From the NCBI GenBank assembly GCA_030710605.1, contig CP092886.1, positions 55,767,956 to 55,831,955 on the forward strand: DNA of 64,000 nucleotides, read 5' to 3'. Within the stretch, counting starts at the first letter, position 1; each line of letters opens with the position of its first letter. Of this stretch, positions 1-64,000 are shown in pieces. Source of the DNA: Cordylochernes scorpioides. Taxonomy: Eukaryota; Arthropoda; Arachnida; Pseudoscorpiones; Chernetidae. Under the pieces are notes generated by a model. That model was not told the DNA's origin and ran no database searches. It was given only the letters and a program-made list of their open reading frames with translations. Made by a program: the position numbers and the translations under genes.

Positions 1-765
1 CAGACGGTATATTAGAGAGGTGGTCGCTCAGGAAGGCGGTATATTAGAGAGGTGGTGGCTCAAGCAGGCGATATATTAGAGAGGTGGTCACTCAGGAAGG
101 CGGTATATTAGAGAGGTGGTCACTCAGGAAGGTGGTATATTAGAGAGGTGGTCACTCAGGAAGGGGGTATATTAGAGAGGTGGTCACTCAGGAAGGTGGT
201 ATATTAGAGAGGTGTTCGCTCAGGAAGGCGGTATATTAGAGAGGTGGTCGCTCAGGAAAGTGGTATATTAGAGAGGTGGTCACTCAGGAAGGTGGTATAT
301 TAGAGAGGTGGTCACTCAGGAAGGCGGTATATTAGAGAGGTGTTCGCTCAGGGAGGCGGTATATTAGAGAGGTGGTCGCTCAGGAAAGTGGTATATTAGA
401 GAGGTGGTCACTCAGGAAGGTGGTATATTAGAGAGGTGGTCACTCAGGAAGGCGGTATATTAGAGAGGTGGTCACTCAGGAAGGCGGTATCTTAGAGAGG
501 TGTTCGCTCAGGGAGGCGGTATATTAGAGAGGTGGTCGCTCAGGAAGGCGGTATCTTAGAGAGGTGTTCGCTCAGGGAGGCGGTATATTAGAGAGGTGGT
601 CGCTCAGGAAAGTGGTATATTAGAGAGGTGGTCACTCAGGAAGGCGGTATCTTAGAGAGGTGTTCGCTCAGGGAAGCGGTATATTAGAGAGGTGGTTGCT
701 AAGGTAGATGTATCAAAGAGAGGTGTTTACTCGGGGTGAATAATCTTAGAGAGTTGGTATGTCTC
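1..765. repeat. 32-bp tandem repeat array (minisatellite), open at the left edge
   Basis: About 22 head-to-tail copies of a 32-bp unit built around GGTATATTAGAGAGGTGGTC and CTCAGGAAGG. Units differ at a few sites (GTCACTC/GTCGCTC/GTTCGCTC; GGAAGG/GGGAGG; TATATTAG/TATCTTAG) and the variants recur in blocks, which suggests unequal exchange or block duplication. Copies decay from about 700 to 765. The array starts at base 1, so its true length is unknown. No coding function is seen. Confidence 0.97.
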
Positions 766-2597
766 TACGAAATGGCTTCTATGGAGGTGGGGGCTTATAA
801 GATAAGTCGCTCATAGGAGGTTTTTCTGTGTTGAAGTATATTAAAACAATTCCAAATATTCGACTCTTATCAAATATATATTTTGGTATGAAGGTAGTTC
901 TGTGTAATTCTATGCACAGCGAGAATAACAAGGCACTTTCTAGTAGCAAGAGATGCAGTACCTGATAAAGAAAGCATTGATAGATTGCGTGTACAAAACA
1001 TTATATTAGATCTTACTATCCGGACATCTTCTGAACATTAAAATGAACATCGCACAATGGCTACTTGTCTAAAAGAGATGACGCTATTCTACCTGAATAA
1101 TTTTAGATTTAAAAAAAAGTAAGGAAACTCTCAATCTTTGTTATATTTATATTATTTGTTTATGTCTAGGTCAGCGGTTTTCGCCCCGATTTATCAATTA
1201 GATGGACAATTGTATTCGCTGACACCTATTTGATTGAGCAAACAGCAATATCGGCTAGGCTAACTCCGATCTTGAAAAAATGGCTAGTGATATTTGTAGT
1301 GTATTTAGGTTGATTTAAAAGTAGAAATAGATTTTAGGCTTTATTTATTTAAATGGCTTTTATTATATTGCACCGTAGTATATGCAAACTCAAGAATTAC
1401 AAGTCAACAACAGAATGATGATGATAAGTTATATATGTACGATATATACAATATATCACAGAATAATAATCTGTGGATTTAAAATTATTATAATATAAAT
1501 ATACAACAATAACCATTGAAAACAATGCTGACAAGTCTCCGAAATCATTGTCCAAACACTTATTCTTGATAAATAACGAAATCTTCTAACTCTATGTATG
1601 AGATTTTGGTCTTGGTCAAAGTGATTCAGGTTGTAATTCATAGAACTGTCAAGGTGATCTCACGAGGGATATTAATATCCCCAATTAAAATGGCATGGGG
1701 AATTAGAAATATTGATTTTGTAGTAATATTTTGAAGAATAGTTCATTGAAATGTTCATTCACATTCTAGAATCCTCATTTTAAATGTCGAGCCGCCTACC
1801 TATACAGTAGGTATAGAAGAAGTGGGTGTTGCGTGTCACAAATGTTCAACAGGCGTCACGGATCAATCGACTCCGAATTAACGCATTTTTTTCAGGCCGT
1901 GATTGAGGGCTTCTCCGATTTACCAATTTAATACAACATGACTATTGACCGTCACCATTGCCCAAAATTAGTCACGATACTTGCTTTAGAGTTTTTAATT
2001 TGCATTTTAAATGCAATGCTCTTTCGTAGAATTTTTTGTATCTGCTAATTTTTTAATTAGGGAGAGTCGTTTGCTATGACTTTTTTTATTATAAATTCTT
2101 AATGAATGGTTATTAAAACAATAACTTTTCAGTGAAATATGGAATAATCACAGAGACCGAGGGAAGCTCAATCAATATTACGCTGAGAATTAAACTTTCA
2201 TGAATAAACATCACAGTGAAATGAGACAAATGCTTTAATATATAGATAGATACAAGTATACTTGTGCATTGAAGTATTGACTTTAAGGTTAATTAAAAAG
2301 TGTTTAAATCACAAAAATAATAAAATTTACAAAACATAAAGAAATATATATTTATATATTATAAAAATAATTATTAAAAAAAGTTTACTCTTTTAATTTA
2401 TTCTCTTAGATGTTTTCTGGACAAGCGCATGACGCGTAAAAGCCGATTTATAAGCTTGGTTTCTTTGTTAAATCTTGCCGTTAAACATTTTAAATATTTA
2501 TTGATGCATTCAAAAGTTCACCTAAATATTAATATAAACTTCCTTCTACTCATTTTGCTTCTCTTCTACTCTTCATTATTTTCTATTTATAAGTATA
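766..2597. other. AT-rich non-coding stretch
   Basis: No gene, TE or RNA recognised. A modestly GC-richer patch at about 1826-1990 stands out from the background and could be a conserved non-coding element. The short open frames at 1456-1641 and 2429-2671 have no recognisable motif or coding-like composition. Confidence 0.6.
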
Positions 2598-3172
2598 CTA
2601 GGCGAATGACCCGGCTTCGCCCGAGAAATCCCTTGGGTGCAATTTCCTTCATACTAAAAGTATATCAATAATAAATATTAGAAGTGCCATAGAATAGCAA
2701 TACAGAAGTAACACATAAATTACAGGAAAAAAGTGTGTGTGATGACAAAAATTGTATTATATTAGTGTTTAGGTATTTGATTTAATTAATATAGTTGATA
2801 TAATAATATATATTTATATTATATATAATATAAATGAGTTTTAAAAATTGCAAAAAAAAAAAAGATGCATCGGCCGGGAATCGAACCCGGGCCGCCCGCG
2901 TGGCAGGCGAGCATTCTACCACTGAACCACCGATGCTTTTTAAAAAATGGCCATATTTAGGTATTCATTCCATTCCAGATTAGTCCGCGTAAAAAAAAGT
3001 TCTTCAAATGAAAAAAAGAAATAGCCAAAAATGCTAATCAAAATGCAGCCGAAAATTTTCCTCAGGTTTATAAAAAGCGACATGCAAAATTTGGTACCAA
3101 TTGGTTCAGTAGTTTTTGAGTTTATCGCGAAACAGACAGACAGACATTGACTTATATATATATAGAGATAGA
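2598..3172 (+). mobile_element. Dispersed TE, family F copy 1 (head ACTAGGCGAATGACCCGGC, tail with ACAGACAGACAGACATTGAC)
   Basis: The head ACTAGGCGAATGACCCGGC and the tail GACAGACAGACATTGACTTA followed by a TATATA tract recur at 47230-47432 (-) and at 58231-58787 (+, head clear, tail diverged). This defines a non-coding element family of about 200-580 bp. The tRNA-Gly gene at 2866-2936 and about 35 bp on each side sit inside this copy. The same tRNA-plus-flank block occurs outside the element at 47 kb, so it was probably inserted here. No protein is encoded; the superfamily is not determinable by eye. Confidence 0.65.
2866..2936 (-). tRNA. tRNA-Gly (anticodon GCC)
   Basis: 71-nt intact cloverleaf read on the minus strand. 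The acceptor stem GCATCGG pairs with CCGATGC, the discriminator base is A, the D arm is TTCAGTGGTAGAA, the anticodon GCC lies at 2904-2902, and the T arm is CCGGGTTCGATTCCCGG. Internal A and B boxes are present. A run of T on the minus strand (2852-2860) just downstream can act as a Pol III terminator. It has no intron and no encoded CCA, as expected for a nuclear eukaryotic gene. It is identical to 47123-47193, and part of the flanks is also shared. Confidence 0.97.
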
Positions 3173-4505
3173 GATTAAGAACAAAAAAGACATACCCTGA
3201 CTGCTAACATGAGCATTTTAGATGGTTTTGCCGAATTCATTGTTTTTTAGAGTATTTAAGAAAAAATCCGGTTAAGTGATTCCAATAAAGTGATTTAAAA
3301 CTTATATGATGCAGCTTAGCCGACCTCGCGTTATGAAGAGCTAACTAGCGAGACGTTCTGGACGAAGAGAGCCGCGGAGACCAATCTATCTACACGGAGG
3401 GAGAGTGAGGGACACCGGAGAGAAATGAAGCTGTTAGAAAGGAAAGATCTTCTCTTGGGCACATTTCCAAAATGTCTTAAAATGATTCTTATAAGCGTGG
3501 TTAGACCATTAGGTCAAGTCATTTTCCGTGTAAAGTGTTCCTAAACGATTTTACATTTAGTTTTAAAACTTAAATCAAGCGGGAGTGAAGTAGAATTATT
3601 TGGAAGATAGTTGACCGGTGTGGTGGTCATTTTCGTCTGGAGCTCAGGCTTTCTCCGGATCGTCCGTTCAGCACTTCTTGGTCGCACGGATGTATGCTCA
3701 ATAGACCAACTCCTGATGGTCTTCTGCGTGCAAAAGACAAAAACTCCCATTTCCTTTCATCACTTCATTAAAGTCATCATTAAATCTTATCCAAACCTTT
3801 TCGTTTTTTTTTTGTAACCCTATTTCTCCATTTATTTTGATGATTCTTCGTAAGAATGAACAATATCAGAATATGAAAATAAATTAGAATATTATATTTT
3901 TGTTTGTATTTACACAAAATATGATTTTTAAAATTGGAAATTAATTATCTACTTTGATTGTCCAACATAGAATGTCACAATCCTTATCATTTATCAAACT
4001 TTAACATGCTAGATATGCATACCTCTAACCTATATATAAACAATTTATTGTATACACCAAAAGAGCCCGTTATCACTATGTTATAGCGGTGCTCTAACCT
4101 TATCATCTATCATGTTACTCGTTGCTTTGAGAATGAATACAGATATCCAGATCATTAAGTTCTGAAAATTATTAAGTTCATAGCATTCTAAAGAGTTTGT
4201 GAAAATATGAACATCATGTAGCTAGGCATCTTCTTAATAATAAATAATTATTACGATCGAGAGGAGCTTATATGCGAATAGAATTTTTGAGTTTACGTTT
4301 TTTTTTCTAACAAATCCTTCTTTTATCTTGAATAAATCCCCTAGAAGATCTCTTTGATGACCAGAATCTTCTCTAAAAACCTGTGTAATATTGGTTCTGC
4401 TGCACATGCTGTTGGATGACATGTCTTGAATGGTAGAAATGACTGGATGTTAATTTGGTTCTCCCGAGAATATCTCAATATTGATCATATTATCCTCAAA
4501 GAACC
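3173..4505. other. Non-coding stretch with repeat-A fragment and GC patch
   Basis: A fragment of repeat family A (CATACCCTGACTGCTAACATGAG-type) lies at about 3185-3240. A GC-richer patch rich in GAGAG/GCGAG motifs lies at 3310-3430. The overlapping open frames on both strands at 3541-3817 are short and show no domain. Nothing else is recognised. Confidence 0.5.
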
Positions 4506-4690
4506 TAATATAAGTTGTTGTTGTTGTTGTATATTCCTCAAATCGTTTAAACGATCTCCATTAGGTTCCATTGTCTCAGCTTTTCTATTATAGTCCTGGG
4601 GTTTTCCCAGAGGTCATTTTTGGAGGATTTGATACAATTCAACAGATGTTCAGGACTTGCTGGTTGGGAATCGCATTTGGGGAATTTCGG
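4506..4690 (+). repeat. Dispersed repeat, family C copy 1 (probable LINE 3' tail or UTR)
   Basis: Starts with (GTT)n and contains ATCGTTTAAACGATCTCCAT, ATTATAGTCCTGGGG and TTTTCCCAGAGGTC. The same ordered blocks recur at about 39600-39740. The triplet run at the edge resembles the short-repeat tails of LINE 3' ends, but no protein remnant is visible. The open frame at 4657-4854 starts inside it and has no recognisable domain. Confidence 0.5.
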
Positions 4691-5605
4691 GAATATTTAG
4701 ATTTTTTCTATTAAATTTGAGCATTTTAAGATGTCCTGTTCGCAAAATTGAAATCGCCGTTTGTTTTTCCCTAGTAAGGGTGTGGAAAGAAGATTCGTTA
4801 GGAATGGGGGTGTACCAAGGGTGGTTTAGGGTGGACCAAATAAAAATAAAATAAACCTAATATAAGTAAGTTAGGTTATGCCACACATGTTGAATGGTAT
4901 GTATCAAATGGCCGGGCGTTGATCACGGAAACTAACCTTCCTCCCCTAGCTAAGAAATAAGATAGATCGAAATAACATTCACAGAAAATTAGCACATCCC
5001 AATTAAATGAGATCTAGCAGGATCATTTAAGGTAGCAAGATCACAAGGCGGTATACAGTTATGAAAAATGATAATTTTAATTGCGATTAAAGTGCACTAA
5101 ATGAGAAGGGTGGGCAGAGGGGAAGTGCCGAGGTCGGCGCCGGCCAACTTCCCGGCTGGAAGGAAAATGGTTGCTTGGACGAAATGAAAGAAGATTTAAA
5201 TAAATGTTGTCGGAATGGTAAAAAGTTTCTTTAATATAGTACATTATTGAAAACAATTTAAATTTTAGTAATGTAAAATACAATTTCTATTTAAATTTGA
5301 AATGATGAAATAAACACAAACAAATGTAGATTTCATCTAGAAATTTCGATATTCCTTCAAATATTCATTTTGAATTTTCTGTTGTGGGCAAATTCACACA
5401 CATTGAAATGACTAATTCCATTCCACTTTTGTAGAAGGGATAACGTATTCCTTGCAAGGTTTCAAAGTTGGATACCACAGGCCGTTGGCTTGTACATGCC
5501 CGTACCTACTCCAACAGCCAGATTTGGGGCGTTCTACAGCGAGCTAAGTAACCAACCTTGGCAGTTCTAAGGACTTCAATACTTCTCCTTATATCTATGT
5601 ATTAA
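4691..5605. other. Non-coding stretch
   Basis: Mixed AT-rich sequence with a GC-richer segment near 5100-5170. No gene, RNA or TE recognised. Confidence 0.5.
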
Positions 5606-5745
5606 AATGTAAAAAAAGGCATATCCTGATCACCAGCACATGAGCTTTTTAGATGGCAGAGCGCCATCTAAAATAAAAGGCTCATGTGCTCATGGTGAGG
5701 ATATGCCTTTTTTGATTTCAATACCAACACCTGACCTTTTTTTTA
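5606..5745. repeat. Foldback (hairpin) derivative of repeat family A
   Basis: The left arm beginning AAAGGCATATCCTGATCACC pairs with a right arm ending GGTGAGGATATGCCTTT around a short AGAGC loop, with mismatches. The flank continues as ATACCAACACCTGACC, the sequence that follows this motif in the other family A copies. A close relative is the hairpin at 50196-50345. An (AT)n microsatellite follows at about 5748-5779. Confidence 0.8.
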
Positions 5746-5747
5746 TC

Positions 5748-5780
<33 letters not shown>

Positions 5781-5807
5781 TAAATATTGAGCAATCCATA
5801 TGAAATT

Positions 5808-6498
5808 ATTAATTGAATAGCATATTTTGGATCAAAATAAAATAAACATTTTATTTAATATAACTGCCAATATTTCATTAGGCTATACGCCTAACTTCGT
5901 CAGGGCTTTTCTTGTTTTTGAACTGCTTTGGTTCATCACGTGATGCCTTCACGCGACGATATATAAATATTTGCAACTCTGTGGGGATAAAATTTAAAAT
6001 ATATACACACAAAAAATATTAATAATAATAGACTATATATGTACATTTATAAAAATTAAAAAATAATATATGATTCCTAATAAGTATAATAAAATAATTT
6101 TAAATCGATTTGAACTGTAAATATAACGGAGGTATGTCAATGAAAGATACCAACAGTATTAATAGAAAAATTGACATACCTCCGTTATATTTACAGTTCA
6201 AATCGATTTAAAATTATTTTATTATACTTATTAGGAATCATATATTAATTTTTAATTTTTATAAATGTACATATATAGTCTATTATTATTAATATTTTTT
6301 GTGTGTATATATTTTAAATTTTATCCCCACAGAGTTGCAAATATTTATATATCGTCGCGTGAAGGCATCACGTGATGAACCAAAGCAGTTCAAAAACAAG
6401 AAAAGCCCTGACGAAGTTAGGCGTATAGCCTAATGAAATATTGGCAGTTATATTAAATAAAATGTTTATTTTATTTTTGATCCAAAATATGCTATTCA

Positions 6499-6504
<6 letters not shown>
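5808..6504. repeat. Large near-perfect inverted repeat (333-bp arms, 30-bp spacer)
   Basis: Bases 5808-6140 are matched as reverse complement by 6171-6504 with only a few differences; the spacer is 6141-6170. Each arm carries one hairpin-GAAATATTGGC module (minus at 5868-5905, plus at 6408-6445) followed by an A/T-rich tail with TTTTGATCCAAAATATG. Both outer sides are (AT)n. No protein is encoded. Related single arms at 9715-9850 and 28078-28165 suggest a mobile element. Inverted LTR-like arrangements are known in Penelope-like elements, but no reverse transcriptase is present here, so the class is unproven. Confidence 0.9.
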
Positions 6505-6538
<34 letters not shown>

Positions 6539-8509
6539 TTTCCCACACACACATATATATTAAGAAAATGTTACATTTGTGCTATTTTTTACACATATAT
6601 ATATAGAAATAACTCTTCAAAATATTGTATATAAGAGAGTACATTACATATAAGGATTGAATCATTTACCAAAATATCACGTTGATTTAATATAGAATAA
6701 TATTTAGTGATGACGGAAAGTTTTTACAAAATAAATAACTATTTTGAAATTTCTAAAAAATAGTACAACTATATAATGGAGATGAAAATTATGTTATTTA
6801 CATCACCAAACTTATTCAGTAGAACATCTATACACGAGATATATAAATATATAAAGTGTTTTAGGAATCGAATATATTGCTCTAAAGAAAAATATACCAT
6901 AGATATACAAGCAGAATTCATAGCGAAATACAGCATCTTCTGTAATCAGTTTTATACACTAAACTACAATGAGATATATTTTACATACCATATTTCAGTT
7001 GAAAGATCACGCACACATGTTTAAACAATACATAACGTTCTCTGTAGGTAGAGGATGGAGAAGTTCAACCATATTGAACATTTTATAGAAAATAAAGAAC
7101 GAATTTCTACATTTACATAATCACTTAACTTCAATTGTGGACATTCTTCTATTGTAGCAATAGGGTTTATAACCTTCTACACACATGTTTAGAAAGTGTT
7201 AAAATTCACACAAACTAGGTTTACCAGAATGTCCTTTTCTATACGTAAAACTGTAGTTCAAAATGACTTCCAATAACATTGGTTTCATAAACCGCTCTAT
7301 TTAGCGCTTTTTGGAAAAAGCAGTCAATTATAATTATAAATAATTATAATATAAAATGTTAACTTTAATGGTATCATATTAGTACATTTTATACTTCTGA
7401 AAGGAGAGCCGGCTGTATATTTTTATATTTTTTAATTATCGTGATTTCTTTTCTTTATCACGCTTTGTTTTTATCTATATTTGCTACTGTGTCCACACAT
7501 GTGTAGTAATGGCTACATCTGTTGTATCCAGTAGATAGTAACATCTGGCAATGTAAGTGTTCGCGGTGTGCTGGGAGTAGTTAGGTCTAATGGAAAGGTG
7601 GCCGCCGGTCTATCTAGGCCGATAACATTCTTTGTGTAGCACTCGACGGCTCGCTCAACAAGCATCCATGATGTTGATCTCCTGTCGCGAGATAACAGAC
7701 GGCTGCACCTCGAGATGAAGACGACAGCGATTAGTTCTCACCAACGTTTAAATGTAGTGGGAAATCTAACTCAATATCATTCTCTGCATCTGATTGACAC
7801 TCTCCATATTGTCACATTCTGCATAGATTCGCAGCTATATATTGTCAAGTAGAAAATTAATGAAAACCAAACCAACATTAGGCCAATACAGCAATTTATT
7901 TTGGTCAAAACAAATCAATCTTATTTACATAAAATAAAAGATAATCAAAGAGAGGAGAAAATTGGCTGAGTAACAAAAAACTATCTCAAAATTAATTATT
8001 TGTTGTTTAACTAACTGTTTATCAATATGTATTAAAGTGTATTTTAAGTATTAAACTGAATATTCGAGTTAATTGATTAAGTAAGATCAAATATGTTGTT
8101 CCAGTTGTTCCAACTGTTGTTCTACTGGTACTGTTCGTTACTTTGCTAATGAAGCCTCGTCCTAGAAGGAGAACCCAGTTCAATGTTGTATGGCCACCAG
8201 TGAATAAAAACAACCATATACTTACAGAGCTGGTAACCATCTTCATTTTCAAAAATATTCTGAGCAAAGAATCAAGGCACCAAATATTCTTTACCTATAA
8301 AGAACGTCACGAAGGAGACACATCCTCGACCAAGATATCAACAGATATGTTGTTTGAAACCTTATTCCACTTTTCGAAGAGTATCATCATCAACTCTATG
8401 GTTTAACTTCCAACATCAAGGATTGGTGTATGTAAACTAAAGTCCATCCGCTCTGTAGTTTTGGATAACCCCGAAGTTATACCCTATTTTTAATAAAAGG
8501 ATAATAAAA
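6505..8509. other. AT-rich non-coding stretch with one GC-richer patch
   Basis: Begins with (TA)n. A GC-richer patch at about 7590-7760 (GTGGCCGCCGG, CGACGGCTCGC, CTGCACCTCGAGATG) is a candidate conserved non-coding element. The open frames at 6776-7024, 8022-8267 and 8143-8406 have no recognisable domain; the last two overlap on opposite strands, which argues against coding. Confidence 0.5.
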
Positions 8510-8727
8510 TACAGTCATGGACAAAACTTAAGGAAGTTGAACCTTTTAGCACGTATATCGGGTTTGAGAAAATAACTCTGATAGTTTTTGATGCACAGTG
8601 ACATTTATAGAAGACACACGGGATGACCAAGTGTGAACAAAATTTTCTCTGTCTCCTTAAAAAAAGGGGTCAAAGACTATCCACTTCCATGAGTGTACAT
8701 AGAGAGTTTAGTCCATGAGTGTACATG
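8510..8727 (+). mobile_element. MITE family E, copy 1 (Tc1/mariner-like ends)
   Basis: Begins TACAGTCATGGACAAAACTTA and ends near the inverted motif CATGAGTGTA, which occurs twice (about 8689-8697 and 8713-8721). Interior blocks (TTTTAGCA, ATATCGGG, AAGTGTGAACAAA, CTGTCTCCTT) are shared in order with 10048-10260 and, inverted, with 24172-24387. Non-autonomous; no open frame. Confidence 0.7.
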
Positions 8728-9074
8728 GAGAAAGATGGAACAATGCGCGAGTTTTGCATTTATACACAATCAGAGTATGACGATATTTGTAATTATAAAG
8801 ATATTTTAACAATACTTTTTGGATAAATATAATTAACAGCTATTTTTCTACAGAGACCTTATACTGCAATGAAAATAAATATCGAAAGAGGAAGGGCATG
8901 GCTCATCTGTGGTGAACCCTTCATCTTTCAATCATTATTCATCACAGTTTAAGGTTTGTGGAAATGCCTTTTAATTATATTAAAAAAGAAAAATAGCGTT
9001 AAAATTTATTTTTGATTTCAGAGATAGATGGCTCTACAATTAGAAGATGATATTTAAGATATTAATAATATTGC
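8728..9074. other. Non-coding spacer
   Basis: AT-rich sequence between the MITE and the SINE. Nothing recognised. Confidence 0.5.
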
Positions 9075-9411
9075 TTGGGGGGTTGGTGGAAGGCTGGTTA
9101 AACCGTTTGGTTTTCGACCACTACGACCCGGGTTCGATTCCCACATTGGACACTTTTTTCTGATCAAAAAAATAATAATAAAAAAATACTCCAATGGCCC
9201 CCCGATTCTTGCAAAAGTCCAACCCCACTAGCGATTGCAAGTAACCAAACGGGGCTCTGGCACATTTGTAAGTGCAAAGTCGAACTGCTTTCACATGTGT
9301 AGACATGTGGTGCGCTTACAGTAAAAACGCAGTTTCTAACTACCCACCATGATTATCATGGCCTGTACCACGTGTACTAGGGAGAAGCAAAAAAAAAATA
9401 ATAATAATATT
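9075..9411 (+). mobile_element. tRNA-derived SINE, copy 1
   Basis: The head of about 75 nt looks like a decayed tRNA: A-box-like TTGGTGGAAGGCTGG, then a clear B box GGTTCGATTCC at 9131-9141. A unique body follows (CGATTCTTGCAAAAGTCC, GGGGCTCTGGCACATTTG, CATGATTATCATGGCCTG) and the element ends in an A-rich AATAATAAT tail. A second copy lies on the minus strand at 23110-23428 with the same head, body and A-rich end, about 320-340 bp overall. This is the standard organisation of a Pol III-transcribed SINE mobilised by a LINE. Confidence 0.88.
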
Positions 9412-10047
9412 GGTTAAGAGAGAAACACGTGGAGTTCGCTAACTTTGATGAGTAGCCAGATTCTATGTCGATAGTAGTAAAGTTCCTATCTAAATTAATA
9501 GAGACTTGGCTTACTGAAACCCAGAGTCTGGATATTTTTATTCTTACTAGAAAACTATATTGAGATATTTTAGCTTATTTTACCGCGTTTTTTCAATTTA
9601 ATGAGAAATACTTATAGTATAACATTGTGAGGAATGCTCTATCAGAAAATACTCTAAACCCTGTTTTCTTCTAATAGTAAGCAACGTTTTCTATACATAT
9701 ATATTCTTGAATATTTGAAAATCCATATGAAATTATTAATTATAAGCATATTTTCAATCGAAATAAAATAAAACTTTTTTTTTTAATTACAAAAATTCAA
9801 TATTTCGCTAGGCTGTATGCCCCTATTATGTATGATTATTAATTAATTGATTAATATATATATAATAAATAAGAATAATTATTATATATATATATAACTG
9901 GTGTCAACAAACTAAATCCAATACAAATTAAATCCAATATATGCCTTTTATTATCTAATAAACTAAAGTATAGCCATAGAAATTATGAAAAACTGCCAGA
10001 TAGTCCTATACTATGTTATTATGTCATTGTGTGTCAATTCGCGCTCC
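9412..10047. repeat. Stretch with a diverged arm of the hairpin-GAAATATTG family
   Basis: About 9715-9850 resembles one arm of the 5.8-6.5 kb inverted repeat (ATCCATATGAAATTATTAAT, AAATAAAATAAA) and carries a minus-strand hairpin followed by GAAATATTGA at about 9796-9830. About 9915-9985 shares CCAATATATGCCTTTT and TATAGCCAT with 28145-28200. The rest is AT-rich with (TA)n. Confidence 0.6.
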
Positions 10048-10260
10048 TACACTCATGAACAGAACTTAAGTAAGCTGTTCCTTTTAGCATGTATATCGGG
10101 ATTCAGATAATAACTAAGAATGATATTTGATACACAGTAACCTTAATTGAAGACTCACGATATAACCAAGTGTGAACAAATTGCCTCTGTCTCCTTCAGA
10201 TAACAGACAACCGGCGACATCAAAGACTTTCTACCTTTTTAAGTTTTGTCCATAAGTGTA
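10048..10260 (+). mobile_element. MITE family E, copy 2 (213 bp)
   Basis: Starts TACACTCATGAACAGAACTT and ends AAGTTTTGTCCATAAGTGTA, giving imperfect terminal inverted repeats of roughly 20 bp. The interior matches the 8.5 kb copy and the inverted 24.2 kb copy. There is no transposase, so it would depend on a Tc1/mariner-type element elsewhere. Confidence 0.8.
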
Positions 10261-10502
10261 TATTCTGGAATGTCAAATCTCGCGTTTTCAAAATTTTCAA
10301 TGAGACAAGGAGATTTATACATCAAAGTGCCGGGCCCTAATACGATCATATTCAGCGCCATTTTGATTGGTAACGAAGAAACCTAGAGAACAAATCTCCT
10401 ACACTAGGGTCTTCTAAAATTGAAAGTTTATAGAATTTTATAAAATGATTATCCATATATATGTATAAGAATGTGAAATAATAATAGAAAAAAAAAGAAT
10501 TT

Positions 10503-10720
10503 TTGGTTGCAGTGGTACAGCCTACTCCACGCTGACGAGCGCCAACAGCGCGAAACGCGTTCGTGGATGGCTTTTCTTGATTTATCAAGAAATTGGGTTG
10601 GCCAAATATCAGGGAACAGGCTAAATCAATGTTTAGTTGATTTCTGTTCCACCAGATGGCGCTTTTCCTTCAGAAAAGCACATGTGTTTCTGGTCAGGAT
10701 ATGGCTTTTTATTTTTAATG
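10503..10720 (+). repeat. Repeat family A, partial copy
   Basis: Contains AGTGGTACAGCCTACTCCAC, CTGACGAGCGCCAACAGCGC, GAAACGCGTTCGTGG, GAACAGGCTAAATCAA, TTCTGTTCCACCAGATGGCG and GTCAGGATATGGC in the same order as at 35322-35530 and, inverted, at 51524-51760. Open frames across it on both strands are incidental. Confidence 0.85.
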
Positions 10721-10984
10721 TATAAGAATAAAAATACAAATAAAGTTATAGAATGTGAGATATACAATTTTTAATTATTTGTAATTATCCTTTATTCTTT
10801 TTCCCTTCAGATCAAATCCGGGATATCGTGTTATTTTAGACAGTTGAGTCATTTCACAATTACATAGTTAGTTAAGCCTATTGGTTTTATCCAGCGTTTC
10901 CCAAAGGTCACCAGTTTGTAGGTGTAACTTGGATCAATAAAGATAGTTGCTTTCGCCTTTGTATTTTCCCCGTGTAATAAAGAT

Positions 10985-11190
10985 AGCTATAAAATAAATA
11001 AAGCTTCCAAGGCTAAGTTTCTTGTTCAACTTTTTATATAAATTTGTATATAAAAATAGTATTTACCATTAATTTATTAACGTGATACTCCTCTTGAAGG
11101 ACTGACAAGTCCGAAAGCTTGAAAATAAAAAGTTGGCACAAGAAATTCTAGCTCTGGAAGCTTTATTTATTTTATAAATATAGCTATATA
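10985..11190. repeat. Imperfect inverted repeat (about 55-60-bp arms)
   Basis: TAGCTATAAAATAAATAAAGC at 10985 and on (continuing CTTCCAAGGC..AAGTTTCTTG) returns as reverse complement at about 11115-11190. The centre holds a short hairpin (GGACT-GACA-AGTCC) followed by GAAA. It parallels, but is shorter than, the 5.8-6.5 kb structure. Confidence 0.65.
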
Positions 11191-11208
11191 AATATACATA
11201 TATAAACT

Positions 11209-11540
11209 ATAAGGTTGTCCCAAAAGTTCGTGTTTTTCTTTAAACGTTGTTTTTCTTGGCGAATAATATTATTACGGCGAATACATAATAATACATAATA
11301 CAATTACTTTATACATAATACAAAGACATTATACATAACGGCGAATACATAATATAATAATACATAATACAATTACTTTATACATAATACAAAGACATTA
11401 TACATAACGGCGAATACATAATATAATAATACATAATACAATTACTTTATACATAATACAAAGACATTATACATAACGGCGAATAATATTGGTATTTAAA
11501 TTTTTTGCAAGTGTTTACGAACTTTTGGGACAACCTTATA
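11209..11540. mobile_element. mariner-type MITE with internal tandem repeats
   Basis: The terminal inverted repeats AAGGTTGTCCCAAAAGTTCGT (left) and ACGAACTTTTGGGACAACCTT (right) are perfect over about 21 bp. Both flanks are TA-rich, consistent with a TA target duplication. The middle (about 11265-11490) holds roughly three tandem copies of a 60-70-bp unit made of ATACATAATAC/TTATACATAACGGCGAATAC blocks. No transposase frame. The TIR sequence is of the kind found in mariner elements. Confidence 0.88.
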
Positions 11541-13129
11541 TACTCAAATTCAATATATTTATACAGAATTGACGATATGAAATAAATAATTTTTATATGG
11601 ATATAAATAACTTTTGAGTGGTTTCTAGAATAACTCGGCCAGGAAATACTTAATTTTTTTTTTAGAAAATATATTTTCGGCTTATGTCAATTAATCATGG
11701 GGTTACTAGGCTAGAGCTGTAAGACACAAGGTCAGTTCTAATAGTTGAGATGGGTTGCCCCGTCCATCGAATGCCGTGGTGGTTTATGGGGCCGTAATGA
11801 GAAGGCGCTGCGGTAACATCTACTTAGACATAACCGGTAGCTCTTTGTTTGCCTTCATGCACTTACTTCTTCAGGGAATTGTTAAAGATGCTTCGAAGAA
11901 AACTGGAAGAACTACGATAGCCCTTTTTTTGAAAGTTGGTCATCAAATTTTGTCCAACTGCATCTACCTGCAAGGAATTCCTATTCTTTTACATCTTTTA
12001 AACACGAAGAGTTTTTTCTACTTGTAATGTTCTCTGGATTTGTCTTTTGAAATATTTGACGGAATGATCAAGAGTGTTACAACTCGGAATTGTCGTGATT
12101 TCAAATGTCATCAACACAATCTACCTATACATACACTTGAGTGTTATCACTGCGACATATTTGATGATTCCAGTCAATGCCGGTATATCCTGCTAACAGT
12201 AATGTGGTAAAATAATGACACAGATGTGTGTGACTTGTAGAATCTAACATTAAGCTTTTCCACAATTTTGAAATTTCATTTCTTTCACATCGTAGTCACA
12301 TCAATGTATTTCGGTCTAAGAAATATATTCGATACATTTTAATACAATTTCGGGAAACAAATTTACTGTAAAAATCGTGCAAAATTTATTAGTATTGTCT
12401 TTGTTCTATTTTTTAGAGTATAGACATTCACAATTCTAGAAGATCGACACGTCATTAGGTTACTCTGTTTACAAGAAGTGGTCAGAAATGTCCTCGAGTT
12501 GTTGGGCTGAGGAGAGTCGCCTTGGCCCATTTTATAAACCGATGTATATGTGAAATATTCACAAAAAAAAAAGAAAGCATTCTACATACATGTAAATAAA
12601 TTATGTAAAATCGAACTTATATAGATAATCCTCTACAGGATGTTTTTACCTTGTAAGAACTTGAAGATTTATTTAGTAAAATGGAGGAAAAGATGAATAC
12701 AACCTCTGAGAAAATGAATTACACGAGCAAGAGAAGCTAATTTTTCAGAGTGCAAAGGCTTTGATTTCCTATATTAATTTGGATTGAATGTTAGCTTCTT
12801 AGACGCTTTGTATTTATGTTATCGTGTTTTAAACATTGATGTTCAGTTTAACCCATTGTACAGAAACATTTCGGGTTTTCCTTGGCCATTATTATTATTT
12901 TTTGCACAGTCATTAATACATACATTTTTCCTGAAAAAACACTTCTCAAATATCCATAAACAAAATACAAGCCTATATAGAATTCAAAAAGTATTATATG
13001 TTGTTCAATATAATAAGTCTCATAATCGATTTTTTTTTTCATTGTTGCTATAATTATTTATAACCAAGCGCTTTGTGTTAAAAACTTGGCATATCCAAGC
13101 AGCAGATATAGTTTAGCATTCAGATCTGT

Positions 13130-13280
13130 ATAAGATCAGCGTGGCTCCTCCATTTTAATTAAACCGAGCGGCTCTCTTTGCACAGAGCTGGAGGGAGATA
13201 AGCACAAAGTATCCCAATGGGGCTGACCCCTGACCATATTTATCTGACACAATGCAATCCCCACGTTGGAATAAAAACTT
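13130..13280. promoter_or_regulatory. GC-richer patch, candidate conserved non-coding element
   Basis: Contains TTTTAATTAAACCGAGCGGC, GGAGGGAGATAAG and CCCCTGACC in an AT-rich background. It has homeodomain-like TAATTAA and GATA cores but no long open frame. Regulatory function is inferred only from composition and core sites. Confidence 0.25.
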
Positions 13281-14084
13281 GCCTCGGGTACCCATTACCA
13301 AGTTTAAAAAGAAGAAAAATTTTATTAAAAATTACTCTTTTTGAGGGAACCTTTTCTTTAAAAAATAAAGTTTGATAAGAGAGGGCATTCTCGCGCCAAC
13401 TTTGAGCGTATTTTTTTTTTTATCTTTGTTGTATAGAAGATGATAATGTGTATCCTTCCCTCTATCTACTTTCAATATTTCTTTTTAACTCTAAAGGGAT
13501 GACTTTAAACTAAATCAAATATTTTCACTTTTATCACCTGAGTTTTATTTTCTTCTGATTTTTCTACATTTTATATAGTCAAGCGATTTTTTAAAAAAAC
13601 TTTTCTCTTTACGTATTTCTTGACATCGCTAACAAAATTGAAACGATGTACTTAGAATAATTTTTTATTAATTATAAATGCATGAAGAATGATCAAAGCA
13701 TCCATTTTGTGAGGGTTTTCGCACCACCTAAAGTAATGACAAAGAAAAAAAGACGAAAGATGAAGGTTTATTAAGCGCGAGGCGCTATTAACCAAACGAT
13801 GTGGTTTCAACAAGACCAATTATCGTCCCGACGACGTAATCCAATCAACGCTTCTCTCTTTAATTATGTTTGATAGGAATTTCAGCGCCCATAATGACTT
13901 TCCTCTGCATTTTTTCTTAGTTGGATTGTCAACGTCCCACTCTAATTGTCCACATCTAATTGGGCTTCAGATTGACTTTACTTTTTTTTTTTTTTGCTCT
14001 TCCTCGTCCAAAATTTCCCCATCGATTCTTTCTGTATTATTATTATCATTTCTTCAAATCATCCATTTTTTCTGACCTTGAAAT

Positions 14085-14245
14085 AGCTCGAGATCAATCG
14101 GGGGAGCCTGGCAATGTAATTAACTAATTCTAGGAATGGCGCCATTTTGTTTTCTGCTTCGTTTGGTTTTAATAATGGCGGTGGGCAGACAGACCTACTG
14201 CTAATTGTGCCCGCGATTGTTTCTTTTGAGGTCTTCAGCGGTCAA
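14085..14245. promoter_or_regulatory. GC-richer patch, candidate enhancer
   Basis: Contains ATCAATCGGGGGAGCC, GTAATTAACTAATTC, TTTAATAATGGCGGTGGGC and CTAATTGTGCCCGCGATTG. Several TAATTA-type homeodomain cores are clustered. No coding frame. Function is inferred. Confidence 0.28.
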
Positions 14246-15119
14246 CTAGATACTTCCATGCCATATGGAAGACTACTGTATGATTATATTGGTTCGACTT
14301 GTACGAGAATCGCACATTGAACCAATTTATGGTTTGACAGTTCTGGTATCCTATAAACGGGTGGCGTTACTGATAAAAAAAATGTTTATGGCCACTAGAC
14401 ATGCGTCGGACCTGGAGGCTGTTGTTGGATTCTGTGCTGCCTGGAGTATGGGAGCTCCATCTATGCTTCCTTCCTGCGGTGAATCTGTATAAGACCGGTA
14501 GTCTTAATAAAGCTGTAGGTGTGTGTTTAAATGTTTATTTTAGTGTGAGCATTATCACAAGCGTATCACATTAATCTCCAGCACATAGCGAAGATTTTAA
14601 ATGGAATTAATGCTTCACCTATTTACACGGTGTAGCGAAAGTTCTCTTTCACTCCGGAAGCTTGCAAACATAACGGGTCTTAAGGATGATGCAATTCTGA
14701 GTTTATACAGGTTATTTGGTGAAATATCTCCATGGCAGGTATATTTCAATATTAAATGTTTGTTATTCTGATTTGCTGCATTCTAGATTGAGAAGGTTCC
14801 AAATGCTGGCTGGACCCGTACAGTAGTTTGAAGCAAAACATTTATGTTGCATCTCTTCGATCGAAAAGTTTGTACATATTTGACCAAAATTTAATTTAAA
14901 AATCCTAATAATAAGTAGCCTTCGCATTTATGTTATATAGTGGAAGATGTTCAAGTTTTCAAAGAATGTTTATATTGGGGAACACAACACTATCGTTAGC
15001 AGACTACCATCGTTAACCACCCGTGCTAACTGAACCAATGTATCCATCCTAGTGTTCTCTCTCAGAAGCCTAAGATATTGTTATAAGTTAAAAAAATGCG
15101 ATTCTCTCCATGGAATCTA

Positions 15120-15280
15120 TGCGGTGACATAATGAGGGCTTGTAGCCCAGGCGGTTGGTCGCTCTGAGAGAGGCCGCCGTCACCTAACAACTGGCAGTTA
15201 CGCAACCGGTGACAGCTGACACCTGTAATCCGCTACTAAGGCAATCAATCACAACTTAGAATGCAGCCCGCGATAATTTC
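15120..15280. promoter_or_regulatory. GC-richer patch, candidate conserved non-coding element
   Basis: Contains CCCAGGCGGTTGGTCGC, GAGGCCGCCGTCACC, CCGGTGACAGCTGACACC (CAGCTG E-box) and AATCAATCAC. Composition differs sharply from the flanks. Function is inferred. Confidence 0.25.
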
Positions 15281-15815
15281 CTGCACGACACTTCTTCTTC
15301 AAACCCTAAATTTACCAGAGAGCGAGGGACGTTGTTCCTAAACTGTAATGGATTTAAGCATGGAATATTCATCGGAGGCTTTGCCTTATGTAATCCTGGA
15401 ACTTTGTGAACAGAAGATAGCCATAAAGACTTATAAAAAAGAAGAGACTTTTATCCGAACAAAGTTATATTCAAATTCCAACTTTTAAGTATCTATTATC
15501 ACTTGCTTCATGTGCCTATCTATTTCTATGTTAATACTGAGCGCCTATTAAATATGAAAATAAAGCTATGCTTTTTTTTTTTGTAAAATTTGAAAACATA
15601 TTTTCTTTAAGTTGTAAAAATTATTTTTAAATTGTTGAAAAACTTTTTAAAATGACTTCATCAAGCCATATATCCAATATGACATATATTACACAAACAG
15701 TAAGATCTGCGTAGACTATATTTAATTCAATTCCTGGCGTATGTTGGTTGATTGTAACGTAAGTTTTGGCTAGGTACCTACTGAGATGCTATTTGAGTAA
15801 CAAATTAAAATAGTC

Positions 15816-16815
15816 GCAAAAAAAAAAAAAAAAAAGTTAATTTTTATTGAAAAAAAGGAAAAAGCTTTCCCGCGGTCGCGCTTCATCAGGCCAATGACTC
15901 ATCAAAGTCGAGCAAAATACAATTTAGATTCACTAAAATAAATAAAAAAAACTAAAATAAAACAAAAATACAATATTATTTCAACTGTAGAGGGTTAGTG
16001 AACAATCTCTGTGGCATTTTCTGCGTTGAATATACAGAAAGTGCTGAGGTAGATCAATTCTTCTGTTTATGCTGTTGTTGTCTTTGGAGATTAAAGATTT
16101 CAGGATGACACACACAAAAAGCCTTTATAAGGGACATGCCCCATACAGATTCTCCCAATTGGGTAAGGTAATAATCATCTTGTGTTATTTACATAGGTAG
16201 TAAGATAGAAATTTTGAACTCGCTTTACTCTTCGTCTCAAAGTCATTCAATTGTTGACTGGTCCTTACATAATGATGATCTAAAAAAATTATAGTAAGAT
16301 ATTGCCTTCGATTTGTTTGCTGATATTTTTGAAAACAATACGTAGGGTGAAATGTTGGTACATTTAATTTGTTGATATAGGGCCTTCCTTTCTTCATCAA
16401 GGGCTGTACAATTAAGCAGTTAATGGGTATGTTCTTCAGTAATTTCTTTGTCACAGAGTGTACATATTAGGTGTTTGCCCTCAAACGTTCGAACATGTTT
16501 TTTTTTAGATTTCAGGATGAATTTATTGTATTTGGAGAATATGTGTGTTATGGAAATGGTATGTGACATCCTGTAGATTGAACTGGTGGCCCGTAGATAC
16601 TTTATTGCCGAAATATTAAGGATTTTTTATCTTGGTTTTCAATATTACGGCTTCTTAGTTTTTATTCCTATTGATCTGCTTATCTCATCTATACTTGTTC
16701 TTTTCGACTCTGTATTATTCAAACTTTACTCTGTATTATTATTAGATTTGATTATGGGATTGATGAAGCGCGACCATGTGAAGGCTTGCCCTCTACCGCC
16801 TTTTTAAATAAAAGA
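15816..16815 (-). repeat. LINE 3' relic bounded by inverted GATGAAGCGCGACC motifs
   Basis: GGTCGCGCTTCATCA at about 15876-15890 and its reverse complement TGATGAAGCGCGACC at about 16760-16774 bound a segment holding a LINE C-terminal relic. Both boundary motifs lie beside A/T-rich tails. They may be ends of one element or of two inserts. The plus-strand open frame at 16586-16807 has no recognisable domain. Confidence 0.5.
16185..16500 (-). pseudogene. LINE ORF2 C-terminal zinc-knuckle remnant
   Basis: Read on the minus strand, a segment gives CTLCDKEITEEHTH then LLNC, a C-x2-C...H...C knuckle typical of the C-terminus of LINE ORF2 proteins, followed by A-LDEERKALYQQI. A stop codon lies between the His and the last Cys, so it is broken. 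The reverse transcriptase is missing, so this is a 5'-truncated, decayed copy. The knuckle differs in sequence from that of the 30.5 kb LINE, so a different family is likely. Confidence 0.65.
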
Positions 16816-17671
16816 AACTCTGCAAATAATTTTATTTTAATTTAAGTATAATTATTTGAAATTATATTTCAATATATTATAAGATATATACTCTTACTCT
16901 CTATTACATCATTTAACATTAAAGTATATCCTATATTTAAAATATCAAAAACCTTTGATTGCCGAAAAACTCAGGTGCAGTTTTACAATATGCGTACCTT
17001 ACACGTATCTCTGTAATGTCTTCCAAATAGATTGCTCGAGCAGGTTTTACCTCTGCAGTCGGTAGGCACTCAGGTCACCAGCGACCTCCAGACGGCCGGA
17101 TATTTTATTAAACCCGAGCGGTGGAAGTTCGCCGACACGATGAAGGAGACCTTAAGTGTGACTACCTGTTTGGAGAGATAAACTTGTCTTCTCAGCGGAG
17201 TATTGAACATTTAATGAAGCAAAAACGCAAACCTAACGCTTCACTCTTGATTCCTGTGCTAGACGCAGAGCTTCACATCTATTATCGAGCTGCTATCGCG
17301 TCTAGTGCTGACTTAAACTCTGGATAATATTTGATTAGATGAATTCTCTCCTTTCTCTCCTCAGAATATACCACGGTGTTCTCAGAGCACATCGAGAATA
17401 AATCTATTAGAGGACGTATAGATTCTAAGATAGTTTTAGTTATCCTCAACAAAGAACATTTTTAAAAACACCAACAGATTTTGTTTTAACACAACGGTTT
17501 CTTTAAAATATAAAACCAAGAATTATATGTCCAAGTGGATTATGATACGATCGTAGGTGTCTTACGTTTATAATATAAGCTATTCGATTATATCTCTCTT
17601 CAATATTGATACTTCGTTATAGTATAGGATATATAGGAGAATAGGTATATAGGAGAACATTAATAAAATAA
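16816..17671. other. Non-coding stretch
   Basis: AT-rich except for a GC-richer patch at about 17020-17165 (CAGTCGGTAGGCACTCAGG, ACCTCCAGACGGCCGG). The 68-codon frame at 17121-17327 shows no known domain and no splice context that I can defend. Confidence 0.5.
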
Positions 17672-18155
17672 CCAGTCAATCAGCTTACTGACTCCTACCG
17701 TTGAAGAAACTTTGATGAAACTCAGTAAATACAAGTGTAACATTCTAAGATTTTATATAACACACTGTATTTTGGAGCTTTGCACAATCAGCCAACTGAC
17801 TCCTACCGTTGAAGAAACTTTGATGAAACTCAGTAAATACAAGTATAACATTCTGAGATTTTATATAACACACCGTATTTTGGAGCAATGCGCAATCAGC
17901 TTACTGACTCCTACCGAAGAAACTTTGATGAAACTCAGTAAATACAAGTTTAACATTCTAAGATATCATATAACACACTGTATTTTGGAGCAATGCGCAA
18001 TCAGCTTACTGACTCCTACCGTTGAAGAAACTCAGTAAATACAAGTATAACATTCTAAGATTTTATATAACACACCGTATTTTGGAGCTTTGCGCAATCA
18101 GCTTACTGAGTCCTACCGTTGAAGAAACTTTGATGAAACTCAGTAAAGACATACT
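17672..18155. repeat. 108-bp tandem repeat (about 4.3 copies)
   Basis: The unit contains CTTACTGACTCCTACCGTTG, AAGAAACTTTGATGAAACTC, ATTCTAAGATTTTATATAAC and TGTATTTTGGAGC. Later units have small deletions (3 bp in one, about 20 bp in another). Because 108 is divisible by 3, an open frame of 108 codons runs through three units with a repeating 36-residue peptide. No start context, domain or conservation supports coding. Confidence 0.95.
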
Positions 18156-18629
18156 CGATACTTGACATTTATACGAGTTCAATGCTATAACTGTCATGAT
18201 CCCACAAATATATTCCTCTTTCAGAAACATTTGGATTTAAAGAAAATTTTTGCAGTATGAAAATATAACACCTCTTCACATCCATTTTATAAGTTATTTA
18301 TGAGAATTCACACAAACACATATAGTTGCTATTTGAAATAAATTAATGAATACACCGTTTTCAACGATACATATGTATATGTAGATAGGTAACGCTTTCG
18401 ACATATTTTAGTTAAGTTTCTTATCAAATATCTGTGCCATTACAGGAAATAAGCATTGAATATGATAACTCTTATGTGTGTTAGGGTATAAGGATTGCAT
18501 TTTTCGTCAACATATATTATAAATGATTATTATTTGTTGTTTCCTCAAATTGTTGTCGCATATATAGATATTTTTTTTATGAATAAGTTGTATTTTCAAG
18601 CGTTTTCTTTCCATCAGTGAATTTAGGAG
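18156..18629. other. AT-rich non-coding spacer
   Basis: Nothing recognised. Confidence 0.5.
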
Positions 18630-18940
18630 ACGAGGTTTGCTTCCTTCCAAAGAGCTGAGTGTTAATGGGTGTTTGTCCAACAATCACCCCGCCATTACTG
18701 CGCCGCCCAGAGACAACAAGTAATTAAGCCATCAGCCTAATCACTACCTTCCCCACTCTGAATACACACGGGGCGGCTCCTTTGGGCCTCCGATTGGGAA
18801 TCCGACTCAATTGGTCTCTTCAGCATGACCTCGTCCAGGCCGCAAACATTTGTCGGGCTTGCCCAACCTCCGCTTTTGTCGGTTTCTTCCAATACACTGG
18901 CCATTATGGTCAAATATAATGATGTCCTTGCCCAACCTAC
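18630..18940. promoter_or_regulatory. GC-richer patch, candidate enhancer
   Basis: About 300 bp of markedly higher GC with CACCCCGCCATTACTGCGCC, ACAAGTAATTAAGCC, CGGGGCGGCTCC and GACTCAATTGGTC. Homeodomain (TAATTA, CCATTA) and GC-box-like cores are clustered. No open frame of note. It is one of the strongest conserved-non-coding candidates by composition; function is inferred. Confidence 0.3.
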
Positions 18941-19581
18941 TTGAGGCTTCTTCCATATAATGGGGGAATATGACCAAACTTAAATGATCATGTACTCTTC
19001 ACACACTGAATGCTTACTATCTATATTGCCATGTCCAACATTACTATATATAAAAACCCTAATTTTTGATAGACCCTACCCTTATTTCTTGGTGATATTT
19101 AAAATAAATGTTAATCACATAAATGTCGCACACGCTATATAATTTCTATATCATTTTCATCTTTAGTGATATAGGAAACTTTCGTAATTTGAAGTTCTCG
19201 GAAGTCTTTTCTTATAAGGGAAGGGAAATGATAGAGAGAGAAGCGTTGCTTCCCTAAAATAAAGAGCATTTGTACAATTATAATATATAAGTAAGATGTT
19301 GTAATTGAATATATTAGTTTGAATCATCAGAAAATGTGTATGTTTGTAAAACACTAACGTATGCAAATGTTATTTAATCGTCAATGAGGTCAATCACTCT
19401 CTTCTGCAAAATTTCTTAAAGCCTGAACCTTCCAACCCAACTAAGAACCTGGATACAAAGGTATCGCTAGTTTATTTTTACTTTTATATTTACTTATTGG
19501 TTCACACATAAACACACACATCGCGTTCAGATATTAGGTTTGATAGAAAAAAAATTAAATAACTTTTGACATATAGGTATT
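18941..19581. other. AT-rich non-coding spacer
   Basis: No gene or TE recognised. The 67-codon minus-strand frame at 19163-19366 has no domain. Confidence 0.5.
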
Positions 19582-19656
19582 TAAAATGGCGTACCTGGAT
19601 CTGTAAAGAAAAAAAATTGTTTTTTTTTTCTTTACAGATCCAGGTACGCCATTTTA
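19582..19656. repeat. Perfect palindrome (27-bp arms extended by A/T runs)
   Basis: TAAAATGGCGTACCTGGATC at 19582 and on (arm to 19608) is the exact reverse complement of 19630-19656. Between them, an A run, TTG and a T run extend the stem to about 35 bp with a very small loop. It could be a foldback element; no other copy is seen in this window. Confidence 0.95.
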
Positions 19657-19872
19657 TATAATCTTAATTAATGGATCGCCTTTTGACTCAAAATATAGGT
19701 ATTTGTTTAGATTACGGTTATTCGCTACTTTTTAAAAACACTTTCTACTGATCTTAAGGGAATAAACATATTGGGAAGAGACCTGACTATATAATCAGTA
19801 GTGACATTTATCAATGGCGTCTGCAGGAGAACAAAAAAAAAGTTTGAAATGAGCACAAAAACCTTTCATTAT

Positions 19873-20003
19873 AGTAACTCATAGTAACTTATAGTAAACT
19901 CATAGTAACTCACAGTAAACTCATAGTAACTCATAGTAAACTCATAGTAACTCATAGTAAACTCATAGTAACTCATAGTAAACTCATAGTAACTTAGAGT
20001 AAA
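19873..20003. repeat. Short tandem repeat (AGTAACTCAT/AGTAAACTCAT)
   Basis: About six copies of a 20-21-bp unit made of ATAGTAACTC and ATAGTAAACTC half-units. Confidence 0.95.
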
Positions 20004-20041
20004 TGAGACTCTGCTTTGGACACGACAACAACAACAACATA
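20004..20041 (+). repeat. LINE family B 3' tail fragment
   Basis: CTCTGCTTTGGACACGACA followed by (ACA)n matches the ends at 41513-41600 (+) and 60122 onward (-). The latter joins an RNase H remnant, showing that this motif is the 3' end of a LINE. Confidence 0.6.
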
Positions 20042-20339
20042 GTAATTATATGGCCCTAGAGATATATTTTAACATTTGATCGAATCATGATAGGAAAAAA
20101 AAGTAGTGTAGTGAGCTTCACATAAAATTGCTACCTTTTTCAGGGTAGCAGCTCTATAGTACATATATGTCTGTACTGGGAGAAACTTGGTACTCTTATA
20201 ATTGGCGCATTTATGCTTTTATCCTGAATTCATTGATAATGTGCCATGAAATCTTTGATCTCTTAACAAATCCTCTCCGTTTATGCGACTGTTTCAAGCT
20301 GGTATAAAAGTGGCAAGTTTTGTACCGACCTACGCTCAA
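20042..20339. other. Non-coding spacer
   Basis: Nothing recognised. Confidence 0.4.
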
Positions 20340-20530
20340 TTCCAAGTCGAAGTGTTACGTCCAATTATGTTATCGTGTCTAACGCGAGGCAACAAAGAGT
20401 TGTGGCGGTCGCCTTATTACAGCCGTCAGGACCTCTAATTCCGGCCACAACTTGGCCGCCTTAATTAAAGCCGGCGGTGTGATGCACCGGCACGCGGCAG
20501 ATGGATAATTGGCCTCGTCTGCTTTTTCCT
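20340..20530. promoter_or_regulatory. GC-richer patch, candidate enhancer
   Basis: Contains GTTGTGGCGGTCGCC, TAATTCCGGCCACAAC, TTGGCCGCCTTAATTAAAGC and CACGCGGCAGATGG. Homeodomain cores are embedded in GC-rich sequence with partial dyad symmetry (GTTGTGGC/GCCACAAC). No long open frame. Function is inferred. Confidence 0.3.
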
Positions 20531-20823
20531 TTAATATTTGGTTAGGATCCAACGTGTGAGATACTCCCTGTGTAGGTATTCAGTTCTGTTTGTAATTTTC
20601 GTTTGTAAGTTTAGAATAAATCTGACCAGAAAAAATAATTTACATTGTTTCTTCATAGCTAACTTTTTTATATATATAAATAGAATACGATTTTTTTCAG
20701 AAATATATTTCATTATGATAATTTTTCAAGAGAAATATTTGAAATAATATTCAAGTGATCTTTATTAAGTATGTCCTTCATTTATTCCCTACAAAACCCT
20801 AGGAACATGTCATTTGAACATTA

Positions 20824-22144
20824 CGAGGTGTGTTCAAAAGGTATCGCGACTTTTGTGTTTTTTCAAATATTATTTTTTATTCATGAATACCTATTTTGTC
20901 CTCTTCAAAGTAATCCCCATGAGATATTATACACTTGTGCCAACGGGTTTTCCAATCTTCGAAGCACTTCAAAAAATCATTTTTTTTAAATCTTTTTCAG
21001 CTCCTCTTTCGATGCCGTCTTTATCTCGTCAAGCGTAGCGTAACGTCGTCCTTTCATGGGCCTCTTCAGTTTAGGGAACAAGAAAAAGTCACAGGGGGCC
21101 AGTTCTGGGGAATACGGTGGCTGCGGCATCATTAGTGTGTTGTTTTTGGCCAAAAAGTCGCGCACAAGCAACGATGTGTGAGCAGGGGCGTTATCGTGGT
21201 GCAAAAGCCAATTTTTGTTCTTCCGCAAATCCGGGCGTTTCTGGCGGATTGCTTCGCGCAAATTGCGCATAACTTGCAGGTAATATTCCTTATTGACCGT
21301 TCTACCCTGTGGCAAGAACTCATGATGCACCACGCCCCTGCAATCGAAGAAAACTGTCAGCAAAACTTTCACATTCGACCGAACTTGGCGCGCTTTTTTC
21401 GGTCTTGGTTCGTGCGGCAGCTTCCATTGAGGTGATTGAGCTTTGGTTTCCATGTCATAAACATAAACCCACGCTTCGTCACCAGTTATGACCCTCTGGA
21501 GCAAATTTGGGTCGTCGCGGACAGAGTCCAACATCTCATTAGCAATGTTCATGCTATGCTGTTTTTGGTCGCAATTGAGCAATTTTGGTTCAAATTTAGC
21601 GGCGACCCGTCTCATGCCCAAATCATTGATAAAAATCAAATGGCACGAGCCACTCGATATGTTTAGGTCCTCAGCAACTTCTCTAACGGTGATTCGACGA
21701 TTAGCCAATATCATTTTCTCCACTTCATTAATTTTTTCGTCTGTTGTTGAAGTGCTCGGGCGTCCGGCACGATCTTCGTTGTTCACATCTTCTCGGCCTT
21801 CTGAGAACATTTTGTACTACCGATAAACGTTGCTTCGGTCCAAGGTAGCTTCTCCGTATGCCACAGTCAACATTCGGAATGCATCCGCGCACTTAATTTC
21901 GTTTTTCACACAAAATTTGATACAGGTTCTTTGATCCATTTTTTTAATAGGTAAAAATCGAAGATGATCCAAAACACCTGCAAGCAAAGCAGCTGTCAAC
22001 AATTAAGTGAACATTCAAAATGGCCGAGCTTGTCGGCATAAGTGAGAGACATGAGTACCAACATAAAGCCACAAAAAGATCGAAATTCGAATATACGTAA
22101 CCCGCGAAAATTCAAAAGTCGCGATACCTTTTGAACACACCTCG
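20824..22144 (-). mobile_element. mariner element (1321 bp) with perfect TIRs
   Basis: Terminal inverted repeats of about 32 bp begin CGAGGTGTGTTCAAAAGG and are identical at both ends. Each is flanked by TA (20822-20823 and 22145-22146), the mariner target duplication. The length is typical of full mariner elements. The transposase gene is on the minus strand and carries disabling mutations (separate entry). Intact ends and few coding lesions suggest a fairly recent insertion. Confidence 0.96.
20877..21939 (-). pseudogene. mariner transposase, one nonsense codon and one frameshift
   Basis: Start ATG at 21939-21937 (MDQRTCIKF..). The N-terminal part encodes the helix-turn-helix DNA-binding region; the C-terminal part encodes the DD34D catalytic core: TGDEAWV, HHDNAPAHT and, 34 residues after that Asp, YSPELAPCDFFLF. 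WVYVYD and PHEPRPKKAR also match mariner proteins. An in-frame TAG at 21819-21817 lies where TGG (Trp) would be expected before YKMFSEGRE. Near the 3' end an A/T run has one extra base relative to the 22.36 kb fragment, giving a premature TAA at 20986-20988; in the shifted frame the usual C-terminus continues to 20877. Expected length is about 350 residues. It cannot make full transposase as read. Confidence 0.95.
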
Positions 22145-22360
22145 TATGTGAACAAGGATTTATTACGTAAACCAATGTTTTGATGAATATATCATCCACG
22201 AATAAAATTTGCGTACAACCAGTCGAGAGAGAAATATTGGATATTAACAAATATAATTGAACACACTTTATATGTTCCCAAAATATATAATTTTCAATCA
22301 TATATATATAATTCTCAATACACAGTTCTGGTATTAGGTATGCAGATAAGATGGCTACAC

Positions 22361-22566
22361 ATGACTTTTTCTTGTTCCCTAAACTGAAGAGGCCCATGAA
22401 AGGACGACGTTACGCTACGCTTGACGAGATAAAGACGGCATCGAAAGAGGAGCTGAAAAAGATTTTTAAAAATGATTTTTTGAAGTGCTTCGAAGATTGG
22501 AAAAACCGTTGGCACAAGTGTATAATATCTCATGGGGATTACTTTGAAGGGGACAAAATAGGTATC
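22361..22566 (+). pseudogene. mariner transposase C-terminal fragment, inverted to its neighbour
   Basis: Encodes the segment from DFFLFPKLKRPMKGRR to HGDYFEGDK, nearly identical to the C-terminus of the 20.8-22.1 kb mariner but on the opposite strand and without its frameshift. It starts at the third catalytic Asp and stops before the TIR, so both ends are missing. It lies only 217 bp from the complete element. Confidence 0.92.
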
Positions 22567-22874
22567 ATCCATTTTATTCTGCTTCTATTATAAATCCAGA
22601 AATGTAGAAGAAATTATAAAAAGATAATTGTATTTCAGAGTATATTTACTTGATAGATTTATATTTTACCAACTGATTGTGTGTGTGCGTCAACCTTCTT
22701 GGGGATGACTCTTTTTATTTTTCACTCATGAAAACTATTCTCGAATGATGTGTCCCCAGGGTTTGTGGAAAAGAATGAAAGCGAAAAATGATGCTCTTAA
22801 TAAAGAGAATAGTATTTCAAACATTTCATTTCATATTCCCATTATGATAAGGCACAATTTGGATTATAGATTAT
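22567..22874. other. Non-coding spacer
   Basis: AT-rich sequence; nothing recognised. Confidence 0.4.
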
Positions 22875-22996
22875 AAACACAAGGTAATAAGACCAAATAC
22901 AAATAAATAAATAGTGTGTGACGTTTCGGTAACAGCGTTGTTACCGAAACGTCACACACTATTTATTTATTTGGATTTGGTCTTTTACCTTGTGTT
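22875..22996. repeat. Long foldback palindrome (about 58-bp arms, 6-bp loop)
   Basis: The arms AAACACAAGGTAATAAGACC.. (22875-22932) and the matching reverse complement (22939-22996) are near perfect. The inner 38 bp, with GTGTGACGTTTCGGTAAC, is exact around the loop AGCGTT. There is no coding frame. It could be a small foldback transposon or a hairpin transcript. Confidence 0.95.
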
Positions 22997-23109
22997 TTCT
23001 CTAACCCCACTTTTAATATTATAATCACTCTGAAAAAACAAAAACAAAATTTTGTTATATACACTGAAGATTTCAAGAATATATAGATATTAATACATAG
23101 AATTTTTTT

Positions 23110-23428
23110 ATCTATTTTTTTTTTGCTTTTCTCTCGTACACGTGGTACAGGCCATGATAATCATGGTGGGTAGAAGTAGGCGACTTCTTTTACTGTAAGT
23201 GCACCACATGTCTACACATGTTAAGAGCAGTTCGACTTTGCACTTACAAATGTGCCAGAGCCCCGTTTAGTTACTTGCCCTCGCTAATGGGATTGGACTT
23301 TTGCAAGAATCGGGGGCCATTTGGAGCATTTTTTTTTTTCAATTAGAAAAAAGTGCATAATGCGGGATTCGAACCCAGGTCGTAGCAGTCGCAAACCAAC
23401 GGTTTAGACCATCCTTCCACCGAACTCC
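23110..23428 (-). mobile_element. tRNA-derived SINE, copy 2
   Basis: Read on the minus strand it begins GGAGTTCGGTGGAAGGATGG, has the B box GGGTTCGAATCCC, the body blocks shared with 9075-9411, and an A-rich end. It is diverged from copy 1 by scattered substitutions, so the two insertions are not recent duplicates of one locus. Confidence 0.88.
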
Positions 23429-23914
23429 TTTTATCTATAAAATATGTGAACCCAACATAAAAATCCCCCTTGATCAAAAACTCTTGAACGTACAGAAAAA
23501 TGCCAATTATCTAATTAATATTTAAATTAAAGATTAATTGATTATGTCTTCTCTTCTTCTTTCTTATCTCCACTCAATCATATTAAGGTATCAAGCTTGT
23601 AAGTTGACAACCATCATGATTGGGTGAAGTAGAATGCGTCTGCCTTTGTCATTAAGACTGGGAGCACTACTCAGTGGCAGGCCGACTTAGCTCCAAAAGA
23701 AATGGCCGCCTCTAACATGAGGAACAGACGCCATGTGCAGCCGCTCCTAACATGGAGTACAAACGCTGCTCATCCTGTATCCCTGGATTAGGAGCCCTTA
23801 CAGGGTACTATCAGCCGGGCCAGCTGAACCCAGGTTTTTTAGTGTGCTTGTTACTGCTCCCCCTCCTCCTTTTTCACCCGGGCTTGGGACCGGCTAAGGC
23901 GGAGTTATTGATTA
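23429..23914. other. Stretch with GC-rich repeat-like segment
   Basis: About 23640-23910 is GC-rich with CCGCCTCTAACATGAGGAAC, CCGCTCCTAACATGGAG and CACCCGGGCTTGGGACCGGC. The CTAACATG half-repeats and a pyrimidine-rich run suggest a mobile-element UTR rather than an exon, but no second copy is present here to prove it. Confidence 0.35.
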
Positions 23915-24171
23915 TGTTGTGTTAAATAATAAAATGCCAATTTTAAGATTAAATTATTATGACCCCGTATTTGTATCTATAAAATAGTTTTATCAGTAAG
24001 GGGAAATGCAATATATAAAACAACTCTCTGTATGTTTTGAGTATAATATTCAAATACATATTCATCCACATACGAGAGCTATCTTATATAATTCATTATT
24101 TTCAATGTCTGTCTATCAATATATATTATCGAAATACAAATTCCTTCTAATATTACATTCAAATTTAGATT

Positions 24172-24387
24172 AAACTCGTGGACAAAACTAAAGAAAGTGG
24201 AAAGTCTCGATGTGGCAGTCCTCTGTTTTTTTTTTTTAAGGATACAGAGGCAATTTTGGTCACACTTGATTATCGCGTGTGTCTTCAATAAAGGTCACTG
24301 TGTATCAAATAACTTTCAGAGTTATTGTCTGAATCCCGATATCCATGCTAAAAGGTTTACATTTCTTAAGTTTTGTGTATAAGTGTA
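24172..24387 (-). mobile_element. MITE family E, copy 3 (inverted)
   Basis: Bounded by AACTCGTGGACAAAACTAAA and TTAAGTTTTGTGTATAAGTGTA-type ends. Interior blocks match 8.5 and 10.05 kb as reverse complement (CACACTTGATTATC, CCCGATATCCATGC). Confidence 0.78.
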
Positions 24388-24441
24388 TTTCTAATTTTAA
24401 AATAGGGCTTATTTTGGATTGTAATAAGATTATTTATTAAT

Positions 24442-24480
24442 CCAATATTTCGATGGATCAATCGTCCATCTTTTACGAGG
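24442..24480 (-). repeat. Hairpin-GAAATATTGG module
   Basis: On the minus strand GATGGACGATTGATCCATC can fold into a stem and is followed at once by GAAATATTGG. The layout is the same as at 6408 and 28086 but the stem sequence differs. Confidence 0.6.
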
Positions 24481-25089
24481 TTTTTTGTTGTGAAGCACAC
24501 AGCAGGTCGCGTGCTTCAGGTGAGCCAGGACGTCTTACAAGCTTATTCGGCGATAAACCATCTAATATATACATTTTAAACAAATTAAATATAATTGAAA
24601 AACAGTGTAATATATATATAAATATTGATAATTAAGAGATTTCGAAATAATTAAACAAATAAAAAGACCGTAAAAATTGAAATAACTGTGAAATAAATAT
24701 AAAAATAATAGTAATAAGTATAAATTTAAAAATGAAATAAAATAAAATAAATATATAAATAACATAATATTAAGAAGTGTATATCTGTAATGCCACAAAT
24801 AGAAAGATACCTGTAGGCTACTAAAATAAGGAAAGTGAAAAGACACCGATATGACACAACGTATAGCGAGGCGGGCGTCTTTCAAATCACAAGGGTCAGA
24901 CAGTCCTCGGTGATCATCATCATTCCAACTTTCTCTCGCCCCTCGTGGAAGTAGGAAGTCAATACGAATGCTTGACATAACCACGAACAGAGCAGTGATA
25001 ACTCCATACACTCATGGTATCCAATAGAAGCCCCGCAGAAAAGCGAACATACTCCAATTAAATAGAGAAAAATCCACAGAATTTTAACC
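24481..25089. other. AT-rich non-coding stretch
   Basis: Mostly A/T-rich to about 24800, then a slightly GC-richer segment to 25010. The minus-strand frame at 24562-25011 is long only because of low complexity; no domain is seen. Confidence 0.45.
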
Positions 25090-25580
25090 AGGATGAAATC
25101 AACCTACGTCTATTGATCTTTGAGGAAAGCCCTCCCTGAATGCCCAAAATGTAAAATTGAAGAAGCTACTCTTCAGCATATACTGAAAGGGAAAAAAGAA
25201 AGTATTAAACTGCCTTAAATAACACAATCTCCAGGGTTTGATCTGAAGGGAGAAAGAAGAATCCAAAGAAAACAACAGGTCACAGTCTAAACGCCTTCTT
25301 GGCACTAGGCGGTTGAGATAATATTAAGAGATAAGAATATATATATATTAGATCATATTTGTAATATTTTGTAGAGAGTGTAGGAGAACATATACAAGTA
25401 CTTGTACTACAAAAAGAGAAATGACTGTAGGGTCCTAAACTGATGAAGAGAAGTCAATAAGACATCCTGACCTTACTTCAGTTTTAAAGGAGCAGCAACT
25501 TCTCTTTAAAATCCAAGGAAAACAACAGGTCACAGTCTAAACGCGTTCTTGGCGCTAGTCGGTTAAGGCAATATTTAATT
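25090..25580 (+). pseudogene. LINE C-terminal relic plus a 60-bp direct duplication
   Basis: At about 25130-25190 one plus frame reads ALPECPKCKIEEATLQHIL, a C-x2-C...H knuckle of the LINE ORF2 C-terminus; the last Cys is not clear. Just downstream, AAACAACAGGTCACAGTC followed by TAAACGCCTTCTTGGC is present twice, at about 25267-25315 and 25515-25565. Heavily degenerate and non-functional. Confidence 0.5.
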
Positions 25581-28077
25581 GTTTCTTTCGAAGAACAATA
25601 TACTCTCTCTCCACTTCGAACCAACGATCGCCATCCAGAATACAACCAACATATTGTGTCTAAATTAAATATTATACATATATAAGGATACAGGTATCCG
25701 TTCAACAAGATGGCGTAAAGCTATAAAGTATTCTTTCACAATTTTTATTTAAGAGACACGGGCTCTCTGAACAGGTTCTACTAGTCTATTCTAACAGCGA
25801 GAGCAGAGATTTTATTTTAGTTTACTAGAGTAATAATATCCAATACTTATGGAAGTGGTACTTAGCTTCCTTTATAGACAAAACATTTACAATGTGTCAT
25901 CGTTAGATTTACGGATAGATCTTATACTTTTATTATTGCCAAATATTTTATACAAATTCCATACATTTCTTTCAACACTTTACAAGATAATCCCGTTGAA
26001 AATGCAGAATTTATCTGAATAGAATGTATGTTGTAATGGCTATAAAAATCGGAATGGAAAAAAAGTAGATTTTTTTTTTCACTTAGCATTTATTCTCTTA
26101 GCAATTTAAACATTCAGGATCTTCTTGCATACTCCGACCTTGCCTTTACTATAAACAAATATCATATAGAGCTCTCAGTAAAATCCTTTCATGCTTAATT
26201 CCATTTTGGATACACAAAGCGCAAAATTCACCTTTCTGGAGAATTATTCTTTGACAATATTCAATATGCCCAATATGTGATTATTACACGCATTCATGTG
26301 TATGTGCTAACTGAAAATTCTACCATACTTTATTTATCACTATATATATTGTGTGAAATGAAGTGATGCTTAATAACAAAAAATAAACTATTTTAATATA
26401 AAATGTGACATTGTAGTTTCTAAGCAAGTCAATTCGCGTCCGAGGCGTCGTGGCGACGTTGTCATTAGATGATGGCCTTGGCGACGTTATCCGGCGCGCC
26501 AATTTATTTCCATCAGGTGAAGCTGCACCTTGGGAGATATTTACAGCTGTAGAGAATTGGATATAAGGACCTAAATAATGTCGTGTCCAGGCAGAAGAGT
26601 AATTCAGCTCTGGGAAACTACAAGACTTGGCTCAGCTAGCATATGGAAGTACCTTGCATTGTTGAACGGCTAACTGCGCCTGACCGTTAGAGAAAATAAA
26701 CTCTACGTTTACCATTTTGTTTGCCTTTGTGTGTTTAGAGACCTGGCCACAACATTTATAACATACGCCTGAGTTAATGTTATTATCAGCGTTATTCACG
26801 TTGTTATTACGCCTAGTATATAGCCATCACTTTATAAAATAATTCATCATCCTTTGTTTTTTCAATGGAGTCCATCGCTTATTTCTTACCACGTTTATGT
26901 TCAAAATTGAAATAATTTAAATTTAAAGTATATTTTTTGAAAGAGAGAGAGTTCACTTTCAATATTGTTTTTTATTAATAAGCTTATCAACATATTGCCA
27001 TTAACTTTACCTTTCAAGCATAGGAAATATCAATGCTGTTTACATTTTTGAAAGCATTTTGGAGAATAAATTTCTTGTAAATAACTGTCTGAAGGAACGA
27101 GCTACTATGCTGAAAGCAAACGGTTATACTATTTTGATATTCTTTCGATAAAAGAAACATTATTGCTGAAAGTGAACTTTAGATACTTTGTAAACAAATA
27201 AATTTGAATATATAAAAGTTACTTTTTATATACCGAAGATAAATAAATATTTGTTTTAAAGATATGACTTCTATATTTAAAGAAGTTAATTTACGATCTG
27301 TTGTGGTGGTGTATTGTATATATACAATATAATATATAGTTTACATAAAAACACATTGACGCATTCAGTTATTGTTCTCTAGACTCCAATATTTTTGATA
27401 TTCAGAAATGTTATTAAAATCTTTGTCTCTTTGAAGTCCCGTTCAAACGGCGGCAAATATTCCAGCAAACTGTAGCAGATACACCGAGAACTACTTCAAA
27501 GGGAAGAAGATATTGCAAATATTTGGAATATCTAATGATCAAAGAAATATAAGGAATTTTATTTTGACTCAATATATGCTTTCTATGTCTCAACATCAAA
27601 CACAAAGTCCAATATCATTTTTCACATATTTCATCCCTAATATATGTGTAATATTACACATATCCAGATATTCATTTCACATCCACCCAGGGGAAGTTTA
27701 CATATTGAGATATTTTGGAGAGAAAGAAAATACATATTTCCTGACGTGAGGCGGATAACGACGAGGCCACACATGGCCAAACGTCGACACTTTGTTGCCC
27801 ACATTCTGTTAGAATATTCACATTCTATTTCTGACTCGAGATGATTTTTTACATAATTCTTCTTTTTTCACATTTTCTAATTCATACTACGTATTCTTAT
27901 ATCTACTAGGGTTTCGAAGTTTCTATGTAAATTTATTTACAAAATTTATTTTGTCCATAATATAAATATATATATCATTTTTTTTCTCCCATTGAATATA
28001 ACAAACTATTTTTAAAACTTAATTCTTTTGACGTTATATGGTTCTGAGTTTGTTGTTGACAAACATTAAATATGTTA
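25581..28077. other. AT-rich non-coding stretch
   Basis: Contains one GC-richer patch at about 26430-26560 (CCGAGGCGTCGTGGCGACG, GGCGACGTTATCCGGCGCGCC), a possible conserved non-coding element. The open frames at 26320-26502, 27414-27605 and 27513-27749 show no domains. No TE is confidently identified. Confidence 0.45.
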
Positions 28078-28210
28078 TAACACCTTGATAAAGGTTGGCG
28101 TTCAGCTAACTGAAATATTGGTAAAATAAATGATATTTTGATCCAATATATGCCTTTTTAAATAAATGTAAATTTATGTATAATAAAAATATAGCCATTC
28201 GGTTTTTATA
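28078..28210 (+). repeat. Hairpin-GAAATATTGG module with its 3' flank
   Basis: GTTGGC (28094-28099), loop GTTCA, GCTAAC (28105-28110), then TGAAATATTGG and an A/T tail with TTTTGATCCAATATATGCC, closely paralleling an arm of the 5.8-6.5 kb inverted repeat. Confidence 0.65.
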
Positions 28211-28229
28211 TTAATATCTACATTTATCC

Positions 28230-28890
28230 TATCACCCGAGTCTTTTTCCTAAACCGATTTTCTCCGCATTGCACATCTTCTCTTTGCTACAAGCTCACCT
28301 ATCTTTATATCGTTATACCGCACACTCACTTTACATTTCTGTGTGTATGTGTGAAATGTTCACATTTAATTACTCGAGCCTTCTCCTAAAGTATTTTTTC
28401 TTCTTCAGCACACACATTCTCATATTAATATTAAATCTCATTTTCTATGTGTTTATTTATATCGCACATTCAGGTTGCATTTCTGTAAAATGTTCACATT
28501 TTTCTTGCTTACTCGAGATTTTTCCTATTACCTTCCTCTCTTCAGCAGACACAACACACAACATTTTCTCACATTACTATTAGATCTTATATACTCAATG
28601 TTTTTATAAAGTACAAGATTCTCCGGAACATATCAGAACTGACAATAGAGGACCTATTTTCCAGGCCTATAACTACCATCTCAAAATTGGAGAGGAGTGG
28701 ACTTCAGGAATTGGTTTGACTATGGAGATAAGCATCGCCACCGTATTGCACATAAGTTACATTTCTGAGAGAGAGAGATGTTTACATTTCTCCTGTTGAT
28801 TCGAACTTATTTCTAGAGCCTTCTTATTCTTAATCACATAGATTTCCAGATTATTATCTCACTTCATTGCCTTTATATTGAACACAGATT
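28230..28890. repeat. Degenerate tandem repeat, about 150-bp unit
   Basis: The ordered motifs GCACA(C/T)TCA, GCATTTCTG, ATGTTCACATTT, TTACTCGAG and TCTTCAGCA..ACACA recur about four times with growing divergence. No coding signal; the open frame at 28269-28583 is incidental. Confidence 0.6.
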
Positions 28891-29328
28891 ACATATTTTC
28901 AAGATTATTCAAAAATGCATGATATCTCCATTTTAAAACAAAGAGCTTTTCTTATACATTTGGATTTAAAATCGATTTTATCAATATTTTACCATATTTC
29001 TATGGAGAAAAAAAAATAAACGACTATATATTTAACCTTACTAATGATTATAATACAGTGCGACATATATTGTGAATAAAATCAATTCTATATAAAGCTA
29101 AAATAATCTCTATGTTTTAAAATTCAGGTTATCCATATATATATAGATAAACACTAATAAATATTTTAATTGTAAAGTTTTAAGCATGAAAACACACACA
29201 CATGTTCATCAATATTATATAAATAATTAAAAATTTTATACCACCCTCGTATTTGAAATGAGAATTTAATTAAATTTATATATTTAAAATAAGATGTACA
29301 CAAGCTTTTCTTCCAACTATTCCGCGCT
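28891..29328. other. AT-rich non-coding spacer
   Basis: Nothing recognised. Confidence 0.4.
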
Positions 29329-30064
29329 ACTAGAGAAATAAGTAATATTGCCTTAGAATGCTTTACCAATTAAGCATGTAGAAGGCGGAACACTAGTCAC
29401 ATTATAATACTAGAGAAGTAAGTAATATTGCCTTAGAATGCTCCACCAATTAAGCATGTAGAAGGCGAAACACAATAGTCACATTCTAATACTAGAGAGG
29501 TAAGTGATATTGCCTTAGAATGCTTTACCAATTAAGCATGTAGAAGGCGGAACAATAGTCACATTCTATTACTAGAGAAGTAAGTCATATTGCCTTAGAA
29601 TTCTTTACCAATTAAGCATGTAGAAGGCGGAACAATAGTCACATTATAATACTAGAGAAATAAGTAATATTGCCTTAGAATGCTTTACCAATTAAGTATG
29701 TAGAAGGCGGAACAATAGTCACATTCTAATACTAGAGAAGTAGGTAATATGTCCTTAGAATGCTTTACCAATTAAGCATGTAGAAGGCGGAACAATAGTC
29801 ACATTCTAATACTAGAGAAGTAAGTAATATTGCCTTAGAATGCTCTATCAATTAAGCATGTAGAAGGCGGAACACTAGTCACATTATAATGCTAGAGAAG
29901 TAAGTGATATTGCCTTAGAATGCTTTACCAATTAAGCATGTAGAAGGCGGAACAATAGTCACATTATAATACTAGAGAAGTAAGTAATATTGCCTTAGAA
30001 TGCCTTACCAATTAAACATGTAGAAGGCGGAACAATAGTCACATTATAATACTAGAGAAGTAAG
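29329..30064. repeat. 80-bp tandem repeat (about 9 copies)
   Basis: The unit runs ACTAGAGAAGTAAGTAATAT, TGCCTTAGAATGCTTTACCA, ATTAAGCATGTAGAAGGCGG, AACAATAGTCACATTATAAT with few substitutions between copies. It ends abruptly at 30064, where unique sequence begins. Confidence 0.97.
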
Positions 30065-30369
30065 CTGGCTAGCATGTTTCAACTTGGATTCAGTGTTGAC
30101 CTCAGTAGGGTGTTTCAAACCCCTCAGGGCGCGAACCATCCAGCCGCTGTTATAGGTAAGAAAGAGTGGGGACTTTGTGTTTTGGTTCCGATATTCTCAT
30201 TGAATTTTATTAAAGACAAATTAAGCCTATCCTGACCACTAACATGAGCGTTTTATAGAGGGCGTTCTGACATTTTAAAAAATATCAATACCTGATTTTT
30301 TTTCACATTTAATTTTGTGCACAAAGAGTTGTAAAGGGGTTTTTATAAAAATATAATACTATATTAATA
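30065..30369. other. Spacer with an inverted repeat-A fragment
   Basis: A fragment at about 30228-30310 carries CCTATCCTGACCACTAACATG in the orientation opposite to the split copy that follows. The rest is unremarkable. Confidence 0.45.
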
Positions 30370-30524
30370 ATAAGTTTCCCTATGAAGCACATGTGCTTTT
30401 GGTCGGATATGCTTTCATTATTTTTAATAACAACATCTGACCTTTTTATTTTTTTCTATTGTTTTTTCACATGTTAAGCGTATTTACGCAAGTTTGGACT
30501 TAAATACCTATTTCTTGGTTTCTC
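30370..30524 (+). repeat. Repeat family A, left part of a copy split by the LINE
   Basis: Contains GCACATGTGCTTTTGGTCGG, ATGCTTTCATTATTTTTAAT, ACATCTGACC and ATTTACGCAAGTTTGGACTT, and ends in TGGTTTCTC (30516-30524). The uninterrupted copy at 51524-51834 (minus) runs straight from this segment into the one at 35291. Confidence 0.85.
30516..30524. repeat. LINE target-site duplication, left copy
   Basis: TGGTTTCTC, repeated exactly at 35282-35290. It brackets the retrotransposon and lies where the empty-site copy at 51.7 kb is continuous. Confidence 0.85.
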
Positions 30525-30591
30525 GTAAGTGAACTGTCTGACTAAAATATTTTCTCTATTTTTACTAAAGTGCAAATTCAATCTATCTGAA

Positions 30592-31497
30592 ATGAAACCT
30601 ACATATCCAATATATCTTACCACCATAATTTTATGTCTATTAGACAAGAATTCTGAGCCAAATTTACATACTTTCAAGCCGGATACACACGGCGGCAAAG
30701 AGATTTGCTTATCACGTGTGAATCTTTCACTCTCAAAATATTTCCGAAACTTTCACCTTATATGTGTAGTTTTAATGCTCTTAATATTAGCTGGCATTGA
30801 ACAAAACCCAGGCCCCAAGATGTCCAAACAAACGACGTTGGAAACAAGCTTAGATAGGGATAAAGATATCAAAGATCTGATAAATGCACTCACCAAAAGG
30901 CTGGATAGCTGGGGTGAGAGGCTGGAATCCCGTCTTTCGGCAATCGACGATAGAGTAGAAAATATAAACCAAAGACTGCAACAACTAGAGGAATCTTCTG
31001 CCGTTACAAAGGTAGCACTCTCTCAAAACTCCAAAAAAATAAAAGACTTAGAAGACCAGCTTGAATACTTGGATGCAAAGAGCAGAGAAAGGAACCTCAT
31101 TTTTTATGGAATAGAACAAGATAATAACGAGGACTGCCGAGAACGGATACGGAAGGTTATCGAAGAAAATATGCAAACAAAGGAGAAGATAAACATCACG
31201 CGATGCCACCGATTATCCAGAAAACCCGGTGCACCGATCCTGATTGAAGTCCCAGAACAAAACGATAGATCAACTCTATTTAAAGCTGCTTTCAATTTAA
31301 GAGGAACTAAGATATCACTATCGAAAGACTATAGCATGAAGACGAGAGAACAACGGCGCGTTTTGAATGTCAAAAGAAAAGAACTCGTCGAAAGAGGCAC
31401 TCTAGCTAAGCTAAGGGACAACAAATTAATAATTAATGACATAGCATATAAGGTCTGTGATGGACAAATTGTAGATGCCAATGGACATTCATTGTAG
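30592..31497 (+). CDS. LINE ORF1: 2A-containing N-terminus, coiled coil, L1-ORF1p-like RNA-binding region
   Basis: 301 codons from the first ATG; the frame is open further upstream to a GTG at 30529, but without an ATG. Residues 6-17 and 54-67 are hydrophobic (FHLICVVLMLLILA). They lead directly into GIEQNPGP (residues 68-75; 30793-30816), a 2A-type ribosome-skipping motif with the break expected between Gly74 and Pro75. The canonical Asp before I/V is Gly here. An ATG follows two codons later. Residues about 90-165 form a heptad-rich coiled coil (RLDSWGERLESRLSAIDDRV), then RNLIFYGI begins an RRM-like fold, and residues about 215-295 match the C-terminal domain of L1 ORF1p (LFKAAFNLRGTKISLSKDYS). 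The expected role is an RNA-binding, trimerising chaperone. 2A and signal-like N-termini are known in some non-LTR retrotransposons; activity here is untested. Confidence 0.9.
   Translation: MKPTYPIYLTTIILCLLDKNSEPNLHTFKPDTHGGKEICLSRVNLSLSKYFRNFHLICVVLMLLILAGIEQNPGPKMSKQTTLETSLDRDKDIKDLINALTKRLDSWGERLESRLSAIDDRVENINQRLQQLEESSAVTKVALSQNSKKIKDLEDQLEYLDAKSRERNLIFYGIEQDNNEDCRERIRKVIEENMQTKEKINITRCHRLSRKPGAPILIEVPEQNDRSTLFKAAFNLRGTKISLSKDYSMKTREQRRVLNVKRKELVERGTLAKLRDNKLIINDIAYKVCDGQIVDANGHSL
31495..31497 (+). promoter_or_regulatory. In-frame TAG between ORF1 and ORF2, possible read-through site
   Basis: The context is TTG TAG CAA GCA. UAG followed by CAA is a weak-termination context resembling the plant-virus UAG-CAR-YYA signal, although the second downstream codon (GCA) does not fit. 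It is the only stop in 1,439 codons from 30529 to 34845. It could equally be a point mutation of CAG or TGG in a single-ORF element. Confidence 0.45.
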
Positions 31498-34400
31498 CAA
31501 GCAGTTAGGAAACAATCACTTGTAAATAGTCAACCCAACGATACCTTTTCACTGACCTGCTGGAACGTTAACGGGCTGTATAGACTCAATTCAGTTTTTC
31601 CTCTTCTTTATAGTCACTTAGAGAGATACGAAATATTTGCTTTGACCGAAACCTGGTGTGACCATCACTTAAAAAACGGCCCCAGAGGATTCCACTTATT
31701 CGAATCACTGGCAACTAGAAGCTCCAAACTGGGAAGATGCTCGGGTGGAATAATAGTAGGAATTAAAAATAAACTAAAAACTATGTTGGAGAAAGTCGTT
31801 GTAGAGCATAATTGGATATCTATACCTTTCAAGCGTTGTTTCAACATACAAATTTGTTATATATTTACATATATTTCTCCAAACGAATCTCAACTGTCAA
31901 ACTTCATTACTTTATCCAAACATGTCGAAGATAGGTTGGCTAACGGCTATGAAATAGTTCTAGCGGGTGACATAAACATCCGTACCGGCACCTATGGATA
32001 CCTACACAACCCACTAGAACGTCCCTTACTTCTTTCACCTGAACGCAAATCTAGAGACCCAGTGCTTTCCAAACATTGGGAACAACTCATAAACTTCCTA
32101 GATAATAATCTACTGACAATAATTAATGGCAGAACTATAAGTGACAAAACTGGAAACTGCACATTTATCTCAAGTCGTGGCTCATCTGTTGTCGATTATT
32201 TTATTGTCTCATATTCCCTGCTGGAGCACGTTGTTGACCTCAAAGTAGATAATAACCCATACTCGGACCACCTTCCACTAACAATAAACATGTCTAACTT
32301 ATCTAATCTCAAACGAACGAAAGAAACCGTCTATCCCTGCTTTGAAAGATACAGATGGGCACCTGATAACACATCCCTCTTTTCGCAGAATCTTGACAAC
32401 AATCAAGTCTCTACAGACCAGAATCTTGACAGCCTAGTTAATACATTTTCTAAACAAATACTAAACGCAATGCTTGCTGCAGATATGCGCATTAAGGTCA
32501 GACCTGGCCGCCCAAAATCGAAACCCTGGTATAGCAGGGAATGCTATTTAGCCAAAAAATCTGCTAAGGCAAGCCTCACAACCTTTAAGGAAACGAACAC
32601 TGACGTAGACCGCAATATTTATGTCTCAAATAGGAAAAGGTACACGATCTTAATAAACTTCAACAAGAAAAAATATCTTCAGGAAAAACAAGAACTTCTT
32701 AAAAATGCCCGTGACTCCGCAAACTTTTGGAAAACTATAGCTACCTTGAAAGACAAAAGCTATATACAAGGAAATATAACAATTTTAGAGTGGCAATGCT
32801 TTTACAACAAACTGCTCTCTGCTGAAACGACGATAGGAAGCGACCTATCTACTCTCTCACGAATTGATCCTGAACTCTACTGTGAAATCTCCATAACAGA
32901 AATAACTAGAGAAATCTCCAGTCTGGCAAATGAAAAAGCTTGTGGCGCTGACGAAATTCCGAATGAAGCATTAAAGACCCTACCTTTCGAACACCTTGTT
33001 ACTCTAAAAAATATATTCAACAGAATCATTAATTCTGGTTCATATCCCTTAATATGGTCTAAATCTATCATCCATCCTATTTTTAAAAGCGGTGACCGGG
33101 ATAATCCATCAAACTACCGCGGAATTGCCCTTATTAGTAATCTGTCAAAACTTTTCACATCAATACTAAAATCGCGATTACGCAACTGGATTGAAGGTAG
33201 ATCAATTATTCCAGAAAACCAGGCCGGATTCAGAAAAGGCTACTCCTGTCAAGATCACATATTCACACTGTTGTCCTTGATACAGCTGACTCTCAGACGT
33301 AAAAGAAGAAAACTCTATGCTTTTTTTGTGGACCTAAAAAAGGCTTTTGACACTGTTCCCCACTCACTTCTGTGGTCAAAATTGGGTGAATTAGGTCTGG
33401 ATTTCCGCTTTGTTAACCTTATCAGGAACTACTTCGAACAAATGACAACGACGGTGAGATGGAATGGACTATTTACTGAACCCATCAAAATCCAATCGGG
33501 AGTGTTACAAGGAGAACCCTTATCACCCTATCTATTTATACTCTTTGTAACTGATTTAATCAACATTTTTAATGACTCTACTCTACCAGGCATATACCTC
33601 CCTAATTTTGGAACGGTCCACCTTTTGATGTATGCCGACGACATAATTCTCATAGGAGAATCAAAAATCAATCTACAAATAAAAATCAACATGTTGAAAA
33701 AATACTTCGAAACAAATCATCTAACCCTGAACGAATCAAAATCCAAGATAATGGTTTTCCGAAATGGTGGCCGCCCTGCAAAATCGGACAAATGGTTCTG
33801 GGGAGACCAACTGTTGACAGTGACATCGAAATATCTCTATCTTGGCTATCCCCTCACAACAACAATCTCGTTTAGTCAAGTGGCTTCATACTTTAAAGGC
33901 AAAGCGCTTGCAGCTACCGGCGAAGTATGGAAAATTATGGAGAAATCCAGGTTGAATTCATTTGGTTCATCAATGAAACTATTAGACTCGATTATCCTGT
34001 CAACTCTGCTGTATTCTGCTCCAATTTGGGCAAACGAAAAGTACAAAATCTTGGACCAAATTCAGAATAACTATCTCCGACGACTATTGAACTTGCCGAG
34101 TAACACACCAGGCTACATACTACGCATGGAAACCGGACGCTTCTCACTAGGAGTCACAGCAACCAAACTAATTCTAAAGTTCTGGTTAAGAATATTAAAA
34201 ATGGAAAAATCCAGATTGCCCGCAATCTGTCTAGCCCAATTATGGGAAACGTCCACTCTGACGAATGCCTTTATAGGTTTTACAGAAAATTTAATGAATA
34301 TCCTAAACTCAACTGGATTCATGTGGTTAAAGAATTGTTCAGACCCCAATATTCTACAGAAAGCAATACCTCAAATTATCAGAATCACTATAGAACAGTC

Positions 34401-34845
34401 TATCCAAACCGACCAATCAAGAATAACCAATTCGAAGCTACACACACACTACAAATATTTACATAAAACATTCGCAGCAGAGAACTATCTACTAAGTGAA
34501 CTCCCACTGCCGGCTAAACGCCTCATTGCGCAATTGAGAATTCTATTTGTTTTATATCGAGAAGACCATATAAAATATCTAAGGACAGAAGACTTGTATT
34601 GCCAACTATGCAAAAATAGAACCGAAAATGAATTAGAACATTATATATTTGAATGCATGCCTCTTGACACGGAAAGAAAAATACTCTTCTCTAAGATAGG
34701 CCATACACACTTCACATTATATTCTTTATTATCCAACTTTATAGACAATAGTTCAGTAGCTCTAAATCTATATAACTTCCATAAAAATGCTGTAAAAAAG
34801 AAAGACTTAACCGAACATTCAAACATACCAAAAATTTCTGTTTGA
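31498..34845 (+). CDS. LINE ORF2: AP-like endonuclease and reverse transcriptase
   Basis: The frame runs unbroken from the codon after the ORF1 TAG to TGA at 34843-34845 (1115 codons). The first in-frame ATG (31783) lies past the first catalytic residues, so ordinary AUG initiation would lose them. Endonuclease motifs: CWNVNG (about 31558), LTETW, GDIN (31966), SSVVDY, YSDHLP. Reverse-transcriptase motifs: NYRGIALIS, ENQAGFRKG, motif A FVDLKKAFD, GVLQGEPLSPY, motif C MYADDI (about 33631). The C-terminus has a zinc knuckle CQLCKNRTENELEHYIFEC. No RNase H. All catalytic residues that I can place are intact. The product would nick DNA and prime reverse transcription on the target. Expression presumably depends on read-through, reinitiation or a polyprotein in unmutated copies. 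Confidence 0.95.
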   Translation, partial: QAVRKQSLVNSQPNDTFSLTCWNVNGLYRLNSVFPLLYSHLERYEIFALTETWCDHHLKNGPRGFHLFESLATRSSKLGRCSGGIIVGIKNKLKTMLEKVVVEHNWISIPFKRCFNIQICYIFTYISPNESQLSNFITLSKHVEDRLANGYEIVLAGDINIRTGTYGYLHNPLERPLLLSPERKSRDPVLSKHWEQLINFLDNNLLTIINGRTISDKTGNCTFISSRGSSVVDYFIVSYSLLEHVVDLKVDNNPYSDHLPLTINMSNLSNLKRTKETVYPCFERYRWAPDNTSLFSQNLDNNQVSTDQNLDSLVNTFSKQILNAMLAADMRIKVRPGRPKSKPWYSRECYLAKKSAKASLTTFKETNTDVDRNIYVSNRKRYTILINFNKKKYLQEKQELLKNARDSANFWKTIATLKDKSYIQGNITILEWQCFYNKLLSAETTIGSDLSTLSRIDPELYCEISITEITREISSLANEKACGADEIPNEALKTLPFEHLVTLKNIFNRIINSGSYPLIWSKSIIHPIFKSGDRDNPSNYRGIALISNLSKLFTSILKSRLRNWIEGRSIIPENQAGFRKGYSCQDHIFTLLSLIQLTLRRKRRKLYAFFVDLKKAFDTVPHSLLWSKLGELGLDFRFVNLIRNYFEQMTTTVRWNGLFTEPIKIQSGVLQGEPLSPYLFILFVTDLINIFNDSTLPGIYLPNFGTVHLLMYADDIILIGESKINLQIKINMLKKYFETNHLTLNESKSKIMVFRNGGRPAKSDKWFWGDQLLTVTSKYLYLGYPLTTTISFSQVASYFKGKALAATGEVWKIMEKSRLNSFGSSMKLLDSIILSTLLYSAPIWANEKYKILDQIQNNYLRRLLNLPSNTPGYILRMETGRFSLGVTATKLILKFWLRILKMEKSRLPAICLAQLWETSTLTNAFIGFTENLMNILNSTGFMWLKNCSDPNILQKAIPQIIRITIEQSIQTDQSRITNSKLHTHYKYLHKTFAAENYLLSELPLPAKRLIAQLRILFVLYREDHIKYLRTEDLYCQLCKNRTENELEHYIFECMPLDTERKILFSKIGHTHFTLYSLLSNFIDNSSVALNLYNFHKNAVKKKDLTEHSNIPKISV

Positions 34846-35281
34846 TAAGAAAGACAGAACCAACATCCAATTATTTGTTTAGGCAGATACGATAAGTTAA
34901 CAATGATAAAACGGTGTTTACCTTACAACCCTGAACACGAGGATTTCCTGGGAAATCTCTTAAAGATTTCTTAAAAAATACATGGCCCACCTGCGCTGTT
35001 CCATCTTGTTCCATATGTAAATACCTGTTTTCTTTCCTCTTTTCGCTCTCCACTTCTCCCATCCATATTTCCAAAAAATTTTTTTTTTTTTCTCTTTTTT
35101 TTATTTTTTTTTTATTCTTCTTATTTTTTATTCTTTCTTATAATCTGTATATATTTACCAAATGTATATAATCTTTCTCCATTTTTTATTTCCCACTTTC
35201 ATAGGTTTCTCCGTTTTGTAACCCCAAGGAGAATCCTCTGTAAGACCTGTGTGTCTTAATAAAGGCTTTTGTGTGTGTGTG

Positions 35282-35290
35282 TGGTTTCTC
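35282..35290. repeat. LINE target-site duplication, right copy
   Basis: TGGTTTCTC, identical to 30516-30524. Confidence 0.85.
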
Positions 35291-35530
35291 AAGAAGCTTC
35301 TGGGACCAAAAATATTTTTGGTGTCAGTGGTACAGCCTGCTCCACGCTGACGAGCGCCAACAGCGCGAAACGCGTTCGTGGATAAATCAAATCAAGAAAA
35401 TGGGTTGGACAAATATCAGGGAACAGTTTAAATCAACCTTTAGTTGATTTCTGTTCCACTAGATGGCGCTCTGACATCTTAAAAACACATGTGCTTTTGT
35501 TCAGGATATACTTTCATTATTTTTTAATAT
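35291..35530 (+). repeat. Repeat family A, right part of the copy split by the LINE
   Basis: Continues AAGAAGCTTCTGGGACCAAA, CACGCTGACGAGCGCCAAC, AGCGCGAAACGCGTTCGTGG, TTCTGTTCCACTAGATGGCG, ACACATGTGCTTTTGTTCAGG and ends in CTTTCATTATTTTTTAAT. That last block also starts the left part, so the whole copy has short direct repeats at its ends. Confidence 0.88.
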
Positions 35531-38144
35531 GTAAATATACATAAAATAGCCGAGCGCAATGTTTTAAGCAAAGTCGCTCTTCTATGGGAGCTTAGGGGAA
35601 ATCCATTATTAAGAAAAGCAAATCTCAATTAAGATTTATTTCTAAATTTCTATCTCTTTTATATGATACGCCTGTAGAAGAGTGACTTTTCTTTAAATCT
35701 CTCTTGATCGATTGTTTCATTTAAAATTAATTTATTGTGTTATTTTTAGTCATGAGTTATTGTATAGTTGGAAAAAACAATGAGGTAAATGAACTAAATC
35801 TCTTGGAAGAGTTCTTCACACTCTCTTGAGCAATTATAGCTATAATTTTATTGGAACTTTTTTGTATCATTGTTGACTAGAAGTCAATAAAGTTTGTTTT
35901 TCCTTCATTCTTAAGCAATTTATTTCTAGTTCCAAACTATTCCTACGTTTTAAGTTTCGCTCGGCTCTGAAAAAAAAATTGCTTTTCAAGCAATGAATTG
36001 AGATTCGCGTCAAAGATTTGATTGAAGCTGCTAGTGCGAACCATGCTTTAAGCAAATGTAGCAGTTCCCTTTTAAAAGAAATCTCTGGTGCTAGGAGGCA
36101 GAGTTAACTTTGGATAAGTTCAGAAACATAATTATGTTAAATGCTCTTATCTGTAGCGTAATGTGAACAAAACCTAGAGTCCAATGTGACAATGGTAAAA
36201 TGAGCAATATAACTTAAAAGTATAAATTCTAATTTGAAGAAGGAAACTTATGGCCGTTACTTTTCCTTAAGTGCTCAGAGCCAATTATAAGCGACGTTAA
36301 CAAAACAACAGAGGATCTATCATAAGACTTGATAAGGAAAACTGAAAGAAGGCCGCGGCATTGAATTGCTCTGAGAAGGAAGAAATTACGGTGTGCTGTT
36401 TATTAGGTGGTTTGTCTGACAATTCTTTAAATGTTTTTATGAAATATTAGAGAGGAATGAGTGATTTTCAGAAACTCCTTCTAAATACTGGTTTCAGGCT
36501 TGTCCCTTGGGACAGTTTCTATTTCAGAACGTTCTACAAAATATCGTTTGGTTTCATCGTTTGGCTTGTTGCCGGTTCGATTGTAGAGACGGCCGCCAGA
36601 TGACACATGTCTTTACTTAATGGGTGACTGAGAGTGTTAAATTACTCGCACATGTATAAATATGAATTTTATTTACTTGAAGTGACATCCTCTAGGTAAT
36701 TTTCGACAATATTATGTGACGTCAAACATTGGAGTTGTAGGGAATCGTGCAAGCCGACACCTGTATATCTATTAATGAAGGCACATAGAGCGCCATCTAT
36801 TGAACAATATTGGAAGTTTTTTAATACTCTTTTTTTTTTAAATGCGAACTTTTCTATCATCTCTACGATAACAGGAAGAATTTGGTTAATCGGTAGTCAA
36901 ACCCTTTGAATCTAGAAACTCTCTTCTAACGGCCATCTCAGTTCTTGGTTTATTGATGAGGAAACCTCTAGTTGGTTGGCTACTGATGAGAGACAAGCCT
37001 TAATAAAATACCGCATGCTTCATTAAGATATCAAAATGTAGGATTAAAAAAGAAACGAATATTTTTACCATAGAAAAAAAAACTTTTTGATAGTAAAGAA
37101 ACCAAGCTTTAGCGCTATAATCCTACATGTACATTTAAAAAATATATTCTCTATTTACAATCTATAAAATAATTTTGAAAATTAGCATTCTAAATAGAAT
37201 ATTAGTGGCTATATGTGTATTTGAGAATAAATTCAAATTTATCATTTCACTAGATGGAGAATTCTTCATATGAATTTATTCCGTTTATATTTCTCTCTAT
37301 TCTCTATTTTACTCTAAAAAATAATTATAAAAATAAAGAGTGTATATTTTCAGATTGCCACATTATTTTCGTTATATACTTCAGAATAAATCCATAGGCT
37401 GCAGTGGTCTAGATGGAATTGTTCACTTGAATCTATCCATTTCTATATTGTCTACCTCCTCTATATTATTCTTTAAACTTATTTCAGAATACGGTGTGGC
37501 ATATATTTATATGATTGCACACCATTAAGTGGAGTCAAGTAGATTGATGTAGCTGCGCAGACGACCAATCAAAGGAGAGAGAACTAACGAGGGACCTAAT
37601 TGTGGTAATTCCTTTCACCGCGCCTGGTGCTGCCCTCTGTAGCCAGCTCCCGACACTAATCTATCGATTCTGCGACCTGTTGCTTCTTCTCCATTCCTCA
37701 CTTTCTGTACTTTTCTCCTATTCCCATTATTCCATTACCATTATTCACTTTAGTAATTTTATAATTGGTGGCTTTCACCTCGAGATAACTATGGTTGAGG
37801 ACACAATGGTAAACTCTAAGCCCCAAGTCTATAAAACTACACCTTTGTAAAAACTTAAAGACAAATCATAGGACAATTAATTTAAAAATATTTATATTTA
37901 TTTAAAATGTACTTATGTGGAGATTGATTTATTTTAAATATTTATATTTGATATATAGTGTTATATATATAAAGGATGATTACATGTACAATACTGTGCA
38001 TCTATAGTATTTATGTATACTAAAAACTATATATTTATAACAACACATAAAAAATAATGATATATTTATAGCCTGCGGTATATAGATCAAGCAGTAGACC
38101 CCTCCTAGCAACCTAATAGTTGACCCCGCCTCTGTATTCTAACA
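35531..38144. other. AT-rich non-coding stretch
   Basis: No exon, RNA or TE recognised. The open frames at 35867-36055, 36669-36860, 37340-37528 and 37602-37850 lack domains. A slightly GC-richer segment lies at about 37540-37700. Confidence 0.5.
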
Positions 38145-39330
38145 ACTGGGACAGGTCTAGAATTGCAATGGAAAATGTTATATTATCGTTGAGTTTTATA
38201 GAAAGCTAGCAACTGGAACAGGTCTAGAATTGCAACGGAAAATGTTATTTTATCGTTGAGTTTTTTTATAAAAAGATAGGAACTGGAACAGGTCTAAAAT
38301 TGCAATGGAAAATGTTATTTTATCGCTGAGTTTTTTTATAAAAAGCTAGCAACTGGAACAGGTCTAGAATTGCAATGGAAAATGTTATTTTATCGTTGAG
38401 TTTTTATAAAAAGCTAGCAACTGGAACAGGTCTAGAATTGCAATGAAAAATGTTATTTTATCGTTCAGTTTATAGAAAGCTAGCAACTGGAACAGGTCTA
38501 GAATTGCAATGGAAAATATTATTTTATCTTTGAGTTTATAGAGAAAGCTAGCAACTGGAACAGGTCTAGAATTGCAATGGAAAATGTTGTTTTATCGTTG
38601 AGTTTATAGAAAGCTAGCAACTGGAACAGGTCTAGAGATGCAATGTAAAATGTTATTTTATCGTTGAGTTTATAGAAAGCTAGCAACTGGAACAGGCCTA
38701 GAATTGAAATGAAAAATGTCATTTCATCGTTCAGTTTATAGAAAGCTAGCAACTGGAACAGGTCTAGAATTGCAATGGAAAATATTATTTTATCTTTGAG
38801 TTTTAGAGAAAGCTGGCAACAGGAACAGGTGCAATGTGAATTGTAATTTTATCGTTGGGTTTATAGAAAGCTAGCAACTGGAACAGGCCTAGAATTGCAA
38901 TGGAAAATGTTATTTTATCGTTGAGTTTTTTTTATAGAAAGCTAGCAACTGGAACAGGTCTAGAGGTGCAATGTAAAATGTTATTTTATCGTTGAGTTTA
39001 TAGAAAGCTAGCAACTGGAACAGGTCTAGAATTGCAATGGAAAATATTATTTTATCTTTGAGTTTTAGAGAAAGCTGGCAACAGGAACAGGTGCAATGTG
39101 AATTGTAATTTTATCGTTGGGTTTATAGAAAGCTAGCAACTGGAACAGGCCTAGAATTGCAATGGAAAATGTTATTTTATCGTTGAGTTTTATAGAAAGC
39201 AAGAAACTGGAACAGGTCTAGAGGTGCAATGTAAAATGTTATTTTATCGTTGAGTTTATAGAAAGCTAGCAACTGGAACAGGTCTAGAATTGCAATAGAA
39301 AATGGTAGTTTACCACTGCGTCACAAATAA
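38145..39330. repeat. 66-bp tandem repeat (about 18 copies) with higher-order structure
   Basis: The unit runs AACTGGAACAGGTCTAGAAT, TGCAATGGAAAATGTTATTT, TATCGTTGAGTTTATAGAAA, GCTAGC. A variant pair (AGCTGGCAACAGGAACAGG with TGTGAATTGTAATTTTATCG) occurs twice about 260 bp apart, with about 190 bp of matching context around each, showing block duplication. Decayed units continue to about 39420. Minus-strand open frames here are repeat artefacts. Confidence 0.97.
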
Positions 39331-39599
39331 ATCTAACAATAGGAGAGGTCAAGAATTGTAATAGTAAATGGATATTTATCGTTCAATAATAGAGAGAGTT
39401 CAAATAGGGTAGAAACTAAATTTGAGAATGTAAATTTTGCTTCTATATATGTTAAAATGAAAGACATCTACAATAATGTAGATGAAGCCTGAGACTAAGC
39501 ATAATTTCTACCAGTGTAGTGAGGCTTCCAATGTTGTGGCTCAGGTTTCTGGTAGTTGGTCTCATGCCCGTTATATACATTTTATCGACATAGAGTTCA
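39331..39599. other. Decayed array edge and spacer
   Basis: Degenerate 66-bp-like units run to about 39420, then unique sequence. Nothing else recognised. Confidence 0.4.
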
Positions 39600-39740
39600 A
39601 CAAAGAAGAATACGTATTGTTGCTTATTCCTCAATTCGTTTAAACGATCTACATTAGGTTCCATTGTCCCATCTTCTCTATTATAGTCCTGGGGTTTTCC
39701 CAGAGGTCTTAGGGGGAGGAATCCTTCTAGCATACGTGTA
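39600..39740 (+). repeat. Dispersed repeat, family C copy 2
   Basis: Shares TTCGTTTAAACGATCTACAT, ATTAGGTTCCATTGTC and TATTATAGTCCTGGGGTTTT with 4506-4690. Short; no protein remnant. Confidence 0.6.
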
Positions 39741-40639
39741 TCTACCAGATATAGTCATCACCATCATCTTAGCCCTCTCTATCGTTGAAGATTGACAAAA
39801 TTTCTTAAGGCTGCCTTTCTATATAATTATAAGCTATATCTACAGACCTTATAATGCAATGGTAAAATTGGCATGATTCGTCAGTGTGGTGAATCCGGGA
39901 AATATATTTGCTGCGAGGATGCACCACTGATGAGTGGACTACCTTCCCATTTTCAATCTTTAACATTACAGTATAGGGTCTTCAGAAATAGTTCTTAATT
40001 ATATACAAAAGTTGCGCTAAATATTATGTAGCAATTTTCAAAGAGTTATCTGGGTTCTATCAAGAAATATTTATATGTGAAATATACCCCAAGATTTTAA
40101 TAAATAAAAGAAAAATGTATTAACGAAATAACCCTCTTTGGTGAAAGAGGTTAAATTTCGATACCTTGAAAGGTATCCTTCCAGATATATCAGTTCTTTC
40201 ACAGAGTTCTCTTGAATCTCTACTCCAATTTCTACTATTTAGATTTTATTTTTCTTAGCGCATAGCTCGGATTAAATCTTGAGATTTGTCACTTTACTTA
40301 TTCACAACTGTGAATAGTGCGCTGTGTATAAGTCATGTGCTGAATTAGAGAGAAAGTAATATAAAATAATAAATATATGATAAAAAAGGGTGTATTTTGG
40401 ATTTAATTTATTTTATTAATTAATAATTCTTTACAAAATATTCAGGACATTATTCTTTGTTAAAATACTTAGTAAACCAAGTAGGTTTTCATTGTATATA
40501 GGGAACAGCTCGGGGTTATTGCGGAATTATATTTTATCGATTGGATGATTTATCAGGAGCGTAATTAAGTATATGTTTATTTTTTTAAACGAGGGAAATA
40601 GAAACTTTCAAGAAAAATACAAGAAAAAAAAGTTAATTA
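39741..40639. other. Non-coding spacer
   Basis: AT-rich; small local hairpins (for example TACCTTGAAAGGTA near 40160). Nothing recognised. Confidence 0.45.
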
Positions 40640-41040
40640 AAAGTGTCGTTGCTACTAGCTACACATTTTCCCATCTTTCTGGAAATACATTAATTCCGCG
40701 GCGATAAATTGACGCGTCCTTAGACTGAAATGATTCATCCAACCAATTTTGTACTTCTTCGAAATTGACCAATTATAGCCCAGCCAAGCCATCGACCGGA
40801 ACAAGTGATAAACTGAAGGGGCTAGGTCTGGTGAATACGGCGGGTGAGGTAGCAGATATCATTTCAGTGTTTGATGGTGTCTTGGATCATGGAAGCGCGA
40901 TAGCACGGAGCATTATCGTGCTGTAGCAGGTTCGTGTCCCATTCCGGCCGGTTTTAGAGCAATTCCTGGCTCAAATTGATCAGTTGTCGTCAGTAGCGAT
41001 GTGCATTGACAGTTTGCCCAGGTTTCAACAGCTCATAGTA
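40640..41040 (-). pseudogene. mariner transposase C-terminal half, heavily decayed
   Basis: Minus-strand reading shows, across frames and stops, CPGQTVNAHRYRRQL, NRPEWDTNLLQHDNAPCYR, an SPDLAPSDF-like region and finally a CVASS-like end before the missing TIR. HDNAP carries the second catalytic Asp. Its sequence is unlike the 20.8 kb mariner, so this is a different subfamily. The N-terminal half is absent. Confidence 0.75.
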
Positions 41041-41420
41041 CAGTTAATATGGTATAGTTAGTAGTTAATAATAGTAGAGTACATGGTAAGTTTAGGTGAT
41101 ATCAATGCCGATTAGATAATTCAAAGAAGACAGGATCTCCAGCTTGTTCTATTACAATAGCAATTTTAGCCAGGATATTGTCTTGACAGTTGTCTTGACA
41201 GTTAAAGGGAAATGTGTTAATTAAAATAGATCGTTCAACCTGGAAAGAGATATATTGTTTTGCAATGCGGATTTGGGCGAGTTTATGCCTTCTCTATGTA
41301 GCTTTCCTTTCTCGGGACAGACAGTCACGATGCTCGAGAATGAACGGGATTAATGATTTCAATTTTTTGACAAAGACAAACGATTTGCTAAAAAAATAAT
41401 ACTATATTATGAAAATAATT
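41041..41420. other. Non-coding spacer
   Basis: Short repeats of AGTTAATA/TAGTAG type; the open frame at 41214-41399 has no domain. Confidence 0.4.
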
Positions 41421-41436
41421 CAAACACCAGCACACA

Positions 41437-41492
41437 TATATTGAAGAAAACACTATATATATGTATGTATATAGTGTTTTTCTTCAATATAT
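41437..41492. repeat. Short hairpin (about 24-bp arms)
   Basis: ATATATTGAAGAAAACACTAT pairs with ATAGTGTTTTTCTTCAATATAT around a TATGTATG loop, with one indel in an A run. Confidence 0.85.
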
Positions 41493-41512
41493 CTACAAAA
41501 TTAGAAGATTTC

Positions 41513-41600
41513 ACTCAAGATAGTCATTATTGCTGCTGCTGTGATAGAAATGCATGGAGACATCTGAGGCTCTTCATTGGACACGGCAACAACAACATTA
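41513..41600 (+). repeat. LINE family B 3' tail fragment
   Basis: TTATTGCTGCTGCTGTGATA.., AGGCTCTTCATTGGACACGG and (CAA)n match the reverse complement of 60122-60215, which is attached to an RNase H remnant. Confidence 0.75.
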
Positions 41601-41999
41601 GAAGATTTAATAACTTCGCGATATTTGAATTAAGAGAAATAAAAAACATTTTGCACCATGCAACATTAAATGTAGTAAAATGTAAAACGAATCATTAGCG
41701 CTCCATCTATATATAAGAAATTATTCAGTGCATTTTATTTTTCTTTAAATAAAAAAAAATCATTGTCTTTGCTGCATTGGGAAAATAGTGGGAGGGTCTG
41801 GATCATCAGTAGTAAACTCTCTCAGCAGTTTCTCTAGCTTAATCCGCCATGTATTTCCTCATATTGTATTGGGCTACTCTGGTTATATAAACGGTACTAG
41901 ATGGAAATATAATGGAATGTATCGACAAATTGGAAATTTTGGATAGAATTTGTATTTGCTAACATTATAGTGTTTTTCTATTGGTGTTGAAGACTATTG

Positions 42000-42180
42000 G
42001 CAGAACCAGAGTCCAGGGCGCCACGAGCAGGATGGTTGAGATCTCAATTGGACGATGGATGATGGCAATCCTCGGCTAAGAGCCAATTAGGGTCGCTCGC
42101 CGTCTCTTGCCTAACTCACAACCCTCAAATCCCATCTCTCTAATAACGTCTAGATTCTAATTATGGGACCTTAGTGATTT
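42000..42180. promoter_or_regulatory. GC-richer patch, candidate conserved non-coding element
   Basis: Contains AGGGCGCCACGAGCAGG, CTAAGAGCCAATTAGGGTCG, TAATAACGTCTAGATTC and TTCTAATTATGGG. Function is inferred from composition and homeodomain-type cores only. Confidence 0.25.
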
Positions 42181-43159
42181 ATTTGTGCATATGTTAGAAA
42201 GGCGTAGTTATTTGAGTTTTTAAATAGAAATTCTGCCTTTTGCAAACACACACATGATGGCTACTTTCCTAAAAACGTCGATTTCAGCCTGAAACCGATT
42301 CTGCTTCCCTTTGCCTCTTTAACTGATCCGCACAACTTCACGCATTATCTCGCATAATATCATGATATCATAGCTTCCCATGTATTCATGAGGCTCACAG
42401 CCCGTTGTAACATGGAAGAATTTTAGCACGCGAATGTGCTCTGTAGATAGAAGTTCAAGAGGTAACGAAAAATGTAGTCTAGAGGAGATATGTTATTGAA
42501 TCCTATCATCGTTTTGCCACTATCTTTATCTATCTATGTAATAACAATTGAAATAAATATTCGTAGGTAACTTTGCTTCGCATATTTGTTTCGGTAATAT
42601 CTCACCTTTCTGGATGAAACTCTGATAGAATATAGAGTTAGGTCTGAAAAAGTATTTTATAATTTATATAACGATATGCAAATAAGATTTATATTGGCCA
42701 ATTCTCCATAGTCTTAAATCGAAAAATTATTAATCATAACATTTGTATAAACTACTTATCAAAATGCGATTAAATATATAATTAAATTAATATAATTTTT
42801 GTAACTTTATTTGTTGGCAACCCCTCACTCGGTAATAACCAGGCCGAAGCAGGACCATTAGGCTGGTATGTTAATATAAACGTTAGTATGGTTTCGGAAG
42901 GAATTTAGCGGAGCATGTGTAAAAGGCTGCACAATTAAAAGAGAAAACAAAGCTTGTTTGTGAAAACTATCTCAAAAGTGAAATTGTACCAGGATCAGGT
43001 GAATAAATTAAGAAAGATTTTTTCCTTAAAGCTTGATTGGTTAAGATGATGAGCATGTTTGAAGAGATTAAGCTGTACTTGTGTATTACGACATTAAACA
43101 TCCGCAATTAGTACTTGCTAGGAGGAAGAATGTAAATGCGGTCTCTCCCTCCTTCGTAG

Positions 43160-43480
43160 TTTAAGTCTTTTACAAGTCAGGGGGTGACAGGCTCAGCTCC
43201 ATAATCAGTTGACGAAAACTGGATTATTCGTTTATTATCCCGATGTTAGGTGGCGGTCCCCCCGTGATGTCTCACCGATGGGAATTCCGACGATGTTCCC
43301 TGAGGGGCGATAAGGGGGGACGTGGGTGACAGATAGCTCTTCCGACAATTATTTCTCTTCAGTTCTTCTTAACGGTCAACACGGTTGCCCTAACGAAGCT
43401 CTGGACTAATTAACTGCTCAGCCTACGCTGGAATTCAAGGCCGTAATGAATCCCAAGTGACGGTGACCCATTAGCCAGCA
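43160..43480. promoter_or_regulatory. GC-richer patch, candidate enhancer
   Basis: About 320 bp of raised GC with GGTGGCGGTCCCCCCGTGAT, a palindromic Rel/NF-kB-like GGGAATTCC at 43280-43288, GACTAATTAACTGC and GGCCGTAATGAATCCC. No coding frame. Regulatory role is inferred. Confidence 0.3.
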
Positions 43481-44259
43481 CTTTTTATAGACCAAAGCCT
43501 TTGTACTCCTTTCTCACGATGGCCATTTGTTTCGATGTCAGAATTTATTTCGTCGAACTCTTCACCAATTGTGTTAGAGTGTTTCTTTCTTTTAAAATAC
43601 CAAAGAGAACCAGTTTAGAAATATGAAATATTTAGCGCGACCTTTTGTTTATAATTAAAATAATTTCTGACCACACACATACTACAATGTTAAAATATTA
43701 GTAGGCCCCATCTCGTGGCGAACTCTCTCGGTGGTTTCGACAGTTTAATCTACCAGCCGCTCTATTTTGTATTGAGCTGTGGCTAATATAGGTTTGTATA
43801 TCCGATACAGACTTTGGAGGAATTCTCGGAAACTTTAGGAAACTATTGATATATAAGATATGAGGACAGTAGGCATATATTCAAATATTGCTTAAGCCTT
43901 GCACTTAAGCTAATTGTTTAAATTAACACTTATATATATAATATAAGAGTCGCACTGAGAGAAGTTCATATTTCTATATACAGGTGGCGCGCGCTTATGC
44001 CTTATAGTTATTTGATGCGAATATATATAGTTTTATATAATTTTAAAAAAGAAGAATTTGGGTACATTTTTCTATGCTACGAGTAATTTGACTTGTTGTG
44101 AATTGTGTTTTAATATCTTTTTCTTACAAAGTACAATGACAAATAAATATCTGTTGAGAAATATCGGTTTATTCTCTTCTTGTAGACCTCGCTAAGTATC
44201 GATTTCATACCTGTTGTCTGATAAAATATGTAAAAAACACAAAATATACACTATAATTT

Positions 44260-44480
44260 AGACGGCGTAGATGAGTCAGGAAAACCACCGGTTGATTTCG
44301 TTGTTCAATTAGAAAGGCGAGCGTGCGCGTGCCGGGTGCACGCGAGCCGTGGCTAATCCACTACACCTCGCCAAACAACACTCTGGCCGGTAGCTAATGA
44401 CAGATACCGCCCAATCTGGTCCTCTGTCACGCTATTCCGGATTGCGTCCAATATTGCCCCTCTCACATCCTGTTTTATAT
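44260..44480. promoter_or_regulatory. GC-richer patch, candidate enhancer
   Basis: Contains GAGCGTGCGCGTGCCGGG, GTGCACGCGAGCCGTGGC, CACTACACCTCGCC and GGCCGGTAGCTAATGACAG. It is the highest-GC segment outside the zinc-finger exon and repeats. No long open frame. Confidence 0.3.
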
Positions 44481-45039
44481 TTGTACTCAACGGTTCTAAA
44501 ATATCCATTGCCGGGTTGGAGGCCAATACGTTCTATTAATGGGTAGGAACTAAGAACAGAGTGTGTATAACATAGTTTACACATAATTAATGGCAATTTG
44601 AAAGCGTTATTTCAAATTATAGAGAAAATGCTCACATCATTTCGAATCATTTTTAAAGTTTGCATATGTTGATAGATCTCTTAAGTGTGAAATGATGCAT
44701 TTTGATTTTGTAGGGTATGTACATCCCAAGAACTTATAATAAATTAATGCCGCAGATCTTTTCTTTGAGCGACATTGGATGAGAAAACCTCTTCCTTAGC
44801 GGTAGGACAATAGGATTTTTGTTTCCCCTAGTGGAACCTACAACAGGAACCACTAGAGAGTGACTAAGGTGCGACTTCACAACATACCTACAGGATTCAT
44901 TTAGTGTTCCATCTTTAAACACATTTTTTTGTTTACTATAAGGAAGATATAGAGAGATACCCTCTTTTTCTCTATTTATGCAACTCAAATATATACTACG
45001 AGGCGCTATTGTGTATTCGTATCGTATGTCAAGTGTAGT

Positions 45040-45560
45040 AGTACCTACAAGAACAGTATGTTAGGTGTGGTAAAACTTGTAAGTATTGCACTTCGAGTGT
45101 ACTACAATCTACGAATACAGGTGTTGACTTTAGTGTACTACAATCTACAACTACAGGTGTTCACATTAGTGTACTACAATCTACAAATATAAGTGTTGAA
45201 TTTAATGTACTTTTCAATCTACAACTACAGGTGTTCACTTTAGTGTAATGTATACTTACAGGATACGTAATACTCTCAGAAATAAGTACAAAACGTGGAC
45301 TGTACTGTAGTAGTAAGTTCTGGACTCAGGATGTACAGCAATAAGTACAAAGCGTAGGCTATATTGTAGTAACTACAGGACTTAGGACCATATCCAATAA
45401 GTACAAAACGTAGGCTGTATTGCAGTAAGAACAGGACTTAGGTCTACTATAATAACTGCAAAACGTAGGCTGTGATGAAGTTAGGTCATGACTTAGGTCT
45501 ACTGTAATATGTACAAAGCACTGTGGTAAGTTCAGAATGTAGGTTGTGCTGTAATAAGTA
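45040..45560. repeat. Degenerate tandem repeats (two unit types)
   Basis: 45040-45270 repeats AGTGTACTACAATCTAC and ACTACAGGTGTTCAC at about 40-45-bp spacing. 45280-45560 repeats AATAAGTACAAAACGTAGGC, CTGTAGTAAG and GGACTTAGG at about 45-60-bp spacing. Both are strongly diverged. Confidence 0.7.
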
Positions 45561-47122
45561 AAGAATGGACAACTATAGAACGAAATTACACTTTTATGAT
45601 GCATGAATCTAGAAAACGTCCGTTTTTTTTACTAAACCCAGGAAAATATGAACTATAAAGCGCAATGATAAAGAGAATTTGTAGAGAGTTAGGTCTTTAT
45701 TGTTCATAATGCAAGTGTGCCCATGCTTGAACTCTTGTAGAGAGATGTTTAACTTTTTATTTTACACGATGTTAGAGTTATTTTTGTTCCATTGTACTTG
45801 CTGAATTTGTGAGCAATTTTAGTCCCCCCCCCCAGAAGGCATTATGCTGGACTATTTTTCTTGCTAACGGAATCGATTGCGAGTTCTGGTTCACCTTCGT
45901 GGCGGATTTTGTTGGATATACCTCTCTTTTGAGGAAATAAAGGAAAATGTTCTCATGAACGCGGTTATTTTCGCTTTATTAAAATCAGATATGGGAATTA
46001 TATAGAGAGCGCAGTCAAACATACATCCTTATTAAATAAACGATTAAAAGCGATTTTAAAAAAAATCTTTAAGTATTCTTGAACAGTATGTATATGTGGG
46101 ATACATAACATTTTTTTCTTCTGTCAATATATTATTTAGTTTGAGAACAGAGAGAGAGTATGAATTGACATTTATAAAGGGCCAGAGCAGTCGTCTGGTA
46201 ATATTATCTACTAGGATTGGATATTTGAAATATATTTTTAAGAATATTTTATAGAAGGAAATAGGAAACAAAATTTAAAATGTTTCAGGTGTATATTAAC
46301 GGTAGCGTTTGTAATTCAAAAGACTAACCAGACTAATCCTCACCAATAAAGAAACACATGTGCCACATGAGTATCGCACATACGGTGCTGCCATAGGAGC
46401 AATATCGATAGCCAAGAAGTCGAGACATATTCCGACGTTGGAAATAAACGTTCGGTTAAATTGTGTCCAATGCAAATAACGTATCTATATTTTATGTAAA
46501 TCACATCGGATTTGAGGCGCGTGTGATAAATTTTTGGCAGAATATAAGAATGCCAAATATTTAGAAGTCAACCGCATAAAATATTTCCTCGCTGATTTTA
46601 TAAACTTCTTATGCTCTGCGCCCTTTAAAATAATTTCCATTTTAAAATGGATCTGCCGAAAAATCTTAATAACACACCAATTTTATGAATAAATTTAGCA
46701 ATAGAAAGCTCTGTGAATTTTGGACTTAGAATTACAATAGAAAGCGTTTTGGCAAATATTGAAGGGAATGCAAAGATCAAGTCCTGTGTATGTGTGCATT
46801 TCTCTATTCCCTGGCTTGGAGGCCGTCGTGGCAATAAAGAGAATGATTTTTCTCTCGCCCTTCTTTCTAGGTTTCTTCTCTAGCCTCATATATCTTATTT
46901 GTATATTCTTGAAAACTTTTATTCATATTCTCTCTAACCAAAATATATTCACCAAAAATATTCAATTTTGACTTTAATATTTGAATACTAATGGGTATAT
47001 TTTTATATTTATATAGAAAAAAATAATTAAAATATACAAGTATCAGAGTCATTAACAATCAATTCTGTCATCGTTTGCTTTTGTGAATGGAATAAATACC
47101 CAAATATGGCCATTTCTTATAA
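45561..47122. other. AT-rich non-coding stretch
   Basis: No gene recognised. The open frames around 46056-46271 and 46625-47058 overlap on both strands and show no domains. The last 40 bp (GAATGGAATAAATACC..ATATGGCCATTT) are the tRNA 5' flank shared with 2940-2975. Confidence 0.5.
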
Positions 47123-47193
47123 GCATCGGTGGTTCAGTGGTAGAATGCTCGCCTGCCACGCGGGCGGCCCGGGTTCGATTCCCGGCCGATGCA
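47123..47193 (+). tRNA. tRNA-Gly (anticodon GCC)
   Basis: Identical over 71 nt to the gene at 2866-2936. Anticodon GCC at 47155-47157; acceptor, D, anticodon and T stems are all paired; discriminator A. A T run follows at once (47194-47202) and can serve as a Pol III terminator. The upstream 40 bp and downstream 30 bp also match the other copy, so the duplicated unit is about 140 bp. Confidence 0.97.
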
Positions 47194-47229
47194 TTTTTTT
47201 TTACAATTTTTAAAACTCATTTATATTAT

Positions 47230-47432
47230 CCCTATATATATAAAAGTCAGTGTATGTATGTATGTTTGTCGGCTATACACGTCCACAATACGTAACTAAT
47301 CTGGCTGAAATTTTAACAGTATATATAGTAGAATCTTGAAAAACTTGGTGAAAATTTCAGGTCTTTATCCCCAATATTCTTCGAAGGAGTAAAATCCGGG
47401 CAACGCCCGGGTCATTCGGCTAGTATTATATA
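47230..47432 (-). mobile_element. TE family F, copy 2 (short, inverted)
   Basis: Plus-strand ends are CCCTATATATATAAAAGTCA and CCGGGTCATTCGGCTAGTAT. Reversed, the latter is the family head ACTAGCCGAATGACCCGGG. About 200 bp long, so internally shorter than the copies at 2.6 and 58.2 kb. Begins about 35 bp after the tRNA. Confidence 0.7.
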
Positions 47433-48009
47433 AAGCTGATACCGAAAGGCTATGTTTTCAAGAGATGACGAAGGGAAATACTCAACTTATACCGAACTTC
47501 TCTAGCCACCACCGCCATTTTAGCCACATTTGCTGAACAACTTTACGGCGTATTTGGTAATTTCGAAAACTGTGGTTGAATCATCTATTCAAATAATAAA
47601 TTCAAAATATATTGTGTTAATAAGATATCTTAGACACTTTTTATTGGGATTTTATAATTATTCTAGGAGAGAAAACATTCTCATTTTAAGGCATATTTTT
47701 TATAACTGAGAGTTTATCAAGTGGATGAAGATTTAAAAATCAACGATTAAGCATACGTTTGAAAGCGATGCGTATCTTTAATAAAATTCACGTAACTAGC
47801 TTTCGGTTTAAATGCCATTCAACGGGCCATGAACCGATGTTCAAAAGCCTGTTGAAGGGTTTCTATCCCGAAAGCTAGCCTCGCGGATTTTATTAAAGAA
47901 ATACATATATCACTCTCAAACGTTGAGTGTTTAAAAATTTAACAATGGTACTTTGAAATGAGAAGGATTCTCCTTGTAGGCGATCAGGCTAACCATCCTT
48001 TGTGTGCAG
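47433..48009. other. Non-coding sequence up to the exon
   Basis: AT-rich. The last bases CATCCTTTGTGTGCAG look like a splice acceptor (pyrimidine-leaning tract plus AG at 48008-48009). If so, this is intron. Confidence 0.5.
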
Positions 48010-48593
48010 CCGGAGGCCTGTACGATGCCAGCCTGTACGGCACACCGCTCTCCCTGCTCCAGCTGCCGGTAGGAGCCCTGCCCGAGGTCGGGCTGCAGCT
48101 ATCCGGGCCGGGAGCCACCTGCGCTCGCTACTCGCAGGACGGCAAGACGCTGGCGGACCTGGCGGGGCTGGTAGCGCCTCCTGACCTGGCCCAGGCGTCC
48201 GAAGTCGAACAAGACGTCGGCTTTGCCTGCAAGAAATGCCAGCTAGTTTTTCCAGCAGAGGTGCTGTGCCAAGCACACCAGCGCTCAGCATGCTTCGCCA
48301 AGAATCCTGAACACGCCGGCACTCTGCGCCTCACTCAAGTTCAAATCGAGTGTCGTGTGTGCCGCGATCGCTTCGCGACCTTGTTGGACTTCAAATTCCA
48401 CTGTGACATGGATCGCCACATCAAGCGTGTCCACAAATACCAACGCGAAGCTGCTGCTTCAGCCAAACTCCCGCCGCCGCTGTCGGCGTCGGCTGTACTC
48501 GCCGGAATGTCCTCATCAAGAAATGGGCTCGCCTACGCCGCGTACCCCCCAGATCTCCGGACCTCCGTCTGCCCCCCGGGCCCCAGGCAATAA
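48010..48593 (+). CDS. zfh2-like: Terminal exon of a zinc-finger homeobox (ZFHX/zfh2-like) gene, partial
   Basis: GC-rich exon starting after the acceptor CATCCTTTGTGTGCAG with two bases of a split codon, then 193 residues and TAA at 48591-48593. The frame is also open to an ATG at 47958, but the composition change at 48010 favours splicing. Residues 1-55 (YGTPLSLLQLPV, GATCARYSQDGKTLADL) precede two zinc fingers: CKKC..HQRSAC (Cys73, Cys76, His89, Cys94) and CRVC..FHCDMDRH (Cys114, Cys117, His130, His136), then an Ala/Pro/Ser-rich tail. The pattern and linker resemble the C-terminus of ZFHX3/4 and Drosophila zfh2, large nuclear transcription regulators with many fingers and homeodomains; that assignment is from memory of the family. 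Earlier exons, including homeodomains, are not in this window and would lie to the left. Confidence 0.7.
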
Positions 48594-49600
48594 AAATAAA
48601 CCGAGCTTACACTGTCCTGAAATGGTCGCCACAGAGTTCCTCGTTTTCTGTTCTGCTGTTTTCTACGCCAATAGGTTGAGTCTGGTGTGATAGCTGTAGC
48701 AACAGTAGCTGGCCCCTCCCACAGTTAGTCAGAAGGGATGGGGCCTACCACACACCTCTTTCCCCTCCACAGAACCTCATCTTTATTCGCTGCCTTCCTC
48801 GCAGAAGGGGTGGTTTATAGTTCCTATCTATGGGGGAGGGAAGAGGTGAAAATCCTGGTGCCTCCATTTCGACACCTTCTGGCGTTCCATTCAGTTTGTG
48901 CTTTTTTAAATATAATAATAACGATAGCCATTGACGATAATGATTGTTTCTTTTTTCTGTGTATATATATAATAACGCGCACTATATAAATATAAAAATA
49001 ATATATAAATATATATAAAGTTTTTCTGGTGATATGTCTCTGTTATAAAAGAGGATTAATTTGGGTGCCATTTTCCTTAACTTATTGGAATAAATGCTGC
49101 AGTGAAATATGGCGTTCATTAATATATTTGCTCCTTTTACTACTCCCCACACACTATATCTCCCCCTCGAGAACTTCTCCACACCCAAGCCCCCTCCCAT
49201 TCAGAATAAACGATGTATTATAAAAAAATAATATTTTGTGCAACAAAAGTCTGACACTCTACATTATGCAACATGTTTTGTTTCAACGATATTTCCAATC
49301 ATGCTGTTACCTTCTCTGTGCTTGGAGGGTCCGGCCTCCATCCTCTACCTCAATCACGTGCAAGTTCCTAACAGGCCGAGGGGGCCTGATTTACTGTACA
49401 TACACGTCCACCCGTGCTGTTGTTCCCATTTTGGGTTTGTAGATATGGTTTAAAACTATTTTGGTATGTTGGTTTGTATCGTAGACTCATCGCCAACACA
49501 ATAAACAGCCAGTCAGCCACCCCGTGTGTCCGTCTCTTTATTCCCGCCACCCCAACACTGCGGGCTCCCACACCGTGGAATATACCAACAACTTCAGTCT
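48594..49600 (+). other. Probable 3' UTR of the zinc-finger gene
   Basis: GC stays higher than background for several hundred bases after the stop. The stop TAA overlaps AATAAAAATAAA (48589-48600), which holds two polyadenylation hexamers too close to the stop to be typical sites. Further AATAAA hexamers occur near 49091, 49204 and 49499. The UTR end cannot be fixed from sequence alone. Open frames here are shadows. Confidence 0.45.
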
Positions 49601-50160
49601 GAGATCTTCACATTGGTTAAAATCAAAAGTTCAGTCTGATATACACTTCATAATTAACAACATCTGGGAAAGTCAACAATGACTGATATCTAAGAATCTG
49701 GATGTGAAAAAAGGCTAAAAAGAGAGAGAGACCAACTAAAAATATGAGTCTGATAAAATATAAAATGATCAACATCTAAAATTCTGGGAGTGATAGTCTA
49801 TAAGGACCAACATCTAAGAATCTGAATGTGAAAAAGCCTACAGAGACCAACTTAAAATTAGGGTGCGATTAAATCCACAATGACCAACATCTAAGAGTCT
49901 AAAACCTATAATGACCAACATCTAAGAACTTGAACGTGAAAAATCCTACAAGACAATGAAGTACAAAATGACCAACATCTGAGTATTATTTTGTGATGAA
50001 CCCGCAAGGGCCAACATCTAATAATCGGTCTGAGAGAGATCCAAAATAACCGACATCGAAGATTCAGTGTGAGATTAAGCCCACACAATATCAAATAATC
50101 CATCCTAGATAAATCCTCAACACCATATCATAAGATGTAATCTGATATAAGCTCCCTCAA
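49601..50160. repeat. Degenerate tandem repeat (GACCAACATCTAAGAATCTG-type, about 40-45 bp)
   Basis: Recurrent GACCAACATCTAAGAATCTG and GTGAAAAAGCCTACA / GTGATAAAAT blocks. Diverged copies continue around 50350-50420 and 50780-50950. Non-coding. Confidence 0.7.
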
Positions 50161-50195
50161 TTATAGCCAATATTTATATTATATATTATGTGTGA

Positions 50196-50345
50196 GATAA
50201 AGAGTAAAATAAAATAATAAGAAAGATCAGGTGTTAGTATTAAAATCGAAAAGGCATATCCTGACCACGAGCACACGAGCTTTTTTAGATGGCAGAGCGC
50301 ATGTAAAAAGCTAATGTGTCCGTGGTCAGGATATGCCTTCTTTGA
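50196..50345. repeat. Foldback derivative of repeat family A
   Basis: GAAAAGGCATATCCTGACCA pairs with GTGGTCAGGATATGCCTTC across a short AGATGGCAGAGCGCATGT centre. The left flank GATCAGGTGTTAGTATTAAA is the usual repeat-A neighbour. Closely related to 5606-5745. Confidence 0.85.
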
Positions 50346-51516
50346 TTTTAAAGTGTAGAATATACAATATTTAGGAGTTTCAGTGTGAAATAAAGTGCAC
50401 AATGAACAACATTTAATAATTAGCTTCCACACAAAGGCATTGTGATCGAAAAAATCAGCAAAGAGCCTTTTTCAAGACAGTTTGGGACAATGTCTAAAGG
50501 GAACAATATATAAAATTCATTATTAGAACGACATATAGCCATTGAAATTGTGGCGTCACTTCTCTTGTACACTTTGATTCCAGACCATACTACAATGAGG
50601 AATAATTTTACTCAAAAGTTTTAACTTTGTGAAACGGTCGGTGGATTTACCACTGAGGAAACATTCCCTCACTATGAAGTTTTTTTCTTTTGAATTAAGT
50701 GAGATATGTCGAGTGAAATAGTTTTCTTATATATTTTGGACCTTGTTAGAATACTCAAAATTTGGTTATAAATCTCAGTATGAAATAAAATTCCTCTAAA
50801 AGACCAATATCAAAGAAGCTATGTGATATAAGGTTCACAAAGAGACCAATATTTGAGACTTGGGTGTTTAAAAAAAACTGCAATAATCCGTATTTAAGCC
50901 TATGTGTGTTAAATTTCACAAAGTGTAACACATAAAATATTTAAATCGTGCTAAAAGTTTAGAAGGATTACAAAGCTATCAAGGCTCTGTGAGTTGTAAA
51001 GACCTCCAGACGTGTAGAAAAGGATTCTCCAACAGAAATATCTGCACAACAAATAGTTGTCAGCTACACTTAAGAAAAATATAAAAGGAAAAAATGAATA
51101 CAATTTCTAATGTATTTGAAGAAAGGCATTATAATATGATTTAAGGCAAAATACCGTTTTTTACAGAGACAAGTTGATTAAACATTGTTGGGAGTATGCA
51201 AGGAAAATAAGTACGAATCGGAAGAGTTTAATTTTTTAGAAAAACGCTTAACCTATCTCAAGCTTTTGAAATTCGCGGTGTGAAGATCATTAGCTAGACT
51301 ATTGCTAGCGGTAATTTGAAAAATAACGCGGTTTACAAATACATTCAGTACTGAATGTATTCAGGTACATTTCACATTTAACTTGTACAGCAATAATCCA
51401 TAGATCATAAGAGAGAGAGAGAGGATCTACCCTTCCCTTATTAACTGTCATGTGATATAGGATTCCTTAGAAAATAGTAATCAATAGGCGGACTTCGTCA
51501 ACATAAATATTTAAAA
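50346..51516. other. Non-coding spacer
   Basis: AT-rich with scattered decayed units of the preceding array. No gene recognised. Confidence 0.45.
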
Positions 51517-51870
51517 TCAAAGAAGGCATATCCTGACCACAAGCACATGAACGTTTAAGATGGCAAAGCGCCATCTAGTGGAACAGAAATCGTCTAAACG
51601 TTGATTTAGCCTGTTCCTTGATATTTGGCCAACCCCTTTTTTGATAGATCAAGAAAAGCCAACCACGAACTATTTCGGGCTGTTGGTCCTCGTCAGCGTG
51701 GTGCAGGATGTTTTGGTCCCAGAGGCTTCTTGAGAAATTAAGAAATGGGCATTTAAGGTCAAACTTGCGTAAATAGGCTGAACATCCGAAAAAAATAATT
51801 TTAAAAATAAAAAGGTCAGGTGTTGGTATTAAAATCAAAGAAGGCATATCCTGACCACGAGCACATGATA
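51517..51870 (-). repeat. Repeat family A, uninterrupted copy plus start of the next
   Basis: Reads AAGAAGGCATATCCTGACCA, AGATGGCAAAGCGCCATCTA, CCTTGATATTTGGCCAACCC, CAGAGGCTTCTTGAGAAATT, AAGGTCAGGTGTTGGTATTA, then at about 51838 AAGAAGGCATATCCTGACC again. It shows the unsplit form of the sequence interrupted by the LINE at 30.5 kb. The minus-strand frame at 51575-51937 is incidental. Confidence 0.88.
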
Positions 51871-53427
51871 TTAAAGGGTGGTAGATTATAATTCTGATGT
51901 AGGGGGTCCTAATGGAAGACACGCTATATTCCACCACTATCCCTCGTCACTTTCCTAAACCACAGCGGTCAGTGGGCCAGGTGCTCCTTGTCCAGAGCAA
52001 GGTCCTTGAAGTGGTCGTAGGGTATTTTCTCTCCTTGTTTGTTCTCGATTTTTCTCTTCCCAGACTTGTTCCCAGTAATACTAAAGTTAGTGGAATAAAA
52101 TCAGCATTTTCAAATATATATACTTTGAGAATTAGATATTATTAAAGTAATGATATTTCCCATAATTGACTACAAGAAGTTCAGAAAATATCGAGCGAAG
52201 AAACCATTCTGACAAGATAGGAAAATCAAGTGTGAGCGAGGGCTGCCACCGGAAACGAACAAATTAGTTCTGGGGCCTCCGGTCGGCACAAGGGGCTGGT
52301 GACTTCTTCTACGCAATCATGGTTGTGAAACCGATGTCTTTGAGATTGACGTCTCTCTTTACAAAACGACAACAATCCTAGAGATCTTACGTTTGTTATC
52401 TCCCACCCTTTATATAAATTGGGATTCTCAGGGGCGACCTATTACAGCGAGCTTGCTATTGGAATTAAAATACACATCTAGTTTTTCGGTGGAGGTGTGG
52501 TACACTGGGTTTCAATGTGGGGATTGTAGGGCGAAATTTGAACTTTAAACTTTTATAGAAATATGAGAACTCAACAAAATACAGCTTTTATATACAGAAT
52601 TTAATGTAGAGCTCTAGAGAAATGTATTGACAGCGTCAACATAAAAATTGTATAAGCTTTGGTCATGGTAAAAGGTTTTTGCTAGCAACATTATAAAATT
52701 CTGTTTGAGAGATTGGAAGATAATTTGATGTTACACTGATGGACAAAATGTGACGTTAAACTGCCCACAATAATGTTTACTACATAATTCGTTATTTTAC
52801 CTAAATAGATAACACTTTAGTATTATGGTTGGTAGCTCTGTGGAGAGAGAGATAGGTTATAGGGTAAGGAAGATGATAGAAACTTGGTTGAAGAGCACCT
52901 TTCCAGAGAACGCAAAGCTGTGAGATGGGATATCTCTATCGGTAAAACGGGTTTAAAATGTTGGCGAAACTTGTGCGTATAAATGAAGAACTATTAGGCA
53001 GAATTCAAAATATAATCAAAATTGTGAAAACCGGTGAAAAGGGGGAATTTGCCTTCGAGTATGAATATTTAGATCCAGTAAAGTGAGGTGAAGGTTAGGT
53101 AAAGTTGCGTGTGTCTAGTGAGATAGTTGTGCAGTTACTGTCTCCCTCGACTCTGAGACAAGCAGACTCAGGTACGAATCCTTCTCTTAACGCCTTAAGA
53201 CAAAATTCTTCCAATGTCCTGTGCGATTACTTACTACCAAAGCGAGTTAAATTGGGTTAACAGCGTGTAGCTGCAAATTCGAAATATTCTTTATGTAGTC
53301 ATGTGATACGCTTACAGTCCAATTCCAATCTCCCACCCACCATATGTATCATGGACAGACAATAGTAATGTGGGCTGCGTCTTCAGAGCAGCAGACTCAT
53401 GGCTGCAGTTTCGTCTTTGATATCAGA
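51871..53427. other. Non-coding stretch
   Basis: A GC-richer patch at about 52210-52340 (GAGGGCTGCCACCGGAAACG, GGGGCCTCCGGTCGGCAC) is a weak conserved-element candidate. The 77-codon frame at 51912-52145 has no domain. ACACTGATGGACAAAATG near 52735 resembles a MITE-E end, but no partner end is visible. Confidence 0.45.
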
Positions 53428-53662
53428 TATAAATTCTCGCCAACGGAAGTAAACTTGAGATAATGAAGTTTCATAATTTTCAATATATTCTTAAAAAGCA
53501 CTTTTCTAGCTGTTTCTCAAATTAAAAATCAGTTAAAATTTATGCCCATACGGATTGAATTGACTGTGATTTATATTTTACATATATTCTTAAAGTTTGA
53601 AATATGTTGTGTTGATTTCAACGCATATTCTAAAAGCAAGAATGCAGTTTGGGCTGAAATAA
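53428..53662 (+). repeat. Direct repeat D, copy 1
   Basis: From ATAAATTCTCGCCAACGGAA to TGCAGTTTGGGCTGAAAT, closely matched at 55317-55542 with scattered changes. The shared short frame (KFEICCVDFN..SKSKNAVWAEI) has no known domain. Confidence 0.85.
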
Positions 53663-54200
53663 ACGGTTCATTATTCTATGACATACCTAGAACCTTAGTG
53701 AAATTTTTAATGCACAAAATGATAATAATGACGTAAGTAAATCATTTAAAGAAAGGATTTATTATTGACTCGAAATTTTATTTGTACCGACTTGGAAGAA
53801 CATGGATAACCCGCCACCAACTCAATGTTTCTTACATTGGACCGCAGTCGAATAAAAGCGCCGGATATTTTCCCAAAACGAAGGTAGGTTGTAGTTAACT
53901 GAGGGAACAGTCTCTAGACCTACCCTCACTACTTGGCCATTGGCATTCACTGGCGTCATCCGTAGATGTAGTATATACAACCACCATTCCTCAAAACTTC
54001 CAACTGTGTTTTTTCAAATCCAAACTACAATTCCAGCACGATATATTTGAGTTACAAAGACATTTGTCATTTTGTAGACATGTTCTAGTCTTATATGGCT
54101 GAATTAGTATATAAAAGAAAAACTCAATATTACTCCAAAATGCAAATACTGAATAAAACTTCTAAAAATTATACTATATACAGTTTTAAAATATGTAAAT
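53663..54200. other. Non-coding spacer
   Basis: AT-rich; nothing recognised. Confidence 0.4.
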
Positions 54201-54545
54201 ATTGGGTTTTAAAGAAATTTAGTTCGGTTTTATCCGAAAATTTTATTTAGACAAAAAACATTAATTATAACAATTAATTATTCAATTATGTTCTCTCCGT
54301 TATTATTTACGACCTCCTCCCAACGTTCGACTAGTTTGTTGATGCCGTTCCGCCAAAATTCGCCCGGTCTGGTGTCGAAGAAGTTGTTGAGCCAGTTTTG
54401 AGGTCCTCTTTATCATCGAAGGTAGTGCCTCTCATATGGTTTGATATGGAGCGGAAAAGGTGGTAATCGGTTGGTGCAAGGTCCGGAGAGTACGGCGGGT
54501 GCTGTAGAACTTCCCATTCGAGCTCTTGAAGGGCGGCTTTGACAA
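54201..54545 (-). pseudogene. mariner 3' fragment with one TIR
   Basis: The minus strand encodes ALQELEWEVLQHPPYSPDLA then PTDYHLFRSISNHMRG, the third-Asp region of a DD34D mariner transposase, with a one-base deletion after EDLK. In the next frame WLNNFFDTRPGEFWRNGINK continues to a stop near 54290. The plus-strand end ATTGGGTTTTAAAGAAATTT is a mariner-type TIR. The 5' two-thirds are missing. It is a different subfamily from the 20.8 kb element. Confidence 0.9.
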
Positions 54546-55012
54546 TATAATACAAGTTATAATTATTAATTAAAGATTGATTCCTTTTGACATAGACTTC
54601 TATAGAAGGGTTTGTGATAGTACCCGAAAGAGCTTTAGATAATATAAAATAAATCAAGATACTCACCATCGCAAATTGCATGACACTTATTTTTACTGTA
54701 AAATGGCTATCTTTTGAGTTATAGCTCTTCGTCTACAGAACTCTGAAATCACGACACTTTCAAAACTATCACTAAACATGTTTATAAATTAACTTACGAT
54801 AGATTTTTCAAGAAATAGACGAATTGCAAAGGGATTCTTTTAGTGTCAAAAATGACTCTCTCTTGAGATAGAGCATTATCTTTACACCAGGACTAATGTA
54901 TCTGCACACAAATCATAGCGCTTTTAAAAATTTGTCAAAATAACATAGGATATATACAAATTATTGTTTCTGAAAATTAAAGATATATATTTTTAAGACA
55001 ATATATATGTTA
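54546..55012. other. Non-coding spacer
   Basis: AT-rich; nothing recognised. Confidence 0.4.
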
Positions 55013-55125
55013 TAAACAAAGAAGGTATATCCTGACCACTAGCACATGTGATTTTTGTTCAGGATATACCTTTATTTTTAATATCAACACCTGACCTTTT
55101 TATTATTTTTTTTTCTATTGTTTTT
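55013..55125. repeat. Repeat family A, short foldback copy
   Basis: AAGGTATATCCTGACCACTA and GTTCAGGATATACCTTT are inverted around CACATGTG, followed by ATATCAACACCTGACCTTTT. Confidence 0.8.
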
Positions 55126-55316
55126 TTTTTTATATTATATTACAAATTATAGATATCGTATAGGTAAACTGATATAAATGTTCTCCGAAATAGCATGTGA
55201 ATTTGTAATTCTAAAATTGATCTCTTTTTTTTTTGTATAGAAAAAAATACACTTTAGGAGCCTAGGTTACTAATATGATATTTTATTCATATATATATAT
55301 ATATATTCATATATCA

Positions 55317-55542
55317 TAAATTCTCGCCAACGGAAGTAAACTTGAGATGATGAAGTTCCATAATTTTAAATATTATCTGACAGAGAACTTTTCTAGCGGG
55401 TGCTCAACTTTAAAAGCAGTTAAATTTTATGTCCATTCTGATTGAATTGACTGAAATTTTACATATATTCTTAAAGTTTGAAATATGTTGTGTTGATTTC
55501 AATGGATGTTCTAAAAGCAAGAATGCAGTTTGGGCTGAAATT
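55317..55542 (+). repeat. Direct repeat D, copy 2
   Basis: Second copy of 53428-53662, same orientation, 1.9 kb away. It lies just after an (AT)n tract. Confidence 0.85.
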
Positions 55543-55892
55543 TTATTTTCAATTTATATATATATAAATAACATAAAGAGTGGCAGAAGGATGGTATTCA
55601 CATGTACCATTTAAAAAAAAATCATAAAACCATTCTTTTCGTAGGATGTTATGAAATCGAAAGCTATAATGAGAGCCATAATCCGAAACCATATACAGTC
55701 GACTCTCGATAATTTGAAACTCAAAGGACCAGAGAAAATTTTCAATTTATCAAAAGTTCAAAATAACAAGAGTTTAAACAACTAAGAGGGAGGGAAGAGA
55801 AAAATCAAGTAAGCCCTTGCCCTTTCTTAACCAAAGGTTTGATCTCAAAATTCATGATTTATTATCTTAACCACACTTGTACAATTATTCAC

Positions 55893-56150
55893 AAATTATC
55901 ATTTTAAAAAGAAGTTAGTAATTTTTTGTTGAGTGAGCGACTTCAGTATATCATTGCCCAATGAATTTTCGATAGTGTTGAGAGCTGCGAAGAAATCGTC
56001 GGTTCTGAGGCGCGTAGAAGCGTAGGGTAGTAAGAGATCTCCATGCCTTGTTCAGCGTGGGAAATTTGAGCTCTAACTGTTTATTTAGTTCGCGCGTCTG
56101 GTCTGGCTTGAGAAAGTCGCCGGCAACATTTTCCCTCATACTTTAATATT
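55893..56150 (-). pseudogene. pogo/Tigger-like transposase C-terminal remnant
   Basis: One minus frame reads DDFFAALNTIENSLGNDI then LKSLTQQKITNFF, the characteristic C-terminal tail of Tigger/pogo-type transposases. Another frame upstream keeps LNKAWRSL. The frames are offset, so at least one frameshift is present. The DDE core is absent. Confidence 0.7.
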
Positions 56151-56312
56151 TTCAGATAGAATCTTACATATTAATAAAATCAAGTAAACAAGAGGTTGAT
56201 CGAAATACGTTATTTATTATTTTAAACATTTGTACAGTTATTCACAAATGTTCATTTGTGGCAAGATACTATTCCTTCAACTTCAAAATATCGAGGGGAC
56301 AAATTAATATTG

Positions 56313-56438
56313 AAACGACACTTGAAGTTTCACCGCATGAGTTTCTTTTCTGTGAAAAATAAACATTTATTTCAAGGAGAAATATTTACTATTTCTAACC
56401 TTTTTGGGACTCATGCGGTGAAACTTCAAGTGTCGTTT
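56313..56438. repeat. Perfect inverted repeat (30-bp arms, 66-bp spacer)
   Basis: AAACGACACTTGAAGTTTCA and on (56313-56342) is exactly repeated as reverse complement at 56409-56438, inside the pogo-like element. Confidence 0.95.
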
Positions 56439-56578
56439 TATAATCATAGGCCGCAGTGCATTATAAAATTAATATTGAATTTATTCAACTTATCGAGAAT
56501 TTTTCAAGGGACCGGGAAATATTTTCAAATTATCGAGAGATTCAAATTAACGAGCCTCAAATTATCAAGAGTCGACTG

Positions 56579-57179
56579 TATATGGTATACAAATAATTTT
56601 TGTCTGAAATTTCTAAAACTAGTATTGTGGCTCATTCATTATCTCAATCTTTTAGTTTTTTGTTACTGGTGTGATAAGCCAAATTCAGTTTTTAATGCAT
56701 CGTTAAAGGGAGATGTGCCTTTTTGGAAAATATATATTCTGAAAAGCATACTTTGTAAATATATATTAGTATAATGTACATGTTTCACGCCTATATTAGG
56801 CCTGGTAACGAGCTAGAGCTTGACAATAGACGAGGCACCTTTCAATCCGTCTAAACTTATTTTGAAAACTACGCATTTATCACGAACTACCTATGACTAC
56901 CTATTCAGTTACGAAAATTAGCAAAATACAAAATTAACAATTCAGTAAAAAGAGGTTATATATTTGTCACATGTCTTTCAAATATCATCAATACCGCCTT
57001 AGCGCCTTCGTGGGTATCAATTACAATTTTGCCATGACTAAAGAATTTTTCCCATTTGTGTGTAAATAGAGATGAAAAAAAGATATATACATTTTAAAAC
57101 TTATCAAAAATATAAATAAAATTGCAAATTTGTTATGATATACCATAAATTTCATGTTAAAAGGGCTTTAGTAGCTTGA
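56579..57179. other. Non-coding spacer
   Basis: AT-rich; the plus-strand frame at 56256-56774 crosses the TE end and is not supported as coding. Confidence 0.45.
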
Positions 57180-59310
57180 AATATATAACTATATTCTAAA
57201 TGCATAACGAGGTGGCCTACACGTGTAACGACGTGTTCTATATGTATAGTGATGTAGTCTATACATGTGTGATGACAACGTAGCATACATGTGTAACGAG
57301 GTGGTGTAGATGTGCAAGTACGCGTTCTATATGTATAGTTATGTGGTCTACATGTGTGATGACGACGTGGCATACATGTGTAACGAGGTGGTGTACATGT
57401 AAAAGCACGTGTTCTATATGCATAGTTATGTGGTCTACATGTGTGATGACGACGTGGCATACATGTGTAACGAAGTGGCCTACTCGTGTAACGACGTGTT
57501 CTAGTTGTATAGTTATGTGGTCTACACATGTGTGATGACGACGTGGCATACATGTGTAACGAAGTGGCCTACTCGTGTGTAACGACGTGTTCTAGTTGTA
57601 TAGTTATGTGGGTCTACACATGTGTGATGACGACGTGGCATACATGTGTAACGAAGTGGTCTACTCGTGTGTAACGACGTGTTCTAGTTGTATAGTTATG
57701 TGGTCTACACATGTGTGATGACGACGTGGCATACATGTGTAACGAAGTGGCCTACTCGTGTGTAACGACGTGTTCTAGTTGTATAGTTATGTGGTCTACA
57801 CATGTGTGATGACGACGTGGCATACATGTGTAACGAGGTGGTGTACACGTGTAAGTACGTGTTCTATATGTATAATTATGTGGTCCACACATGTGTGATG
57901 ACGACGTGGCATACATGTGTAACGAGGTGGTGTACACGTGTAAGTACGTGTTCTATATGTATAGTGATGTGGTCTACATGTGTTATGACGACGTGGCATA
58001 CATGTGTAACGGAGTGGCCTACACGTGTAAGTACGTGTTCTATATGTATAGTTATGTAATCTACATGTGTGATGACGATGTGGCATATATGTGTAACGAG
58101 GTGGTTTAAACGTGTAAGTACGTGTTCTATATGTATAGTGACGTGGTCTACATGTGTGATGACGATGTAGCATACATGTGCAACGAAGTGGTGTACTCGT
58201 GTAAATACGTGTTCTATATATATATATATATACTAGCGGATGTACCCGGCTTCGCCCAGGTTTTTCTCGAGGGAATGTTTGTAGTCTAGTAATAAGAAAA
58301 TATACTACACCTAAAAACTATCAGAGAAAAGAGAAACCACGGAAGGTGAACAGAAAAATGCTTACAATGGATGTATATGTTTACGATATCAAGTTAAATA
58401 AAAACAAAGATAAAATGTGCAAATGTTGGTCACTATAAATTTGTATATTTGTTAGGCGAAATTAGAAACATGATAATTATCTTAAAATTGCTTGTATTGA
58501 ATATTTTTTTAGATTGAGATTATTAGCTAGTATGTAAAAAAATTAACTCTGTTGAAATTTAATTTTGTATTTATATATAAATAAAATTAACTCTGTTGAT
58601 TTTTTTTGTATTTAATCGATAACAGCGAAGTTACGCATGTTAATGTTAGGAAATATATTTTGATGTTAAGCAAAACCTGCTCCATATCGTTTTACATAAA
58701 TGTTGAAAATTTGGTTGAAATTGATGCATTGTAACGAAAGTTTTTAGTGATGTCCACTTACGAAATTTCCATTTTATTAATATAGATATTGATGTGGTCT
58801 ACATGTGTGATGACGATGTGGCATACATGTGTAACGAGGTGGTGTATTCGTGTAAATACGTGTTCTCTATGTATAGTGATGTGGTCTACATGTGTGATGA
58901 CGACGTGGCATACATGTGTAACGAGGTAGTGTACTCGTGTAAGTACGTGTTCTATATGTATAGTGATGTAATCTCCATGTGTGATGGCGATGTGGCATAC
59001 ATGTGTAACGAGGTGGTGTACACGTGTAAGTACGTGTTCTATATGTATAGTTATGTGGTCTATACATGTGTGATGACGACGTGGCATACATGTGTAATGA
59101 GGTGGTCTACACGTGTAAGTACGTGTTCTATATGTTTAGTTATGTAATCTACATGTGTGATGACGACGTGGCATACATGTGTAACGAGGTGGTCTACACG
59201 TGTAAGTACGTGTTCTAGTTGTATAGTTATGTGGTCTACACATGTGTAATGACGACGTAAAATAAACGTGTAGCGAAGTGGTCTACGGTGGTCTACACGT
59301 GTAAGTATGT
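57180..59310. repeat. 87-90-bp tandem repeat array, interrupted by a TE
   Basis: The unit runs TGGCATACATGTGTAACGAG, GTGGTGTACACGTGTAAGTA, CGTGTTCTATATGTATAGTG, ATGTGGTCTACATGTGTGAT, GACGACG. About 17-18 units in total, split between 57180-58230 and 58788-59310. Units of 87 or 90 bp keep several frames open on both strands, giving spurious peptides of up to about 130 residues. The inserted TE at 58231-58787 is not repeated. Confidence 0.97.
58231..58787 (+). mobile_element. TE family F, copy 3, inserted in the tandem array
   Basis: Starts TACTAGCGGATGTACCCGGC, TTCGCCCAGG after a (TA)n run and ends near ATTTCCATTTTATTAATATA. Array units resume at once on the right. The break falls in the TATATGTATA part of a unit. 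Confidence 0.8.
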
Positions 59311-60121
59311 GTTATATTAAATGTAAGGATTCTCACTCTCAACATCAGAGTAGCATCGTACTTTTAAAACCGTATTTATAAGTTGTATTATCTTAAGATA
59401 AACGAGTGGGATAGCAGTTGAGGACAAATGTACGTGGCCTTCAAGGAATACAGAGTTATAAAAGAGAAACCTATTAATTCCTCCCAGTAATGTATTTGCT
59501 TATCCTCTCCTAAACTATCCTGTTCTCACATATTGGATTTCGCAACCCGCTATAAGTCTAGCTTCATATATATACAGGGGTGATCCAAAAGTCCCGCACA
59601 ACTTTAAAAATTAATAACTCCGCGAATATTTGCGCTAGAGCAATGCGGTAAACACCATTGTGTTCAGGATGCAATGGGATTTTTTATGGCAAATAATGAA
59701 AAATTCGAAATTGATTTTAGTTACAATTTTATTCGCCAGATGGCGCTCTACCAAAATCAGAGATTCAGCGGCCAAATTTTTTGATAAATTGAAAAATATA
59801 ACTGATCGACACGTATTTTTCCTTTTTGAATACCAGGAAAGAACCCTAATAATATCAAATAACAAATTAATAAAACACCACTTCGCCAAAAGTATGAAGC
59901 ATTGGTTAACGATTTTCAAATACAATCAGAGATATGTAAAATAGGTAAATGCAAATTGAAGCATGTAGCAAAAAGAAAATTGATATTTTAGATACGGTTT
60001 GTTTCCGAAGATAATAAATTTCTAATATTTTTAATTCAACTCTCACTCAGTATCGATTATATTTATTTTAATTCATTTGAAAAATATGTATCTATCTCTG
60101 ATAATTTATTTTACTCTGGAA
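59311..60121. other. Stretch with one mariner-like terminus
   Basis: CAGGGGTGATCCAAAAGTCC at about 59576-59595 resembles a mariner-type TIR, but no matching inverted end is seen. Overlapping frames on both strands at 59635-59944 (94-96 codons) show no transposase motif. Confidence 0.4.
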
Positions 60122-60860
60122 TGCCGTTGTTGTTGTCGTGTCCAATAAAGAGCCTTAAATGTATCCATGCACCTCCATCACAGCAGCAGCAATGTCCACT
60201 ATCTTGGGTGTGTAAAGCTGCTGCTCTGGGTTTATGTCAATTTTCTGCAAGGCTGCGGCCATTGGTGGCTATGAGAATATGTGGGTAGGTGTAGGTTCCA
60301 CACCAGGACAATTGTTGCATGCCCTATAGGTTCTTGTACCATCTGGATGTATTCTTATTTTTTGTTTAATTATCTTGTTTTTTGACAAAGAATCAGCGTC
60401 AAATAATGACATTTGTTCTTTCCTTTGGCTCAACTTTCTGGCTTCCTTTGTCAATTCAAATGCCATTTCATTACCCCCGATCCCAGCATGGGCAGAGATC
60501 CAATGTAGAATGCAGTTATTCTACAATGGTTCCAGTTGGGTAAGAAACGAGTGTATTTTCTGTGTGATTTTAGTATTGCCCTTCTGAATTGCTTCTAGAG
60601 CGGATATGGAGTCGCTGTATATTAAAATTCCTTCTGCTTGATGCAGGGATGGTTGGTTAAGGCATAAATCAAGGGCTTTCCAGATAGCTGTCAGTTCACA
60701 AGTGAAGTTTGACGAAATCTGTCCTGCTCCTTCTTTGATTTTGATGTTTGTTCCATCTTGCAGTATTATGTTAATTCCGGCCCCTCCATTACTCAGGGTA
60801 AGGTCTGAAGATCCATCTGTATAAGCTGTTAAAGGGCGTGGCCTAGCATTTTTAATCAAG
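60122..60860 (-). mobile_element. LINE family B 3' portion (5'-truncated)
   Basis: On the minus strand it starts inside an RNase H domain and runs to a 3' end with GCTGCTGCTGTGATGGAGG, GGCTCTTTATTGGACACGAC and (AAC)n. The 3' motifs recur at 41.5 and 20.0 kb. Abuts a second LINE head to head at 60860. Confidence 0.85.
60269..60859 (-). pseudogene. LINE RNase H domain with one nonsense codon
   Basis: About 197 codons in one frame. It reads AYTDGSSDLTLSNGGAGI (first catalytic Asp), CELTAIWKAL (Glu), ILIYSDSISALEAI (Asp), then a stop at 60521-60523 and, in the same frame, LHWISAHAGIGGNEMAFEL (His/Glu-region motif). These are the landmarks of the RNase H that follows reverse transcriptase in I/R1/Jockey-group LINEs. 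The reverse transcriptase itself is missing. Confidence 0.88.
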
Positions 60861-60863
60861 AAT

Positions 60864-63800
60864 TTGTACTATGAAGACATAGCCATTAATATTCCAAACA
60901 CATTAGACCTCGAAGCCCAAGGTATCAAAGTCTACCTCAATCAAAACAAAGCCACCAACATATACAATATGTATCACCTTCCAAACAATACATTTATTGA
61001 GACGATGGAACAATGGCTCAATTTCTTACAGACAACACTATTATTGTAGGTGACCTTAATGCCAAACATCAACTATGAGGATGTTCTACGCCAAACCCAA
61101 GAGGCAAATACTATCAAACATATTTGAAGACAATGCCTTCATTTGCTAAAAAATGATGGGAATCCTACCCATCATTCCTACAAGCTATAATACTGCACAA
61201 GCCCTTGATATAAGTTTTTACTATCCTGACATTTTCAACAAATGCAAATAGCAAATATTAAAAAGTTTAGGAAGTGATCATTTGCCTAATTTGATAGAAA
61301 TCAGCACCAAGACCAAAACTAGCTCAATTAAGAAAAATTCTGGAACTTCAAAAGGCTAATATGATATCTTTCGAAAACACCATTATTGAAGCAGCCAAAG
61401 TTTCAATACCAAGAGGTAATATTAAGAAATGGATTCCAAATTATACACACCAGGCAAAAAATATTCAAACACTTATAACTAAAAGAAATGAACTACAAAA
61501 AGGTGCACCCAAAACCAAACAAATTGTAGAACTGAATTAAACATTGTGATTGCAAAAATAAAAGATTATACGTAAATGTGAAAAGGGAAAAAATGGAAAC
61601 AAACCTGTGAAAACCTGAACCCAAGAAACCCAAATACAAAACTTTGGAATTTGGCAAAACAAATTGACAGAGTCCAGCCACAAACTGAAAACACAAATAT
61701 GATTAAGAATACAGATGGTACACCAGCAATAATGACAAAATTGCTGCCAATCTTTTAGGTAATTCATATCAAATAAGTAGTAAAATCAAGGTTGAAAAAG
61801 GCCCGAAAGATTATTCATGACAGTAAAAATGTCACCAGTACTCATAATATTTTCCATGAATAAAATCAATATGAAAGAGCTAGCTTATGCATTAGAAAAC
61901 ACTGACCTAAACAAGACTCCTGGGCCAGATGGAATCCATGGCCGAATTAAATCAAACTTGGGCAAAATTGGCAAAGAAAGACTTCTTAATATTTTCAATA
62001 ACTCCTGGAAAACTGGAAAATTGCCTCAAGACTGTAAAAATGCAACAATAATTCCCATTAAAAAACTTGACAAATATGCTGATGACCCAAAAAACTACCG
62101 ACCTATCTCCCTCACAATATTTGCTGCAAATTAATGGAAAAAATTATACTCAGACGACTCACCTACCACCTCGACACAAGAAATCTCTGACCAGAAGAAC
62201 AATATGGATTTAGGAAAGGACATGAGACAATAGACCAACTCTTATTTTACACACAAAAGGTAAAAGATGCACAAAACAAAAACCAACTAACAACACCATA
62301 GCTGCTTTTTAGACCTTACACAAGCTTTTGATAAGGTATGGAAAAACAAGTTAATTACAAAATTATACAAACATTTCAAAATTGATGGAAAAGCTATAAC
62401 TTGGATAAATGATTCCCTTAAAAATATATACATCAGGGTCAAATATAATGGCACTCTATATAAAACCTTCAAATTGTACCAAGGATTACCACAAGGATCA
62501 GTCCTTAGCCCAACTCTCTTCAGCCTATTTATTGCAGGCATAGAAGAAAACTTTTCACATAAAACCAATATTGGACTTTTCGCTGATGACATTATTCTAT
62601 GGAGCAGCAACACTAACTGGAAAAAAGCTGAAAGAGATTTGAACAAGACTCTTCTCCACCTAGAAAAATTTGCTAATAAACATAAATTAGAATTTAACCC
62701 CCAAAATCTGAAACCTGTCTTTTTACTACCGATAAGAAACTATACAAAATAAGACCAAATATTATTCTGAAAGAACAACAATTGCAATATAATAAACATC
62801 CTAAATATCTCGGCTACACCCTAGATCAGAAATTAACTCCAGTAAACATATTGAAGGAGTTGTTAGAAAAGGAAGAGACCGACTAAAAATCTTGAAATAT
62901 ATTTCAGGAAGAGTGGGGAGCTGAAGCAACAACACTAAAATTAACTTACACATCTCTAATGAGACCTATCTTGGAATATGGATATCAAATCTATGGTACA
63001 ACATCTGAAACAAATTTAAAAGCACTGGAAAGGATACAACTAAATGCAACTAGAATTATTACAGGTCTCCGAAATACCTGCCCTGATAATATTGTACTCT
63101 ACGAGGCAGACATTATGCCCTTAAAGGATAGAATAAAATACAGTCTGCCAAAATATAAACAGAATCTAGAGTTATGAAAACAAACACAGAACTTTCAATT
63201 ACATACTTAATTGGGAACCCAATATAAGACTCAAAAAAGAAGGCCCTCTCCACCTGGCCAAAAGAAATGGATTTTAAAATATAAAGTGGAAAAATATTAT
63301 TTAGCTGAAAAAATATCTCCATGCGAACCACTAACAAAATGTTATTTTTAATGCCACTTTAAATGAACCCACCAACAAACAATACCAAAATCCAGAATAC
63401 TTAAAACAATTATCATTAGAAATAATAAATGTGAAATTCCTAAAAATGCAATAACTATCTATACAGATGGTAGCAGAGACGAGTTGGGACACACTGGCAG
63501 TGGCTCTCTCATTAAAACCACTAATGGCAATGAGAAAATAAACAAAAGAAACCCAGAATTTTGCTCAGTCTTCAGATCAGAACTTATAGCCATCTATGAA
63601 GTCTTAAAATCCATCAGAAACACTAAACATCACGTTTTTGGATTCTTACTGATAGTAGAAGTGCCATACAACACTTGAGTCACACAGGGGAACTTAGAGA
63701 CAAAGTAAGCAGGAACATAATTGGTTATCTCCAAAAAACTCTCAATACCTCAAAAATTCACCTTCAATGGATACCCTTACATGTTAGCATTGGAGGCAAT

Positions 63801-64000
63801 GAAGCTGCTGATGCGCTATCGAAAAAAGGCACAAAAGAACCCTTGCTACAGAAAAATAAACTTACTTTTAAAGAAATAGAAAACAGCAGCCAAAATAAAC
63901 AAGAACTGGAGGATCCCACCTAAGCACAGTTGGTACACCCTAGAAGCAGATGGCCACCCAGACCTTTCGGTCCACAAGCCGGCATGCGAAGCATGCCCTT
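60864..64000 (+). pseudogene. Degenerate LINE: endonuclease, reverse transcriptase, RNase H; runs off the window
   Basis: Pieces in order, in several frames: endonuclease (60864-61075, ending VGDLNAKHQ); RT thumb-side and palm (61817-62134, TPGPDGIHGRI, IIPIKKLDKYADDPKNYRPI); motif A region near 62300-62340 (LDLTQAFDKVW-like); GLPQGSVLSPTLFSLF and the FADDIILWSS catalytic motif (62474-62752); RPILEYGYQIYG (62959-63177); RNase H (63440-63900: IYTDGSRD, RSELIAIYEVL, LQWIPLHVSIGGNEAADALS). Many stops and frameshifts separate them, so it is dead. Its RNase H differs from that on the minus strand next to it, so these are two families. FADD replaces YADD, as is common in this LINE group. Confidence 0.9.

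Follow-up and report, generated by a model that had tools for sequence, protein, structure and literature searches.

Some LINEs of the pseudoscorpion Cordylochernes scorpioides open their first reading frame (ORF1) with a leader that ends in a StopGo (2A) core, and join it in frame, across a single UAG, to an ORF2 for endonuclease and reverse transcriptase. Both this anatomy and its repetition across LINE families were seen directly. The arrangement suggests an APE-type family whose transcript is probably expressed through two recoding events, StopGo and UAG readthrough. Skipping between Gly74 and Pro75 very probably takes place, readthrough of the UAG into ORF2 is likely, and membrane targeting by the leader has somewhat less than an even chance of being right. 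In the proposed mechanism, translation would begin at the first AUG and produce a 67-residue leader followed by the StopGo core. The ribosome would leave Gly74 and Pro75 unjoined, freeing a leader of 74 residues, and would continue to free an ORF1 protein of 227 residues. Most ribosomes would terminate at UAG-CAA, while a minority would read through to give an ORF1-ORF2 fusion with endonuclease and reverse transcriptase, comparable to the Gag-Pol of some retroviruses. The hydrophobic stretch adjoining the core would act in the exit tunnel as StopGo context, and another hydrophobic stretch near the N terminus, outside the ribosome by the time of the skip, would be the likely membrane-targeting signal; StopGo would in that case separate a cytosolic ORF1 protein from a microprotein bound for the membrane. 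The features of the element are collected in Table 1, where positions refer to the window, the whole 64,000-nucleotide stretch of DNA that was analysed.

Table 1. Features of the LINE, with positions in the window and the basis of each call.
Feature	Position	Strand	Basis or remark
LINE copy	30525 to about 35282 (approximate ends)	+	Alignment of other genome copies; nearly intact
ORF1, 301 aa	30592-31497	+
Leader, upstream product to Gly74, 74 residues	30592-30813	+	Predicted break
N-terminal hydrophobic, signal-like stretch, residues 5-17 (approximate)	30604-30642	+	Recurs in leaders examined
Second hydrophobic stretch, residues 54-67, probable StopGo context	30751-30792	+	L-rich match
StopGo/2A core GIEQNPG/P, residues 68-75	30793-30816	+	Match to core pattern
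Predicted break	Between Gly74 (30811-30813) and Pro75 (30814-30816)	+	Core position
Predicted downstream ORF1 product, 227 residues, coiled coil and conserved C-terminal part	30814-31494	+	Alignment, model
Leaky-type stop context UAG CAA GCA (UAG 31495-31497)	31495-31503	+	Sequence
ORF2, endonuclease and reverse transcriptase, 1115 residues, in ORF1 frame	31498-34845	+	Pfam and PDB matches
ORF2 tandem stops TGA TAA	34843-34848	+
3' stem-loop (weak)	35190-35270	+	z -1.95; 10 of 200 shuffles fold equally well

Copies elsewhere in the host genome (2.62 Gb, 24 contigs searched) align over about 30521-35283 of the window, and the part common to them starts with GTAAGT at 30525. Because the longest copies extend 49 nt further 5' until their flanks diverge, the window copy is slightly 5'-truncated and lacks its first 49 nt; position 30521 was rejected as a natural 5' end on the same grounds. 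An 8-bp direct repeat, GGTTTCTC, was found by script on both sides of the window LINE (30517-30524 and 35283-35290). The script returned no duplication for the other nine copies, their 5' ends having been placed wrongly; when the longer 5' end was used, target-site duplications were seen by eye in at least three other copies (L024, L025, and L027; loci carry L numbers throughout). The 3' tail of the window LINE is (TG)n. Target-site duplication, 5' truncation, and a 3' simple-repeat tail are all traits of APE-type elements (truncated copies were also read), and ORF2 has the corresponding domains, with Pfam matches to RVT_1 (8.6e-35), Exo_endo_phos_2 (9.5e-10), and Exo_endo_phos (1.5e-7); in the PDB it matches LINE-1 and R2 proteins. 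The family of the window LINE is young. In a protein search with 5,706 candidates, 17 of the best 131 scored places, among them the window itself, tie for the top score at 100% identity, and internal stops are absent from 122 of the 131, although intact copies are favoured in this set because only the best of the candidates were scored.

The surroundings of the LINE contain further repeats. An 80-bp tandem repeat of about nine copies (29328-30064) lies a few hundred bases 5' of it, and one dispersed repeat occurs on both sides (30385-30429 and 35483-35529) as well as elsewhere in the window. A mariner-like transposase ORF lies on the minus strand at 20986-21810 (274 codons open; Transposase_1, 1.2e-18). 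Fragments of other retroelements were found at 16252-16506 (-), 61862-62599 (+), and 60521-60859 (-); these are two ORF2-like stretches and one RNase H fragment.

A first-pass annotation of this DNA had described a hydrophobic segment at residues 54-67 of ORF1 leading into GIEQNPGP, a methionine shortly afterwards, and two predicted products, all of which the translation of ORF1 bears out. Residues 54-67, FHLICVVLMLLILA, are followed directly by GIEQNPG (68-74) and Pro75 in the context LILAG-IEQ-NPG/P, and Met77 (ATG at 30820) comes just after the predicted break. GIEQNPGP falls within the StopGo octapeptide definition (D/G/C/N)(V/I)ExNPGP, and MLLILA-G at p6-p12 fits the description of viral StopGo motif 5, with its (A/G/S)G at p12, as judged by eye from the description only; p15 is Gln in the window, and motif 5 prefers Pro there. 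NPGP occurs once across the six frames of the 64-kb window, and under a first-order base model the octapeptide pattern is expected 1.5e-4 times per window and 3e-7 times per ORF1. Aligned ORF1 sequences matched coiled-coil models and proteins in the PDB and Pfam, the Pfam hits all falling below curated cut-offs, and a single-sequence model shows one long helix, though the two models made were poor (pTM 0.27 and 0.38). The coiled coil that had been assigned to the downstream half is supported to this extent, and the RNA-binding region assigned with it is not: no RNA-binding family was among the Pfam matches to ORF1, and the C-terminal half of ORF1 alone had no credible sequence match in the PDB. 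No relative was confirmed among viral contigs when either ORF1 or ORF2 served as the query.

The leader is 62-80 residues long across the loci studied, and all 19 leaders examined, from about 12 families, follow one plan: a hydrophobic stretch at the N terminus, then a polar region, a second hydrophobic stretch, and the core. Some of the 19 are close pairs, and loci with lost leaders were left out. By itself the N-terminal stretch is modest, with shuffle p values between 0.002 and 0.11 across leaders and 0.07 in the window, while both stretches together appear in at most 0.35% (p 0.0035) of 2,000 shuffles of each leader. Pairwise identity among 11 aligned leaders averages 26% (range 9-90%), compared with 49% for the rest of ORF1. 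These sets of 11 and 19 loci exclude those with lost or very short leaders (L011-L017, L020, L021, L047, L058, L061, and L062) as well as duplicated or closely related loci (L019, L022, L046, L050, L052-L054, and L067); for L048 the second in-frame ATG was used. Four leader pairs with dS above 0.8 have dN/dS of 0.26/1.15, 0.61/1.46, 0.48/1.83, and 0.28/0.90, or ratios of about 0.23, 0.42, 0.26, and 0.31, with dS above 1 being saturated. Because these ratios are low in the diverged pairs, the leader looks translated and constrained over longer times. Five closer pairs gave 0.60, 0.68, 0.37, 2.0, and 1.45, on few changes; the signs of purifying selection come only from the diverged pairs. In one LINE subfamily (L082:1-602 and L083:1-602), a 132-bp stretch that holds the 2A core and the start of ORF1 is repeated in tandem and in frame, with the second core preceded by WGDKLIS rather than an L-rich stretch; in L063 the duplication is of 133 bp and has lost the frame.

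The ribosome exit tunnel holds 30-40 residues, so that residues 54-67 would not yet have left the ribosome as Gly74 joins the chain, and residues 5-17 would already have emerged. The proposal in the first-pass annotation that the signal is the stretch adjoining NPGP is doubtful on this tunnel length, and that stretch fits an L-rich StopGo context. Residues 54-67 are accordingly placed here as putative StopGo context and residues 5-17 as the putative targeting signal, the N-terminal stretch being likely the better signal-peptide candidate of the two. A leader in which both functions reside in one sequence is nonetheless known: Roulston et al. 2016 describe a 26-residue sequence of a sea urchin NLR that does both targeting and skipping (PMC4981915). 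A recoding signal of that type, with the stretch beside NPGP as the signal and partial skipping that splits the protein between the secretory pathway (uncleaved) and the cytosol (cleaved), seems unlikely for the LINE. In both, a hydrophobic sequence at the N terminus runs into a StopGo core, hydrophobic stretches are present twice here, and failed skipping would leave ORF1 joined to a hydrophobic leader. The sea urchin sequence belongs to host immune genes and is only 26 residues long, however, whereas the leaders of this mobile element have about 70 residues and two tracts, with the additional N-terminal stretch in all those examined, and secretion of a coiled-coil LINE ORF1 protein would have no evident use.

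The in-frame UAG-CAA that leads to an AUG-less ORF2, like the N-terminal stretch and the missing 49 nt, is a point absent from the first-pass annotation. The first Met of ORF2 is residue 96, well within the endonuclease, and no AUG stands ahead of the endonuclease core. In 58 rows of junctions, which contain near-identical copies and some places counted twice, ORF1 terminates with UAG in 55 cases and with UAA in 3, and the codon after the stop is CAA in 44, CAG in 5, CTA in 3, and CCA in 2; UAG-CTA and UAG-CCA are carried by single families. The same frame reaches the endonuclease motif in 41 of the 58, the other 17 ending mostly in a locus end, decay, frameshift, or deletion. The family of L011 and L058 ends ORF1 with UAA-CAA, and the leaders of both loci are damaged. 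Eleven linkers of 21-87 codons between the stop and the endonuclease hold one Met in 566 codons, against 7.6 predicted from the frequency of Met in ORF2 (P 0.004), but this choice of one per type favoured Met-free siblings, and the full recount of all 20 distinct linkers (6 Met in 1,082 codons, 14.6 expected) weakens the P value to 0.010. An in-frame Met is present in five of the 20 (L035, the L043 group, L047, L048, and L058). All were collected in frame, and they are not independent, some having ORF1 or ORF2 modules in common. Because the linker search had been in frame, the other frames were checked in eight loci: the endonuclease lies out of frame in L056 and L064, in a frame itself broken by stops; it is in frame in L010 and L019; L057 and L065 gave no junction; and no endonuclease was found in this check in L051/L054, one place counted twice.

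Readthrough is the simplest account of this junction. One study gives the readthrough context of tobacco mosaic virus as UAG CAR YYA and reports that readthrough was lost when G replaced the C after the stop (PMC2754532). The window has the UAG followed by CAR of this type I (CAR-YYA) class, as UAG CAA, and lacks YYA as the second codon (GCA, for a hexanucleotide of CAAGCA); the nearest approach is TTG, in L055 and L066. No stable RNA structure was found after the UAG in the window (z +1.3). Lacking YYA, the junction is set outside type I readthrough, yet it might work likewise. It shares with tobacco mosaic virus a UAG followed by CAA, and with the Gag-Pol of Moloney murine leukaemia virus a polymerase placed downstream in the same frame after UAG; it differs in having CAAGCA and not CAR-YYA, in showing no downstream RNA structure, and in belonging to a LINE. 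Expression of ORF2 by termination-reinitiation or internal non-AUG initiation is improbable. Such a route has precedents in the translational coupling of SART1 and in the unconventional termination-reinitiation proposed for LINE-1 (PMC5972666), and the endonuclease in another frame at two loci would suit it. It requires neither a fixed frame nor UAG-CAR, yet most rows are in frame, 49 of the 58 have CAA or CAG after the stop, and 15 of the 20 distinct linkers have no Met at all.

That the ORF1 protein is made mainly from Met77 by leaky scanning, the leader being an upstream extension and the skip of little importance, is very unlikely. The ATG at 30820 does have A at -3 (CCCAAGATG), but the first AUG is the one at 30592, with G at -3; no AUG precedes it in either the 49 nt absent from the window copy or the window's own 5' part. 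Met77 is also absent from the other families read, in which the downstream product starts PKSTRQ, PKVTRQ, PPTKKQ, PKKQ, and so on, and diverged leaders retain the same plan.

The Gly at p12, in place of the canonical Asp, had been considered unusual in the first-pass annotation, and the copy search that it proposed for learning whether D or G is ancestral, run in the host genome, gave the opposite picture. Exact cores of the Gly type number 2,149 in the whole genome (reversed-pattern control 2), those of the Cys type 269 (control 0), and those of the Asp type 15 (control 2); with any residue allowed at p12 there are 2,497 (control 16), 64 of which have a residue other than Gly, Cys, or Asp. 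Among the loci read, cores are spread over about a dozen LINE families, and p15 is Q, S, P, L, or K. Because Gly so outnumbers Asp, Gly is the normal, resident state at p12 in this genome. Asp as the ancestral state, with Gly as a lesion, was rejected, as the Asp-type places either group with Gly-type members of the same families or form one local cluster. By eye, L020 and L023 belong to the window family; L018, L021, and L011 stand beside their Gly-type kin L059, L056, and L058, respectively; L010, L019, and L022 stand beside L047, L050, and L067; and L009 stands beside the decayed L071. The cluster, L012-L017, comprises six nearly identical copies within 2.5 Mb on a single contig and resembles L057. 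Viral sites agree: according to Li et al. 2026, Gly is as prevalent as Asp at p12 of viral StopGo, the core is widened to (D/G/C/N), and (A/G/S)G closes motif 5 at p12 (PMC12846837). Skipping by a GxExNPGP motif has been reported for duck hepatitis A virus (PMC6249498). Motif 5, with its core of G(V/I)ExNPGP, is described for RNA viruses and preferentially has P at p15 (PMC12846837), where the LINEs are more varied. Cys at p12 defines a family here (CIELNPGP, in L068 and 269 genome places); the same source treats it as a rare variant known from a rotavirus polyprotein (PMC12846837).

Families found through 2A patterns cannot themselves prove that the 2A site is conserved, so a search was made by an ORF1 motif instead. 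Most of the divergent families came from the 2A search, which biases their conservation; the ORF1-motif sample alone is free of this. KLRDNKL, near the C terminus of ORF1, occurs at 2,106 places in the genome (control 24), and the sample was the first 100 places listed, 99 of them falling in the part of contig C1 that the list of Gly-type cores spans. A Gly-type core lies 450-1000 bp upstream on the same strand at 55 of these 99 sites and a Cys-type core at 12 more, so that 67 of 99 have an exact core of one type or the other. Conversely, 55 of 100 listed Gly-type cores have KLRDNKL downstream, where random placement expects 0.015. Thirteen of the 32 remaining sites were read by eye and included no intact ORF1 without a core: in L069 and L071 ORF1 is broken and its core point-mutated, seven others (L070, L072, L073, L074, L079, L080, and L081) are truncated at a point downstream of the core, and four belong to something other than the LINE studied (L075-L078). 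L068, chosen for its absent Gly-type core, has the same leader plan. NPGP is also kept in 28 of 28 loci chosen by whole-ORF1 similarity from the best 131 scored places (L001-L008 and L024-L043, 26 distinct places), as GIEQNPGP in 27 and GIEKNPGP in one, though this says less because those copies are young. Loss of NPGP from an otherwise retained protein, which would have counted against the 2A site, is thus the opposite of what was seen, and the site is supported as one kept behind hydrophobic sequence across many families. The window copy lacks its 5' end, but the idea that its NPGP is a chance match or a decayed, functionless remnant is very improbable given the expectation of 3e-7 per ORF1, the thousands of cores kept across families while leaders diverged, and the cores in the 2A-independent sample.

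The modules of these elements have been exchanged. The window-type ORF1 is joined to at least three ORF2 types (L024-L029; L039 and L040; L042 and L043), and the recombinants read keep the frame across the UAG. Different ORF1 types also occur on the same ORF2 type near the UAG (L039/L040/L066, L042/L043/L048, and L044/L055). L036-L038 are ORF1-only elements of about 2.4 kb in which the 2A leader and ORF1 are intact; their 3' end is 87-89% like that of the window, and they are non-autonomous half-LINEs. Metcalfe and Casane have described reticulate ORF1 evolution in the CR1 and L2 lineages (PMC4120745).

2A sites in LINEs are already known. Odon et al. 2013 reportedly found them in non-LTR retrotransposons of the CR1, L2, Rex1, Crack, and Ingi clades, and Heras et al. 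2006 are said to have described the 2A-bearing L1Tc of Trypanosoma cruzi. The LINEs studied here resemble these APE-type elements in having a StopGo core in a LINE frame together with endonuclease and reverse transcriptase. Features noted here are a core of the Gly or Cys type, an ORF1 leader of 62-80 residues with two hydrophobic stretches, and the in-frame UAG-CAR before an AUG-less ORF2, any of which the known elements may share. A broader possibility, less likely than not, is a large radiation of LINEs with a virus-style, three-product plan in one frame (a membrane-directed leader microprotein freed at a Gly or Cys StopGo site, ORF1, and a rare ORF1-ORF2 fusion) and assembly at the ER: the leader would take the translating ribosome and the LINE RNA to the ER, and ORF1 protein would be made and assembled at the membrane.

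As far as sequence can establish it, the Gly-type StopGo site in the LINE leader is confirmed as genuine, and UAG readthrough is probably coupled to it. Some 2,400 exact cores in about a dozen or more families of one genome form a natural alignment; the leader plan recurs, Gly or Cys is kept at p12, and Asp is rare, and the function of the leader is therefore testable. A search of the open-licence literature found no description of such a UAG junction in a LINE, which is weak evidence, most subscription papers lying outside it. If the readthrough is true, LINEs would have a Gag-Pol-like control of the ratio of ORF1 to ORF2, and their ORF2 protein would be a fusion with ORF1.
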